Positions 1 through 64,000 of a DNA stretch of 64,000 bases are shown piece after piece. The translations under genes and the position numbers were made by a program. The notes under the pieces were generated by a model, which was not told where the DNA came from, did not search any database, and saw only the letters and a list, made by a program, of their open reading frames with translations. The DNA lies in assembly GCF_001315985.1 (NCBI RefSeq), contig NZ_BBBI01000003.1, positions 1-64,000 on the forward strand, in the 5' to 3' direction. Source of the stretch: Vulcanisaeta distributa JCM 11216 (GTDB lineage: Archaea > Thermoproteota > Thermoprotei > Thermoproteales > Thermocladiaceae). Positions within the stretch are counted from its first letter, which is position 1, and the number at the start of each line of letters is the position of its first letter.

Positions 1-102
1 GTTGACCTTGTTGAGGCTATGAAGGAGGCTGAGAGGGTTGTTAAGACTGTGACCAAGGAGGAAATCGAAATGACAAAACAAAGAATAAAGCAATTAAGGT
101 GA
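1..102 (+). CDS. C-terminal end of an upstream gene (partial)
   Basis: Only the last 33 codons of a gene entering from the left edge are present, ending in TGA at 100-102. The tail is rich in Glu, Lys and Val and looks helical. Its stop overlaps the ATG of the next gene by one base, so it is the upstream member of the Fe-S/ETF operon. In archaeal ETF clusters an FAD dehydrogenase often sits in this place, but nothing left in the window proves that, so no function is assigned. Confidence 0.6.
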   Translation, partial: VDLVEAMKEAERVVKTVTKEEIEMTKQRIKQLR

Positions 103-1244
103 TGAGCATGCCGGTAACCGTTAACTTTGGTCTTAGGGAGGAACTCCTTAAGGTAGTACCCACGCTGAGTCTTTGTTACCAATGCGGTACATGTAGTACT
201 TACTGCCCAATAACCGACGAGTCCTACAACATAAGGCTCATCGTTAAGAAAGCCCAACTTGGTGTTATTGACCCAAAGGACTTTAAGGTCATTTGGGACT
301 GCGTAACCTGCGGCACCTGCCAAGCCCTATGCCCCCCCAATAATGTCGAGATCGTTAATCTCGTGGAGGTTATTAGGACCATGGCCATGAAGTCCAAGGT
401 CTTCCCAACAAAGATTAATGAAGTACTCTGGAAGATATACGAGAACCAGAACCCATGGGGGGGTTACACCGTCACTGACAAGAGGAGGTTCCTAGCTCAG
501 TTCAGCGGTTTGATTAATAATGAGAATCCGGACGTTGTAATATACCCATGCTGCCTATCGGTTGGCGACCCAAGGCTTCAGAGACATATTAAGGCTTTGA
601 TCAAGGTATTAACCAAGGCAGGCCTTAAGGTGGGTATGTACACAGGCCTGTCCTGCTGCGGCGACATAATACTCCACACAGGCAATAAGGCATTCTATGA
701 GGAGTATACGACCAAGTTAAGGGACTCAATAATGAATAGCATTAAGGCTCCAATAATAGTTACATTATCACCACACTGCGAATACGCCCTTAAGAAGTAT
801 CTTAAGGGTGTTAGGGTTGTTCACTACGTTGAGTTACTTGATGAGCTTATACGCAGTGGTAAGTTGAAGATCGACAAGAAGGTGGATATCACCGTGACTT
901 ACCACGACCCGTGCTACCTATCTAAGCATCAGAGAATCATTGAGGAGCCCAGGAGGGTGATCACGTCAATACCAGGGGGGGTTAGGCTTGTCGAGATGGC
1001 TCACTCGAGGGAGAAGTCGCTGTGTTGCGGTGCCGGTGGTGGGGGGGGTATAGCCCTTGAGACCAGGGTATCCACTGAACTATCGAAACGCAGGTTGAAG
1101 GAAGCAGTTGACACGGGCGCCTCGGTAGTACTCACGGCGTGTACATACTGCTTCAGGATGCTTGAGGACGCGAATAAGGTAGTGAAAACAAACCTGAGGG
1201 TTATGGACCTAGTGGAATTCCTAGATAGTGTTATGGGTGATTGA
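102..1244 (+). CDS. HdrC/HdrB-type iron-sulfur oxidoreductase (two CCG domains)
   Basis: The protein has an N-terminal pair of ferredoxin-type cluster motifs (CYQCGTCSTYCP near residue 25 and CVTCGTCQALCP near residue 67). Two cysteine-rich CCG domains follow, marked by YPCCLS, LSCCGD, HDPCYLSKHQ and CCGAGGGGG. This is the HdrC plus HdrB/HdrD arrangement found in heterodisulfide-reductase-like and GlcF-like electron carriers. Placement directly upstream of both ETF subunits, with one-base gene overlaps, suggests it passes electrons between the flavoprotein and a quinone or disulfide partner in the cytoplasm; that role is inferred. ATG at 102 is preferred over GTG at 99 because it forms a TGATG coupling with the preceding stop. 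Three G/C runs of 7 or 8 lie in it, all in frame. Confidence 0.88.
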   Translation: MSMPVTVNFGLREELLKVVPTLSLCYQCGTCSTYCPITDESYNIRLIVKKAQLGVIDPKDFKVIWDCVTCGTCQALCPPNNVEIVNLVEVIRTMAMKSKVFPTKINEVLWKIYENQNPWGGYTVTDKRRFLAQFSGLINNENPDVVIYPCCLSVGDPRLQRHIKALIKVLTKAGLKVGMYTGLSCCGDIILHTGNKAFYEEYTTKLRDSIMNSIKAPIIVTLSPHCEYALKKYLKGVRVVHYVELLDELIRSGKLKIDKKVDITVTYHDPCYLSKHQRIIEEPRRVITSIPGGVRLVEMAHSREKSLCCGAGGGGGIALETRVSTELSKRRLKEAVDTGASVVLTACTYCFRMLEDANKVVKTNLRVMDLVEFLDSVMGD

Positions 1245-1245
1245 C

Positions 1246-2241
1246 ATGAGTGAGTGGAGGGGGGGTATATCCGTATTTATCGAACAGGACAATGGCGAGC
1301 TAGAGAGGGCATCGCTTGAAGTCCTAACGAGGGCTGGCGAGTTAGGTAGGAAGTTTAATGAGGAGGTTCTCGGCATATTACTAGGCCATGAAGTGAATAA
1401 CCTAGTCAGGGAGTCCTCCCGGTATGGCGCCGATAAGCTCGTAATAGTTGACCACCCAGACCTGAGACATTACAATAGTGATGCCTATACTGAAGTCATG
1501 GCATACCTAATCAATAAGTACAGGCCCAGGTACTTACTACTACCAGCCACCAGGAACTCCAGGGACCTAGCCGGCAGGTTGGCCGTGAGGTTTAGAACAT
1601 GCCTTAGCGCGCACGTAATAATGGTCGACATTGACGGGAAGGATGGAAAGTTGGTCACGGCGGTGCCGGGCTTCGGCGGTAACATAGTCGCCACAGTTAT
1701 CTGCACCGGGGGGGGCAAGCCTGAAATGGCCACGGTTAGCCCAGGTACCTACGAGGCAAGGTCAAGCGATAAGGAGGCCACGGTTATCATGGAATCCGTC
1801 CCGGAGGACTTGATAAGGAGGCGTAAGATAGAACTCGTGGAGAAGAAGACCTCACCAATGCCTGACCTATCAAGGGCTGAGAAGGTCGTCGTGGCGGGGG
1901 GGCTTGGGACTGGGGGGGGTGATTTGGAATTGATTAAGGAATTCGCAAACCTAATAGGCGCCGCTGTCGGCGTCACAAGACCACTTGCGGACATGGGCAT
2001 AATGCCCAGGGACTACCAAATAGGAACCACAGGCGTCTCACTGAGGGCTAAGACAGTTTTTGTATTTGGCGCCAGTGGTGCTCCTCACTTCGTTTACGGC
2101 ATTAGGGACTGCGGCACCATAGTCGCGGTTAATACGGATAGGGAGGCGCCAATATTTGAGAATTGTGATTACTGCGCTGTGGCTGATTTATTTGATGTGC
2201 TTAAGGCATTGATAAGGGAGTTAAGGGGGGGTGGTAAGTGA
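1246..2241 (+). CDS. etfA: Electron transfer flavoprotein alpha subunit
   Basis: The sequence has the ETF alpha layout: an N-terminal Rossmann-like half, the KPEMATVSPG segment (family form RPQMATVRPG), then the C-terminal FAD domain with VVVAGGLGTGG, DMGIMP and GASGAPHFVYGI. The length of about 331 residues is normal. The chosen ATG lies two bases after the previous stop; the longer reading from 1228 would overlap the upstream gene. The stop overlaps the ATG of the beta subunit (TGATG), so the pair is translationally coupled. The subunit holds the electron-carrying FAD of the heterodimer. G runs at 1708-1715, 1896-1902 and 1912-1919 are in frame. Confidence 0.93.
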   Translation: MSEWRGGISVFIEQDNGELERASLEVLTRAGELGRKFNEEVLGILLGHEVNNLVRESSRYGADKLVIVDHPDLRHYNSDAYTEVMAYLINKYRPRYLLLPATRNSRDLAGRLAVRFRTCLSAHVIMVDIDGKDGKLVTAVPGFGGNIVATVICTGGGKPEMATVSPGTYEARSSDKEATVIMESVPEDLIRRRKIELVEKKTSPMPDLSRAEKVVVAGGLGTGGGDLELIKEFANLIGAAVGVTRPLADMGIMPRDYQIGTTGVSLRAKTVFVFGASGAPHFVYGIRDCGTIVAVNTDREAPIFENCDYCAVADLFDVLKALIRELRGGGK

Positions 2242-3039
2242 TGGTTTCCCTCAGGAACATAATAGTCACGATGAAGGTAACGCCAAAGCCCGAGGAGATA
2301 AGGTTCGACCCAGTCACAAAGACCGTAGATAGGTCTAAGGCGACGAATGAGATAAACCCAGCCGATAAGAACGCCCTTGAATTGGCATTACAGCTTAAGG
2401 AGAAGTACGGCGGTAGGGTAATAATACTGTCCATGGGTCCACCATTCTGGGACCAATTCATAAAGATGGGTATAGCCATGGGTGCCGATGACGCGGTCCT
2501 AATAAGTGATAGGGCCTTAGGAGGTTCAGACGCCTTCGTGACATCCAAGGTACTTGCGGCAGCGATTAAGAAAATAGGTGATTACTCGCTTGTAATTACC
2601 GGTGAGGAGAGTGAGGATGGCTCAACGGGTCAGGTACCACCTGGCATAGCCGAGTGGTTGGGGATCCCCGTTGTTACCTACGTTTCCCAGGTCATTGACG
2701 TGACCGAGGATTCAATAATTGTTAGGAGAACGATTAAGGGGGGGGTTACGAAAACGTTAAGGTTAAGATGCCAGCCGTATTATCAGTAGAGCTTGGGATT
2801 AATACACCGAGGTTTCCGGACTTCGAGAGACTACAATGGGCCAGGACCAGTTTAAGACAATGGTGTGGGGGGGTATCAAGGACCTTGGGCTCGCTGAGGA
2901 TGAAGTTGGCTTTAAGGGCTCGTTAACAGCTGTTACAGAGCTGAAGGAGTTAAGGCCTCGTGAGCGACTACGCCAATTCATCGAGGGTAGTCCTGAGGAG
3001 ATAGCTAGGGAGCTCATTAAGAGACTTGGCCTTAAATGA
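2241..3039 (+). CDS. etfB: Electron transfer flavoprotein beta subunit (frame broken twice)
   Basis: The N-terminal part is an ETF beta subunit with AMGADDAVLISD and GEESEDGSTGQVPPGIAEWL. The frame is lost at the 8-G run at 2738-2745. Family sequence GGYE followed by VKMPAVLSVELGINTPRFP continues in another frame and would be restored with six Gs. A second break near 2843 is repaired by one extra G in an AGG, giving a WARDQFKTMV stretch that runs to the stop. The three pieces together give about 265 residues, a normal length. The gene meets aIF1A tail to tail. The breaks look like consensus errors rather than decay, because the flanking sequence is well kept. Confidence 0.85.
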
Positions 3040-3355
3040 TTACCCTGCCAGTTCATCTAATTGACTCAAAACATCCGCATAACCGCTTTGCCTTAATTCG
3101 TTGACCTCGTTCTTCTCGTACTTATATATTAAATCCGCCCTATTTGGTTCGAAGTCCCAGGGCGCAACCAGTATGTAATCACCAACCCTAAGCCACATCT
3201 TCTTCCTATACTTACCCGGTATCCTCACGAGCCTAATCTTGCCATCCTGCACACGGCCTTAGCCTATCATCACCAACAAGCTCTATTACCTTGGCAAGCA
3301 TTTCACCCTCCTCAGGTAATCGTGTTTTACTTCCCTGCTGATTTTCCTTGGGCAT
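3040..3355 (-). CDS. eif1A: Translation initiation factor aIF1A (frame broken)
   Basis: The C-terminal 70 residues (QDGKIRLVRIPGKYRKK, LRVGDYILVAPWDFEPN) are the OB-fold of aIF1A. The N-terminal part lies in another frame: ATG at 3355, then MPKENQQGSKTRLPEEGE and IELVGDDRL, which matches the family's start. The junction at about 3253-3265 needs two more bases, most simply one G and one C in short runs, giving a CQDGK motif. The factor binds the small ribosomal subunit at the A site during initiation. I place the start at 3355 because it gives the usual family N-terminus and length (about 105 residues). Confidence 0.85.
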
Positions 3356-3399
3356 CTGCGATAATAAATCTCATACCTTTATAAACCCAACCTTTATCA

Positions 3400-4350
3400 T
3401 CAGCACATGCCATTGAGCACATACCTATCATTGCCTATCATAATTTCCAGGGACCTTGAGCCTCGATCCTCAACACACCTGGTCTCATAACTTGGCACCG
3501 ATATACCATCCTTAATAATTTCACTCAACCTAACATTAATAATCTCCCTACTACCCAACTCCATTAGCCTAAATGCCCCCCCCTGTGAATAAGAAAGCAC
3601 GTAATATGGCCTATTTAAGTAAATAATCACTGATCCACGGCTCAGAGGGACCAAAGCCACGCTAATACTTAACTTGGTAATTACCTTATCACCGTGTCCC
3701 CCCCTAACCACACTCTGGCTCTCGGTTACCCTACTCGGCACCGCCTTATGTATCTTATAGGCTATGGACCTAGCGAGACTTTGATCCGATAACTTAATGT
3801 CGAGCCCCCCCTCCTCCGTATCCTCAATCTTTAAAAAACCACTTCTTTCATTCTTAATGGTTTCCTTCCTAACAACATCAATTATCAACCTCTTTAGTAG
3901 GCCATTCATTGGCACAACACTCCTAACCTGTATGACCGCTCTTTCCCTTTCATTAATCATATCCCTACACCTTGGACACAGCTCCTCACTATACCTGACC
4001 CTGACCTGAACCTCCTCGTCATAGTCACTAATGAGTTCATGAACCGAACCCCCCCTGATCTTAACCACCGCCGTATTCAACCCATGCCTCAAACTCAGGG
4101 TTTCGATGGATGCATTGGTGACCCTGCCCATGTACTCTATGGACTCGAGTATCAACTTCTCAATAACCCTTGGATCCCTCACCCACCTACCCCCCCTGTA
4201 AAGTATTGCGCCACAACTTGGACACCTAACAATACCTACCACATCCCTCTTCACCCTGGCAAGCGGGTGGGTCTTCCTATAGCAGTCTGGGCATAATCCC
4301 TCAATCAATATATCAGTCTCCCTGCCACACAATGCACATACCCTGCGCAT
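3400..4350 (-). CDS. NMD3-family zinc-finger protein
   Basis: The N-terminus carries CxxC zinc motifs (CALCG, CPDCYR, CPSCG, and later CPRCRD), as in archaeal homologues of the eukaryotic ribosome export adaptor NMD3, followed by the beta-rich domains. The length of 316 residues fits the archaeal form, which lacks the eukaryotic export tail; a role in large-subunit maturation is inferred from the family. The gene carries five C7/C8 runs, each encoding a Gly-Gly pair in frame (YRGGRW, IRGGSV, EEGGLD, VRGGHG, SQGGAF), the densest such cluster in a single intact gene here. Confidence 0.78.
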   Translation of the reverse strand: MRRVCALCGRETDILIEGLCPDCYRKTHPLARVKRDVVGIVRCPSCGAILYRGGRWVRDPRVIEKLILESIEYMGRVTNASIETLSLRHGLNTAVVKIRGGSVHELISDYDEEVQVRVRYSEELCPRCRDMINERERAVIQVRSVVPMNGLLKRLIIDVVRKETIKNERSGFLKIEDTEEGGLDIKLSDQSLARSIAYKIHKAVPSRVTESQSVVRGGHGDKVITKLSISVALVPLSRGSVIIYLNRPYYVLSYSQGGAFRLMELGSREIINVRLSEIIKDGISVPSYETRCVEDRGSRSLEIMIGNDRYVLNGMC

Positions 4351-4432
4351 TTCCCACTAACGAACTAAGGCGGGTTAAATAAATCCTTTCCATCACCATA
4401 ATACTTAATACATCTAGTTACACCAATTACCT

Positions 4433-5378
4433 GTGAGTAAGGACGTGGAGTCAAGGATTATAGACATAGTTAATGAGATGAGATCCTCAGTCGTAAGTAT
4501 AATAACGACTAGGCTCATGGTCGATGAATGGTTAAACGCAACCCCCCCAGTCAGGGGGGGTATTGGCACGGGATTCTTCATTGACAATAAGCATATAGTT
4601 ACGGCGAATCACGTGGTTCACGATGCGGCCGAATTGGTGATAGTGACACCAGAGGGCGATGAGTATGAGGGTGAATTACTAGGTAGAGACCCAGAGTTTG
4701 ATGCAGCATTAATTAGGGTTGAGGGCGCTAGGTCGGTTAGGTCCGTCAAGCTAGGTGATTCTGATAAACTCAAGGTGGGGGGGCAGATGGTCATAGCCAT
4801 AGGCTACCCACTTGGTTTGCTTGGTGAACCAACGGTCACTCTCGGCGTTATTTCAGCAATTGGTAGAAGCATAAATACGCCAGTGGGTGTTCTTGAGGGC
4901 TTAATACAGACGGACGCGGCGATAAATCCGGGAAATTCAGGTGGTCCATTACTTAACCTTGATGGTGAGGTCGTGGGCATGAACACCGCAATAATAGCCG
5001 GTGCCCAAGGTATTGGTTTTGCTGTGCCCATAAACCTGGTTAAGTTAACAATAGATGAGATACTGAGGTTTGGTAGGGTCGTTAGACCGAGACTGGGCAT
5101 ATTCGGTACCGACATTAATAAACCCCCCCTGGCTAGGTACTTTAGATTACCCGTGGAGAAGGGGGGTTTTAGTAGTTAAGGTTTTACCAGGTTCTCCAGC
5201 TGATGATGCTGGCATTAGGCAGGGTGATATAATTACGGCTATTGATGATGAGGAATTATCAAGTATCGTTCAGTTAAAGGTTCACATGACTAGGAAGTTC
5301 ATTGAGGGTAATAGGGCATTTGACCTGACAATAGTTAGGGGGGGCAGGACTAGATACAGGATTAAGGTCAGCATCTAA
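4433..5378 (+). CDS. HtrA/DegP-like serine protease with PDZ domain (frame broken)
   Basis: This is a trypsin-like protease: His60 in TANHVVHDA, Asp90 in EFDAALIRV and Ser169 in NPGNSGGPLL form the triad. A PDZ domain follows (VVKVLPGSPADDAGI). There is no signal peptide, so a cytoplasmic or peripheral protein is likely. The frame breaks at the six-G run 5161-5166; five Gs would restore VEKGVLVVKV, the usual entry to the PDZ domain. The GTG start is chosen because the family core begins shortly after it. The role is likely protein quality control. Confidence 0.85.
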
Positions 5379-5431
5379 GCTATTACCTCATAGGAATAGT
5401 TAAAAAATTAAAATCGTTATGAATAAGAGCA

Positions 5432-6578
5432 ATGAGCGAATTAGCGATACCTAATTATTCAGGCTTAAGCATTCAGAATCTAGCTAATACATTACTATCG
5501 CATTTCGGCGCGGTACCTAGGGTCCTAAGTTAAGGCTTGACCTTGACATTAACGATCGCGTAGTCCTAATACTAATTGATGGCCTTAGTTACCTGGATTT
5601 AATAAATGCCATGGGTAATTCATTACCCGTAAGTAGACTATATAGGATAACCTCGGTTTTTCCAACAACCACATCCACGGTATTAACAACACTATTCACA
5701 GGCCTAAGTCCTGGCCAGCACGGCGTCTTCGGCCCTAATGTCTACATTAAGGAGATCGGAACAATAGTCAATACCCTATCCATGGGTCCCGTAATTGGTG
5801 AGAGGGATGGATTACATAAAATGGGTTATGACCTAAAGAAGCTCTTCCCAATAAAGTCTACAATATTTGAGGAGCTGGGCAACATGGGTATAAGGAGTAG
5901 GGTGTATGTTCCTAAGGGCCTATCCGGCGGCTTATCGAGAATAACCTACACAGGTGCTGAGATTGTGGAGTACGTAACGCCATATGACGCAATAATAAAC
6001 GCATCAAAGTTCTTGAGTGAGTATAGGACTAGCTTTGTACACATATACATAACCACGGTTGATTCCGCAGCGCATAAGTATGGGCCGGACTCCGAGGAAT
6101 GCAATGCCGTGATTAGGGAGACCGTGGATTCCGTGATTAGGATGGCTAAGAAGTACATGGCCGATGCCACGGTCTTGATAACGGCAGATCACGGACATGA
6201 CGAGGTCAAGAGTAATGTTAAGGCTAATGATGTTCAGGGATTAATGAGGCACCTTCATGTACCGCCCTACGGCGATGCCAGGGCCGTATACCTCAAGCTC
6301 AGTGATAGGTCGAGTATTGATGAATTAACAGCATTACTCAGTAGGCATAACGTGGCCGGGCGCTTCCTAAGTAGGATGATGCGATTAACATGGGCCTATT
6401 TGGTGAGGTTTCAAGCGATGTGATTGATAGGGTTGGTGATGTAATCTTCATACCCAATAGTGGCTCAGCCTTTATCTACCTGTATAAGCCGGACAATGAG
6501 GAATTACTAACTCTCAGGGGGGGTCAGCATGGAGGCTTAACCGAGAGGGAATTGTACATACCATTAATACAGCTATAA
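5432..6578 (+). CDS. Type I phosphodiesterase/nucleotide pyrophosphatase family protein (frame broken)
   Basis: The alkaline-phosphatase-fold signature is clear: VLILIDGLSYLD, SVFPTTTSTVLTTLFTG with the catalytic Thr, GQHGVFG, TVDSAAHKYG and LITADHGHDE. The open frame is split. Near 5529 one missing G separates the N-terminal AIPNYSGLSIQNLANTLL segment, and near 6376 another missing G (AGG GAT) separates the C-terminal part ending PLIQL. The joined length of about 382 residues fits the family. The substrate is unknown. It ends immediately next to the convergent SRP54 stop. Confidence 0.82.
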
Positions 6579-7925
6579 TTACTCACCAACCAACCTGCCC
6601 AGTCTCCTACGTGACTTCTTTAACTGATTAACCATCCTCTTCATCAATTGATAGTAATTCAATAACTCCTTAACGTCCTTAGGAGTTACCCCAGCGCCCC
6701 CCCTGGCTATCCTACGTATTCTAGATGCATTAATAATATCCGGATTTAACAGCTCTTCCTTGGTCATTGAATCGAGTATGTGCCTCCACCTCCTGAGCAT
6801 CTCCTGGGCATTGCTCACCTTCTCCTCATCAAGCATCACAGCCCTATACTGCATTGGCAACATACTACTTGGTAATAACTCCAGGATCTTACTAAGGGGG
6901 GGCCCAAGCTTCATTATTGAGTCAATCTGCTTCTTAATGGTTAGCAGGTTTATCTTGCCCTCCTCAATCTCCTCCATGATCTTGCTCTCCTCCTCAATAG
7001 CCCTTATCTTCTCGACTAATGCCTCAAGATCACCCATACCCAGTAGTCTCGACACGTACTTATTAGCATCGAAGACCTCAATCTCATCAATATCCTCACC
7101 AACGCCAATGAACTTAATCCTCGCGCCACTCCTTATGACAGAGGTTAATGCACCACCGGCTTTGGCGGTGCTGTCCATCTTCGTTAGGAAAACACTATGT
7201 ATTGGTACGTACTTCATGAAGGCCTCTGTTTGGGCAGCGGCCTGTCTACCGACTGTGGCGTCGATCACGAGCATGACCTCGTCAGGTTTAGCCTCATCAT
7301 AAATAGCCTTGGCCTCCTTCAGCAGCTCCTCCTCATTCTTATGCCTACCTGCCGTATCGATTATTATCAAGTCAACCCTATTCCTCTGCATGTGCTCAAG
7401 GCCATGCCTAAGTATGGCTATGGGATCTTTAGAGCCCTCCTCACCATAAAACAGGGCATTAATTTTTTCAGCTAGTTGCTTAAGCTGATGATACGCGCCA
7501 GGCCTATATGTATCGGTCTCAATAAGCCCAACCCTTAGATTCCTCTTGATATAAAACCTGGCCAGTTTAGCCGCTGATGTTGTCTTGCCGCTGCCCTCAA
7601 TGCCGATCAGCATTAACCTATACGGTCTCTTACTAATATTGACGTTAGGTATTTCCTCACCGCCAAGCGCCTTAACTAATTCCTGGTATAGGAGGTATAG
7701 AAGGAATTCCTTACTTGTGATGCCTTGGGGAGGCTTCTCCTGCCTAAACCTTTCCTCGATTGCTTTCGTTATTGACAAAACAACGTCAGCACTAACGTCA
7801 GCCTTCAATAAGATCCTCTGTATTTCTCTTAATACCTCTTTGAGCGTTGCCTCGTCTATATAATTCAACCCCCTAATCCTATTGACTAGGTTCGTGAAAG
7901 CCTCAATTAATGGATTCGGCGCCAC
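6579..7925 (-). CDS. srp54: Signal recognition particle protein SRP54
   Basis: The gene is full length at 448 residues. The NG domain has a P-loop (GIEGSGKTTSAAKL, residues 108-121), IIDTAGRHK and LTKMDSTAKAGG. The C-terminal methionine-rich M domain binds SRP RNA and signal peptides. Two places differ from the family by one extra residue, each made by a seven-base run: KLGPPLSK (family GPL) from 6896-6902, and RIARGGAGV (family RIARGSG) from 6697-6703. Both are in frame, so the gene is intact. It acts in co-translational targeting of membrane proteins. Confidence 0.96.
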   Translation of the reverse strand: MAPNPLIEAFTNLVNRIRGLNYIDEATLKEVLREIQRILLKADVSADVVLSITKAIEERFRQEKPPQGITSKEFLLYLLYQELVKALGGEEIPNVNISKRPYRLMLIGIEGSGKTTSAAKLARFYIKRNLRVGLIETDTYRPGAYHQLKQLAEKINALFYGEEGSKDPIAILRHGLEHMQRNRVDLIIIDTAGRHKNEEELLKEAKAIYDEAKPDEVMLVIDATVGRQAAAQTEAFMKYVPIHSVFLTKMDSTAKAGGALTSVIRSGARIKFIGVGEDIDEIEVFDANKYVSRLLGMGDLEALVEKIRAIEEESKIMEEIEEGKINLLTIKKQIDSIMKLGPPLSKILELLPSSMLPMQYRAVMLDEEKVSNAQEMLRRWRHILDSMTKEELLNPDIINASRIRRIARGGAGVTPKDVKELLNYYQLMKRMVNQLKKSRRRLGRLVGE

Positions 7926-8160
7926 TGCAGCCTTAGCACCTGCTTATCTCTTAATTAATTTATTGCGGGTATTTTACTAGGGTAACGGACTTAGTAGGTG
8001 AAAGGGTTAATTGAGCTTGACGTAGGCTCTGGTATGGATTAGGTTCTCTTAACCACGTTACCACTTAACGGTTCTTTATTCCTTGCCCTAAGTGAGGGCC
8101 AGGGCGGTTTTCCTCTAAGGCAATCGTGCCCAAATCAATACGCTCTAAGCAAATTACTGC
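7926..8160. other. Noncoding gap between SRP54 and the KaiC-like gene
   Basis: These 235 bases hold no convincing ORF. A relatively GC-rich patch at about 8083-8130 can form short stems (for example GCCCT with AGGGC), but I recognise no known RNA family; the SRP RNA helix 8 signature is not present. Confidence 0.35.
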
Positions 8161-9209
8161 TTATTGCTGCGTCTCGTAGTATTGAGACGTGTAATACTGC
8201 TGCGGGTAGTAGTAATAGCCCTGTGAGTACTGTTCCATCGCATACTGCTGCCCACAGATACTCCTCAACGTAGCCTCATTATTCAAGGGACCTATCACAT
8301 AAATACCATAAGGCGCGGCTATGTCGTATACAAGCTTTATTGGTTTAATCGGCATCCACCTCATCTTCCTAATAAACATAATCCTGCTAAACACCCAAAG
8401 TTACTATTAATCATTGATACCTCCCTGAGGGATAGCATAATCACGCCACTCGCAAGATACTCCTCAACGCCAAACCTACTGAGCTTATTCTCCTCACCCG
8501 TGGGTATTTCCGAGGTCATTATCGTAGTCACATCCTTAAGTTTCTTAAGCTGGAACACCAACTCCCTCAGGTACTCCCTAATCCAAATAACGTCTTGGTG
8601 ACTCATTATTATTAATGGAGCAATCGGATCAATAACGAGCCTCTTAACATCATACTTCTTAACCTGCTCAATAATCATCTTAGCCAGGTCCTTTGGATCG
8701 AGAGTTATCTTCTCATCCCGCGCATAAATCCTGAAGTATGTCCTGAAATCGGCCATTATTAGTTTACCGTTCTTCTCATAGGAATCTAAATCCCAACCAA
8801 GGGCATCCCTAACGCCTCTTTTAACGTCCTCTGAAGGTTCGTCAACCGTTACGTACATACCCACCTCGCCAAGCTCTGCACCCGTCCTTAGGAATGTCAG
8901 GCTGAATATGGTCTTACCAGTGCCAGCTTCACCGGCTATCAGGTAAACCTCACCCCCCCTCTTGAACCCGCCACTAAGTATGTATGAGTCTAGGTAGTTA
9001 ATTCCGGTTATTGCCTTGTCCTCATAATAGTAATAGTAATATGGATATTGATCCTGTGGATACTGAAGGGTTTGTGTGTTATATGGATATTGATAATATG
9101 TCATTGTATCATTATAATAATTATTATCTGTTTGATAATTTCCATAGTAATTATAATAATTCGAATAAGTATCCGAATCAGCTACCACGGGCTTTTTCAT
9201 TGAACTCAT
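8161..9209 (-). CDS. KaiC/RadA-like ATPase with tyrosine-rich tails (frame broken once)
   Basis: The core is a RecA-fold ATPase of the KaiC-like type: a P-loop GEAGTGKTIF near residue 90, YVTVDEPSED, and VKRLVIDPIAPLI as Walker B. Before the core is a low-complexity stretch with about 20 Tyr in 52 residues, mixed with Asn, Gln, Asp and Pro. After it comes a second tail with about 10 Tyr in 30. The frame breaks near 8397; one more G gives FGVFSRIMFIRKMRW and joins the C-terminal tail. The ATG at 9209 is chosen because a TATA-like box lies about 31 bases upstream, as for a leaderless transcript. The function of the tails is unknown. Confidence 0.8.
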
Positions 9210-9236
9210 ATTATCCTGACAATAGTTATAAAAGTG

Positions 9237-9244
9237 CTTATATA
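9237..9244 (-). promoter_or_regulatory. TATA-like box of the KaiC-like gene
   Basis: On the minus strand TATATAAG lies about 31 bases before the ATG at 9209, the spacing expected for a leaderless archaeal transcript. Confidence 0.5.
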
Positions 9245-9256
9245 TGTTGCGTTTCA

Positions 9257-10854
9257 TCAATGTTCCTTCGGCCTTACCTTAAGTTGAACATTAAACTTCC
9301 TCCTAATATTCTCAAGTTTAGGCAGCCCCTTGGAGATAACAGCGCCTATGTATGCGTCAGGTACTTGGATTATTACCGAGCCATCCTCACCCCTAACTAT
9401 TGATATCTCCTCTGGGGGGGCACGTACTTCCTCAAAACCCTAATAATCCTACTAATCAACCTCTTATCATTAACTACCTGACCAATCCTACGTGACCTAC
9501 TGATAGGCGTTACGAAGATCTCTTCGCCAAACACATAAACCTCATACTCAACAGTATCATTTATGAAATCCTTAACAATGACCACGGGCCTCGCCAAGTC
9601 CTCCTCGCTCATGCCCTCGGGAACCTTGACAGTAAGCTCGAGACTATACACCCTCTGAACCTCGCCATCCTTCATAAAGAGGACTGTGTCTATTATTGAT
9701 GGTAGCATGCCAAGCTCAGTCCTGCCTATGAACCTCTGAATCGCATCTATGGGGGCTTGTTGCGTGGACAACACCCACCATGCCAACACCCGCCAGCCTA
9801 AGGTCTATGTATAATTGGAAGTCAGCCGTATCTCTCATCTCGTCAAAAATCGTGAAGTCCGGCCTCGACAGCAGCAGTAGGTCGTGAACTTCTTCGGACG
9901 TTGCGTAGGTCTTTGATATCTGCGTTATTTCATTAGGCAGTATCATGTCCCTAGGTGATTCCACGGTCTTAACGATTTTGCCAAGGTTCATGTAATACTC
10001 CGCCAAAGCCTGGGCAAAGGTTGTCTTACCAGCACCCGGTGGACCGGCTATTAGTATTCCCTCGGCCTGCCTACTCAGTCTATCAAGAACCTTTGGGTGC
10101 AGTGAATAATCCTCAAGTTTACGCTTAATTAATGGCCTAACTGCCGTTATCTCAATCCCATCAGAAACGGGGGGGGTAACGCAATGACAATTCTATACTC
10201 ACCGTGCTGAATAATGAGCGAGTTCTCCCTCCTAATCTCAACCCTGGTGTTACTATTGGCCATGAGCGATGCCGATATCAATTCCCTAACCATCCTCTCT
10301 AGGTACTCCCTACTGAGTGGTTCATTACCGAGAGGCACTAATTGCCAACTTCCCGGCCTACCCTTCTTGGCATAGGGTATTGAGCCCTCCTTTAGGTGGA
10401 CGGACATGGTGTCGTTATCGAAGAACCTCTCAATCTCCAGCTTATCCTTATGCTGACCAATGAATAGCGTTTCAATACCCATAGCCCGTGAAATCTCAAA
10501 ATTCATCTCATCACTCGTCACCAGTATTGCGCCTAATTCCCTGGCCAATTCCCTAACAATCTCATCAACCGAGTGCTGGTCAGGTCTTGGTATTGACTTT
10601 GGAAGTATCGATACGTACTCAACCCTTACATCCTCAAGGCCGAGCTTATTTATTGAGTCCATGATGTAATTCAGCTCCCTAATACCCAACCAACCCAATG
10701 CACCGCCAGACCTAGCCTCACCCTCAAACTTCCTAATTATCTCTGTATGTATCAATAACCTACCCTTGATATTACCCCCCCTCAATATTGCCTCCTTTAG
10801 GCTTCCATCCAAGAACACCGACGTATCGGGTATGTAAATATTGCCTACTTGCAT
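9257..10854 (-). CDS. PIN-domain/ATPase/KH protein (COG1855 type), frame broken three times
   Basis: Residues 1-130 are a PIN ribonuclease domain (IPDTSVFLDG, later VTSDEMNFE). A PilT/VirB11-like ATPase follows with AGPPGAGKTTFAQ, FDEMRDTADF and GVVHATSP, then a C-terminal KH-like segment ending FNVQLKVRPKEH. This order matches the archaeal PIN-ATPase-KH family thought to act on RNA. The frame is lost at three G/C runs: 10169-10176 (eight), about 9751 (five; four restores HATSPIDAIQRF) and 9414-9420 (seven; five restores VPPEEISIVRG). The sequence between the breaks is well conserved, so the intact gene is about 530 codons. It is immediately upstream of the KaiC-like ATPase. Confidence 0.85.
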
Positions 10855-10920
10855 TCCGCTTATCGCTAATTAATCGATATTAAGCACCCTTAATAAACAC
10901 TTTTATTCATAATAGGCCAA

Positions 10921-11934
10921 TTAATCATTACTCTCAATCATTGCGCCATTAATATCCAACCTGGCCCTTAATGCAGAACCGCCCACGAGCTCCACGGCCT
11001 TCTCAACCTCTACCCTATCGGACAACGCTATCATACACCACCGCCGCCGGCACCCGTCAACTTAGAGCCAAGGCACCTGCATTTCTGGCAGCATAGACCA
11101 TCTCATTTAACTGCCGAGTCGACACACCAAGGGCATCAAGCAGTCCATGGTTAATGTTCATTAAAGTACCCATTAACTCCAAGTCACCCTTCTCCAGGGC
11201 CTCCCTACCCTTCCTAGTGATTAGCCTATTGACCTTATTATCGGCTCTATTACGTCCCTCATGACCTCGTACTTCTTCCTAACCATGGCCACCAAGTCCT
11301 TCGTCGTGCTCACCCTGGGCACGTACCCAATAATCAATGGAATACTGGTTCCTGGCTTCACGGGTTCCATCGCCGCGTTGTTGCCCTCGGGTTTCACATA
11401 CATTATACCGCCGAATGTGGCCATTGTGGTATCCGTAGGGCTTGCAGAACCTTGAACATCCTTCTCAACCTGCCAGGCCAGGCGTGCCAGTTCGCGTTTA
11501 TCAATATCATAACCCAGTTCTTTTATGTATGCGTATATGGTCGCTACGGCAACAGCGGCTGACGTGCCGAGCCCAGCACCAACAGGCATTTCAGACCGTA
11601 TCTCCAAGTCAATGCCAACCCTCTTGTCTAGGTACTCCATGGCTAACTCAACCGCTCTCTTAACGTAGCTTAACGCGGAGATGACCGCGCCATAATCTGT
11701 CCTAGCAACTATATCACCGTCTTCATTAATCGTCACCGAGACACCTGCCAACCTTAGATCTCTCGCATTTATGCTCACCTTATTATCGTTCCTAGCCTTT
11801 GCCATAACATAGACATACCTATTAATGGCCATGGCTAAGGCTGGCTCGCCGTAAACGACGGCGTGTTCCCCATACAGTATCACCTTACCAGGGGGGGCTC
11901 TTACGATAACCACAGGGGGGGTTAGGATAATCAA
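10921..11934 (-). CDS. mvk: Mevalonate kinase (GHMP family), frame broken
   Basis: GHMP kinase motifs are present: [18 protein letters not shown] near the start, [15 protein letters not shown] for ATP, and a C-terminal [16 protein letters not shown]. The C-terminal third is displaced by breaks near 11236, 11080 and 11042, each repaired by one base. It phosphorylates mevalonate in archaeal isoprenoid synthesis; the phosphomevalonate dehydratase subunit at 55.6 kb belongs to the same pathway. The start is uncertain (GTG 11913 or TTG 11934): the family starts just before RAPGK, so the 40 residues read upstream of that are not used. RAPPGK has one Pro more than the family form, made by the G7 run 11891-11897. 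Confidence 0.87.
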
Positions 11935-12137
11935 GGAAATTAAATTCTTCCGCCAAATAACACCGAATCCCTTCTGCCGTTGGTTTTGCCTGCTTAAATG
12001 AATGACCATGTTTAATATTATCCTGCGTGTGCTACCGAGTCCGTGAATTATCACTATATGACATTGGAATTACGGCACCAGATATGAATAGGACCGCGTG
12101 TTAATGCCCTTAATAACTAACTGGCTTATAGACAGTG

Positions 12138-13367
12138 TCATTGTTCACTAGGGGGGGTATTATGACGAGACCTACTTAAATGAATTACTACCAAGCTCAG
12201 TGATAGGATTAATGGCATCAGGAATAGGGACTCTGTACTAATCCTATAAAATTCACCTGCCACATAACTACCTATTGTCTGTCCAATTAACTGAAACGTT
12301 ATTAATAAGCTCATCCCATAACCCCCCCTCTTGTCAATGTTAATTCTATTACCCAACTCACTCTGGATTGCGGTCATGATTAGCTGGGTACCGATTTGCA
12401 GGAGTAACATGTACCCAACGGTTGAGTAGACATTTTCGAGTAGGCCTATTGCACTACCTAGCGTGTTAATAATGATACCAACAATAAGCAACTTACTCCT
12501 GTACCTATCCACATAGAACAATAGGAGAACACCTAGGACTATGTATGCTGCGTAGGAGATGGATACCAAGTAACCCCCCCAATAAACTGTACTCAATTCT
12601 AGCCTGTATACAACGTATATCGATAGTAACGTGTTAAGGGGCATCACGGCTATGTATGTTATTAATGTTATTAAATACATGGTTAATAAGTCATTGGGTA
12701 AATGAACCACGTTGCTCAGGGAGTAATAGGAACGCAATAACTCCCTAAGGGAGATATTTCTCGGCTTGCTATTGCCCAGTGTTTCCTTAATCGTGAAGTG
12801 CCTAATCACTGACACGGCCGTAGATATGACCGCGGAAAATAGGTAGGCAATCCTAATACCAAGTAGTCCGTACTTATTAACTAGGAGACCACCGATTGGC
12901 GGTAGGATTAGCCACGGTATTTGGGGCAATACGGATGTCACCAGGATACCGCTGGCGTACCTTTCAGGTGGCAATGAGTCTATTAATATCGCCAACAGTG
13001 CAGGTTGGTAAAAACCCGCTGCCATACTCAAGGCATAGAATACAGCAAGTAATTGCCAACTTGGTGCTATTACCATTAGGTACGTCGTTATTGTTATTAG
13101 CCACGTCCCCATGATTATTGATGATCTACGGCCAATGGTATCCGTTAAATAACCACCGGGTATTATCGTCATTAACTGCGCTACCATAGACACCGAGTAG
13201 GTCAGGCCAATATCCACTGCATTGGCGCCAAGCATTTTAAGGTAGATTGAGAAGTAGGGTAACGTTACCGCATTGCCTATGGCATAAAGAAACCAGGTGA
13301 GCAATAGGACTCCCACATTACCTGTTACGTAATACCTAATGCCTCTTTTTATATCGTGCAATAACAA
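12138..13367 (-). CDS. Major facilitator superfamily transporter
   Basis: The 409-residue protein has about twelve hydrophobic segments and the MFS loop 2-3 signature (GGYLTDTIGRRSS, residues about 72-84). It lies in the cell membrane; the substrate cannot be told. It is intact. C7/G7 runs in it (for example encoding RGGYGM and YWGGYL) are in frame. A noncoding C7 lies just before its ATG. Confidence 0.85.
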   Translation of the reverse strand: MLLHDIKRGIRYYVTGNVGVLLLTWFLYAIGNAVTLPYFSIYLKMLGANAVDIGLTYSVSMVAQLMTIIPGGYLTDTIGRRSSIIMGTWLITITTYLMVIAPSWQLLAVFYALSMAAGFYQPALLAILIDSLPPERYASGILVTSVLPQIPWLILPPIGGLLVNKYGLLGIRIAYLFSAVISTAVSVIRHFTIKETLGNSKPRNISLRELLRSYYSLSNVVHLPNDLLTMYLITLITYIAVMPLNTLLSIYVVYRLELSTVYWGGYLVSISYAAYIVLGVLLLFYVDRYRSKLLIVGIIINTLGSAIGLLENVYSTVGYMLLLQIGTQLIMTAIQSELGNRINIDKRGGYGMSLLITFQLIGQTIGSYVAGEFYRISTESLFLMPLILSLSLVVIHLSRSRHNTPPSEQ

Positions 13368-13545
13368 TCCCCCCCTTAATTATTAGGTATAGAACATGAC
13401 TTATTTTAAGCATTATGAATGTAGGTGCAATAATCATACTCAGCCATTTACCCGTCATCATTTAATCAAGAGACCGTCGTTTCATCATAGACATTAATTA
13501 ACCCTTTGGGGCTTAAAAAGACTTAAGCGTCGTATCTTTATGGTA

Positions 13546-13785
13546 CTACGTAGTAATAATCCTTTGTTGTCCCCCCCTAGTAGTTTTCTCATCAGCGTAT
13601 ATAGGCACCACTATTGGTAATGTATAGGGTGTAGGTATGATCACTAAGCGACCGGTAACTTGGTCATAATGTCCATTTTTACTTCCGCTGTTTACTGGGT
13701 CGTTGTTATTTATTGATAACTTACTTAATTGCGTTGGTAATACCCTGATTCTTAAAAACCTGGTTATTGATTTTGTTACCATCAT
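13546..13785 (-). CDS. Small hypothetical protein (79 codons)
   Basis: I do not recognise this protein. It starts MMVTKSITRFLRIRVLP, has no cysteines and no clear membrane segment. The case for its being real is a TATA-like box about 28 bases upstream and a position in an otherwise empty 550-base gap. The surrounding DNA is AT-rich. Coding is uncertain. Confidence 0.35.
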   Translation of the reverse strand: MMVTKSITRFLRIRVLPTQLSKLSINNNDPVNSGSKNGHYDQVTGRLVIIPTPYTLPIVVPIYADEKTTRGGQQRIITT

Positions 13786-13808
13786 ACATTTTTCAACCTT
13801 TATGGAGA

Positions 13809-13817
13809 ATTTAAATA
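13809..13817 (-). promoter_or_regulatory. TATA-like box before the small hypothetical gene
   Basis: ATTTAAATA on the plus strand (TATTTAAAT on the minus strand) is centred about 28 bases before the ATG at 13785, the leaderless spacing. Confidence 0.35.
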
Positions 13818-13923
13818 CCTATAAGGTAGGGAGAGTATACTTGCTATATATCAAGTATATTGGAAAAATTACTATATATGCTATATATCTCACATAGAAT
13901 TAAATACCGATATTAGACACTTT

Positions 13924-15468
13924 TCACGAAACCTTAATCCTAATTATCGCACCCCTTGAACATACCAACTGACAAATACCGCAGCCAATACATGCCTTAG
14001 CATCAATAACAGGTTTCCTATTTAATTGAATTGCTGGACAATTAATCCTTAAGCAATCACCGCAATTATCGCAATACTCATCAACAATGCTAAACGCATA
14101 TTTACCTAGAGAATTCACCGGGATATTTATTACAACTATACCACGTGAATTAACAATGCCCAGAACATCCTGCAATGAACTCAGGGGGATTACCTGGATC
14201 GTAATTTACGACTTTATACCGAGCATTGACTTTAGATAAAACGTTCAAAACCTCATTACATTCACCATTAATTAATGGAATTATCATCAGGTAATTATCA
14301 TGAGCAGTATTAATGATCTCACGGATTATATCCTCCTGGCTCAATAATGAGCATGGATTAACCACCGCTACTAACCTGCCATAGCCATAACCAGCCCTTA
14401 GAAATGCCAATATTGACATTAATGGATTCACCACAAAATCAATCACTTGATCAAAACTCCTCGGTTCGAAGAATGTAGGGAGCATGTCATAGCTTGGCGT
14501 CAGCCCTTCAGTACTGATTATATGTATGTATGATGGGTCAATCGTCATTATCGGTACCTCACCCTGCCTCCTATACTTTGAAAAAAGCCACTCAATGAGC
14601 ATCAATGGGTCTCCCGGTTCCCGAAAAAAGAGCTGATTAACGGCATTATTGATTAAATCGTTATACCATTTATTAATATCATCAACCATAAGCCTATCAG
14701 CACCGACCTCCTTCATTAAGTAGTCCCCCCCAGTATCGATGACGTACTTAATACTAATTGAATCCTTAGGAAGTGGATTTATGTATAATGACAGTATCAT
14801 CGAGTAATTACTGATTTTATCGATGCGCTCCTTAATGAATGACCACGCAGAACCAGATATGAGAACCCCCCCATCACCCTTCCCAATAATAGCAATGTTA
14901 TCACGAGACCTAACCCTAACCTCCTCAGGCAATTCTTTACGGAAACTACCCAATAATCGACTGGGTCCCCCCCAACGCATGGGCTCACCCCAATTCTTAT
15001 TAAACGTAGCTTCCCTATGCCTAACGCCAACGCCATTGATGCCCTCACCTATACCTAGCCAAGGCCCCAACCTCACTATGTATGGTAGCTCAAAGGACCC
15101 ACTATAGTCACGGCTTTCCTTAATAGCCCTAACTAGGCTCTCCTGGTCCCAGGGCTCCAGGCATGGTAAACCCACTAAATTACAGAAGGGCCTTATGTCG
15201 TGAACGTCATAGACGAATATCACAAGCGAACCTCTAATTTTGGCGATGCTTAAGGAGCCTAGGGAATTTAAGAAGCCGGTATCATCAATTAGCACCGCAA
15301 CATCCTAAACATGCCTGAGAGGACCTCAGCCTCATTAATCGCATTCTCAGGATTTATCTTTACAGTAAATACCCTATTCATTAAGTAGGAGCCTGTTATG
15401 ACTACATCGTTAAACGAGTTCCTTAGTACATCCGCGATCCTCAAAATACTACTTCTTACATCATGCAC
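13924..15468 (-). CDS. Indolepyruvate:ferredoxin oxidoreductase alpha-like protein with degenerate TPP site (frame broken twice)
   Basis: The C-terminus carries two ferredoxin motifs (YCDNCGDCLRINCP and CIGCGICQLVC) as in IorA. The middle has an IorA-like sequence PCLEPWDQESLVRAIKES before PYIVRLG. The regions where IorA binds thiamine diphosphate are badly eroded: the GDSTFFH-type motif reads VNPCSLLSQ, and the DNxxTAMTG-type motif reads INGECNEV. Breaks near 15302 (one missing G) and near 14197 (C5 where C4 fits) split it. A GTG at 15468 with TTTTTAAAT about 33 bases upstream is the likely start. It may be a non-catalytic or repurposed paralogue; no beta subunit is in the window. Confidence 0.65.
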
Positions 15469-15541
15469 TGATTTCGGTATCTATACCGCGATTTAAAAAG
15501 TATTATTTTTGTCATGGAATTGAAAGGTTTTAATAACCTCA

Positions 15542-15551
15542 ATATATAAAG
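15542..15551 (+). promoter_or_regulatory. TATA-like box before the metalloprotease gene
   Basis: ATATATAAAG is centred about 19 bases before the first ATG (15565) and about 60 before the second (15607). If it is the promoter, transcription would begin near 15572, which favours the ATG at 15607 as the true start. Confidence 0.4.
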
Positions 15552-15564
15552 TACTTTATTAAGT

Positions 15565-18500
15565 ATGAATTCGAATGGCTGGAATGGACTTGTTCCCTCG
15601 GTAATTATGAGATACGTAATCATTACATTGATAACCCTGATCTTCATCTCAATTAATGCTAGTGCATTAACACCTACTGTGAGTAGTACGCACTTCCTAA
15701 TATACGACCTGGCAAATGCAGGTTCGTCATATGACCAAGCCCTAGATAATTACCTAGAGCAGGCATACTCATTATACACCACAACCCTGGGCATGAAAAT
15801 GTCACCGCCATGCAGTGGAAGTCAATACACGGTATATGTGGTACCCTCTCTTCCAGGGTCAGAGGCAGGTGTAACTGGGTGGGAGTATACCTATAATCCA
15901 AGCACTGGCCAAATAATCAGTACATGCATAGAGTACATAAACATAAGTGCTGGTTTGTCGAGTGATTGGCTTGAACACACGGCTTATCACGAGCTTGTAC
16001 ACGTATCCCAACTGGCGTATATCCAATACACGACAATACCCCCCCAGGACTACCCGTGGTATATCGAAGCCGATGCTGAGGGTACAGCGAGTTACTACAC
16101 GAACCAGTGCCCAATGGCCCAGGACTACTTCCAATATAACCAGTATGGGTACGACCCATACGACTACTCAGGAGAGCCAATAATAAACATGTACTACTAC
16201 TCAGCCTTCATATACTGGCTAATCGCGAATGGCATTGGGCCCGCAACCATTGAGCAGAACGTATTCACCAGCAATAGCATCATTAATTCATGGCTCGATA
16301 ATTACTACACACAGTACCTGGTTTCACTGGTCCATGGGCAAAACCTATGCGGATCAACCTACTACCCAAGCTTCCAAACAATAAGTATGAGTGGTAGTAC
16401 TTATTCATTTAGTGTTAGCCTTCAAGGCCTCAGCGCTCAGTACTACGAGGTTCAACTGCCTGCTACGGGCACTATAGAAATCACGGCAGGCGGTGGTTCA
16501 GTTATTAGTAACATCGAACTCAACTCCGCATTCTCGATAACAAACACGACACTATACATGGCCCTGGTCAACCCAACAACAAATAACGAAACCGTTACCT
16601 TAACAATCAGCTATACACCGGGTATCACGGCTAGGATAGTGGGTGGTACGTATAACGTAATGACGGAAAACCTGGCCCTTAACCTATACGTAATGTACGG
16701 AACAACACCAATCACAGGCACGATATACATCAACGGCACACCAACAAGCGCAAGTAACGGCTATGCAAGTGCCACATTTACAGGGATTACCTGGGGGGGC
16801 ACCTACGTAATTAACGTGACCTATGAAAACTCAACGGCATTAACCTACATCACGCTGGAACAACCGACGGCATCACTGGTCACAACAACCACGTTATACC
16901 TAACGAGTAATAGCTTTGGCAATTTAGTGATTTCGGTAAACAACCCAAACAGTGTAACGTTGGTTACGGACATGCTAATCACATCACCACCAAGCCCCCC
17001 CATCAACCCCCCCTATAAACCAATGATATACTTCGAACCGCCAAACACGACCTTAACACTGAGCCCAGGAACATCAACGATTAAGATAAACTTCGTTGTT
17101 AATTCCACCGTATCAAACGGCCAAGGCGACATCTACATATACAATAGCCCAAGCACAGCACTATCCCTTGGGTATGATGTGGTGCCCGTGCAGGTAAGCA
17201 TCTTAAACGCCACGTACTACATAAATGGTAACTACACAATTGTTGATACGTACGTTAATGATGTAGGGAAGATGAACTTCGTGATTGGGGGGGGATTCAC
17301 GGGAACAGTCTACATTAATTACAGCACGTACACAATAACAACACTTAAAATAGGCGTGATGAGCCTACGGTAAGGCTATTACCGGAAATAGTATTACTAG
17401 CGCCAAGCTGGGCCTTGGTCAATGCAACAATTGAGTTAATGACACCTAATTCCTGCCCTAGCTTCCCCCGTGTTTTACTACGGTGAGTTTTACGTTAATA
17501 ACACGTATGTAGGAAGCAAATTAGTTCCTTGCGGCAGCATTGGTGTTGTGTGGAATTTATTAAATGAAACCTATACGGGCCAGTACATGGTGTTGTCCGT
17601 GGCGGGTATGAATATCATGGCCAACATTAGCATAGTGCCTCCATTAATAAATGTGGTTAATTACCTATGGAACATAACCGGTACTAATGAATACGTAATT
17701 GTAAACCTAAGTATTTACGGCCCATACGAGTACGCAGTTCTTAGCCACTATGTGAGCAACTCAACGCTTCAGTTAACGTATTCCCTACCCGCGAACTATA
17801 CAATGCTAACCATAAACACGGGGGGGTTTGGCAATATAACGGTTTCAAGGCCGACACCATTAATAAGCCTTGAATCGCCCGCGGTGACCATCTATCCACA
17901 GCCGATTAATGCAATTATCAACATCACAATGCCACCAACCCTTGCCTACCAGGGTTTATTGAATACGTACTTAAATGGTTCATTATACTCATCAACCATG
18001 GTTGACCTATCGCCAGGCGAATCATCATTGTTGGGCATGGTTATCAAGCCCACGGTGCCGGGCACGTACGTGATTAATGTTGAGTTGGGCGCATTGGCGT
18101 CGATTAATGTTACCGTAATGAGCGTGGAGTTATTTAGATTGAGTATTGAGGCAGAACCGCTAGTGATTATTGGCCATAATGAGACGATAAATATAATACT
18201 CAATGATTACCCCGCGATAAGCGTACCCGTTAATCTCACATTGCAGGGTTGCATTAATGATACGACCATGGTCATGGCAAATACGTCATTAAGCCTAGGA
18301 TTCAATAGGGAGTGTGCATTATTAATTAATGCATCGGCATACACACTGACGGGTGAGGCCATTAGCTACTGGGATTACTTAAACCTATGGATTAATAACA
18401 CGGTTGGTTATTACGATGGTTATCCGTTAATACTTAATGGGACAATAACTGCATATGCAACATTCCTAAACGGTTCCGAGGTGCCGGCCACGGTACTCAT

Positions 18501-18948
18501 TAATGGATCAACAACGCTCACACCGCGGTACCTGGGGGGGCTCATCACAATTACGTTGAGCATTAATTACCTCGGTGTCACCAATGAATCCACGGTAAGT
18601 ACCTACGTCATACCACCGACATACTTCGAAGCAGAGAAAATACTCAGTGAGTTGGGTAATCCGCAGTTCCTGAACGCCACGGTTAGTAATGCTATAATGA
18701 GCGGTAACTGGAGCTTGGTCGATGAAATAATTAATGAGTATCAAGCATCATCGAGGCCGTACGACCCACTGGCTCAATTATCGAGGTATTTGCTAGTACA
18801 GGCAATAATGAGTGGTAGTGCCAGTAAGATAAGTCTCGTAAATGCCATACTTAGGTATGAACTCCTTATCTATACCGTGCTCATACTAATTATCATACTG
18901 GTGATAGTGGCTCTACATAGGGTAAGGGCTAGGTCACGTAAGTCCTAA
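15565..18948 (+). CDS. Large secreted, membrane-anchored zinc metalloprotease (frame broken)
   Basis: The N-terminus has a signal peptide (MRYVIITLITLIFISINASA from 15607). The catalytic part shows HELVHVSQ (HExxH) with EADAEGTASYY downstream as the likely third ligand, a gluzincin pattern. Long beta-rich Ig-like repeats follow, full of N-x-T/S sequons. A single C-terminal transmembrane helix (YTVLILIIILVIVALH) and the basic end RVRARSRKS anchor it. Two changes break the frame: one missing G near 17360 and a C5 in place of C4 near 17466; the stretch between them (VRLLPEIVLLAPSW) is in the third frame. The intact protein is about 1100 residues. Its substrate is unknown; extracellular proteolysis is inferred. 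The ABC-2 exporter lies tail to tail with it. Confidence 0.75.
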
Positions 18949-19762
18949 CTTACCCTCCTCCCTAAGTCGTTTATCGAATATCCTAATAAGCATGGTTGTG
19001 ACTATGAATAAAGACGCCACGGTGGTTACTGAGTAAAATAGTTGGTAAGTAATTGGTATGGGAAGCTCCAGGTAGCCCAGGGCAGCCTCACGCATTATAA
19101 CAAATGGATAGGCTATTGGCGAGTACTCATTCACCAGCATCACGTACCTACTCGCCTCACTCGGTATTAATCCGCCTAATGCAGGCATTAGGAACTGCAT
19201 TATGTCGGTGATGACCCAGTTAGACCTGAGCCTAACCACGAGCATTGCGTATATTGTTGATATAAAGAGAAGCTGTAATGAAGCAAGTATTATGGATGCT
19301 GTAAGGAGTACTGGGTTCCTAATGTCAATGGTTAGGCCGAATACTACGTAGAAGCTTATCACGAGAGATGCCAAATCGAGTAATGTATATATTGAGTATG
19401 CAATGCCCCCAGCCAACCACGTGTATTAGCAAGTTACTTATGGTGGTCATGACATTCTCGAGAATTCCCTCATAACTCTCCTCAATAATCCCACCGCCAA
19501 AACCCCCCCACAACCAACTCGAGTAAAGTGCGAAGGCGTATGCAGCCCATAGGAATAACTGGAGGGTGAGTTTACCCAGGGTGAGCACACCGAATCCCCC
19601 CCTGAGGGTGAGTATGAAGAAGGCAAGCCATAGTGGTGCCGTTACGATGTTTATCATAATCGATGATGGTTTCGAGAACAATAAGCGTAAACCTCTCCAT
19701 ACCTCAGCACCCAACTTTCTAAATTCCCCCCCTGTTCCTGAACCCACTCTCGAGCTTTGCAT
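18934..19762 (-). CDS. ABC-2 type transporter permease (frame broken)
   Basis: Hydrophobic protein with about six membrane spans in two frame pieces. A G5 in place of G4 near 19407 breaks it; four Gs give a continuous HVVGWGIAYSIYTLLDLASL. It is the second permease of the exporter and its start overlaps the end of the first permease gene by some 40 bases. It overlaps the 3' end of the convergent metalloprotease gene. The cargo is unknown. Confidence 0.72.
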
Positions 19763-20504
19763 ATGAGGTCATCCCAAACAGTAGGTATATGATTGTTGCG
19801 GTGATTAGGTAGATAATGAGCATGTAACTTGCCTGCCCAATGCTCTCTAGGTACATGGAGTAGAATGTTATGTACATAGGTAGTGCATAAACGAGCCCCC
19901 TAATCCACCATGGAAGTACATATACCGGGTATGTGGTCCCAGATAATATTGTTAGTATTGGTGTTATTACATTATTTACCGCGTCTGCATCATTAAGTCT
20001 CATAACTAGACCTGCTATTAATAATCCAATGCCATATAGAGGGAGTAATCCAATGAAGAGCGTTAGAAGAGCTAATGCTAACCTAAGGGCTCCGATTAAT
20101 CCATACTCCATATAGAATAGTGGTAGGGATGCTATTGTGAAGGCGCCGATGTTTACTATTATCATCACTAGGGATGTGCCAAGTAAGATCAAGTACATGC
20201 TAGTTGGTGAGGCAAGCAGGAACTCAAGCCTACCACCCCCCCTCCTCTCCTCCCATAGAAACCTAGACCCAGTCTGCACCATTATCATTGACAGCATTAA
20301 GACCTCAAACCCAATGAATTGCCTAATGAATACACTACTTGTTACCTTAACAAAGAATGATGCTATAAATGCCATACTACCAGCGATGAAGTACGGAAGA
20401 ACAACAAGCAAGGCTAAACCGCCCGGCTCCCTACTTATTATCTTTAGTTCATTAGCCATTACAGCAAGTAACACACCTATCTTACCCATTTTACTCACCC
20501 TCAT
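19719..20504 (-). CDS. ABC-2 type transporter permease
   Basis: Intact 261-residue membrane protein with about six spans and an ABC-2 style conserved loop (TPILTILSGTTYPVYVLPWW). Its start overlaps the stop of the ATPase gene, so the two are coupled. Together with the ATPase and the other permease it forms a drug or lipid type exporter; the substrate cannot be told. Confidence 0.82.
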   Translation of the reverse strand: MRVSKMGKIGVLLAVMANELKIISREPGGLALLVVLPYFIAGSMAFIASFFVKVTSSVFIRQFIGFEVLMLSMIMVQTGSRFLWEERRGGGRLEFLLASPTSMYLILLGTSLVMIIVNIGAFTIASLPLFYMEYGLIGALRLALALLTLFIGLLPLYGIGLLIAGLVMRLNDADAVNNVITPILTILSGTTYPVYVLPWWIRGLVYALPMYITFYSMYLESIGQASYMLIIYLITATIIYLLFGMTSYAKLESGFRNRGGI

Positions 20505-21421
20505 TCTTAACCACCTTCACGAAAGCCTCCTCCAGAGAAGGTTCATTTATCCTAACCCTAATTATATTCAACCCCCTCGCTTCTGCGTCATTAATGACCC
20601 TACGAAGTGAGTCGGCAGGGTTCGTGGTCTCCACACGTATGGTCTCCACACGACCATTAAGCTGAACCTCAACCTCAACTACGTACTTAAGCCCAAGCAT
20701 GTCCTTTATATCCCTCGGTGAACCCTCAATGATCATTCTACCATTACTTATTATACCAACCCTATCACAGACCTCCTCCACCTCCCAAAGGTTATGACTA
20801 GTAAAGAGTATTGCCTTACCCTCCCTCTTAAGTCTCCTTACCAACTCCCTTACCTCCCTCGCAGAGATTGGGTCCAAACCAATGGTTGGCTCATCGAGAA
20901 ACAGCACAGGTGGGTCGTGAATCAACGCCCTGGCTATAGCAAGCCTAGCCCTCATACCAAGTGAGTACTCCTCATAGGACCTATTCATCGCGTTCTCAAG
21001 CCCAACAAGCCTCATTAACTCCCTAGCCTAGCCTCAGCCACCGACTTGCTTAACCCATAAAGCCTGCCAAAGTAAACGAGGTTTTCATACCCACTAAGTC
21101 TCGAGTAAAAGCCTTATCTGGGTAAAGTACTAGGCCTATGATACTTCTAACGATACTTGCTTCCTTAACAACATCATGCCCATTAATCAAGGCATAACCG
21201 CCATCGGGGGGGATTAACAAGGTAGACAGTATCTTGACGGTAGTCGTTTTACCAGCACCATTAGGGCCCAACAACCCATACACCTCACCCCCCCACCTAA
21301 CCCTGAAGGAAACACCCCCCCTCAGCGCCTCAACTACGATTTTTCTCCTCCTTATGAAACCAGTACGTTCATTACTAATGAACCTCTTCCTAATGTTCGA
21401 AGTTATTATTGCATCGTTCAC
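20491..21421 (-). CDS. ABC transporter ATP-binding protein, daunorubicin-exporter type (frame broken)
   Basis: Walker A is [16 protein letters not shown], the signature is [15 protein letters not shown], Walker B is [13 protein letters not shown], and the H-loop is [11 protein letters not shown]. Missing single Gs near 21110 and 21025 split the gene; repair gives [14 protein letters not shown] and a continuous protein of about 310 residues. Three seven-base runs add one residue each relative to the family: [21 protein letters not shown] and LIPPDGG (families have [18 protein letters not shown], LxPDGG). First gene of a three-gene exporter operon. Confidence 0.88.
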
Positions 21422-21625
21422 ACAACCTCAAGCTTAAAGTCCCGAGTAAATAAGGCTTTGCTAATCACTACTTTAATGAGACCTTAATTTAGGTAATGGG
21501 TTAATCCTCAATAGTGACATCATCAGCAATAAGCACTGGACTAAGGCGCTTGACCTCAAGTGGGAGCCACCGTTAATGGAGAAACGCATAAGGTTTATTA
21601 AGCCTAATATTTTTATGGTTGTCGA

Positions 21626-22137
21626 ATGAAAATACCGTTTTGCACCTTCTGTGTCAAGACCAGGGTGTTTTGCAGCAAGTGCCAGTCTTTGCTCGATAGT
21701 GGAGAGTACTCCATGCTTGATGTTGATGTTAGCGATGCATTGCTAAATATAGCCACTGGTAAGATGGAGGAGGTCCTGAAGAATGTTGAGTATGTGAAGT
21801 CCTACGAGGTCGGTGACCTGGTTATTGTTGTACTTAAGGGCATAAAGGCGCTTCCTCGGACCATAATACAGCAGATGGAGCATGACTTAGAGAGGACATT
21901 GAATAAGAGGGTTAAGGTTGTTGAAAAGGGCGTTAATGTGAATGAGCTCGCCACGCAATTGGCTTCTCCTGCAGGATACTCACAGTATCAACGTCCTGGC
22001 TTCCCGATGGTACCACGGAGACCGTAGTCAGGATAACAAAGAGTGAACTTAGGAGGTTGCCATTTAGACCGAGTGAGTTGGCTAAGGTTCTTAGTCAAAT
22101 TAGTGGTACAAACATTAGGGTTGAAATTACCAAATAA
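21626..22137 (+). CDS. NusA-like KH-domain protein with zinc finger (frame broken)
   Basis: It begins with FCTFCVKTRVFCSKC, a four-cysteine finger, then a KH-type core (VKSYEVGDLVIVVLKG). After a one-base loss near 21974 it continues as ILTVSTSWLPDGTTETVVR and ends RVEITK. This matches the archaeal NusA-like family of transcription or RNA-binding proteins, about 170 residues. It lies 40 bases before AspRS, with a noncoding C7 run in the gap. Confidence 0.78.
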
Positions 22138-22177
22138 TCACAATTTTTAAATCCCCCCCAAAATCTACAAGTTAGTC

Positions 22178-23489
22178 GTGAGTTTTCCAAGGAAGACCCA
22201 CTGGACTAAAGACGTAATCCCCCCCGAGCTTGATGGTAAAGAGGTCGTGTTGGCCGGCTGGGTCTGGGACATCAGGGACCTCGGTAATATAAAGTTTATA
22301 CTGCTTAGGGATAGGGAGGGCACTATTCAATTAACGATAAAGAAGGGGGTGGTCTCAGACAGTGTTTGGTCATTGATTCAGTCACTGGGTAGGGAGGACG
22401 CGATTGTCGTTAAGGGGGTCGTCAGGGCAAGCAAGGTGGCTAAGGCCGGCGTTGAAGTTTTCCCGAGCGAGTACATGTCGTGGCTAAGTCGAAGGCATTA
22501 CCAATAGATATATGGGGCTCGGTGGAGACCGACCTGGATACGAGGTTAAGGTATAGGTCTGTTGATCTTAAGAGACCTATTAATTCTCTGATATTTAGGG
22601 TAGAGAGTGAGGTTGTACATGCAATACGTGATACATTGTATGGCCAGGGTTTCATTGAGGTGTTTACCCCCCCAAAGATAATAGTGACTAGCACCGAGGG
22701 CGGTGCTGAGTTATTCACGGTTCAATACTTTGAAAGAGTTGCTTACCTAGCCCAGAGCCCACAGCTCTATAAGGAGGAGTTAACGGCGAGTCTCGAGAGG
22801 ATCTTCGAAATAGCGCCTGCCTATAGAGCTGAGAAGCATAACACGAATTATCATCTCAACGAGTTCATATCGGTGGATATCGAGGAGGCCTTCGCCAATT
22901 ACACGGACGTGATGGCGGTTCTTGAGGACGTGATAGTCAATGTATACGATAGGGTCAATAAGATGTTTGGCAATGAGTTGGCGAGGTACGGCATTGAGAT
23001 TAAGATTCCCAGGAAACCCTTCAGGAAGATAACCTATGACGAGGCCTTAGACATACTGGGTAGGAGGGGTTTGAAAGTGAATTGGGGTGATGACGTGCCT
23101 AAGAATGGTATGGAAATCCTAAGTGAGGAGTTCGGCGAGCCATTCTTCATAATACACTTCCCAACGGACCTAAGGGCATTCTACACAAAGCCCCCCCTCG
23201 ACTCGGATCCAAAAATCAGTGAGTCATTCGACCTAGTCATGGGTGGCCTAGAGATAGCGTCAGGGAGTAGTAGAATTCACATTAAGGAACAATTGATAGA
23301 GGCGTTAAGGAAGAGGGGGCTTAATCCTGAGAGCTTCGAAAGCCACTTAATGGTTTATGACTATGGAATGCCGCCACACGCCGGTTGGGGGCATGGGGGC
23401 TCTACAGACTATTAATGGTATTATTGAAGAGAGATAATATTCGTGAGGTCGTGCTTTACCCAAGGGATAGGTTCAGGCTTGAGCCATAG
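22178..23489 (+). CDS. aspS: Aspartyl-tRNA synthetase (frame broken)
   Basis: The OB anticodon-binding domain (VVLAGWVWDIRDLGNIKFILLRD) and the class II core are present: motif 1 area EVFTPPKII, TEGGAELF, motif 2 area EIAPAYRAEKHN. One base is missing near 22480 (VFPSE then VVAKSKALPIDI). Near the end two G5 runs at 23386-23399 break the frame; with G4 in each the text reads WGMGLYRLLMVLL, the motif 3 region, running to VVLYPRDRFRLEP and the stop. Three C7 runs add a Pro relative to the family (IPPEL, FTPPKI, KPPLDS). It charges tRNA-Asp in the cytoplasm. Confidence 0.93.
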
Positions 23490-24506
23490 CTATATCACCT
23501 TCCTCTTCCCAACAACCCTAGTCATTAAGTGTGGGTTAATGAATGTCACATAGCTTTTAGACACAATGTTTGGCGATGAAGTAATTTCCTCATTTACCTG
23601 CATAGGTAAGTAATAGCTTATTAATTGTGGCTTTCTCCATGCGTTATTTCTATTCAATTCAATATTGAGCGATAATATTGAAATAATTAGCAATATCCAT
23701 GCCATCGAGTTCATTGGTAATCGCTGTATTGGTAATGAAGCTATTAATGAACTAATAGTCTCCATGGAGGATGTTAACGAAGTCTCAACAGGGCCTATTC
23801 GCCTAATTGATTCTGCGTATAACATGTAAGGTATTACATTACCAACCAATGCCAGTATTAATGGGTAATAGGGGGGGTTATCGAGACCGAGAGTTAATAC
23901 TAGTGGATTCCGTATTATTAAGTATGAAATAATGAGGGTACCAAGTGATTGACCAAGTACAAAATTAATAATATCAATATCATTAATTCCTGCAAGGGCT
24001 ATCGTGTATACGAAATTCATGACCATGAGAAGCAGCGCCACATAAATGGAATCACCATAGCCCTGGAACAATAGGTATAGGGCCCCGAGCAGGGTAATCG
24101 CCGATACCAGGTACCTCACGTTAATGCTCCTATTATTGATGTAATCAAGGATTATCAGTGGTATTATGTAGCTTGAGCTCACGAGGGCGGTTAATCCACC
24201 AACACCACCCGACAAGTCAGTGTATAAGTAAACAATTGCGTAATTGATTGGCGACAATAGTAAACCCTTAATTATCGATTTCTCATCATAACCATGAAAT
24301 AGCGATGCTATGAGAAGCAAAACCGTGGAAAATAGATAGCTTAAGGCAATTAACTCATTTATGCGGTATAGTCCCAGTGCTAAGTAAGTAATTGGGTACG
24401 AGACTCCCCCCCACAAAGCCGAGGCAAGCATCGCCAATGCCAAGTACCGCTTAGTCATAGGACTCACCGCGAGTTTGGGCTTTAAGGAAGAGAGCGAAAC
24501 TTTCAC
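23490..24506 (-). CDS. EamA/DMT-type membrane transporter
   Basis: Ten predicted membrane spans in two repeats and an EamA-like segment (YMLYAESIRRIGPVETSLTSSMETISS). The C-terminus carries about 45 extra hydrophilic residues. Start could also be the internal Met at MTKRYLALAM. The substrate is unknown. It is intact and ends flush against AspRS. Confidence 0.78.
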   Translation of the reverse strand: MKVSLSSLKPKLAVSPMTKRYLALAMLASALWGGVSYPITYLALGLYRINELIALSYLFSTVLLLIASLFHGYDEKSIIKGLLLSPINYAIVYLYTDLSGGVGGLTALVSSSYIIPLIILDYINNRSINVRYLVSAITLLGALYLLFQGYGDSIYVALLLMVMNFVYTIALAGINDIDIINFVLGQSLGTLIISYLIIRNPLVLTLGLDNPPYYPLILALVGNVIPYMLYAESIRRIGPVETSLTSSMETISSLIASLPIQRLPMNSMAWILLIISILSLNIELNRNNAWRKPQLISYYLPMQVNEEITSSPNIVSKSYVTFINPHLMTRVVGKRKVI

Positions 24507-24590
24507 TGTGCTTGATAATTAAAAATCTTTCTAAATCAATTTCTTAGAATTCTAGTGGTAATTCGATAAGTTATTTCATGATAACCCATT

Positions 24591-24654
24591 GGGGGGGTAT
24601 TTAACTAATATTTCAGTTCGTAATATCCATTGGTTTTAAGAAGGTATGGGGGGG
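24591..24654. repeat. Two noncoding G7 runs
   Basis: Runs of exactly seven G at 24591-24597 and 24648-24654 lie in the gap between two transporter genes. No reading frame constrains them, yet they have the same length as the runs inside genes. Confidence 0.8.
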
Positions 24655-24659
24655 CTTCA

Positions 24660-26045
24660 TTACCTACGGTCGGCTGCCTTGTCAAGTGCATGTATTGGTA
24701 ACCCCCTGGTCTCAATACCAAAAATGAACCAAGCCAACGCTGCCAGGAAACCCACTACGTAGAGTATTAGGTTTGAGAGCAGGTATACGTAGGTGTTTGC
24801 GGAGGCAAGTAGATAATAGATGAGGAACACATACATTGCCCACGCAATGAGCCTAACAATGCCAACCCAGGTAGCCCTATTTCTAGTTGGGTATAGCTCA
24901 GGCTCTAAGAGCACCCTAACTGCCCAACCAAGCTCACTGAATACCATGTTTAGGAATAGTAATGTATAGAATATGGTTAAAGATGATGCAAGGACACTTT
25001 TAGTCATTACACCGTATATTATGAATATCGGTACCATGGTTAATAACCCACCCAGGAACGAAACCAGGGTGAAGGTCTTCCTACTTAACTTATCGACGAC
25101 CAACCCAATCAAACCAGCAATTGAAGCACCCACGTTGGCCCACAGTAACACTTGCGTAGCCAACACTTCATTATTTGAGAATGGTAATGATGGCAGGTAA
25201 ACAATGTAAAAGGCCATTAATCCATAGGTCGCCAACTGGGATACACCGAGGAGAGATAGCACTAGTGTCCTAAACCACAAAGGCGGAAATCTAACGCCCT
25301 GTTCAGAGCCTTCGGTGAGGGCGTATGATAAGCCGTACTCACTGGCTATCCTCTCAGCCTCACTAACCCGGCCCTTAACGGCAAGCCACCTAACCGATTC
25401 GGGCGTTACTAACCTAATAATCACCGCTACTATCAAGACAATTATCGCGGAACCAATCATGGTCCAGGTAGCGGATAACTGGGTACCCCTCATCAACGCC
25501 AGCAATAGTATCGCCGATGCTATGGCCGCGCCTATGTTATCGAAATTCGTCATTAAGACGAGTATCGATCCCCTGTAATTATACGGCATTAACTCCGTAG
25601 CCGCGGCGAGTGCTGGTGGTTCCTCACCACCAACGCCTATTTCGGCCAGTATATATGATATAACGAATGGTATAAAGGCCTCCGATGCAGGTATTATATT
25701 TGATAGGAGTATTGACAAACCCATGCCTATTAACCCAATCGTATATAGGCTCATCGTATAGGCATATATGCCCCCCCTCCTACCGACAATATCCGCCAAC
25801 CTACCCATGAGCACATTACCGATCATTAGGGATATCGGCCCAAGAGCTACGGAGATGGGCACTAAGAACTTGGGTATGTACTTGGAGAAGTAGTAAATTG
25901 ACATGACACCGCTCGCGGTCACAAATCCCCCCCATATTAAGAACGTGAGTGAGTAGCTCACGAACATAACATAGTGAATCCCCGATAATCCCAAGTCCTC
26001 GGATGTTTTCATATCAATCACTCTTTTATTATCCATTAATAACAT
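24660..26045 (-). CDS. MFS transporter, sugar/organic-acid type
   Basis: The 461-residue protein has twelve predicted spans and the MFS loop MGRLADIVGRRGG, plus a second VVDKLSRKT after span 8 and a PES motif (RLVTPESVRWLAVKGR) typical of the sugar-porter-like branch. The alternative start MDNKRVIDMK (26036) is equally possible. Intact. Confidence 0.85.
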   Translation of the reverse strand: MLLMDNKRVIDMKTSEDLGLSGIHYVMFVSYSLTFLIWGGFVTASGVMSIYYFSKYIPKFLVPISVALGPISLMIGNVLMGRLADIVGRRGGIYAYTMSLYTIGLIGMGLSILLSNIIPASEAFIPFVISYILAEIGVGGEEPPALAAATELMPYNYRGSILVLMTNFDNIGAAIASAILLLALMRGTQLSATWTMIGSAIIVLIVAVIIRLVTPESVRWLAVKGRVSEAERIASEYGLSYALTEGSEQGVRFPPLWFRTLVLSLLGVSQLATYGLMAFYIVYLPSLPFSNNEVLATQVLLWANVGASIAGLIGLVVDKLSRKTFTLVSFLGGLLTMVPIFIIYGVMTKSVLASSLTIFYTLLFLNMVFSELGWAVRVLLEPELYPTRNRATWVGIVRLIAWAMYVFLIYYLLASANTYVYLLSNLILYVVGFLAALAWFIFGIETRGLPIHALDKAADRR

Positions 26046-26170
26046 ATTTATTTTTAAAGATTACTCGAGAATACAATCACTTAAATTGTCGATGAATGAC
26101 CAATGAATGTACCGCCAAGAGGAACCTATGACTGAGAGAAAACAGGAATAGGTGATTGAGAAGCTTAACC

Positions 26171-26818
26171 TTACTCCTCCTCAGCCTCCTGGGGGGGCAC
26201 CTCTATGTTCAGTTTCTTAAACCAACCCATGTAATAGTTCTTAATCCTATCCCTAACCTCCTCAAAGTGCTTCGGCAAATCAACAGGATCCAAACCCTTA
26301 GCCAAGTACTGAGAAAAGCGGGTCTTATACAACGCCTCATTCTCGCCCTTAAGCTTCTCCACGTACTCAGCAATGTGCTTACCACTTATCCTATCCTCAT
26401 CGGGGAGTACCTCCTCGCCATGGGGGGGCACCTCAAGACCTGCGTCGAGTGCGCCCTTAAGAACCGCGAAGACACGGGCGCCCTTAATCGGCCTATGAAG
26501 CCCAATGTCAAGTATCACCTTCTTAACGCCCTTGAGCAACGCCTTATAACCAACTATTAAGCCCACGAGGTACGCACTCGAAGTATTCTTCAAACCACCT
26601 TTCCAACCAAAACCTGCCAATTCCTTAGACGTGGCGCTCACGATAATCTCGTCACCCATAACCCTAGGCACAACGACCTGGGCAATAATGTACCTATTCG
26701 TCCTCCTAACAACAAGCCTAGGCAAGCCACTCTTAATCATCTCCCTACGCTTGTAATAATTCGTCTTACCCTCCCTCCTACGTCTAAACCTGACTTTATA
26801 GCGTCCGGTCCTTGCCAT
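26171..26818 (-). CDS. rpl18: 50S ribosomal protein L18
   Basis: Archaeal L18 (L18/uL18, 5S rRNA-binding) of 215 residues: [50 protein letters not shown]. Two C7 runs add a residue: [13 protein letters not shown], where the family has VPHGEE, and a C-terminal [10 protein letters not shown]. Neighbour of L19e as in many archaeal ribosomal clusters. Intact. Confidence 0.96.
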
Positions 26819-26881
26819 GTTCGTAAAACCAAGAAGATAATCACTTAATAAGTATTTCTAGGATAGAGAAGCAGGCTATTT

Positions 26882-27341
26882 TTACCGCTGTTGCTTAAGG
26901 AGGTTATTGCTAATTAGGTATGCCCTAAGTGACGCCACACTGTCGAACCTGCCACCCTTAACCTGCAGGTAAAGCTCCCTCCAGGTCCTAGCATCAATCA
27001 ATCCCCCCCTCCTCTTTAGCGAGTTTAAGTACCTCCTCAATGCCCTGACCCTCCCAATCCAAGCCTCCTTAGGGTCGAGCCTAGCGTACTTACTACCCTT
27101 CCTACTACCAACGCCCCCCCCTCCTCCTACCCTTCCTCCTCTTCTCATGCAGTTCACGCCACCTACCCCCCCTACTAACACCCTTGGCATACTCAGCGTA
27201 TATCAGGCCCTCCTTAATCAAAGCCCTAACGTCAGCCTTTGTGGTAACCTCCTCAAGCCTATCAATAGCCTCAGGGCTAATCCTAACCCGCGACTCACCA
27301 ACACCAAGCACCTCAGCGGCCAATTTCTTAACGTCAACCAT
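26882..27341 (-). CDS. rpl19e: 50S ribosomal protein L19e (frame broken)
   Basis: MVDVKKLAAEVLGVGESRVRI, REL HEKRRKGRRRG and RALRRYLNSLKRRG are L19e features. A C8 run at 27114-27121 breaks the frame; with four bases the text reads KGRRRGVGSRKGSKYARL, as in the family. Two further seven-base runs add a Gly in frame (SRGGRW and RRGGLID; family SRGRW and RGLID types). The joined length of about 150 residues is normal. Confidence 0.94.
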
Positions 27342-27595
27342 CAGTGGCTTGCTGCAAATGCGGTTTTTAAGTGTTTACTTAACACATATATCTCCATTAA
27401 TGAAAACTTAACCTTATAACCAAGCAAAAACTTGCCAATCAAACACATTGATGCTTACTCTAATGCCAACAGGATAATACACAATACGAAGCTATTAAGC
27501 ATGAATATTAAGGCTTGTTAGGAGGCATTTGAGGCTTGGTGGTTATGTGTCGCTTAAGGTCCACGGTGATTTAGACGTGCCCTATAGGTGGAGGG

Positions 27596-27606
27596 TTTAA
27601 ATTTTA
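27596..27606 (+). promoter_or_regulatory. TATA-like box before the PaREP1 gene
   Basis: TTTAAATTTTA is centred about 20 bases before the ATG at 27620. Confidence 0.4.
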
Positions 27607-27619
27607 GGCTGTGGCGTTT

Positions 27620-28104
27620 ATGTACGTGGCATTAACACTATCACCAACAATTGCTGAGCTACTTAGGGAGTTGGCTGGTGGTAGGGATGTTGAGGAGTTC
27701 ATAGTTAATTTAGTGGTGGAGAGGCTTGATCCCCCCCTCGTAGAGTTGAGGTTTACCTAAGGCTTCATGAGGACTACTTAAGGAGTGCTGAGGACTTATA
27801 CACCAAGGGTGACTTAACTCAAGCCAGTGAGAAGTACTGGGGGGGTGCGGTTACGGCTTTACTCAACGCCATAGCCGAATTAAGAGGTTGGGAGCACTAC
27901 AGCCACAGGGACTACGACGTAATAATTGATAAGCTATATGGGGGGGAGACTGGCGACAGGTTCATCATTCTTAACTTTAGCGTTGCCGAGAGATTGCATG
28001 CCAATTTCTACCATAATTTCATAGATAGAAAGACATTCGAAGTCCATAGGCAAGCAGTTTTAGAATTGATAGAGAAACTGAAAGAATTAATAAAATCAAA
28101 ATGA
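27620..28104 (+). CDS. PaREP1-family protein (frame broken once)
   Basis: The text reads MYVALTLSPTIAELLRELA, then after one missing G near 27757 VYLRLHEDYLRSAEDLY, SEKYWGGAVTALLNAIAE, HYSHRDYDVIIDKLY and LHANFYHNF. This is the PaREP1 family, HEPN-related helical proteins expanded in Pyrobaculum and relatives; their function is not established. Three seven-base runs each add one residue (DPPL, YWGGAV, YGGETG). Confidence 0.82.
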
Positions 28105-28192
28105 ACTAATGTTAAACAATTCACATCATTAGATCGCCGCAATTACAGAATTCTTTTAATAAGCTGGCTGGTGATGGGATATTAAGGAATTC

Positions 28193-28549
28193 ATGATTAA
28201 ACCGTACTTAAAGCTTCACGGGGGGGACTACCTCAGGGTTGCCGAGGAGCTTTATGCTAAGAGCGATCTGGTGCAGGCTGGTGAGAGTACTAGAGTGCCG
28301 TGACGGCACTGTCGAATGCCGAGACGAGTTGAGGAATTGGGACCATTATAACCATAGGGATTATGACGTAATAATTGAAAGACTTTATGAGGAGATCAAG
28401 GACAAGCCCATACTCATTGACTTCAGAACGGCTGAAGGACCCACGCAAACCTTTACCATAACCTCATGAGTAAGGTAAGCTTTAAAATCCATAGAAGGGC
28501 TACATTAGAATTAATAAGGAAGTTAAAGGAATTAATAGACCTTATTTAA
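28193..28549 (+). pseudogene. Decayed second PaREP1 copy
   Basis: It shows the same order of motifs as its upstream neighbour: LKLHGGDYLRVAEELYAKSD, then a damaged SEKYW region, SAVTALSNA, NWDHYNHRDYDVIIERLYEE and a final LELIRKLKELIDLI. Besides indels it has a TAG where the family has Trp (TGG) and a scrambled stretch near 28320, which simple homopolymer errors do not explain. It therefore looks like a real pseudogene produced by tandem duplication. Confidence 0.65.
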
Positions 28550-28687
28550 CCAAGGACCTAGAATTTATATGGATCCAGCAATTGAGAGTTATATTAAACA
28601 TGATGAGTATTACAATGGACAATTATTGACAGGAATTTCAAATAATATAGTTTGATTGATGCAAGTTCCGACTTATAACTGAGTCTT

Positions 28688-29703
28688 TCACGGCATGAGT
28701 AATACCTTGCCTACTCTATCCTCAGCCTTAAACATGGCGTCGAATGCCTCCTTAACCTTGTCAAGCTCATCCTTGAGTAGATCAGCGCCTTAATTCTGCG
28801 TTTACTGAGTAGGTCAAGCAGCTTGATGAGCTCGACCCTTGTACCACCTGTTGAGCCTATTACAGCGACTTCCCTTGAGTAAAGCGATGGCAGGTTGAGC
28901 ATGACATCTCCGCCGGTTAGCGCGCCTACGGTCACCCACCTACCATAGCGCGCAACCAATTGGAAGCTTAGGTTCCAGGTTGCTTGGCCAACGGCATCAA
29001 CCACCAAGTCAGCGCCAAGCCCATTGCTTAACTCGTTCACCAACGCTTGAGTCTCCTCCGGCGTTACCACGTAGTCGGCGCCTAGCCCCATTAATGCATC
29101 CCTGACCTTGCTTGCCTTACGGCTTACCGCTATGACTGTGGCACCGGCTAGTTTTGCGAATTGAATGGCGTAACTACCCACGTTACCCGTGGCTCCAAAT
29201 ACGACGACCAACTCGCCGGGTTTTACACCGGCCCTGTCAAAGACCATGTGCCAGGCGGTTAATGCACCAACGGGTAATGTCGCCGCCTCATCAAGACTGA
29301 CGCTCTTCGGAACTCTTATTGCATTAGTTGCAGGCACAACCGCGTACTCCGCGAATCCACCATTAGTCACAACGCCTATTAACCCACCATTCACGCACAA
29401 CTCCTCATGCCCAATTAAGCAATACCTGCAGGTGCCATCGAATAGCCTGTTGTAGATCACGACCTCATCACCGACGGTAACGCCCTTAACGTTTGAGCCG
29501 ACCTCCTCAATCACGCCGGCAAACTCTGCACCGGGTATATGCGGCATTGGTTTACCGCCCCTATTTATTGTGAAGTAATCCACTGGATTAACGCCCGCGA
29601 ACTTAACTCTAACCAGGACTTCATTTGGTCCTGGCTTTGGCGCTTCGATTTCAATTACCCGTATATTCTCCATACCTGGTTTATCAAATACCACTGCGCG
29701 CAT
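28688..29703 (-). CDS. Zinc-type alcohol dehydrogenase / quinone reductase family (frame broken near the end)
   Basis: Medium-chain dehydrogenase: EVLVRVKFAGVNPVDYF, HIPGAEFAGVIEEVGSNVKG, a structural cysteine patch (GTCRYCLIGHEELC), and a Rossmann VFGATGNVGSYAIQFAKLAGA. One missing G near 28790 displaces the last 40 residues; repaired, it ends KEAFDAMFKAEDRVGKVLLMP. ATG at 29703 starts the family core (MRAVVFDKPG). The alcohol/aldehyde substrate is unknown. Confidence 0.85.
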
Positions 29704-29750
29704 CAATGCTCTCCTAATTAACTTCAATTTAAGACAGTATGCGGTAGTTT

Positions 29751-30606
29751 TCAAATTCTTGACACATACGGTATGGAGTAAAGACCCATGATTGCCGTGA
29801 TTGAGGCAATCATGAGTTTAATGTAACGTTCAGGGAATCTCCTTTGGGTGATCGTGCCTAGGTAAATACCGACCATACCACCCAACCCCCCCATGAATAT
29901 TCCATTAACCATGTCAGGTGGATAGCCGATATATGTATATAGTGTAGTTCCGATTATCGATACTATAAACGTGACGATTAATGTCGGCCCTGAAACTACG
30001 TAGGCCGACAACCCCCCCATGGGACCCATTAGTATTGGCGATAGGATAGGTGCGCCGCCGATACCGTATGCACTACTTACGATGCCGACCAATACCGTGA
30101 CTATTACCAATAGCGGGATTCTAACCCTGTACGTACTGCCCCCCCGGTCGTGGTAATTATAAGTGATGATTTATTACGATTACAGCGTATCACTGCCTCA
30201 TAGGTATGAACCTCTTTTATAAGCAGAGAACTCAGTACGAGTTCTACGGCGAGCACCAGCAGCAGAGTGCCCATGAAGTAGGAGAATACGTACTTACTAG
30301 TTAGGTAATGCCCTCTTAGCCAAGCCCCCCCCAATGCCGCGCTAATCGATGATCCTATGACCAACACTAACGTGAATGACGCGGCAATTCTCTTTTCACG
30401 GACATATTTATAAATGCTTAATGGTATTGAAACTAGGTTATACATTAGGTTTGTGCTTGTTATTACTGGGTTCGTAGTGCCGAGAATATATGATTGTATT
30501 GGCAATAATAGGTAGGCCCCCCCGATATTCCTCCCTGGGATGCTACAAAGGATATAACCAATGCTATGAGAAATAATTCAATGAGCTTGAATAGGTCGAT
30601 ACTCAT
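29751..30606 (-). CDS. TauE/SafE-like membrane permease (frame broken twice)
   Basis: Eight or so membrane spans across three frame pieces, with the TauE repeats near the starts of each half (Gly-rich segments before YLLLPIQSYI and SAYGIGGAPILSPI). Both breaks coincide with seven-base runs (30517-30523 and 30139-30145); five Gs in the latter restore TTGGSTYRVRIPLLVIV. The family exports sulfite or organosulfonates; the substrate here is not known. Start ATG at 30606 gives a full first helix. Confidence 0.72.
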
Positions 30607-30719
30607 GGGTTTCAAGGATCCGATTAAGATGCGACGCCTTAAATTTTATTCTACATCAATGCACAATCATTTTAGGAATTATTGACTGCCCCTTTTAGGT
30701 CGGGATGGGGGGGTTAAGG

Positions 30720-31601
30720 TCATGCAGGTCTTACTTCATACTTGCCGTCAGGATACACGACAGCCCTAGCCCTCCTGGTTGCCCAGCAGGAGAAGACTAT
30801 GCCTATTGCGAAGGTTGCCGGGTGTCTGTAGGCGTACTCAATGTGTACGTCTAACGCAGTCACATTACCTCCAGTTCCATGCGCGCCAATACCCAGCTTA
30901 TTAATGGCGTTCAGCAGGGCTTCCTCTATCTTCGCTACGTCGGAGTTATTATTCCTAGAACCAATGGGCCTAAGCACCGCCGCCTTCTTGGCTAGTTTGG
31001 CCGCAACATCTAGGTTAGGGCCTATGCCTATACCAACAATGACCGGTGGACATGGCATTGGACCAGCATCTATCACAGCATTGAGAACAAGCTCTGGCAG
31101 TCTCTCCCAGGCATTGCCTGGCGGAACAACAAATGCCTTGCTGGGTAATTCAGTGCCACCACCCTTCGGCGTATAAATCATTTCCAGGTAATTCCCATCG
31201 AATAACTCAACATCAAAGACTGGTATTCCAATACCAGTATTGTCCCCGGGATTCTTCTCCGTTAGTGGATCCACCGAGTTGGACCTAAGTGGTAATTCCT
31301 TAGTGACCTCCCTGACGGCCTCCGTGAGTATCGAGAATAACTTACTCCTAATGGGGGGGAAGCCATCGCCAAGTTTTATGAAGAAGGTTGGGACGCCGGT
31401 GTCCTGGCACACGGCGGCCGTGTACTTCTGTGCCAATTCGATATTAGTTAATATGGCATTTAACTGAACCTTGCTTGGTTCATGCATCTCAACCTTGACA
31501 GCATTCCTTAATGCGTTAACGACATCCTCAGCCGGCGATACGCTGGCCATCCTTATTATCTTCTTAGCGGCCTCTTTAACCACATCCTCAAGGCTCGGCA
31601 T
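30720..31601 (-). CDS. Fumarate hydratase class I, alpha subunit
   Basis: The protein matches the N-terminal half of class I fumarase/tartrate dehydratase: CQDTGVPTFFIKLG, NPGDNTGIGIPVFDVE, PKGGGTELPS, GPMPCPPVIVGIGIG, KLGIGAHGTGG, with cysteines for the 4Fe-4S cluster. Length of 293 residues is normal. It is divergent from the beta subunit gene across a 110-base spacer, which probably holds promoters for both. It interconverts fumarate and malate. Confidence 0.93.
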   Translation of the reverse strand: MPSLEDVVKEAAKKIIRMASVSPAEDVVNALRNAVKVEMHEPSKVQLNAILTNIELAQKYTAAVCQDTGVPTFFIKLGDGFPPIRSKLFSILTEAVREVTKELPLRSNSVDPLTEKNPGDNTGIGIPVFDVELFDGNYLEMIYTPKGGGTELPSKAFVVPPGNAWERLPELVLNAVIDAGPMPCPPVIVGIGIGPNLDVAAKLAKKAAVLRPIGSRNNNSDVAKIEEALLNAINKLGIGAHGTGGNVTALDVHIEYAYRHPATFAIGIVFSCWATRRARAVVYPDGKYEVRPA

Positions 31602-31710
31602 ATGTGGGCACCACTTTACTTGTATTAAAGCTTTAATCCTATGTTTGTTTATAGAAAATACTTAGAAGAATGCTTAATTATACCCAACCTGAGTGACTTA
31701 ATTGGTAGGT

Positions 31711-32342
31711 ATGGGTACGTACTACCTTAAAACACCAATATCAGATGATGACATTACTAAATTAAGGGTTGGCGATACAATATACGTAAGCGGCACCCTA
31801 ATCAGCGCCAGGGATGCCGCGCATGTGAGGATGGTTGAGTTACTACATAGGGGGGGTGAGAAACTACCCGTGGACCTAAGGGGGGGCGGCGTTATTTACC
31901 ACGCGGGGGGCCCGTGGCTCTTAAGCAGGGTGATACCTGGAGGATAGTGAGTATGGGACCAACTACCAGTGCCAGGATGGATGACTTCGAGCCGGAGGTC
32001 ATTGAGAAGTTGGGTGTTAAGTTGGTCATTGGTAAGGGTGGCATGGGTCCAAAGACCACGGAGGCCATGAAGAAGTTCAAGGCGGCCTATGCAATATTCA
32101 CGGGTGGCGCCGGCGTCCTGGCGGCCCAGGCAATAAAAAGGGTCATTGGTGTTCACTGGCTTGACTTGGGTATTGCAGAGGCAATGTGGGTTCTCGATGT
32201 TGAGAATTTCGGCCCATTAACCGTGATAATTGATTCATACGGTAATAATTACTATGAGGACTTGAGGAAGAACGTTAGGAGTAAAGTGCCTGAGCTGAGT
32301 AAGGAGGTCGTTAACACTATAAAGAATGTAATTAAGATATAG
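31711..32342 (+). CDS. Fumarate hydratase class I, beta subunit (frame broken)
   Basis: It has the beta-subunit features ISARDAAHVRM, GVIYHAG, VSMGPTTSARMD, IGKGGM and GPLTVIIDSYGNNYY. The frame is lost at the six-G run 31905-31910: with four Gs the text reads HAGPVALKQGDTWRIVSMG. The nearby seven-G run encoding LRGGGV has one Gly more than the family. Start ATG 31711 preferred over TTG 31702. Partner of the divergent alpha subunit. Confidence 0.9.
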
Positions 32343-32388
32343 ATGAGCGTGGCGGTACATAATTTAAATTAATTCCTCCATCTCACAA

Positions 32389-33159
32389 TCACTTAACCAT
32401 GCTCTTAACAACATCATGCTCAGTGATTATACCCATTAATCTACCAGTCTCAACAATTGGTAGTGAACCAAGGTTATTCCTCCTCATTAACCTAATGGCA
32501 TCAACCAATGACGCGGCGCTATCAATGGTCACTGGATTATGACTCATTAACCTTGATACGGCAATGTTGAGGTCAACCTGACCCCTCAACTTATAGTACC
32601 TAACCACGTACCTCAGTATGTCCTTAACCGTCATAATACCAAGCAACCTATCCTGATCCGTAATCAGTAAATGCCTAATGCCGTGCTTAACCATAACCTC
32701 CATGGCAAAGGCCAATGAATCATCCTCGCCAATCCTCACAGGATTCCTATTAGCAACCTCATGAACCCTATACCTCATGAATGATTGTTCAGGCATTTTG
32801 TTGATCACATCACGCTCAGTGACAATACCGACTAATTCACTTCCTTTAAGCACGAGTGCGTGGTCAACACCAACATCAAGCATTTTCCTAATCACGGTCA
32901 CAGCATCATCATTGTGCGACACAGTAAGGAATTTACCACTACCGTACTTAACCACGGGTTCCCTTAGGGCATTAATACCATTATTAACAATCCCATTGAT
33001 TATCCCCCCCAACGCCGTCAATACGGACCTCACGGAACCACCCTCAATAATCGGTAAGTGCCTAAACCCGTGATCGACCATTAACTGTACGGCAATGGCT
33101 AATTCCCGATTAGGGTCTATGGAGAATACGCTACCCGTCATTAACTCCTGCGCATTCAT
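32389..33159 (-). CDS. Protein with four CBS domains
   Basis: Four CBS motifs in tandem make two Bateman modules (repeated pattern MTVKDILRYVV, TERDVINKM, TEHDVVKSM with preceding LLITD or LPIVE strands) and nothing else, 256 residues. Such stand-alone proteins sense adenine nucleotides or SAM and control a partner; the partner is not evident here. Intact, one seven-base run in frame. Confidence 0.88.
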   Translation of the reverse strand: MNAQELMTGSVFSIDPNRELAIAVQLMVDHGFRHLPIIEGGSVRSVLTALGGIINGIVNNGINALREPVVKYGSGKFLTVSHNDDAVTVIRKMLDVGVDHALVLKGSELVGIVTERDVINKMPEQSFMRYRVHEVANRNPVRIGEDDSLAFAMEVMVKHGIRHLLITDQDRLLGIMTVKDILRYVVRYYKLRGQVDLNIAVSRLMSHNPVTIDSAASLVDAIRLMRRNNLGSLPIVETGRLMGIITEHDVVKSMVK

Positions 33160-33264
33160 TAATTAGGAATAGCTATTCTCCAGTTTAAGTATTTCTAATC
33201 ATTAAACCCGCTAAATGAAGTAGTACCCAGAAGACTTATTTTAAGGCCATTAAGAGCGTGATTA

Positions 33265-34775
33265 ATGCAGGCAATAACCATAAACATACTCGGCCCCGTA
33301 ACATTGCCAGATTTTCCCAGGGAATTCCACGACACAATGACCAAGTTCGGCGTCTTCCGAGCCTTTATTACTGGTTCATGGATTGACTTCGGGAGTTACA
33401 TGCCGGTTAAGTCGCCAATAAATGGCGAGGTGATAGCCCAGGTAAACAAATTAGGCGCTGAGCACGTTAATTCAGCCATAGAGAGACTTCACTACTCATG
33501 GCAGTCGCTCAAGGCAATACCGGCGCATAAGCGCGCCGATATGCTGATAAAGGTGGCAGACTTTATCGAGGAATACAAACAGCTGTTTAGGGATGTACTA
33601 ATCATTGAAGGCGGGAAGCCCATCAATGAGGCTGAGGGCGAGGTTAACTCAACAATAACCAGGCTCAGGATGATTCACCAGGACTTGGGCAGGTTATTAA
33701 ACGTAGGCATTCCAGGCGAGTACGGGGGGGCAGGTACGGAGAATAAGTACGCGGTGGTTGTTAGGGAGCCCATAGGCGTGGTCGCGGCAATAGCCCCCAT
33801 TTAATTATCCATTATTCACATCAATTGTAAAGATAGCCACAGCCCTCCTGGCAGGCAACCCCCGTGATATTTAAGCCATCGAGTTACACGCCAATAACTG
33901 GCGTGTTAATAGCCAAGGCCATCGAATACGCGGGGGGGCTCGGTAATTACTTCGCAATGGTTACAGGACCTGGAGCAACGGTTGGCGATGCCATGGTAAC
34001 GCACCCACTGGTCAGGGCAATCACGCTAACGGGCAGTACAGAGACGGGGCTTAGGGTCGTGAGGATGGCTGGCCTAAAGAAGCTGCAGCTTGAGCTTGGT
34101 GGTAAGGCGCCCGCCATTGTCCTTGAGGATGCGGATTTAAGGGACGCCGCTAAAAAGATAGTCACGGGTTCACTTAGGCTCTCTGGTCAGCGTTGTGACG
34201 CAATCAGTAGGGTCATCGCCATGGATGATATTGCTGACGAGCTAATCAACTACATAACTAAGGAGGTAAGTGAGTGGGTTGTTGGCGACCCACGTGATCC
34301 AAAGGTTAGGGTTGGCCCATTAATAGATACCAATGCCGTTGAGAGAGTTCATTCAATGATTGATGATGCATTAATGAAGGGAGGCAAGTTAATTCACGGC
34401 GGCAAGTACTGGCTCACTTATCATGAACCTACCGTGGTTGATAACGTAAACAGGAAGTCAAGGCTCGCGCTCGAGGAGACCTTCGGGCCAGTAATACCCA
34501 TCATAAGAGTTAAGTCCGTTGATGAGGCCATTGAGGTGGCCAACGAGGTCATTTACGGGCTCGACGCCGCCGTGTTTGGGCGTGACGTGGGCACACTATG
34601 GAGGGTGGCAAGGTCTCTTGAGGTTGGTGAGGTCACGATAAACGACTTCCCAAGGCATGGACTCGGCCTATTCCCCTTTGGTGGCGTAAAGGAGTCTGGA
34701 TTCGGTCGTGAGGGAGTTGGATTTAGTGTGGAGGATGTTACTGAGTTGAAGACTATAGTCATAACGTATGGTTGA
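33265..34775 (+). CDS. gapN: Non-phosphorylating glyceraldehyde-3-phosphate dehydrogenase (GAPN type), frame broken twice
   Basis: Aldehyde dehydrogenase fold with LTGSTETGLRV, catalytic Glu in LELGGKAPAIVLEDAD, catalytic Cys in SGQRCDAISR, and EETFGPVIPI. The GQRCDAI form is that of the crenarchaeal GAPN branch known from Thermoproteus tenax, which oxidises glyceraldehyde-3-phosphate to 3-phosphoglycerate. Two C5 runs near 33800 and 33862 break the frame; C4 in each restores APFNYPLFTSIVKIATALL and AGNPVIFKPSSYTP. Joined length is about 500 residues, normal. Confidence 0.87.
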
Positions 34776-34857
34776 TCAGTCCCTGACCCATCATTCATTG
34801 GTGTTCATCCGCCGCTGAAGTTTCATCATCCGCAAAACACTATAAGTGGGTGTTAAA

Positions 34858-35575
34858 ATGCATTTATTGAGGATGAGTTTAAGGGAGAGGCTTGTTAAGG
34901 CGTTGATAATCGTCTCTAGGGATGGGGTTTTCACGCGTGAGTCTCTTAAGTCGGTGTCGGGGCTTGGTGATTCCATGGTCGATGAGTTCATAGGCTCGCT
35001 GATTAATGATGGGGTTTTAGTTAGGGTTGGTGATGGCTATAAGTCGGTCATGCCGCCCCCCCATAGGTTAATTAAGTACTTCGTGGATAAGGGTGTTTAT
35101 GTTGATCTTGAGTCGGTATCGACGTACCTGCCTGGGATGAGTTTGAGGCCTTGATTAGGCTCGTGTTTGAGGAGTGGGGGGGGTTTAGGGTTGTTAGTAG
35201 GCTTAGGGTTCCCGTGGCTGGTTCTAGGGTTGAGTTCGATGTAATAGCCTATAGGAGGCCCTGGGTATTGCTGATAGAGGCTAAGCGTTGGAGGAGGGTC
35301 TCGTCATCGATACGGCAGATAGTGGATAGCACTTGGAGAAGGTTGGGTTGGTTGCCAGGGAACCTGAGGTTTTGATGAGTAGGATTGGCGTTAATTGGGT
35401 GAGGCGTTGCTTGTGCCTGTGGTTATTACTTGGCATAGGGCATCCATGGAATTACTGGATGGCATACCCATAGTTAGTATTTACCAGGTTAACTCCTTCA
35501 TTAACGGATTTGATGGTATAATTGATAGTGTTAGGACGTTTAGGGTCTCCTGGAGCCATCTATGACGTTAATGAA
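34858..35575 (+). CDS. PD-(D/E)XK nuclease-like protein with N-terminal helical domain (frame broken)
   Basis: The N-terminal 75 residues look like a winged-helix (SLRERLVKALIIVSRDGVFT, SLINDGVLVRVGDGY). The second part has RVEFDVIAYRRPWVLLIEAK, the D...ExK pattern of restriction-endonuclease-like folds. Several one- or two-base breaks (about 35153, 35170, 35325, 35400) split it; the tail HRASMELLDGIPIVSIYQ is in frame to the stop. The role is unknown; DNA or RNA cleavage is inferred from the motif only. Confidence 0.62.
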
Positions 35576-35604
35576 TTATTATTTATCCAGCCCACTATCC
35601 CCTG

Positions 35605-35775
35605 TTAAACCTGTTTTTCCTTGCGTGATGTAATTTTTACATAGCATTCGGGGGGGCATGCGTAGACCTTGAAGGTCATGCTGAGTTCCTTAGCTTCATA
35701 GTCAACGATACGGTATTCCCTAACCCTCCTTAGGCAGAAGAAACAGATTACGCCCTTATTGCTGGTTTTCCTCAT
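35605..35775 (-). CDS. Small zinc-ribbon protein
   Basis: About 56 residues with CFFC and CPPEC as the two metal-binding knuckles. The first is a CxxC. The second is CxxxC only because a C7 run (G7 on the plus strand, 35651-35657) inserts an extra Pro; with C4 it would be the normal CPEC. ATG at 35775 overlaps the stop of the membrane protein gene upstream, suggesting coupling. Function unknown. Confidence 0.6.
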   Translation of the reverse strand: MRKTSNKGVICFFCLRRVREYRIVDYEAKELSMTFKVYACPPECYVKITSRKEKQV

Positions 35776-36376
35776 TATCCTCAGACTGCTCTGTTTCTTC
35801 CTCACTCTTAAGCATAATGGTTAGACTCATTAATTGGTCAATATCCGTGTACATGTCTCCCACGGTTGTCTTCTCTCGGTATAACCAAGTGCTCATCATG
35901 AGTAGTACTGTACTTATTAGGTAGGTTATTGAAGAGAATCCCACATAGGCGTTAACACCAACAATTATTGATTGATTTATTGAGTTCTCACCTAGGGAAA
36001 TCTGGGTTGGTATGGGTAGCGAGAATATGAGGGCCACTATGAGCATTAGGATTATTCCGAAGAACAGTGGGTCTGAAACATCGATACTGTAATTTCTCTT
36101 AATCAGTAACAGGACTATTGAAATTATTATACCTATGAAGACGAATATCGGCGATAAGTAATCGACTGTGTCTATAAATGATGAATAACCCTTAATGGGT
36201 ATCAACGTTAATGAACCGTTAGTATCACTAATGATTAACTTCAGTCCAGGTGTTACGTTGACAACATCATTAAAATTAGACACTGCTGCATTAGTTATTG
36301 GTAATGCAACCCTTATATTAGACATTATGAGTATTATTATGCCAATGACTATGAATACCATTATGACCTTTCTCAT
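35756..36376 (-). CDS. Membrane protein of unknown function
   Basis: 206 residues with four hydrophobic spans (first at VFIVIGIIILIMSNIRVAL, then FIGIIISIVLLLI, IILMLIVALIFSL and YLISTVLLMMSTWL) and an acidic, Glu/Gln-rich C-terminal tail. An 45-residue extracytoplasmic loop lies between spans one and two. I do not recognise the family. No G7 run inside. Confidence 0.6.
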   Translation of the reverse strand: MRKVIMVFIVIGIIILIMSNIRVALPITNAAVSNFNDVVNVTPGLKLIISDTNGSLTLIPIKGYSSFIDTVDYLSPIFVFIGIIISIVLLLIKRNYSIDVSDPLFFGIILMLIVALIFSLPIPTQISLGENSINQSIIVGVNAYVGFSSITYLISTVLLMMSTWLYREKTTVGDMYTDIDQLMSLTIMLKSEEETEQSEDNEENQQ

Positions 36377-36397
36377 TGTTTATCGCCTATAGGGTTA

Positions 36398-37318
36398 TCA
36401 CTCTGTTTTAAGGTTTTCTCTATCAATTCCTAATTCAGCGTCTGAAACGCCATGCTTAATTCTATTTCTAACAGCACCCTTAATATAATAAACTAACGTA
36501 TAATCATTGTTAACCCACCTATTTACATTATCAATCAATGAGTCAATGGGATTTCTCGCAAATAACGGTTCAAGCAACTTCCTATTAGTTTCTAAGCGCC
36601 TAATTACGCTTGATGGGTCGGCATAAAGGGTCAGGAAGTCATAAACCCTAGCGAGTGGTATTGCCGATAGCTTAGTTGACCAATGCAGGGAAAGAGGTAC
36701 CCTATACATCCTTACCTTAAGCATTGTGTTGCCGCCAATAATGATATCATTGCCGTAAGCCTGGAATAAATCAAAGGACTTCATACTCCTATTCACAACC
36801 TCATTTATTAAGTTAACGAAGGACCTCATCTCCTCATTATCAACTTCCTTGGATAGCGGGGGGGCAATAACCTTGAACCCATTCATTCCATCGAATATTA
36901 CTGCATTATTCACCAAACCAACGTATTCGAAGGTAACCCGTACTACGCTGACTATTAAGTCCATGAGTTCCAATCCCCCCCTATCAATCATCCAAACCTT
37001 TCTACCACCCTTAACATCGATTATAGCCATGTCAATGCCCCCCCTTGATAATGCAGTACCCACGGAGGCCATGAAGTCAATACCGCCAGCCCTGACGTAC
37101 CTGATCAACTCATCCTTACTATTAATAATAATTGGTAATTTACTCCCATCCTCATGCCTAACCCTGGTCATTAAAACAGCGGAATCACCGATCTGTCTAA
37201 TAATGGCGGTTCTCCTATTCGCTAGGAAATTAATCATTAAATCACCAACAATGTCGTAATACTTAAGGGGGGGCCTAACGGACGGCTTAATCACCATTGG
37301 CACGAGCCTCCTAGGCAT
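36398..37318 (-). CDS. Primase-like (AEP superfamily) protein, tentative
   Basis: About 306 residues. VIFDGMNGFKVIAP resembles the SGxRGxH strand region and VPLSLHWSTKLSAIPL the RxPxSLHxxTGL region of archaeo-eukaryotic primases and LigD polymerase domains. The metal-binding acidic motif is not clear (DMAIIDVKGG), so it may be inactive. ATG 37318 follows a TTG at 37324 preceded at once by an in-frame TGA. It is preceded by a micro-ORF and the GTPase gene on the same strand. Three seven-base runs are in frame. Assignment is uncertain. Confidence 0.42.
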   Translation of the reverse strand: MPRRLVPMVIKPSVRPPLKYYDIVGDLMINFLANRRTAIIRQIGDSAVLMTRVRHEDGSKLPIIINSKDELIRYVRAGGIDFMASVGTALSRGGIDMAIIDVKGGRKVWMIDRGGLELMDLIVSVVRVTFEYVGLVNNAVIFDGMNGFKVIAPPLSKEVDNEEMRSFVNLINEVVNRSMKSFDLFQAYGNDIIIGGNTMLKVRMYRVPLSLHWSTKLSAIPLARVYDFLTLYADPSSVIRRLETNRKLLEPLFARNPIDSLIDNVNRWVNNDYTLVYYIKGAVRNRIKHGVSDAELGIDRENLKTE

Positions 37319-37382
37319 TGCCAATCACCCCCCCAGGCCTGTAGTAGTAAGTTAATTTACCGAGTATCCAATCCCTAATCAC
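37311..37382 (-). CDS. Possible 23-residue micro-ORF coupled on both sides
   Basis: GTG at 37382 overlaps the GTPase stop (GTGA), and the TAG stop lies inside the start region of the primase-like gene (ATGCCTAG). The peptide begins VIRDWILGKLTYYYRPGG and contains a C7 run (37327-37333 region) in frame. It could be a real tiny protein, a leader that couples translation, or chance. Confidence 0.25.
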   Translation of the reverse strand: MIRDWILGKLTYYYRPGGVIGNA

Positions 37383-38122
37383 GGCAATGGCAGCTCCCTA
37401 GTATTCACCTTACCACCCTTCAGGAGCAACCCCCTCCTTCTACCGACTAGTTCCAGGAGTTCCATTGGGTCCTCCGCATCAACACCATATCTATCCATAA
37501 ATGCCTTGGGGGGGTTGAACGACTTAATCCTCATTATTAACTTTACCGCCGGTAAAACAGGATCCTCAAGTTTGGAGGGGGGGTCTATGGCGCCCTTAAT
37601 AATGAGCAATGCCTCATCCTTAACCTCCTCAGGCGGTATAACACCGGGCGTGTCTATGACTATGAGCCACTGCTTGGCCTTGACTATCTGCTCGCCGATG
37701 GTCCAACCAGGCACTGGGCTTGTCTCGGCAACATGCCTACCCTTTAGGTAATTAATTATTGTTGACTTACCCACGTTCGGATAACCAACCACGGAGACCC
37801 TGACGGGAAGCCTGGGCGCATGTTGCTTAATACTGACGATAAGCTTCCTAGTTCCAAGCCTATTCTTGGCGCTTATGAACACCGTGGGGGGGTACTCCCG
37901 CCCGATGTATTCCTTCCACTCCTTAAGCACGTCAATAGGCACTAGGTCAGCCTTGTTAATCACTATTATTAACGGCTTACCCAACTTACCCAGCAACTCC
38001 TCAACCCTCTTGTTCCTCGTCTCCACGGGATCCCTGGAATCAATAACCTCAAGTACCAAATCACTCATTTCCAGGACATTCCTAACCCTCCTCCAAGCCT
38101 CGGTTTGGCTTACCCTACTCAT
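37379..38122 (-). CDS. Circularly permuted GTPase, YlqF/RbgA-like
   Basis: Motif order is permuted: G4 NKADLVP first, G5-like FISAKNRLG, then G1 GYPNVGKSTIINYL, and G3 DTPGV. This is the MMR1/HSR1 type involved in ribosome assembly. 247 residues, intact. Starts about 60 bases from the divergent A-ATPase gene. Confidence 0.9.
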   Translation of the reverse strand: MSRVSQTEAWRRVRNVLEMSDLVLEVIDSRDPVETRNKRVEELLGKLGKPLIIVINKADLVPIDVLKEWKEYIGREYPPTVFISAKNRLGTRKLIVSIKQHAPRLPVRVSVVGYPNVGKSTIINYLKGRHVAETSPVPGWTIGEQIVKAKQWLIVIDTPGVIPPEEVKDEALLIIKGAIDPPSKLEDPVLPAVKLIMRIKSFNPPKAFMDRYGVDAEDPMELLELVGRRRGLLLKGGKVNTRELPLP

Positions 38123-38180
38123 TCATTGGACCTTATGCTTATGTAATAATGTTTAAAAATATAAAACGTACCCTAACTAC

Positions 38181-38818
38181 GTGGCCTTTGAGAGACCAAT
38201 ACCATCAAGGTTAACCCTATTGAGACTTAGAAATCAGGAGAGGCTTTATAGGAGTATTAAGAAGACGGTTGAGGACGCGAGGAATGCAACCATACAGAGG
38301 ATTAGGGCGATAATACCCAAGCTCGAGAGCGCAAGAAAGAGTGTTTATGATGAGCTAGAGAAGGCATCACTAGCGCTTAAGGCCGCCATTTCAAAGATGA
38401 GCATTGAGGATTACGGAAAGTTAAGCGAGGTTGTAAGACCATCAGTTGATGTGGAGTTTACGGACATAATAATGGAGGGGGGGCTTAAGTTCAGGGGGGG
38501 CTTGAGTTTAGGGGGGGCGTTTCGAGTCCTAACTATGGCATATTCGCAATACCGCCGGAACTTGATAGCGCCTTGTACGGTATTTATAACAACTTCAGGG
38601 CAATCTCGGAAATGATGAACCTAGAGAGCCTATTCTATACGTTACTGGCTAGGGTCAGGGAGTACCAAAGAATGGTGAATGCCATAGACAATGTATTACT
38701 ACCCAGGATTGTCGAGAACGCGAGGTTCGTCAGGCTCAAGCTTGATGAGGATGAACGCGAGGAGTTCGTCAGGAGGATAGTGATTAATAGGCTCCTTGAG
38801 TCATTAGGTAGGCGTTGA
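38181..38818 (+). CDS. atpD: A-type ATP synthase subunit D (frame broken)
   Basis: It starts with PIPSRLTLLRLRNQERLYRSIKK (family PTRxxLLRLRxRLxLA) and ends with MVNAIDNVLLPRIVENARFVRLKLDEDEREEF, the conserved C-terminal helix of the central stalk subunit D. The middle is disturbed: three G7 runs within 45 bases (38477-38517), then a missing base near 38523. Repaired it reads SSPNYGIFAIPPELDSALYG. The three runs give MEGGLKFRGGLSLGG. Other ATPase genes are not in the window. Confidence 0.86.
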
Positions 38819-38832
38819 CTTGGTAAGTAAGG

Positions 38833-38840
38833 CTTAAGTA
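38833..38840 (+). promoter_or_regulatory. TATA-like box for the C/D box sRNA
   Basis: CTTAAGTA is centred about 24 bases before the C box, a fitting place for a promoter of the guide RNA. Confidence 0.35.
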
Positions 38841-38859
38841 CTTCATAGTGGCTTTAAAC

Positions 38860-38914
38860 GCAATGAAGACAGGAGGGATGCACCGAGCGGTGACGAAGGA
38901 TTTGAACGCTGATT
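38860..38914 (+). ncRNA. C/D box guide sRNA, predicted to target tRNA C56
   Basis: Boxes in order: C at 38862-38868 (AATGAAG), D' at 38883-38886 (CCGA), C' at 38890-38896 (GTGACGA) and D at 38909-38912 (CTGA). The 12-base D guide at 38897-38908 (AGGATTTGAACG) is complementary to the tRNA T-arm sequence GTTCAAATCC (positions 53-62). By the D+5 rule the fifth guide base before box D, G38904, pairs with C56. Spacing between boxes is normal for archaeal dual-guide sRNAs. The D' guide target is not identified. Guided Cm56 is known from Pyrobaculum aerophilum, where the protein methylase aTrm56 is missing. Confidence 0.75.
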
Positions 38915-38959
38915 ACCAACCCCCCCTCCTCACATCAAAGCAGCGCTTTAGTGAGAAAT

Positions 38960-39529
38960 ATGACTGTAAGTATTAAGAGGGTTATTCTAATATATGCAGT
39001 TGAATTGCTGATCCTAGTGATAGTATCGTTGGTGGGTTTTTATCTAGGGCCATTATTCATTAGCCAATCAATGGTTGCATCATTACAAAATCAGCTAGAG
39101 AGCACCGTAAAATTAGGACCAAGTTACATTTTTCTACATAACCTGGCGATAGACACATTAATGGCAATTCCCGTAATCGGCCCATTCTTCTTCGTATTTG
39201 CATTGGCAACGACGGGCTTCGTATTAGGTATTTATATTGCATATGCCGTGAATTCTATAATCGTCCTTATAATAGCTCTCCTCGTAACAATGTTCCTTCC
39301 TCATGGTATTATAGAACTCCTGGCCTACGCATTCTCCACGGCAGGATCATTAACATTCACGAGAAACCTCATTAACTCATTACGTGGCGAGGGACGCATT
39401 GGTAGGAGCGAGGTTATAGCATTGATAATATATTATCTAATATCGATTGTGTTGCTCTATATTGCGGCAAATGTTGAGTATTTCGAAATAACGGCATTGA
39501 AGAACTTAATAAGAGTAATGACTGGTTAA
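38960..39529 (+). CDS. SpoIIM-family (DUF95) membrane protein
   Basis: About 190 residues with five hydrophobic segments and the family signature LPHGIIELLAYAFSTAGSL in the middle. The family is named from Bacillus stage II sporulation protein M; in archaea its role is unknown. GTG at 38951 is an alternative start. Ends four bases into the convergent next gene. Confidence 0.78.
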   Translation: MTVSIKRVILIYAVELLILVIVSLVGFYLGPLFISQSMVASLQNQLESTVKLGPSYIFLHNLAIDTLMAIPVIGPFFFVFALATTGFVLGIYIAYAVNSIIVLIIALLVTMFLPHGIIELLAYAFSTAGSLTFTRNLINSLRGEGRIGRSEVIALIIYYLISIVLLYIAANVEYFEITALKNLIRVMTG

Positions 39530-40424
39530 CCACTTAGATTTTGATATATGAATTTCTGGGTCATTAAGTTCTGTATAAGTATTGGTAGCTGAATGTTATT
39601 GCTTGTATCGTCATAGGCTCCGGTCACCGAGTTATAACCGATTATGAAGAGCGTTGGTAAGTTTGGCAGGTTAATGGGTACCTCATACGTGAGTGGCGTC
39701 GGTGCCAAGACCGGTTGTACGTAATAATCATTAATGATAGAGGGTATCACCATCTGATACATACTATTGGAAACGTAATGTCCATATTCACTCACACATT
39801 CTGTGGCGTTCAAGTTAATGCCCAGGTTATTAAGTATCTCCTGTATTGCGGATATGCTAGTGAGGTTTGCTACTTTAGTTATATTACTGCCTACGAATGA
39901 ACCAATCTCACTTAGAAATAATAATGCATTATATCTATTAGTTGAGTTGTAATATAGCAGTAAGCCACGGAAGCTACATTCTCCTCAGCTAGTACAAGTG
40001 GTGAGGGCTGGCCCGAATAGTTGAAAGAACCTATGTTGAATACTATCTCATACTGAACAAGCCCCTTCTCTGAAGTATTGATCATGTAATTAGTATTAAC
40101 AATCGAGAAGTTAGTGGCTGGAGGTAAGATAGGGTTATAGAATATCAATACCTTGATTGGTGCTGTATCTGGTCCATAAACTAAGCTGTAATTCTTGAAG
40201 GTATTATAGATGCTGCTTACTGTGGATGCATTGAGTAATTGAAAGTATGGAGGCCACACGATGATACCAGATGTACCAATGGGGGGGTACGTAATTATTG
40301 TTTCTCCACTATGTAGTTTTGATGGTGGTACGACGACTCTAGCAAGTAAAAAGTATGTCAATACCGCGGCCAGTATAATCACTAATACGAGTATCGCGTC
40401 ATTTATTACCTTGTTAATGTCCAT
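39526..40424 (-). CDS. Membrane-anchored thioredoxin-fold protein without catalytic cysteines (frame broken)
   Basis: N-terminal signal anchor (AILVLVIILAAVLTYFLLA), then an extracytoplasmic DsbA-like domain: IKVLIFYNPILPPA is where DsbA has its CxxC, and PTLFIIGYN is the cis-Pro strand. Neither Cys of the CxxC is present. One base is missing near 39920, joining YNSTNRYNALLFLSEIG. Several N-glycosylation sequons. It may be a chaperone-like or binding relative. Confidence 0.6.
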
Positions 40425-40571
40425 CTCGTTACCATAGGTGCCCGATTTATTAAGGATTACTCACGCATTAATAACGTTATAGAAATGCTTAAATTAGTGA
40501 TTACCCCCCCACGGATACTCAATGTCGCTACCCAGGGTTGAGAGGCCAAGCCGGTACTCCATGGACCAACC

Positions 40572-40733
40572 GTGCCGGTGTGTAGTTCATGCGGTAAGCC
40601 AATTAAGCCATACGAGAGGGCAACCCACTTCCTATGCCCAAACTGTGGCAAAGCAGAGATTTGGAGGTGCGAGCACTGTAGGAGGACGGGAAACCCATAC
40701 AAATGCCCAGTCTGTGGTTTTGAAGGCCCGTGA
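40572..40733 (+). CDS. Small zinc-ribbon RNA-binding protein (HVO_2753-like)
   Basis: A 53-residue protein with four CxxC knuckles: [33 protein letters not shown] and CPVCGFEGP. The order and the IWRCE and FEGP signatures match the widespread archaeal zinc-ribbon family exemplified by HVO_2753. GTG at 40572 is the first usable start because an in-frame TGA lies upstream. It is easily missed for its size. It ends 12 bases from the convergent cytidine deaminase gene. Confidence 0.85.
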
Positions 40734-40745
40734 TACTCAGCATAT

Positions 40746-41142
40746 TCAACTATCCTGCTTTCTCCAGTCTGTGAATGGCCTTGGGAACAACTCACCTATG
40801 TTATGTCTAATTACTTTATCTCCGTGAACGATAATCACCTCCTCGACGCCAAACTCACTCATTACCTGGAGACAAGCTCCGCAGGGGGGGTATATTGGCT
40901 TATCTAGGTTTGAGGTCAGTACTATCGTCTTTATTTTCCTCTCGCCGTTGGATACGGCATTAAATATGGCGACCCTCTCCGCACAAACCGTGAGCCCAAG
41001 GGACGAATTCTCCACATTAACCCCCTCTATACACCTTACCGTCAGGCGTTATCGCCAGCGCACTTACCCTAACTCCGCTGTATGGTGCATATGAGTATTT
41101 CAACCCATCCTTAACAAGCTCCACCCACTCTCTTGGGATCAC
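40746..41142 (-). CDS. cdd: Cytidine deaminase (frame broken)
   Basis: Zinc-site motifs CAERVAIFNAV (HAE/CAE class) and PPCGACLQVMSEF are present. The N-terminal WVELVKDGLKYSYAPYSG is in another frame, separated by a G5 run near 41030 where G4 gives YRGVNVENSSLGL. GTG at 41142 is the start. About 130 residues, normal for a tetrameric CDA. It salvages cytidine to uridine. The C7 run adds a Pro before CGAC. Confidence 0.88.
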
Positions 41143-41209
41143 GGTTTATGACAAGGTAATAATGAATTTAAATAGTTCCTGCTTTAAGTTACGTAGTTGG
41201 TGGTTAATA

Positions 41210-41843
41210 TTGAAGCTTGCCATAATAGTTGGAGCAAATAATGTGAGTGTTAATGTGGCTAAAGCTCATGGATAGATATGACGTGGTGATCGTCGACTCA
41301 AACGATGATGCATGCTCAAGGGCTTTCAAGATGCTTAAATCGTCGGCGCTTGTTTATAGGGGGGGTGATCCGAGTAGTGAGGATGTGCTTAATGAGGTTG
41401 GTATTGACAAGGCTGAGTTATTTCTGGCTTTGTCTGATAATGATGAATTGAATTATAAGGCATGCAGTATAGCCAGGGGTAAGGGGGTTCCATTGATAAT
41501 CGCCAGGGTTAATAATAGGGATAACGTGGATTTGTTTAGGGAATTGAATGTAAATACCGTGATTGTTGAAGACCTAATATCAAGAAACATAGAGACCCTC
41601 ATAATAAATAACATAGCTAAGTCCGTATTTAACGATCCATCAATAAATATAACATTCGCGGTAATTAGGATTAATGCAGGCTCGCAATTAATAGGTAAAT
41701 CCATTAATGAGATAATTGATAATTATGGCGTTGCAATACCGTATGTAGTAACGTCGAGCGGCGTCACCAAGCCAAGTGGTGATTATATTGTGGAGGGAAA
41801 TGATGAATTAGTAGTTGTAGGCCCCCTCAGAAAGTATCAATAA
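41210..41843 (+). CDS. TrkA-type potassium transport regulatory protein (frame broken)
   Basis: A Rossmann RCK domain (AIIVGANNVSVNVAK, DVVIVDSNDDAC, DNDELNYKACSIARGKGV) is followed by a TrkA-C domain (AGSQLIGKSINEI, DELVVVGPL). One missing base near 41265 separates the first 20 residues. It binds NAD(H) and gates a K+ channel or Trk transporter. Start is probably TTG 41210. Divergent from cytidine deaminase. Confidence 0.82.
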
Positions 41844-41868
41844 ATTAATAGGTGACCTTGGCGGTTAA

Positions 41869-42681
41869 TTACTCATTACTCCTAACATTATATCTTCTCC
41901 TAAGCTCCATTGATAATTCAAAGGTCTTATTAAGTATGGAGTACTTAACATCATCTATTGTCCTCAAATCCTTATATGTACCCCCCCTCGCCATTAACTC
42001 CACAAACCTGTCCTCAATCGCCGCGACGTCGACATGCGGATCTTCAATACCCAACTCCTCCATGTAGTCCGTGAGATCCTTGCGTAAATCCTCAATGAGC
42101 AACTCATTCTTAGGTACCTTAAACGGTATTCTAATTTCAATGCCTTCTGTGGGCGGTACTTTCCTAATAACGTTCTTAAGTATTAATGTGTATGGCACGT
42201 ATATCAACTCATTACGTGAACTCCTAATTATTAGACCTATCGATGATTGCTTGATTATGTAGCCCTTAATCCCCATGACCTCCACGTGATCCCCAACATC
42301 CAGTGAGTAATCCTTAATGAGCCTGGTTATTTTACCCGTGAAGTACTCCTCAATTATTGGCCTAGTGCCTAGTATCAGTATTACAGCGAAAACAACAAGT
42401 AAGGTGCCAACGATCAGGTACTGCTGATAAACATAGGCTATTGCTGATAGTATTGTCACTATTAGCATCATCCTGAAGATGAACTTCGCGTTCTCAACAT
42501 CACCCTTCCTCGAAAGTTTCACGAAGGCCCTAACCAACTTATCAAATGTGTAATCAAGCACGAAGTAGATGGCCACGGCGGCCACAAGCACGATGATGGC
42601 TGTCCAAACCCAACTAGGGACTAGGCCGCTTACTCCGCTACCAATATTACCTGGATTACTTGCATTAATTATTTCGGCCAT
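41869..42681 (-). CDS. MscS-type mechanosensitive ion channel
   Basis: Two to three N-terminal spans and the MscS beta domain (DYSLDVGDHVEVMGIKGYIIKQSSIGLIIRSSRNELIYVPYTLI) are clear; 270 residues, intact. It releases solutes on hypo-osmotic shock. Its neighbours TrkA and UspA fit an osmotic/stress group. Confidence 0.9.
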   Translation of the reverse strand: MAEIINASNPGNIGSGVSGLVPSWVWTAIIVLVAAVAIYFVLDYTFDKLVRAFVKLSRKGDVENAKFIFRMMLIVTILSAIAYVYQQYLIVGTLLVVFAVILILGTRPIIEEYFTGKITRLIKDYSLDVGDHVEVMGIKGYIIKQSSIGLIIRSSRNELIYVPYTLILKNVIRKVPPTEGIEIRIPFKVPKNELLIEDLRKDLTDYMEELGIEDPHVDVAAIEDRFVELMARGGTYKDLRTIDDVKYSILNKTFELSMELRRRYNVRSNE

Positions 42682-42734
42682 ACTATGAATATCAATAATG
42701 ATTAAAACAATCCGTGTTTTAAGTCTAACCTCAT

Positions 42735-43191
42735 TTAATGAACAACAAGAACGGGCCTATTAGCATACCTAACAACCTTCTCACTCACTGAGCCCAGGAG
42801 AAAGCGGGTCAATCCCCCCCTTAACCCCCCCTAGAACCAACTATTATTAAGTCGACGTTTAGGTTATTTGCAACATTTATTATGGTTTCAGCCGCGTCGG
42901 TGCCGACTTCAAGGAGACCTTCCACGTTGACACCGAGGTTTCTAGCACGTTCAACAGCCCTACTCAGCAAGTCCCTGCCCTGTTTTTCCATGGAGTCAAT
43001 TAGGGCCGGGTACATTGATGAGTCGGGGGGGCTATCGTAATCTTGCCTTCCTCAATTACATGAATTATATAAAGCTTCGCATTAAAGCTCTTGGCAATGT
43101 TTATTGCGTAATCCAGGGCCTTATCACCGGCTTTCGAACCATCGTAACCAACCAGTATCTTTGTTATAAATGACACTGGCTTTGTATGCAT
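42735..43191 (-). CDS. Universal stress protein UspA family (frame broken)
   Basis: ILVGYDGSKAGDKALDYAINIAK at the start and VDLIIVGSRG near the end are UspA ATP-binding motifs, and the final FLLGSVSEKVVRYANRPVLVVH is typical. Three seven-base runs cause breaks: at 43025-43031 (five restores APDSSMYPALIDSM), and the pair 42813-42819 and 42823-42831 region (five and four restore GSRGLRGLTRFLLG). About 150 residues when joined. Confidence 0.9.
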
Positions 43192-43210
43192 GATTTATTA
43201 ATAAGTATTA

Positions 43211-43984
43211 TCAATCATCGGCACTGCTTATACTCATCATGGATTTGTTACCCCCCCTGTAAATTGCGTAGGTATTACAAATTGGCTTTAATTCACATCT
43301 AACGCAAAGAAGAGGATCCGGTGGCTCCATAGGCCAGCCTTGGTAATTCTCGATAGCCTTGAGTTCCATTATGACATTTTGGTACTCTCTTCTCAACCTA
43401 TTTATGGGTAATGACTTAACGTCCCTCATAGTAACTAGGTATGCTTCCCTAATGGTTATGCCGGTTTCCTCAAGCATTAATACGTATGAAATCACCTGCT
43501 TAAGGTACCTCCTCTCCCTATCTTCATTGAGATTCCACGAACTCTTCAACTCAATAAGCCCCCCCCAAACCTCCTCTCCGTCAAACTCCCTCATATATAC
43601 AATGTCCGCCCTACCCGAGGTATCCACAGTCTCTATACCACTTTCGATCTCCACGTGAACCCTGGGATTAGCGAACTTAAACCACTCTTGGTAAAGGTCG
43701 TGGATAGCCCTACCCCCCCTGGCCAAGCTCCTTATGCCCTCCATATTCGTTATTGTGCCAAACCTAAGCTTTATCAATGACTTAACAAAGCAATCGTTAC
43801 TGAAGAAGGACGGTGTGGCCTTACCCGTGGCCTTATCCACGAGGAATAAGTCATCACCAATGACCTGGGCATTCCTCAACATCTCACTCACGTACTCATC
43901 AGTCTTCCTCCTAATCTCATCCTCACTCAATACATCAGCTATGGGCTTTACGACCAACTTAACCATAATATGCAATAAAGCCAT
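43211..43984 (-). CDS. Cas4/RecB-like nuclease with Fe-S cysteines, orphan
   Basis: PD-(D/E)XK core: GRADIVYMREFDGEE then LIELKSSW, with QVISYVLMLEE as the conserved Q-Y helix. One cysteine near residue 65 (SNDC) and three near the end (CVRCELKPIC) fit the Cas4/AddB-type 4Fe-4S set. About 257 residues. No CRISPR array or other cas gene is in the window, so it is called Cas4-like rather than Cas4. Two seven-base runs are in frame. Confidence 0.75.
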   Translation of the reverse strand: MALLHIMVKLVVKPIADVLSEDEIRRKTDEYVSEMLRNAQVIGDDLFLVDKATGKATPSFFSNDCFVKSLIKLRFGTITNMEGIRSLARGGRAIHDLYQEWFKFANPRVHVEIESGIETVDTSGRADIVYMREFDGEEVWGGLIELKSSWNLNEDRERRYLKQVISYVLMLEETGITIREAYLVTMRDVKSLPINRLRREYQNVIMELKAIENYQGWPMEPPDPLLCVRCELKPICNTYAIYRGGNKSMMSISSADD

Positions 43985-44060
43985 ACTTAAATCCCTTTAT
44001 AAATCCATCAATTATGCCCAATTAATAACTTAAAAGTGCATGCATCATTGAAGACCTGAT

Positions 44061-45073
44061 ATGGTGTATGTGGGTGTTGATGTTGGCGCGACATACATAA
44101 GGGTTGGGCTTGTGAACGAGGATGGCCAAGTTATCAATAAGGTGAAGACGAGACAGCCAACAAGTGGTGATGAGAATACTGTGGCTAACGTAATCATTAA
44201 ATCAATAAGGGATTTAACGGGGTGGGGGGGTGGCATTGATGGTATAGGTATTGGCTCCATAGGCCCGTTAGACTTAAGGGAGGGTATTGTGCCCTGGGCG
44301 CCAAATGCACCAATTAAGAGGTTTAAACTCGTGGAGCCAATAATTAAGGAGTTCAGGGTACCCGTGGTCCTAGGCAACGATGCGATGGCGGCCGTGTGGG
44401 GGGGCGAGTACCTATTCGGTATTGGTAAGGGCATTAGTAACCTCGTCTACATAACCCTTAGCACCGGCATTGGCGCTGGCGTTATTGTTGATGGCCACCT
44501 ACTCGTTGGTAAGGATGGCAATGCCCACGAGATCGGCCACGTGGTAATTGACGTGAACTCAGAGATACAATGCGGTTGTGGCGGTTATGGGCATTGGGAG
44601 GCCCTTGGTTCGGGGGGGGCTAACATACCGAGGGTCATTAAGGAGTTTATTAGGGGGGGAAGGTCGTATGGGTCAAGGTTGTATGAAAGGCTTGTTAAAG
44701 GTGAGTATGTAAGTACTGAGGAGGTATTTCAGGCTTATTATGAGGGGGGGGATGAACTAGCCAGGGATTTCATTGATAATTACCTAATGAAGGTGCACGC
44801 GGCTGGCTTGGCCAGTGTAATGAATGCTTACGACCCAGAATTAATAGTGCTGGGGGGGGTTCAATGGCCCTTAATAACATGGATTTATTTAGAAGGGGGG
44901 GAATTGAAAAATACCTAAAGAGGTACTTAGCTGTTAAACCAGCACGTATTGAGTTTACTAGGTTTGGTGATGACGTAGGTGTCCTGGGCGCGGCGGCGTT
45001 GGCAATAAAGGTACCTGAGTCATTAAGGACCTACGCAGAGCAATACAGGAAATTCCTTAAGCTAAGTTATTAA
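44061..45073 (+). CDS. ROK-family sugar kinase (frame broken)
   Basis: VGVDVGATYIRVGLV is the phosphate-1 motif, VVLGNDAMAA the catalytic Asp, THE zinc motif appears as HEIGHVV and CGCGGYGHWE (family CxCGxxGCxE). Near 44862-44869 an eight-G run breaks the frame; six Gs give VLGGSMALNNMDLFRRG. The joined protein of about 330 residues fits glucokinase or a related kinase. Eight G7/G8 runs lie in it, several adding a Gly (VWGGEYLFG, SGGANIP). Confidence 0.87.
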
Positions 45074-45097
45074 AAGTCACGGGTTCCCACATACTTT

Positions 45098-46424
45098 GTG
45101 GTTGATGCTGTCATAATCGGCGCAGGGCATAATGGATTGGTGGCGAGTATAGTCCTGGCCAGGGCCGGGCTCGATGTACTCGTTCTAGATCACGTAACTT
45201 GGCCTGGGGGGGGCTTGGCTGGTTATCACGTTGTTGGTGGCGTTGAGGTGCCCATAGGGGGCCTACGTACTTGGCCTAATACCCAGCGACTTAATGGGTG
45301 AATTGGGGGGGGTAAATATTGATCAGTACAAGCCGGAGCCTATAGCGGTTTACGTGAAGGACGGTGAATTAGTTAGGTGGTGGAGGGGGGGTTTTGAGGA
45401 TAGGGTTCGCGAGTTCAATAGGTGGGGGGGCCTTGGCGATGACCTAAGGGCTATGTGGGGGGGTAAGATCGTGGGTTTCCATAGGGCATTACGTAAGTAC
45501 ATATATAGGTTAGACCCGCCGAGTAGGGATGAGTTACTCAATGACCCAGCGCTGGGCGAGTTCCTTAGGTTGAGGAGTTGGGAGTTCCTTAGCCAATACC
45601 TGCCCAGGGAATTTTGGGGTATGTTCATATTCGAGCCTTACCTAGACCAGCCAGCCTTCATGGTTGGTTACTACAACCCCGACACCGATTGGTGGTTCCC
45701 CCCCGCCAAGGATGGTGAGGTTGGTATGCAGGTCTTTGCCCGTGAACTATACAATGCCGCCCTGAGGGCCGGTGCCAAGGTAGTGCTTGGCCTGGGTGTT
45801 AGGAGAATAATCGTTGAGGGTGGGAGGGTCAGGGGGGGGTGTTGACAGATGATGGGAGGATTATTGAGGCGAGGGTCGTGCTTTCTACGGCGAGCCCAGT
45901 AAACACATTGATTAACCTGGTTGGTGAGGAGTACTTCGATGAATCGGTGATTGATAGATTGAGGAATATACCTCCAGGTGGTACGTCTAGGCTGGTCATT
46001 GTTAGTAATGGGCCAATTAAGTTGAAGGGCGAGTTGAATAATTACAGGGATTCAATACTGCAACTACCCTTTGGCGAGACGGTGGTTCATGGCAATTACT
46101 TAATAGTCACGGGTCTGCCAACTAAGGATGAGCTTAGTGACTATGTAAGTATTGATTGGTCTAGTATAAAGGCCTTTGAATTAATAACGCCGAGTGATTA
46201 CGAGTCCACGTTCAGATTGGCCGGCGGCAACCTTAATCACTTGCCGATGACGGAGGATTACATGTTTAGTAATAGGCCCGTACCCGGCTGGGGGGGCTAC
46301 TCAACGCCGATAAGGGGGTCTTTACCTGGGTGGTGCGGGTACGTGGCCTGGTGGACAGGTGACTGGGGTGCCTGGTTATAACGCGGCGAGGAAAATACTC
46401 AGTGATTGGAGCTCGCTGAGGTGA
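45098..46424 (+). CDS. FAD-dependent oxidoreductase, phytoene-desaturase-like (COG1233), frame broken
   Basis: N-terminal dinucleotide fold [20 protein letters not shown] and the C-terminal [18 protein letters not shown] are the two FAD-binding ends of the phytoene dehydrogenase-like family. In between, three breaks near 45287, 45832 and 46316 are each at or near G runs. In the last, G4 instead of G5 restores [15 protein letters not shown]. About 440 residues joined. Function may be in carotenoid or other isoprenoid metabolism; not proven. Confidence 0.78.
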
Positions 46425-46430
46425 CCGCCA

Positions 46431-46798
46431 GTGTATAAGCAAGTTATTGTGGTTAGGACTGACCTCGGGATGTCCTGTGGTAAGACGGCTGCCAGGTGGC
46501 TCATGGTGCTGTTGGGGGGGCTGTGCTTAGGGTTCTTGAGGATGGTAAGAGGGATTGGCTTGAGTGGTTTAGGGCTTGGGAGTCCTCTGGGCAAAAGAAG
46601 ATTGTTTTGATTGCTAACTCACTAGATGAATTGCTCAGGCTTAAGGAAAGGGCGGAGAAGCTGGGCCTGCCGACATTCCTCGTGGAGGATGCCGGCCTCA
46701 CGGAGTTACCTCCGGGTACAATCACCGTACTTGCGATTGGGCCTGGGCCTGAGGATTTAATTAATAAGGTCACTGGTTCGTTGAGGTTGTTAAGGTGA
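46431..46798 (+). CDS. pth: Peptidyl-tRNA hydrolase Pth2 (frame broken)
   Basis: [27 protein letters not shown] is the Pth2 (Bit1/UPF0099) N-terminus. One missing C near 46493 splits it; the rest, [28 protein letters not shown] and [13 protein letters not shown], is the family C-terminus. GTG at 46431 starts at the family's own first residues. It frees tRNA from dropped peptidyl-tRNA. Confidence 0.92.
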
Positions 46799-46802
46799 TC
46801 AT

Positions 46803-47505
46803 GTGAGCTTATCCCAATTCTTTAAGGACGTGATGAATAAGGTCTTTGCATACTCAAATTATGAGCTGGTAAATACGGTTATCACACTCTTCCAACTAAG
46901 GAAACTTAGGTATTGGGCCTTTCAGGAGGTACTGCACTCAATACGTGATTGCAGTGGTTACTTACTTGACCTTGGTGCTGGTGACGGCTCAATGACCAGG
47001 TTCGTAATAAATAACGGCCTTAAGCATAGGCCAATAATATTACTCGACCCAGCAATTAGTGGTCTCAAGTCAATGAGTAATCTACACTCTGAGTTGGTTG
47101 ATAGGGTTGTTGGCGTTAGTGAATACCTGCCGATTAGGCAAGGGTCGATGTGCACCGTGTACACGTCGTTCGCACTGAGGCAATTCAGTAACAAGCCACT
47201 TGCCCTACTTGAGGTACGTAGGTCCTCAGGAGGGGTGGTTCATTCATAGTCCTCGAGTTCTGGAGACCCGATAATTCGCTAACCTATGCCGTCCTACTGT
47301 TTTACCTAGTGTTTGCATTGCCATTGTTGGTATCTATTGTGGCGCCTAGGGAGGTTTGGGATTACGCCACAATGAGGATTACGGTTAGAGGCATTGGGGG
47401 GGTATTTCATGGCTGAGGAGGTTAATTGAGGATTTAGTCGGCTACACCATATCTTACAGGACTTACCTAGGGATATTCCTACTAATAAGGGCTGTGAGGA
47501 CCTAG
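46803..47505 (+). CDS. Methyltransferase, probable demethylmenaquinone C-methyltransferase (frame broken)
   Basis: Class I SAM fold: LLDLGAGDGSMTRFV (motif I), PIILLDPAISGLK, then TSFALRQFSNKPLALLE. The second half (GGLFIVLEFWRPDN, the UbiE/MenG-like FWRP segment) is in another frame after a break near 47235, and a G7 run near 47397-47403 disturbs the end. Menaquinone is expected in Thermoproteales. It follows Pth2 by four bases. Confidence 0.72.
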
Positions 47506-49303
47506 GATTGAGACAGTATCTTTAGCCTGACGAGTGTATCCTGCCTAGGCCTACCAACCTCGTCATAACCCCCCCTAAGTTCATAATACTTCCTGACCAT
47601 GAACGACCACTCCTCCTCAGTAACCACGTACTGCCTGCCCTCATACTCAACAGGCTCCCTCAACCACCTCGGTGGTAACCTATCCTGCTCAATAGTGGTA
47701 CCATTCATGTACCTATGAAGCACGATAATCCTCTGGGCAGCCTCCCTCAACTCATCAACCGTGTAGTTAAAGCCCGTCACCGCATTCAAGACATCCCTAA
47801 TGACATCCCACGTATATACCGCCCTACCGAACTTACAAAGGAGCATTGAGTCGTACAAGGCATTCCTCTCCTCAATATCCATTACAGCCCTAACCTTCTC
47901 CTCACCGGTGGCGAACCTACCACCCGCCTGACCAGCAATATCAACGGCATAAGCACTAGACCATAGGTGATCAGCGCCCCCTCTCGGAAATAGCGTTGTT
48001 GAGTATCATGCCCTTAAGCGTCCTTGGGTCATAGGCAGCCGGCTCAAGGCCCTTAACATGAATAGCCAAGTCTTGTACGCCTAACTTCTCGGCAATGGCC
48101 TTAGTGCCCAATGCGGCTAACTCACCAAGCCCGCGCCTATAGGCAGTGTCAATTATTAGGCGCCTAATACCCTCATAATCACCCCCCCACCTTGGCGCGC
48201 CCTTAACAATACCTCTCTCACCTAGGTATATTAGGAACGCTATCGTGTTTCCGAGACTTATCGTGTCGAAACCAAGCCTATCGGCGAGCTCAGCAAGGTC
48301 GATGAGCCTCTGTGGGTCGTGAATACCCGTTAGGCCTCCAAGGGCCATTGTTGTCTCATACTCAAGGTCGTACTCGCCATTGCTTGATCTAACGACTTTA
48401 TGACAAGCCACTGGGCAGTATAGGCAGGCGCCATGCTTAATGAAGTACTTTGGCTTTAGCACCTTCTCCCACGATATGTCCTCCCAATTGGGCATGACAA
48501 CCCTGGTCCAGTAAATTGATGGGAAGAACCCCCCCATGCCATTGCCAACGTCTATAAGCCTTACAGTGCCGCCCTGCCTATACGGTATCATGCCTGGGTT
48601 CGTGACGGCTTGCCTACCTAGGTTCCTAACCAAGTCCTGGTAGGCCTTATCATCGGCCACATCCACGGCCTTGCTAACGGGTATGAAGGTTATGGCCTTC
48701 ACGCCCTTACTACCCATGACAGCCCCCCCAGCCCCCCCAGTACGCCCAAACTGCCTCCACTCCTCATGGCCAATGCACGCATATGGCACCTTATTCTCAC
48801 CGGCAGGCCCAATCGTTAAGACCGCCGAATCCCTAAACTCCCTTTTAATGGCATGCTCGGTCTCCACCGTGTCCATGCCCCATAACTCCCTCGCATCTCT
48901 AAACTCAACCTTACCATCACTAATCACCAAATGAACAGCCTTGGACTTACACCGGTAATTACTACGGCATCAACACCGGCATACTTCATGTACGCACCGA
49001 GCGTCCCACCAACAGTTGAGTAACTCCACCTATTCGTAAGCGGTGATTTAAATATGGCAGCGGCCTGGTAGCCAATGGCATTCTCGTACCACCTAGAGGC
49101 CCCCCCGTGGCTATTATCAACGGATTCTCAGGACCGTATGGATCAACACCGTTAAGGTTCAAGTTCAAATCAAAGATTATCTTTAACCCTAATCCCCCCC
49201 TGCCTCCTATGAATAGCCTAGCCACATTTTCATTAATGCCCTCAGCCCTCACCTCATTACGGCTCAAATTAATCCAAAGTATCCTACCCGCATAACCATG
49301 CAT
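47502..49303 (-). CDS. Tungsten-type aldehyde:ferredoxin oxidoreductase family (frame broken)
   Basis: It starts MHGYAGRILWINLSRNEV as in AOR enzymes, with IGGRGGLGLKIIFD, SPLTNRWSYSTVGGTLGAYMK, CLYCPVACHK (cluster Cys), DRLGFDTISLGN (pterin motif DxxGxDxIS) and MLLCKFGR (fourth cluster Cys). Breaks near 49095, 48950 and 47962 divide it into readable parts of about 600 residues total. It oxidises aldehydes, passing electrons to ferredoxin. Several C7 runs are in frame. Confidence 0.87.
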
Positions 49304-49395
49304 ATCGACATTGCCTCACTTAATAACTGATTAATAAGGGCTTACTCAAACATTTTAATCCCGGTACTCATTTAAAATCAGCACCTCTTAACAAG

Positions 49396-50180
49396 ATGTT
49401 TGTGGAGAAGACGTACTCCAATGGCGGTTGGTTAGTAAGGGTTAACAACGGCGTTGCCGAGGTCATAATAAATAAGCCGCCACTGAACCTAATAACGCTT
49501 GAGATGAGGAGGGACCTGGGCAGGATAATAAATGAGTTGGAGCAGGACGGCAACGTGAGGGTCGTGATTTTCGAAGGCAGTGGTGATAAGGCATTTAGCG
49601 CGGGCGGTGATGTTACGGAATTCCTAAACACCACACCCAGCGAATTAATTGATTGGGGCAGGACAATAGAGGCCGTGGAGAACCTCAGCAAGCCTACGAT
49701 AGCCCTCCTCAGGGGCTACGTACTTGGAGCAGGCACAGAATTAGCCCTCGCCTGCGACATCAGGATAGGCACGCCAGACGTGGAAATAGGGCTTCCCGAG
49801 ATAAGGCTTAGCATGACACCTGCAAGTGGTGGATTAACAAGGATTGTTAAGGCGCTCGGTGCTCTGCGCGCAAGGTATTACCTGCTCCTTGGCAGGAGGA
49901 TTAAGGCTGAGGAGGCGTTGCAGCTTGGCTTAGTCCATGAGGTTGTTGATCAGGCTAAGGTTCATGATAGGGTTATGGAGATTGCCAGGGACTTGATGTC
50001 ACTGTCACCGCTTGCGATTAAGGCGTTGAAGGAGGTCATTAGCTGATCCAGGACTCGCCAATGGAGGTTGGTTTCGACATTGAGAGGAAGACCTTTGCAC
50101 TACTGCGATATAGCCAGGACTTCCAGGAAGGTATTAGGGCGTTTAAGGAGAGGAGGCAACCCAGGTTCCAGGGTCTATAA
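49396..50180 (+). CDS. Enoyl-CoA hydratase/isomerase family protein (frame broken)
   Basis: Crotonase fold: INKPPLNLITLEMRRDL, FSAGGDVTEF (oxyanion), LRGYVLGAGTELALACDIRI, GLPEIRLSMTPASGG. Near 50043 one missing G hides the last 45 residues, which continue RLIQDSPMEVGFDIERKTFALL to the stop. This C-terminal trimerisation part is normal for the family. Likely in fatty or aromatic acid degradation. Confidence 0.88.
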
Positions 50181-50224
50181 TGCGGCGAAAGATTATTAAA
50201 TCAATGTTAATACTGCTTAATTAC

Positions 50225-50275
50225 CACACAGAGACCCGACGAGCGGGCCGATGAAGGTCGTGGGTTACCCCGGCC
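50225..50275. ncRNA. GC-rich intergenic island, possible structured RNA
   Basis: Between two genes in otherwise AT-rich spacer there is a GC-rich block able to pair with itself (GGCCG with CGGCC; ACGA with TCGT). A TATA-like ATTAAATC lies about 25 bases upstream. It contains CGATGAA, close to a C box, but no D box. GC-rich islands in low-GC hyperthermophile spacers often are RNAs; the class is not recognised. Confidence 0.3.
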
Positions 50276-50290
50276 ATATTTCATCCTTAC

Positions 50291-50575
50291 TCATTTTAGG
50301 TAATTATCAAGGTCTTTAATTACAAGTCTTAAATCACCCGTAATTTCATAGGTAATCCTCTTCACATCGCCATTATTAATCACGTATATCTGCGGTATCC
50401 TCACTACCCCCCCATTATCAATCCCATACTTAATGATTAACCGCAGAGCCTCTTGGTCTTCGTAATTCATGGTCTCACAATCAATACCTGCCTTAATAAA
50501 TTGTGAGCATAACGTGCTTAATTGGTCCTTGAAGTAATCCCAATCGGCCGTTACTATGACTATCTTCTTCGGCAT
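50291..50575 (-). CDS. Thioredoxin/glutaredoxin-fold protein lacking CxxC
   Basis: 94 residues: VIVTADWDYFKDQLSTLCSQF, then VRIPQIYVINNGD (cis-Pro strand) and a last helix. The fold is that of glutaredoxin-like proteins but the CxxC site is not there; a lone Cys is in STLCS and another in IDCET. Role unknown. Intact. Confidence 0.55.
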   Translation of the reverse strand: MPKKIVIVTADWDYFKDQLSTLCSQFIKAGIDCETMNYEDQEALRLIIKYGIDNGGVVRIPQIYVINNGDVKRITYEITGDLRLVIKDLDNYLK

Positions 50576-50629
50576 CTATGACTTATTGAATTAAGTAATG
50601 TTTTTAAAGCGGTTTTCAATTGACATGTC

Positions 50630-50637
50630 GAGGAGGT
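50630..50637 (+). promoter_or_regulatory. Shine-Dalgarno-like GAGGAGGT directly before the P1 start
   Basis: The sequence abuts the ATG at 50638 with no spacer, too close for normal SD use. A TATA-like TTTTTAAAG at 50601-50609 would give a transcript beginning within a few bases of the ATG, so the match may be fortuitous. Confidence 0.3.
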
Positions 50638-50982
50638 ATGGAGTACGTATATGCAGCATTACTGTTGCACTACGGCAAACAACCCATTAATGAGGAGAAT
50701 GTAGTCAAGGTCTTGCAGGCAGCTGGGATACAGGTTGATGAGGTTAGGGTTAAGGCCTTGGTGGCTGCTCTTAAGGAGGTTAACATTGACGAGGCCATAA
50801 AGACGGCCGTCGCAATGCCTGTGGCCGCTGCCCCCCCTGCGGCTGCAGCCCAGGCAGGTGGTGCTGCGGCTGGTGGTGAGCAGAAGGCTGAGACTAAGGC
50901 GGAGGAGAAGAAAGCCGAGGAGAAGAAGGAGGGTCCGAGTGAGGAGGAGATCGCGGCGGGCCTTGCAAGTCTATTTGGCTGA
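50638..50982 (+). CDS. rpl12: 50S ribosomal protein P1 (L12)
   Basis: It has the acidic stalk protein pattern: [22 protein letters not shown], Ala-rich hinge [18 protein letters not shown], charged linker and the conserved end [13 protein letters not shown]. 114 residues. ATG at 50638 is the start since the family begins [10 protein letters not shown]; the six residues read before it are not used. It recruits elongation factors to the ribosome. Confidence 0.95.
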
Positions 50983-51020
50983 ATTAAGCATTGTCATCAA
51001 ACTTTCAATTTTACTTAAAA

Positions 51021-51905
51021 TTACTGAATAGTACCCTCCTCAATCTTAAATAGGGCCTTCATTGCCTTATCCCACAGGTCCCTTGGTGACTTATGGTAAA
51101 TCCTTATCTTTGTGTATGGTAGTCCAGACAGTGGTTTTGAGAGTTGGAATTCGATGAATCTCCTCTTCTCATTAATCACTATCTGCTTGACTTGTATTGG
51201 CGACTTGAGTAGGTACATACCATCAATGAGCATAGCATCTCTGAAGATTATTAATTCCTTAGTCACTGTGTATGGGTAGTCTGTGATTTGAACGTTCATT
51301 GACATAAAGGGCATCCTCATTATCCTGAAAATCACGTACATGAGAATGAAGAAGACTCCGAAGTATATGAGGTAGTCAATGAAGTATGCGTAAAATAGGT
51401 TCGCCTCCTGAACCGTTGGTGTGAACCAGGGCTTTAAGTAGTAACCAATGTCCACCGTATCTGATATGTACTTAGCCAGTGCTATGAATGGCCCGGAAAG
51501 TACATACGTATAGAGTAGGAGTAAGCCTATTAGGACGACCATGAGTATCACCATGTTTTTCATCTGGGACTTAACGAACCTATTCGTTTCCTGAATGTAC
51601 TCGGGATCCTTCTCCATCGCCTTCATGAAGTCATCACGGGTTAACTTCTCCACGGCGCCGGACTTCGTCATCTTCATGTACTCCTCAATCTCCCTAAACC
51701 TAACCCTAGTGCTCCTAATGCCTATGGCTATGGCTATTCCAAAGAATATGGCTAAATAAGCAATTACTATTATCCAGGTTATAGACGTTTCATGCGCAAT
51801 GTTACCCCCCCAGGCACCGACTATGGCGAAGACTAGTACGAACGCTATAGGCCATACATACCTAAATACCTTATTCCAGGTACCGCCCTGTTGTTGTGGG
51901 TACAT
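51021..51905 (-). CDS. Integral membrane protein, DUF2208-like
   Basis: About 294 residues with five membrane spans, a soluble middle and a beta-rich C-terminus (MLIDGMYLLKSPIQVKQIVINE). It resembles the crenarchaeal DUF2208 family from memory; the function is unknown. ATG at 51905 (MYPQQQGGTWNKV) is preferred over the longer frame because a TATA-like TTTTAAATG lies about 35 bases before it. Confidence 0.6.
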   Translation of the reverse strand: MYPQQQGGTWNKVFRYVWPIAFVLVFAIVGAWGGNIAHETSITWIIVIAYLAIFFGIAIAIGIRSTRVRFREIEEYMKMTKSGAVEKLTRDDFMKAMEKDPEYIQETNRFVKSQMKNMVILMVVLIGLLLLYTYVLSGPFIALAKYISDTVDIGYYLKPWFTPTVQEANLFYAYFIDYLIYFGVFFILMYVIFRIMRMPFMSMNVQITDYPYTVTKELIIFRDAMLIDGMYLLKSPIQVKQIVINEKRRFIEFQLSKPLSGLPYTKIRIYHKSPRDLWDKAMKALFKIEEGTIQ

Positions 51906-52006
51906 CTCGGGTTTCCTTAACTCTAATGCCCATTTAAAACTTACCAAATGCTGGGTGATGTGCGAGGAAAGATTTATTTCCCGCATTAGCTATTGCCCTA
52001 GCGGAA

Positions 52007-52648
52007 ATGAATGCTAGTAATGAATTAGTGATAAATGTGATTTGTGATAATGAGGTGAAGGCGCCCAATGTGAATGGGGGGGATAACTCCATATCCTTAC
52101 TGGTCAATAATGAGTTAATGATTGATACATGCTCAAGCACTAGTAAGTTAATTAGTAATAGTAAGGCGTTGGGCATTAGCATTAAGCCTAAGTTACTGGT
52201 CATAACGACACCAGTTAATCATCACTGGGGGGGTGGTATTGATGCCATCAATGGAGTATCCACAGTAGCCATACCCGTTGACAACACAATGCACGGCTTT
52301 GAACTCAGAAGTAAGCTTTATGAGTTAGGCCTTGACGCTCTTGAGGTTGATGGTAAGGAAAGAATTAAGCTCGCTCTAGGACCCGTAGAGCTTATTAGGG
52401 TCGGTAATAAAAGGGTTGGCGAGTTACTCATTTATTTCCCCAACCATAAGCTACTGGTGAGTGGTTGCGGGTTAAACCTATGGCTCATTGATGATGATGA
52501 AATAACGAAGTTCTTCGGGGAATTGGGCGTTAGGTACTTCGTGGGTGGTTTGGGGGCCACATCAATAAGTGAATACCAAGGCGCATTATTGAGGGACATT
52601 ATTAGGAACCTAGGCGGGGGTTTACCCACTACATGGTACCGGTCCTAG
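52007..52648 (+). CDS. Metallo-beta-lactamase fold protein (COG1237-like) with lost metal site
   Basis: The framework ICDNEV, NSISLLVNNELMIDTC, NSKALGI, KPKLLVITTPVNHHWGGGID and KLLVSGCGLNLW follows COG1237 (DN, LLFDTG, NxxxLG, SHGHYDHTGGL, ITGCSHxG). The HxHxDH motif is TxVxHH, so most metal ligands are gone. 213 residues, intact. It may be a non-catalytic paralogue of a methanopterin-type synthase. A G7 run adds a Gly after HHW. Confidence 0.62.
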   Translation: MNASNELVINVICDNEVKAPNVNGGDNSISLLVNNELMIDTCSSTSKLISNSKALGISIKPKLLVITTPVNHHWGGGIDAINGVSTVAIPVDNTMHGFELRSKLYELGLDALEVDGKERIKLALGPVELIRVGNKRVGELLIYFPNHKLLVSGCGLNLWLIDDDEITKFFGELGVRYFVGGLGATSISEYQGALLRDIIRNLGGGLPTTWYRS

Positions 52649-52728
52649 GCTCAGGAGGGAATTGGTAAGTAATTGCAGGAATGCCCATGATGCTGGTACA
52701 GGTTCTGTACTGAGGTTTAGGTGATGCC

Positions 52729-53969
52729 ATGCAATACCTAGGCCTGTTAATAGTCATTGCCGCCTGGTTCGTAATTGTTGGGATAATATACCTGCTTAGG
52801 AGTCTCGGTATCAATGTGCCCGTGAAGGTTTACTACGGGGTATTCATAATGCTTAGGGATGAGGAGTTGGTTAAGGAGGTGATTGCACCGCTCGGTAACC
52901 TACTGCGTAGGTTACCTAGTTGGTTAGTCATAGCACTGACTGTAGGCTTCTTCTCCATTTCCATGTTTATAATTGTACCAATACCACTGACAATCATGGG
53001 CATAAACGCGTGGGGGGGCTTACCATCAATGCTCTACCTAATGTTTAGGAACTTAATTCTAATGGTCATAGCCATGATGCATAGACTAAGCCCAATAGAG
53101 ACTGTGAGGAGCGGCTTCACCCCACTGGCGCCATTAATACCTGGCGTTACCGTGTCTCTTTACACGTTTATTTACATAATAGTCGCCATAGGCATTGGAA
53201 TACTACTGCACGAACTTGCACATGGAGCCGTATCATCTAGGTACGGAATAAGGATAAAGTCAGGAGGAGCCTTTGCCCTCCTTTTCCTTGCCTTTGGTGG
53301 ATTCGTTGAAATCGACGAGGAGGAATTAAGGAATAGGAGCATCCTAATTAGACTCGCGGTTTACTCGAGTGGTGTGTTCATGAACGTAGTACTCGCCTAT
53401 GTGGCGGTGGCTATCGTAGAGCTAGCAATGATGAGCCTAAACTAACGCAGGACCTCCTGGGCACCACGGTTGTTTATGTGGTTAATTCCACGGATATAGC
53501 CCTTAGGAATGGTTATATAATAACGGCCGTGAACAACCAACCCGTGGCCAGTATTTACTCACTAATTTCGATACTGAGCTCAACAAACTCAAGTAGTGTC
53601 ACGTTAACCATACTTAACCCGGCCAATGGCGCCATGTTCAATGAGGTCTTAAGTACGGGTAATTTGTCAATGTCTCTGCTTGGGTATTCGGCCTTGTATA
53701 TAAGTCCGTGGGGTATCGTTGTTGAGAGTAGGTCCTTCTACAACCTAATGTTTTGGATATATACATTGAACCTAACCCTGGCGTTACTCAATGCCTTTCC
53801 AGCGTATCCGCTTGACGGCGGTCAATTCCTGGAGACATTACTTGCAAGTGTGATAAAGAATCAGGAATTAAGGAGTACATTTATGATAATAATATCAGTA
53901 GTGCTGTGGTCCCTCATAGGATTAACCCTGTACTACACGTTAGCAACCGGTTTGTATAGGTTGATTTAG
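52729..53969 (+). CDS. Site-2 protease family intramembrane metalloprotease (frame broken)
   Basis: Polytopic membrane protein with ILLHELAHGAVSS (HExxH), a PDZ-like insert (GYIITAVNNQPVASIYSLIS) and the C-terminal LLNAFPAYPLDGGQFLETLL (third ligand Asp). A single break near 53445 divides it between the membrane core and the PDZ part. About 410 residues joined. It likely cuts membrane regulators or signal-peptide remnants. Confidence 0.85.
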
Positions 53970-54013
53970 GGTGCGTGATTCTTTAATAATCCCCCCCAAC
54001 TAGGGTGTTGGTA

Positions 54014-54522
54014 ATGTGCGGTAATACCATTGACCAGTCTAGGGACGTTAACATGAGGATTAGGAGGGGGGGCTTCATACTTGGTGTAATTGTTACGTTT
54101 CTACTATTCATAATGGGGGGGTTAACAAGTCTTGGCCAGGCCTTTGCCCTAGAGCCGAGGTATTACTACGTGATTTATGAATCTGGCGAGGTCATACATG
54201 TTGGTTATGTACCATTCTACATCTATATGTGGAGGGTTTCATCATTAATATTCCTTGCCTGGGTGATTACGTACGTAGCGTACATAATAAAGCCATCACA
54301 GGTTCTCGATTCTGCAGGTGTTGTATATGGCATCTCCTACGTAATCACCCACTACATTTACCTATTCACAATAGGCGCGCCGGTGATTATTTATCCCTTC
54401 ACCTACGTGTTAATCACCGTGGGCAAGCCCCCCCTCCTTTACCTTGATTGGGGGGTCAAGTCATTGCGTTAATAACCATTTGGAGACTTTACTTAATTCG
54501 CAGGTTAATGCGGGGTTTATGA
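54014..54522 (+). CDS. Small membrane protein of unknown function (frame broken at end)
   Basis: Four predicted spans over 160 residues (GVIVTFLLFIMGGLTSLG, SLIFLAWVITYVAYII, VVYGISYVITHYIYLFTIG, VIIYPFTYVLITVGKP). A six-G run near 54450 breaks the frame; four Gs restore YLDWGQVIALITIWRLY. The repaired stop (TGA at 54520-54522) overlaps the AGOG start (ATGATG), so the two may be co-transcribed. Confidence 0.6.
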
Positions 54523-55373
54523 TGAATAGCGTTAAGGAGAGAATAGCGAGTTTATTGCGTGGGCTCGGCATCAATTGGGTCAGGGGGGGATTCGAGGAGA
54601 GGGACCCTCAATACTTGACTGTGGCTAGATTATGCCGTGGATTTGGACATGATGTGGAGGTGGCACTAAGGTTAACTATACTTAATGCCCTAGTTAGTTA
54701 TCAATTGGCTGGTAAGGGTGAGGATCACTGGAATTACTTCGCCAATTACTTCATTGGGAATAAACCCGTTAATTTATGTGAAGACTTCATTAATTACGTG
54801 ATGAGTAGTAGGTACTTAGTTCGTTACAGGGATTCTAGGGTGAGGAGGATTAGGAATGTTTGCCCGCAAATAGCCAAGTTAAGCCTTAGTAGATATCTTA
54901 ATGACTTATCATCGCTGTGGAGATTACTTTCGAATATAACAAAAACGCGCGGTGATGAGAAGACAATAGTGTTTGCCGTTAAGATGGCGTATTACGTGGG
55001 TAGGGCCTGTGGGCTTGAGGTTTTGGTTCCAATGGAAATACCAATACCCGTTGATTATAGGGTTACTGTAATAACAATATGTAGTGGGTTGATTACGGTT
55101 ACGGTAAGCCCCCCCGACAATGCGGCTGACCTGGCTAGGGAGTTAATGACTAGGCGTAGGGCGGAGATTCAGCATGTGTGGAATGAGATTGGCAGACTCA
55201 GTGGCATACCGCCGCTTAACCTCGACTCCGTGGTTTGGGTTCTCGGTGGATTACTAATTAATTCCTCATTCAATATAGATAAGGCAATTAATGAAGCAAG
55301 GGCTCTCGGCGCATTTAATGAGAAGGTCTCTGAATTACTTCATTTGTTTGGTGGACGCTGTGTCGAGAGATAG
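54522..55373 (+). CDS. ogg: AGOG-type 8-oxoguanine DNA glycosylase/lyase
   Basis: Strong resemblance to the archaeal AGOG family first described in Pyrobaculum: ERDPQYLTVARLCRG, ILNALVSYQLAGKGEDHW, EKTIVFAVKMAYYVGR (catalytic Lys region), MEIPIPVDYRV and SGIPPLNLDSVVWVLGG. Length 283 is close to family size. It excises 8-oxoG and nicks the DNA. The reading before 54519 belongs to the upstream gene and is left out. Two G/C7 runs are in frame. Confidence 0.9.
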   Translation: MNSVKERIASLLRGLGINWVRGGFEERDPQYLTVARLCRGFGHDVEVALRLTILNALVSYQLAGKGEDHWNYFANYFIGNKPVNLCEDFINYVMSSRYLVRYRDSRVRRIRNVCPQIAKLSLSRYLNDLSSLWRLLSNITKTRGDEKTIVFAVKMAYYVGRACGLEVLVPMEIPIPVDYRVTVITICSGLITVTVSPPDNAADLARELMTRRRAEIQHVWNEIGRLSGIPPLNLDSVVWVLGGLLINSSFNIDKAINEARALGAFNEKVSELLHLFGGRCVER

Positions 55374-55643
55374 ACATTAATAATGATTTCCCTGGCCTCC
55401 CTATATATTTGTGAGTGGTTCTTATTTGTCTTAAATCTACGTATTAGCTCAGCCCTATCACCCTTAATTACTATGTAGCCGCTTGAGACGAGCCTATCAA
55501 GCATTGCCTTGGCATAGCCGGGGGCCGAGCCAGTAGGTCATCATCCTATAAACCTTCAGGTACTTAAGCTTGGCCCTACCATTCCTCAACTCAAGCTCCT
55601 CAAGCAGTAATAATGCCAGCCTCGCCTCAGGACTCATTGACAT
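55340..55643 (-). CDS. Small probable winged-helix protein (frame broken)
   Basis: About 100 residues, helical: SPEARLALLLLEELELRN, LKYLKVYRMMTYWLGPGYAKAML, LVSSGYIVIKGDRAELI. The pattern (three helices then a beta hairpin) suggests a winged helix. A C5 run near 55520 breaks the frame; C4 restores LGPGYAKA. Its ATG overlaps the end of the dehydratase gene upstream; its 3' end overlaps the convergent AGOG gene by about 34 bases. Confidence 0.5.
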
Positions 55644-56016
55644 AGACCTCACCCCTATCCAGGTCAACCCTGGCAATGGCGCCACCACTAAGGTTCAGTA
55701 TATCCCTGGGTAGGTTAGTCATTATTGGTATCTGCGCCATGACAGCCCCAATTATAAGCATCGTATCAGCCTTAACACTGAGTATCACCAGTGGAGCCTT
55801 ACCATACTTACTCAGTTGGTACATAACGTAGGGACCCACGGTCGAACCCCTCGAACTAGGTATTGCCAAAACCTTACCCGCAATGCTTGCGTTAATAGGC
55901 CTTATGACGCCATTCCTGCCGTCAACATCGCCGAGGAAGGAAAGTGGTTCTCGATAAACCACCAACTCACCACTAACAATGCCATTTCCAAACAAGGTCT
56001 CTCCCTTGAATTTCAT
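55627..56016 (-). CDS. Phosphomevalonate dehydratase small subunit (DUF126, swivel domain)
   Basis: 129 residues with the AcnX-type swivel domain: NGVIRPINASIAGKVLAIPS, SRGSTVGPYVMYQLSKYGKAP, AVMAQIPIM. In archaea this is the small subunit of the 4Fe-4S phosphomevalonate dehydratase of the modified mevalonate pathway. The large subunit is not in the window. It connects with the mevalonate kinase at 11 kb. Intact. Confidence 0.9.
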   Translation of the reverse strand: MKFKGETLFGNGIVSGELVVYREPLSFLGDVDGRNGVIRPINASIAGKVLAIPSSRGSTVGPYVMYQLSKYGKAPLVILSVKADTMLIIGAVMAQIPIMTNLPRDILNLSGGAIARVDLDRGEVYVNES

Positions 56017-56084
56017 GCAGGTTCAAGATAAGCTAGAAATAATTACCTTAAAATGTTTTTAGGCGATTTATAAAGGCTCCATCA

Positions 56085-56779
56085 TCACTCAATCCTAATC
56101 TTAATAATCCTCTTGGTCTCCTCAACCTCCTCCTTAGGCAACTCCCTATACGTCAACCACCAGGCATAGCCTTATACTGCTGAAGTCTCTTGGGAGCCTC
56201 CTCAACATGATGTGGCGGTGGGTTCAGTACATTCTCACCAATTATTTCATTGTACGGCCAATTCGCCGGCATGACAACTCCATACTTATCAATTAACTGT
56301 AGCGACCTAACAATTCTCAGTATCTCGGGTATATTCCTACCAAGTTCCAGTGGGTAGTATAGTATTGTCCTTATTGTTGCCTTGTCATCAACTATGAAGA
56401 CTATTCTAACAGTAGTTGTACCCGACTCTGCATGTAGTCCTCCCAAGACCTTTGATACATTGCCCAGCGGATCGGCGATTATTGGAAATGGTATCTTAAC
56501 GCCAAGGGCCTTCTCAATCCACTGAACCCACTCAATGTGGCTAATGTCAGTATCAACGCTTAAGCCTATTAATTCCGTATTTAGCTTCTTAAAGTCGTCA
56601 TAGTGCTTAGCAAAGCTCACGAACTCCGTGGTACATACTGGCGTGAAGTCGCCTGGGTGGCTAAAGAGTACGAACCACTTACCCTTGAAGGCATCCGGTA
56701 GCTTCATTGGTCCGTGGGTCGTCATTACATTTAGCTCAGGGAATTTCTCCCCCCCTATTGATGGGATTGTTATTGGCAT
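56085..56779 (-). CDS. Peroxiredoxin, archaeal Prx6-like (frame broken near end)
   Basis: [22 protein letters not shown] has the peroxidatic Cys; [41 protein letters not shown] and [12 protein letters not shown] match the Aeropyrum type. One missing G near 56175 displaces the tail, which repaired reads [21 protein letters not shown] 56779 (family start MPITIPSIG) has a TATA-like ATTTAAAT about 29 bases upstream. IGGEKFPE has one extra Gly from the C7 run 56749-56755 (family IGExFPE). Confidence 0.93.
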
Positions 56780-56969
56780 ACTACGGGTCAATAAATGACC
56801 ATGTATTTAAATGAGGTTTCTTTGTTATTTTGAATTTACTAGACAAATAGTTAAATGATACATCGATTTACATATAATGAAGTTATGAATTACAGGTTCA
56901 TTCGCATCATTTAAAATATACGTGTTGAATTACTTTAAATTAAAAAACCATTCGTTCAAATGGCGAATT

Positions 56970-57762
56970 ATGAGTAATGAAGGCATCGCATTACTCATTA
57001 TGTATGTTTTTATTGTATTCACGGTGATCCTACCATTAATGGCAATCCCAGTTGGTGCTCGATTAGGTTACTTCGGCATTTTCAACATACGTGCTATAAT
57101 CAATGAGTACATCGACACCATGGTTTACCTGGTACCCCCCCTGTTAATATTAGGTGCCCTACTAATTTATAGATATGCGACGCCACTCGCCAGGGTCATC
57201 CTGAGTGATGTGGTTAGGGTTTATGAATCTCACGGCATTTTAGATATCTTTATCCGTAAAAGGCTACTTCAATTATACCTATTATTGTTAATACCAGCCT
57301 TAATTTCATACCTAATCAATGCGGGGGGGGTTATCAGGATCGTTGGTCCTAATTACATAATGCTTTACACAACGCCATTCACAAACTCATTTAATTTAAT
57401 GCTCATGATAGTAGGCATTATCAACTTAGTATTGAGCACGTGGTTAATAACTAGTGTTTCTTATCTGCAATTGAGAATCGTCGCAAAACGCATAGTTAAT
57501 AGATTAGGTAGTGCAATAGGCAGTACAGTGGGTATTGCGGCGTCTACGGGTACGGCAGCGTTTGTGGGTTCAGCGTGTGGGTTGGGTGTTTGTACGATGC
57601 CCATCTCCAGCGTTTCCCCCCATGGCTATGATCGTGATGAGCCTCTTCGATGTTAACGTCTTTGAATTAATTCATTATTCATTAATCATTCTATTATCAC
57701 TAACATTAATTACCATAGCCTTACTATTGATTGTCCATAGAGGCATAGTTAAGGGTTCATAA
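56970..57762 (+). CDS. Membrane protein of unknown function (frame broken near end)
   Basis: About 264 residues, six spans. A conserved-looking small-residue helix TVGIAASTGTAAFVGSACGLGVC precedes the last two spans. A six-C run near 57606 breaks the frame; five Cs restore SSVSPMAMIVMSLFDVNVFE. ATG 56970 is chosen over the upstream GTG because a TTTAAAA box overlaps the latter. It lies just before the Tat genes; whether it belongs with them is unclear. Confidence 0.55.
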
Positions 57763-57767
57763 TGTTC

Positions 57768-57885
57768 ATGGAGTTCTGCTGCTGAGAAGCCCAGTGTTGA
57801 TCCTAAGGTTCTCGAGATTGCGGAGAGGCTTGGCATTGGCACGAGAGGTAAGAACGAGGAGAATTTGATTAAGGAGATTAATTGA
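57768..57885 (+). CDS. Short SAP-like peptide gene (frame broken)
   Basis: With one fewer T near 57774, ATG 57768 opens a 38-residue protein ESAAEKPSVDPKVLEIAERL then GIGTRGKNEENLIKEIN, a helix-turn-helix resembling a SAP/HeH motif. Without repair no start is available. It sits between a membrane gene and tatA. Real coding is probable but unproven. Confidence 0.35.
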
Positions 57886-57933
57886 AAACTGAGCAATAAG
57901 TTAATCGGTAACTCTTAAAATAAGCGTTTACTT

Positions 57934-58093
57934 AATCCTCGATAAGCAGACAGGACTATTCATCTTCTTATTCCTTCTAGTCTTACTCGCCTGGAAGCCC
58001 GAGACACTGCCCAAGATAGCCAGGGCACTGGACGTAGAAACCCAAGGAAAGACAAAGCAACAAATAAGGAAATTATCTAGTAATGGAAATTAA
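57934..58093 (+). CDS. tatA: TatA/TatB-like twin-arginine translocase subunit (start unclear)
   Basis: TGLFIFLFLLVLLAWKPETLPKIARALD is the single-span plus amphipathic helix layout of TatA, with the conserved LPxIAxxL hinge region after the FGPxx-like AWKPET. About 50 residues can be read; no standard start codon lies at the right place, so the start may be hidden by a sequence error or be non-standard. It overlaps the convergent ModE-like gene by three bases, and tatC follows. Confidence 0.72.
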
Positions 58094-58457
58094 TCATCAT
58101 AAGCCAAATCCTTAAACCTCCGAGTTAGTTCCTGTGACCATTTGTTTGCTATTTGGTTCATTTCCTCGATTATCTCCTCGTAGTACTTTAGTAGTGCTTG
58201 GGCTTCCGGTGTTAGTTTTGCCCTCCCCCCCTACCCCCCCTGCCTCCCTTCCTTGCATCGACTAGTTTAATGCCCAGGGTCTTCTCCATCCTATCAATGT
58301 AATTCCAGACAAAGCGGTATGACATGCCAAGTTTACGGGCAGCACCACTAATCGAACCAACCTCATCGATAGCCTTGAGAATATCATAACCACCAGGGCC
58401 AATTACATGCCTACCACCAACCTCAACCCAAACCCTAAACCTAACACTCACAGACAT
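58090..58457 (-). CDS. ModE-like winged-helix regulator (frame broken)
   Basis: The N-terminal DNA-binding domain of ModE: RVWVEVGGRHVIGPGGYDIL, IDEVGSISGAARKLGMSYRFVWNYI, TLGIKLVDARKGGRGG. After two adjacent C7 runs at 58225-58241, which break the frame, it continues RAKLTPEAQALLKYYEEIIEEM to the stop. It lacks the molybdate-binding domain. A TATA-like box TATTTAAT lies about 25 bases before ATG 58457. It may respond to molybdate or tungstate and act near tat; inferred. Confidence 0.8.
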
Positions 58458-58590
58458 ACTAAACAAACACGTACATTAAATACAAAACTTTATCCTTTTT
58501 GAAAAAGGAATTACTGAGAGTCAATGATTTGGTTACATCATTTATCACTTATGTGAAATTACCCACAACACAACATTTCATTAATTAATA

Positions 58591-59433
58591 ATGAGCAGCG
58601 AGGATAGGCCTCCTTATGATAGGGAATTGCCTCTTTGGGAGCATATTCGTGAGCTTGGGGGGGTTAACTTAGGAAGCCCTGATAGTCTTCGCCATCGTCT
58701 TCGCGGTGCTTTAGCTACTAACGCCTGACGTTAGCGGTCATAACATTGCAAAGGTCTTCATTGGATTCTTCACCATGGAGTACAACCTAATAATAGAGCA
58801 TATATTTATCAACATTACATACGTAATGTGGTCCTGGCACTGGCGAGGTCTGTTTCCTGCACCAGTGGATATGTGGTTATTGGTAATTCCACCCAGCCCA
58901 TAGGCATAATTTCGACGACGGTTCTAGGACCATTCGTATTCAGTGTTGAGCTTAGCATAGTTATCGCCCTCCTTGTCACAATACCCGTGTTTATATATGA
59001 GATTTACCAATACGTTAAGCCAGCCCTATACCCTCATGAGCTTAGGGCCGTTAGGAAATACGTGTGGATTGCCTCAATACTATTTTATTTGGGTATGTTC
59101 ATTGGTTATTACTTCGTATTTCCAGCCTTCCTAAGGATAAGCCTATTCTGGAGTTGCCTGTTCGGCTTCGTGCATTTACTAACCACGAGTGGTTTCCTAG
59201 ACACGTTCATAGCGACACTATTCTTTGCGGGTTTCCTCTTCGAAACACCCGTGATAATCGCCCTATTAACCCAGGCCGGCTTAATAACGCCGGACATGCT
59301 GTCGAGGAATAGGCCGTACATTTACTTCGGGGTTCTCGTGGCCATAGCCATAATAAACCCAGACCCAACATTAATAAGCACGCTGCTCTGGTTCATAATG
59401 TTCATAGCACTATTCGAGGCAGGATACATATAG
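58591..59433 (+). CDS. tatC: TatC, twin-arginine translocase core (frame broken)
   Basis: It begins RPPYDRELPLWEHIRELG (the conserved HLxELR region), then after breaks near 58670-58690 KALIVFAIVFAVL, IYEIYQYVKPALYPHELRAVRKY, FSVELSIVIALLVTIPVF, GFLFETPVIIALLTQAGLI and NRPYIYFGVLVAIAIINPDP. Six spans. G7 run at 58667-58673 at the break. It may extend beyond the stop with a cysteine-rich tail (see finding). It exports folded proteins. Confidence 0.88.
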
Positions 59434-59574
59434 AGCAAAACCATCTATAGGAACATGCCCAAGATGTGAAGCCGGTGCTTGCCATTATTGTAGCTAGTTA
59501 TGGAATATCCGCGAGCCATTATAAATACTGCATGGAATGGTATTTTAAGCCCTGCATCCACTATTTAATGATTA

Positions 59575-59961
59575 ATGGAACACCAAAAATGGCTTGCCCA
59601 GGCACTTAGGGACTTACGCACGGCGGAGAACTCCCTCAACTCCGGAGACTATTACGCCTGCGCATTCTGGTCTCAACAGGCTGTTGAGAAGGCGCTCAAG
59701 GCTTTGCTTATTTCGAGGGGCAAGGTGGTTAAGGGTCATGACCTAGTGGAGCTTGGCTATATAATCAGGGATGAGCTTCGCATTGATGTATCGCGAATAA
59801 TGGACCACCTTAGGGAGTTAACCACGCATTACACGACCTCCAGATACCCCCCCGACGCAGCCAATGGGTTACCATACGAGGTATATACGAAGGGTAAGGC
59901 CAGGAGTGTTCTTGAGATGGCTAGGGAGGTGGTTGAATGGGTAAGGCAAAATCTGCAATAG
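59575..59961 (+). CDS. HEPN-domain protein
   Basis: 128 residues: WLAQALRDLRTAENSLNSGDYYACAFWSQQAVEKALKAL has the HEPN signature (SxxAAEKALKA), and HDLVELGYIIRDEL the second half. It overlaps the start of the nucleotidyltransferase gene by 25 bases. Together they form a HEPN/MNT module, a toxin-antitoxin type in which the HEPN RNase toxin is held by AMPylating MNT. The RxxxxH motif is not clear here. Confidence 0.88.
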   Translation: MEHQKWLAQALRDLRTAENSLNSGDYYACAFWSQQAVEKALKALLISRGKVVKGHDLVELGYIIRDELRIDVSRIMDHLRELTTHYTTSRYPPDAANGLPYEVYTKGKARSVLEMAREVVEWVRQNLQ

Positions 59962-60302
59962 AGAGTCAAGTCATACTGCTCAGGAGGGCCTGGGAGTTCG
60001 TGATTAGGGCGAGGTCTAGGATTAGTATTTCCGAGGTTTACGTGGTTGGTTCCAGGGCTAGGGGGGGTGATTACACGGACATGAGCGACATTGACCTAGT
60101 GATTATTAGTGACGATGTGAGGAGCATGGATCAGCTGGAGAGGAGGTTATTGCTTAAGGACTTCATCGAACCTAGGATTGAGTTCTTCATATACACCACT
60201 GAGGAGTGGAATGGTGAGGTTACGGCTTGGATAAGGCAGCTTAAGCGTGAGGCTGTTAAGCTCATTGACCTAATGAGGGCCTACGGCTTAAGCCCTGGGT
60301 AG
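59937..60302 (+). CDS. MNT-type nucleotidyltransferase
   Basis: 121 residues with YVVGSRARGGDYTDMSDIDLVI, the pol-beta core GSxARGxxxxxSDxDL. The seven-G run 60061-60067 adds a Gly after RARG relative to the common form GSRARGDY. IEFFIYTTEEW is the third acidic strand area. Antitoxin partner of the overlapping HEPN gene. Confidence 0.9.
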   Translation: MGKAKSAIESQVILLRRAWEFVIRARSRISISEVYVVGSRARGGDYTDMSDIDLVIISDDVRSMDQLERRLLLKDFIEPRIEFFIYTTEEWNGEVTAWIRQLKREAVKLIDLMRAYGLSPG

Positions 60303-60349
60303 GTATTGAGAAGATTTATAATAATATTTTATGAATTACGCCATGTAGT

Positions 60350-60830
60350 ATGAGCATACCTCAATCATTAATTGAGGCACTTAGGAGGAGGGGGGGCCTT
60401 GACATAGACTACGTAATCGATATCCTAGCGTCAAAACTCGAGTTAGACCCATTAGACACTGCTAGGCTCATGCTGAGTTGGCTTTGGTGGCGTTTAATGA
60501 GGGCCTTAACTTTATTGATAGGGGGGGTGATGTTGTTCAAAGTAGCGAGAAGCTGTATAAGGCGGTTGAGGAGGCGATAAAGGCATTGGCAATTGCCAAA
60601 AACCTTGACGAAGCCAGGGAGGCATTAAGCAAGGCAGATGGAGTGTAAGTTTACTTGATGATGCTGCCTCAAAATTAGGCGATATAGCAGAGAGGGCCTG
60701 GGCCGAGGCTTACTTTTTACACGTAAATGGATTTCACGAAGTAAGGATTAGAATTGATGAGGTTAAGAGGAGGGTTAAGTACATAAGGCCGTTAATTGAT
60801 GAACTTAAGAATGTAATGGGAGTTGGGTAG
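60350..60830 (+). CDS. PaREP1-family protein (frame broken)
   Basis: It starts with a short helical head (PQSLIEALRRRGG), then HAELALVAFNEGLNFIDRGG, SSEKLYKAVEEAIKALAIAK and AWAEAYFLHVNGFHEVRI, the PaREP1/HEPN-like bundle. Breaks near 60470 and 60640 separate parts. It directly follows the HEPN/MNT pair and is the third PaREP1 gene in the window. Confidence 0.75.
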
Positions 60831-60891
60831 GAGAGTCAGAATAGAAGGTAAAAGCAATAGATTTTAATGAGATTGGTAAAAGTAAATAGAT

Positions 60892-61374
60892 TTATCCATT
60901 GACTATTACGTATACTTGGAACTTAATGCCGTAAGTCTCATATTGCCCATCGACATCGTAGACCCTGACTATGTAGGTGCCTGGGCTAAAGGTTATTGGT
61001 GCGTATAACTTAACAATGGCTGACTGGCCCAGTGGTACCACGAGGGCGAAGCGTCGGAGTGCACTAAATGCCCTGGCAGGTCATACTTATTCACTATGTC
61101 GTACTGGGGGGGTATGCGGCCTAGGTACGTTGAGTTCCATTCATAGGCTATAGTGCCGTTTGGGTAAAGTACCTGTACAAGCACTATGAATCCACCGTAG
61201 GTGTCTGGACCCGCCACCCTAGTGATGTGCAGTACTAATGTACCGTTCTCAAGTAATTGAGTACCTGCCAGCGAGTAAGCGAGGTAGGGATGGTAATAAG
61301 ATAGTGCTTAGGTTTGATAACCTAAGTGCATTGGCTGTGGTTACTGCGTAAGGTCATGTCCTGAGAAAGCCATA
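60892..61374 (-). CDS. Predicted secreted beta-sandwich protein (frame broken)
   Basis: The C-terminal part in a repaired frame reads [29 protein letters not shown] and ends VYVIVNG, an Ig-like strand pattern. The middle [21 protein letters not shown] is in the main frame. Breaks near 61045 and 61280. A hydrophobic [10 protein letters not shown] near the N-terminus may be a signal segment, but the start is not settled. Function unknown. Confidence 0.45.
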
Positions 61375-61401
61375 ACAATTAGTAAAGCTAGGGAGTTTCC
61401 A

Positions 61402-61623
61402 GTGAGTGATAGTGTTGATCTTGTTTACGATGAGGTCATTACATGTAAGATGTGCGGCAAGCCCTTTGATACCAGGAGGCATATAATGACTACGAAGGTT
61501 AGGCTGGGCATTAAGGGCGACCCAGAGTGGCTGTACCTATGCCCAGACTGTAAGAGGTATTATACGGCTAAGAAGATGCTTGAAAATGCAGTGGGTGCGA
61601 AGGGAGCTAAGAGCTATGTTTAG
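61402..61623 (+). CDS. Small zinc or Fe-S protein
   Basis: 73 residues with CKMCGKPF and CPDCKRYY as two CxxC pairs. The spacing (about 35 residues with basic strand RRHIMTTKVRLGIKG) suggests a zinc ribbon or a rubredoxin-like site. Start GTG at 61402. Divergent from the secreted protein gene. Function unknown. Confidence 0.6.
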   Translation: MSDSVDLVYDEVITCKMCGKPFDTRRHIMTTKVRLGIKGDPEWLYLCPDCKRYYTAKKMLENAVGAKGAKSYV

Positions 61624-61973
61624 TTCAGATCTTATTTAAAATAGAGAGTACCACGTCTGAGGACCCGTTCATTAATGTAGAACGCCGCAGCTTCATCCAA
61701 ATATCAAGGCTTTAAGGACAAATCAGATGAAAATTAATACGCCACCTACCTGATTAAGTTAGCAGGAAGTGCCATAGATACCCATAATTAGCATTAGCAG
61801 GTTAAGATTAAGTGCGTGGTCATGAATCGTCTGTAAGATCGGTCTAGGGCCTGGATGATTATTGGGAAATTGATGGTTGGGCAGGCAGAGTGGAGGTAAG
61901 ATTATTCTCACCTCCACTCTGCATATCCAAGCCTCGACAGGTAATACCTACTCCCTGGGCTGTGGCATTTTAT
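61624..61973. other. Gene-free stretch with a strong hairpin
   Basis: These 350 bases hold no convincing gene. A TATTTAAAAT box follows the zinc-protein stop. Near the right end is the 13-base inverted repeat listed separately. I see no tRNA or C/D box RNA that meets the spacing rules. Confidence 0.6.
61885..61922. repeat. 13-bp perfect inverted repeat (hairpin)
   Basis: GCAGAGTGGAGGT at 61885-61897 and its exact complement ACCTCCACTCTGC at 61910-61922 flank a 12-base loop. Inside, AGA and TCT can extend the stem past one mismatch. It lies about 50 bases beyond the stop of the BtpA gene and could be a 3' RNA structure, a terminator-like hairpin or a protein site. Confidence 0.85.
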
Positions 61974-62772
61974 TCATGGTTTTGCCAACGCCTTTACTGC
62001 GTTTACCATGTTTCTGGCCTTCGTGGGGGGGTCTATTTGTCCCTCCTCGTCCTTTAGGTATGTGCCTACTATGAAACCGTGGGCCTCCCTGTAATCGCCT
62101 ATGTTGTTTGGGTTTATGCCGCTCCCCCCCACGAGTACCTTCGTGTTTACGGCCTTGATGACCCGCCTAAGTAGTAGTGGGTCTGGTGGTTCCCCCCCTG
62201 TCCTTGGGCCTGTGACCACCAGTGCGTCTGCCAGGGCTCTCTCAACGCAGTCCTTGGCCACGTCCTCGATAGTCATCCTGTGCAGTGGGCTTGCGTGCTT
62301 GACGAATATGTCTGCGAGCACGGTGATCTTAGTGTTGAGTCTCGTCATTACCTCGAGGACCTCCCTGGCCACGGGCTCTATCAACCCCTCGGCACTCACT
62401 ATGGCTTCGCAGTAAGCGTTTGACCTGATGAAGGATGCGCCGGTAACAGCCGCTATTGCCGCGGCTCGGGGGGGCCTGAATTCCTTAGTAGGTTGATGCC
62501 GACGGGTATGTTCACCGACCTAATGACCTCCCTGCTATTATCGCCATGGATGCTATGGTCTCCGCCTCCCTAACCCTGGCTCTGAATGGGTAGTCATTGT
62601 AATTTTCTAGAATTACTGCGTCAAACCCCCCCGCCTCATCGAGTGTCCTGGAATTCCTAACGGCAAAGTCGATTATTGTACTTAGGTCGAGCCCACCATA
62701 CCTAATTGAGCCAGGTAATGGCGGTAAATGCACAACACCTACGAGCATTGGCCTATCGTCTCTAAACCTCAA
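61974..62772 (-). CDS. BtpA/SgcQ-family TIM-barrel protein (frame broken)
   Basis: MLVGVVHLPPLPGSIRYGG at the start and GFDAVILENYNDYPF, IPVGINLLRNSG, FIRSNAYCEAIVSAEGLIEP, ILVTGPRTGGEPP-like and KVLVGGSGINPNNI are BtpA signatures. A break near 62480-62515, at a G7 run (62468-62474), separates the parts. About 260 residues. The enzymatic activity of the family is not firmly known; the cyanobacterial relative affects photosystem I. Confidence 0.83.
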
Positions 62773-62817
62773 TGTTGCATCGCCTAATAACTAAACAAGG
62801 GGGGGCATTAAATAGTA

Positions 62818-63333
62818 TTACCATTCAAGGCCTTTTATACCGACTATGCCCCTATCGAAGTAATGCTTCCTGGACTCCATGGTTGTTATTAAGTCAGCGA
62901 TTTCAAGAAACTCACTGGGTGCGTTTCTACCCGTCAGCACGACATTAACCTCAGGCGGTAATGACTTAATACCATCAATCACCTCCTTAGTCGTTAAGTA
63001 CCCACTCGATACGGCGTTATTGATCTCGTCAAGGATAAGAAGGAACGGCCTAATCTCCATAGCCCTACTCAATGCCATCCTAAACACATCCCTAGGCGTT
63101 AGGTGTTGGTCAGGGTCTAGAGAGTAAACATCAACGTAATCACTCAGAAATCTTTTAATGGCTAAGTACTCACCCACGTACTCACCCCCCCTATAAATCA
63201 AGGTTTTCATTAAGTGGGCAATCACTACCTTATAGCCGTGACCAACGGCCCTAAGCACGAGACCTAGGGCTGCCGTGGTCTTTCCCTTCCCATTACCTGT
63301 GTAGAGTAGGATCAAACCCACGATGGCATTCAC
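62818..63333 (-). CDS. cobO: Cob(I)alamin adenosyltransferase, CobA/CobO type
   Basis: YTGNGKGKTTAALGLVLRAVGHG is the P-loop, LILDEINNAVSSGYL the Walker B segment, VVLTGRNAP the conserved switch, with 171 residues. It adds the adenosyl group to corrinoids. GTG start. One C7 run (IYRGGEYVG) adds a Gly in frame. Intact. Confidence 0.92.
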   Translation of the reverse strand: MNAIVGLILLYTGNGKGKTTAALGLVLRAVGHGYKVVIAHLMKTLIYRGGEYVGEYLAIKRFLSDYVDVYSLDPDQHLTPRDVFRMALSRAMEIRPFLLILDEINNAVSSGYLTTKEVIDGIKSLPPEVNVVLTGRNAPSEFLEIADLITTMESRKHYFDRGIVGIKGLEW

Positions 63334-63437
63334 CGAAAATCACTTAATTTGCATTACCGTATTGGTGTCGCTCAATAAACACTTGTAGAATATCGATTGG
63401 TTATGCTTAAAAATAGCGAGGTAGTGGGTTCCTTGAT

Positions 63438-63929
63438 ATGATTAGTACGTATTTAGAGGGTGCATTAATAACGCTTGGCGTTTTCGCCGTATTATCGGCA
63501 ATAGGAATTATCATAACTAAGGACAACCTGTACGCGGCAATATACCTAGCCATAACGACTGGGTTGGTTGGTGCGGTGTATGGCCTTTTCGGTATAGCCT
63601 ATGGCTTCGTATTAATATACCTAATATTCGTTGGCGCCACAATAACAATTACAATAGTCCTGGCTGCTACGTACAGGAAAATCGAGATTAAGGGTGGCGT
63701 GGGTAAGTCATGGATAGTGCCAATGATACTGTTCATAATCGCTATAGTGGTTGCCTCGGTATCCACGAAATACAATGTGGCGCCAGTCACGGGCCAGTCA
63801 TTAACGGGTTTCACGTCAGCATCGGACGGCCTATTACTAATTGCATTATTGGCGTCACTCCTAATGACGATAATGATTGGATTAATAATGTATTACCTGG
63901 AGGTGAGTGGGGGGGTATGGAGGTCGTGA
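63438..63929 (+). CDS. nuoJ: NADH-quinone oxidoreductase subunit J-like protein
   Basis: 163 residues, five spans: TLGVFAVLSAIGIIITKDNLYAAIYLAITTG and GFVLIYLIFVGATITITIV are the NuoJ N-terminal core. The end overlaps the next start by 13 bases (GTATGG). It is a membrane arm subunit of complex I-like enzyme. The operon continues out of the window. Intact. Confidence 0.88.
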   Translation: MISTYLEGALITLGVFAVLSAIGIIITKDNLYAAIYLAITTGLVGAVYGLFGIAYGFVLIYLIFVGATITITIVLAATYRKIEIKGGVGKSWIVPMILFIIAIVVASVSTKYNVAPVTGQSLTGFTSASDGLLLIALLASLLMTIMIGLIMYYLEVSGGVWRS

Positions 63930-64000
63930 ATGCGGCCATACTGTACGGGTTCGCATCCATAATACTGATGATAGGCTACTACAGCGCATTGAGGCTAATG
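63917..64000 (+). CDS. nuoK: NADH-quinone oxidoreductase subunit K (partial)
   Basis: First 28 codons only: MEVVNAAILYGFASIILMIG then YYSALRLM, the first span of a NuoK-like subunit. ATG at 63917 overlaps the nuoJ end in another frame, the usual arrangement of nuoJ-nuoK. The window ends inside the gene. Confidence 0.75.
   Translation, partial: MEVVNAAILYGFASIILMIGYYSALRLM

Follow-up and report, generated by a model that had tools for sequence, protein, structure and literature searches.

The tRNA of archaea characteristically carries a 2'-O-methylated C56 (Cm56). In C/D box guide RNAs the methylated base is the one opposite the fifth guide base from box D (the N+5 rule). Cm56 has two described sources. 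Reviews (PMC5372725, PMC5372735, PMC7912444) assign aTrm56 to almost all archaea except Pyrobaculum aerophilum, where a C/D box sRNP makes Cm56. The P. aerophilum guide is credited to Renalier et al. 2005 in PMC7912444 and PMC5372725. aTrm56 (PF01994, COG1303) is a SPOUT tRNA Cm56 methylase, that is, an unrelated protein enzyme that makes the same modification.

Here we describe a C/D box sRNA gene in the genome of Vulcanisaeta distributa JCM 11216, within a stretch of 64 kb that we call the window. Judged by its sequence, this sRNA belongs to the family of Cm56 guides that is known from P. aerophilum. The two guides share the predicted target nucleotide and the machinery, but the D' spacer, the gene neighbours and the 3' tail of the Vulcanisaeta sRNA differ, and its host belongs to another genus and family. 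We consider it highly probable that the RNA is a C/D guide that works with L7Ae, Nop5 and fibrillarin, pairs with tRNA positions 53-62 and directs 2'-O-methylation of C56 in place of aTrm56. We infer transcription, sRNP assembly and methylation as follows. The sRNA would assemble with the three proteins, its guide would base-pair with practically every tRNA, and the particle would put a 2'-O-methyl group on C56. The guide RNA would thus stand in for the SPOUT methylase, which is missing from the clade. Since the pairing site belongs to a folded arm of the tRNA, the guide would have to act before or during tRNA folding.

Table 1. Features of the sRNA locus in window coordinates.
Feature	Positions	Strand	Basis and remarks
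C/D box sRNA, whole (C box to D box)	38863..38912	+	sequence; homologs in 42/44 genomes of two families
C box AUGAAGA	38863..38869	+	one mismatch to consensus RUGAUGA
D' box CCGA (CNGA; some relatives CUGA)	38883..38886	+	sequence, alignment
C' box GUGACGA	38890..38896	+	sequence, alignment
D box CUGA	38909..38912	+	some relatives CGGA or CAGA; GA kept in all
D guide GGAUUUGAAC	38898..38907	+	complementary to tRNA positions 53-62 GUUCAAAUCC; invariant across alignment
Purine-rich part of D' spacer, AGGAGGG	38871..38877	+	complementary to 3' flank
Pyrimidine-rich 3' flank CCCUCCU	38924..38930	+	conserved in Vulcanisaeta; possible 3' tail
BRE/TATA-like promoter element AAGGCTTAAG	38829..38838	+	conserved in 11/11 Vulcanisaeta copies

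The initial annotation had read four properly spaced boxes at this locus, and all four are present (Table 1). Their order, C-D'-C'-D with RUGAUGA-like and CUGA-like boxes, is that of archaeal C/D box sRNAs. The spacers measure 13 nt from C to D' and 12 nt from C' to D, within the usual 10-13 nt or so, and a gap of 3 nt (GCG) separates D' from C'. Each C-type box departs once from the consensus. D' reads CCGA, and in both D and D' the GA that forms the kink-turn is retained. At the gathering threshold Rfam has no match anywhere in the window. Below the threshold six Rfam families match the sRNA stretch (sR1, sR2, sR3, sR14, sR17 and sR35), all of them archaeal C/D box sRNAs. Four of these weak matches span 38859-38914 end to end. 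The six families resemble our sRNA in box order and spacing, but are distinct from it and carry different guides. Folded as an isolated strand, the sRNA has an unremarkable stability (z -1.4).

The gene lies between the gene for ATPase subunit D, which is frameshifted in the assembly, and a gene with a SpoIIM domain. Both neighbours are those named by the initial annotation, and the order of sRNA and SpoIIM gene is conserved in Vulcanisaeta. A TATA-like box had also been proposed upstream. The box that is conserved is CTTAAG (38833-38838), which starts 30 nt before the C box and is part of AAGGCTTAAG. All 11 Vulcanisaeta copies carry this element or a close variant some 30 nt ahead of their C box. 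The TTTAAA that lies nearer, at about 38853-38858, shows no such conservation. In other genera, where the sRNA occupies other genomic sites, a TATA-like element likewise precedes most copies, at a distance of 15-36 nt. The BRE/TATA-like element would be well placed for a transcript start just ahead of the C box. Genes for the predicted protein partners are present in the same genome: fibrillarin (split into two frames in the assembly), Nop5 adjoining it, and L7Ae-family genes.

The assembly itself contains a systematic homopolymer artefact. The window holds 75 runs of seven C and 71 runs of seven G, as against one run of six C and three of six G (examples of the seven-base runs are found in 38477-38517 and at 38920-38926). 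When the sequence is aligned with relatives, their runs of 4-5 G appear as seven. Three inflated G runs split the ATPase subunit D gene (38181-38818) into two frames; the gene is intact in relatives. The split of the fibrillarin gene may have the same cause, and the low completeness score of the genome probably has. The draft of V. distributa JCM 11217 shows seven-base runs at the locus as well. Between C box and D box the sRNA contains no run of four, hence the gene is unaffected. The run of seven C in the 3' flank, just downstream, is probably inflated.

The D guide fits the T-arm of tRNA. The pairing stretch is 10 nt long (GGATTTGAAC, 38898-38907) and is the reverse complement of tRNA positions 53-62. 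The initial annotation had given the guide 12 bases, 38897-38908. Its complementarity to T-loop and stem holds, but not its length, as the two outermost bases do not pair: G38908 lies opposite G52, and A38897 opposite position 63. Counted upstream from box D, position 1 is G38908, position 2 is C38907 (pairing with G53), positions 3 and 4 are A38906 and A38905 (pairing with U54 and U55), and position 5 is G38904, which pairs with C56. The earlier placement of G38904 opposite C56 is thereby confirmed, and with G38904 at N+5, C56 is the predicted methylated base.

The Rfam tRNA model has 34 hits in the V. distributa genome, 30 of which were made into loci and examined. All 30 tRNA genes carry GUUC(A/G)A(A/G)UCC at positions 53-62. 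The guide pairs at 10 of 10 positions in every one of them, perfectly in 17 and with one G-U pair in 13, and the fifth base from box D always faces C56. Against the 16S and 23S rRNA of three congeners the D guide scores no better than shuffled guides when register is taken into account.

To follow the guide through the phylum we used R1, a sequence-only model built from 19 aligned copies (these 19 are among the sequences that R1 finds). Two families of Thermoproteales, to which Vulcanisaeta, Pyrobaculum, Thermoproteus and related genera belong, are represented by 44 genomes, and R1 matches 42 of these at E values from 4e-5 to 5e-15. The two genomes that lack a match have a completeness of 54% and 76%; the guide is present in every one of the 24 genomes of these families with a completeness of 90% or more. 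Among 107 other Thermoproteota genomes there is no match at E ≤ 0.001, and the two marginal matches (E 0.006 and 0.009) extend over just part of the model. None of the phage records searched contains the sRNA.

One model finds both the Vulcanisaeta and the Pyrobaculum genes, as expected of homologs. Within the 19 aligned copies GGATTTGAACGC is invariant and is followed by NGA. The C-D' half, which is longer or shorter in some genera, and the gene neighbours vary from genus to genus. The G next to box D, which faces G52 and does not pair, is also invariant. An invariant base without a partner argues for common descent and against repeated invention. One of the homologs, in genome G031, has an identical guide GGATTTGAACG and a CTGA box. 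This genome is probably that of P. aerophilum IM2, and its gene probably the published Cm56 guide.

Could the locus be a chance or vestigial look-alike, a fragment of a tRNA T-arm or mere intergenic noise? The core GATTTGAAC is the reverse complement of a common T-loop, fragments of which are frequent in genomes. Moreover, when 84,980 genomes were scanned, Pseudomonas and other bacteria were among those with an exact match to the pattern; we take these bacterial matches to be unrelated. However, the C'-guide-D pattern occurs exactly once in the window, where only 0.05 occurrences are expected by chance even with three mismatches allowed. Furthermore, the four boxes stay in register across seven genera with different flanks and are accompanied by a promoter element. 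We therefore assign a look-alike a practically negligible probability.

If the guide RNA replaces aTrm56, then its hosts should do without the enzyme. We searched for aTrm56 as PF01994 in the V. distributa genome, in the 44 genomes of the two families and in the 107 other Thermoproteota. The initial annotation had suggested such a search and named absence as support. There is no match in the V. distributa genome, a result that is weak alone because the assembly is of draft quality, with a marker-gene completeness of 67.75%; the complete relatives carry the argument. In the two families none of the 44 genomes has PF01994, whereas 101 of the 107 others do, including G026, which belongs to a third family of the same order. 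Guide and enzyme occur together in no genome, and nearly every genome has one of the two. These counts are not independent, since the genomes are related: the mutual exclusion probably reflects roughly one replacement event inherited by many genomes. The evidence is strong on presence and absence, not on repetition. The RNA-guided route thus very probably does extend to Vulcanisaeta, as had been proposed, but not as an isolated extension: the guide is common to both families, Pyrobaculum included.

Six of the 107 genomes have neither aTrm56 nor this sRNA, and a pattern search for a convergent guide in these six found none. Five of them are incomplete. The sixth, G145, is 99% complete and has fibrillarin. 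This member of the same phylum could use another route to Cm56, could have no Cm56, or could owe its apparent lack to a sequence error.

The distribution also bears on what the guide does. A real C/D box sRNA could serve mainly as a folding chaperone or assembly aid for tRNA, with methylation secondary or absent. Such a role would suit a guide that pairs 10 bases of the tertiary-contact region in all tRNAs examined. It would leave unexplained why N+5 falls exactly on C56, the very base that aTrm56 methylates elsewhere, and why the guide is found only where aTrm56 is missing. In addition, C/D-guided Cm56 has been reported for P. aerophilum. We give a chaperone role very little credence, and read the D half as a methylation guide for C56.

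The D' half is a different matter. It could be a second working guide, for rRNA or another RNA site, which would make the sRNA a double guide. In Vulcanisaeta, conservation of the D' spacer AGGAGGGATG extends to 10 of 11 copies, as would suit a functional guide. But it differs between genera, and when six versions of it are compared with rRNA and tRNA in register, the best matches are no better than those of shuffled guides. Instead, the spacer is complementary to the sRNA's own 3' flank. A second guide is for these reasons quite improbable, though less so than a chaperone role.

The complementarity to the flank is found throughout Vulcanisaeta. All 11 copies have a pyrimidine stretch (CCCUCCU) some 8-15 nt past box D, and in all 11 it is complementary to the purine-rich D' spacer (AGGAGGG) over 7-9 bases. 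In one genome (G005) tail and spacer have both changed yet still complement each other (UGAGGAGGA with UCCUCCUCA). A single compensating change among related species is weak support for pairing of the tail. In another (G003) the pyrimidine stretch stays beside the sRNA although the SpoIIM gene is about 370 nt away. Other genera do not have the tail complementarity, except for one isolated match of 7 bases. Two alternatives would account for the conservation of tail and D' spacer: either the 3' tail serves to mask the D' half, or the two elements are conserved independently of each other. In the first case the Vulcanisaeta RNA would extend about 20 nt past box D, and CCCUCCU, by pairing with the D' spacer, would mask or switch the D' half. 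The particle would then be dedicated to Cm56 as a single guide, with an architecture specific to the lineage. We regard this as a speculative scenario that is unlikely to hold.

Two further observations concern anticodon loops. R1 has a second set of matches in Pyrobaculum genomes (L180-L185, E 0.003-0.009). We considered these as paralogs of the T-loop guide and rejected the idea, because their guide GGGATCTAAACG matches tRNA-Leu(UAG) at the anticodon loop and has U34 at N+5; the assignment to this tRNA was made by inspection. L180-L185 are a separate C/D box sRNA, whose D' spacer, CTCCAGGCTAG, may match the D-arm of a tRNA. Separately, the tRNA-Leu gene L067 (anticodon CAG by inspection) has an anticodon loop, GUUCAGGUCC / GTTCAGGTCC, that resembles a T-loop. 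The Cm56 guide could pair with this loop, with C34 in register and two G-U pairs.

Reviews present RNA-guided Cm56 as an exception in P. aerophilum, whereas our data place the guide across a clade. What we add is the range of the predicted guide: two families and seven genera, complementary to the distribution of aTrm56. Part of this range may already be on record in Renalier 2005 or in the Pyrobaculum survey of Lui 2018. The third family of the same order still relies on the enzyme. Hence the clade offers a well-bounded natural case in which a guide RNA would have replaced a protein enzyme, with species on both sides of the change available for tests.
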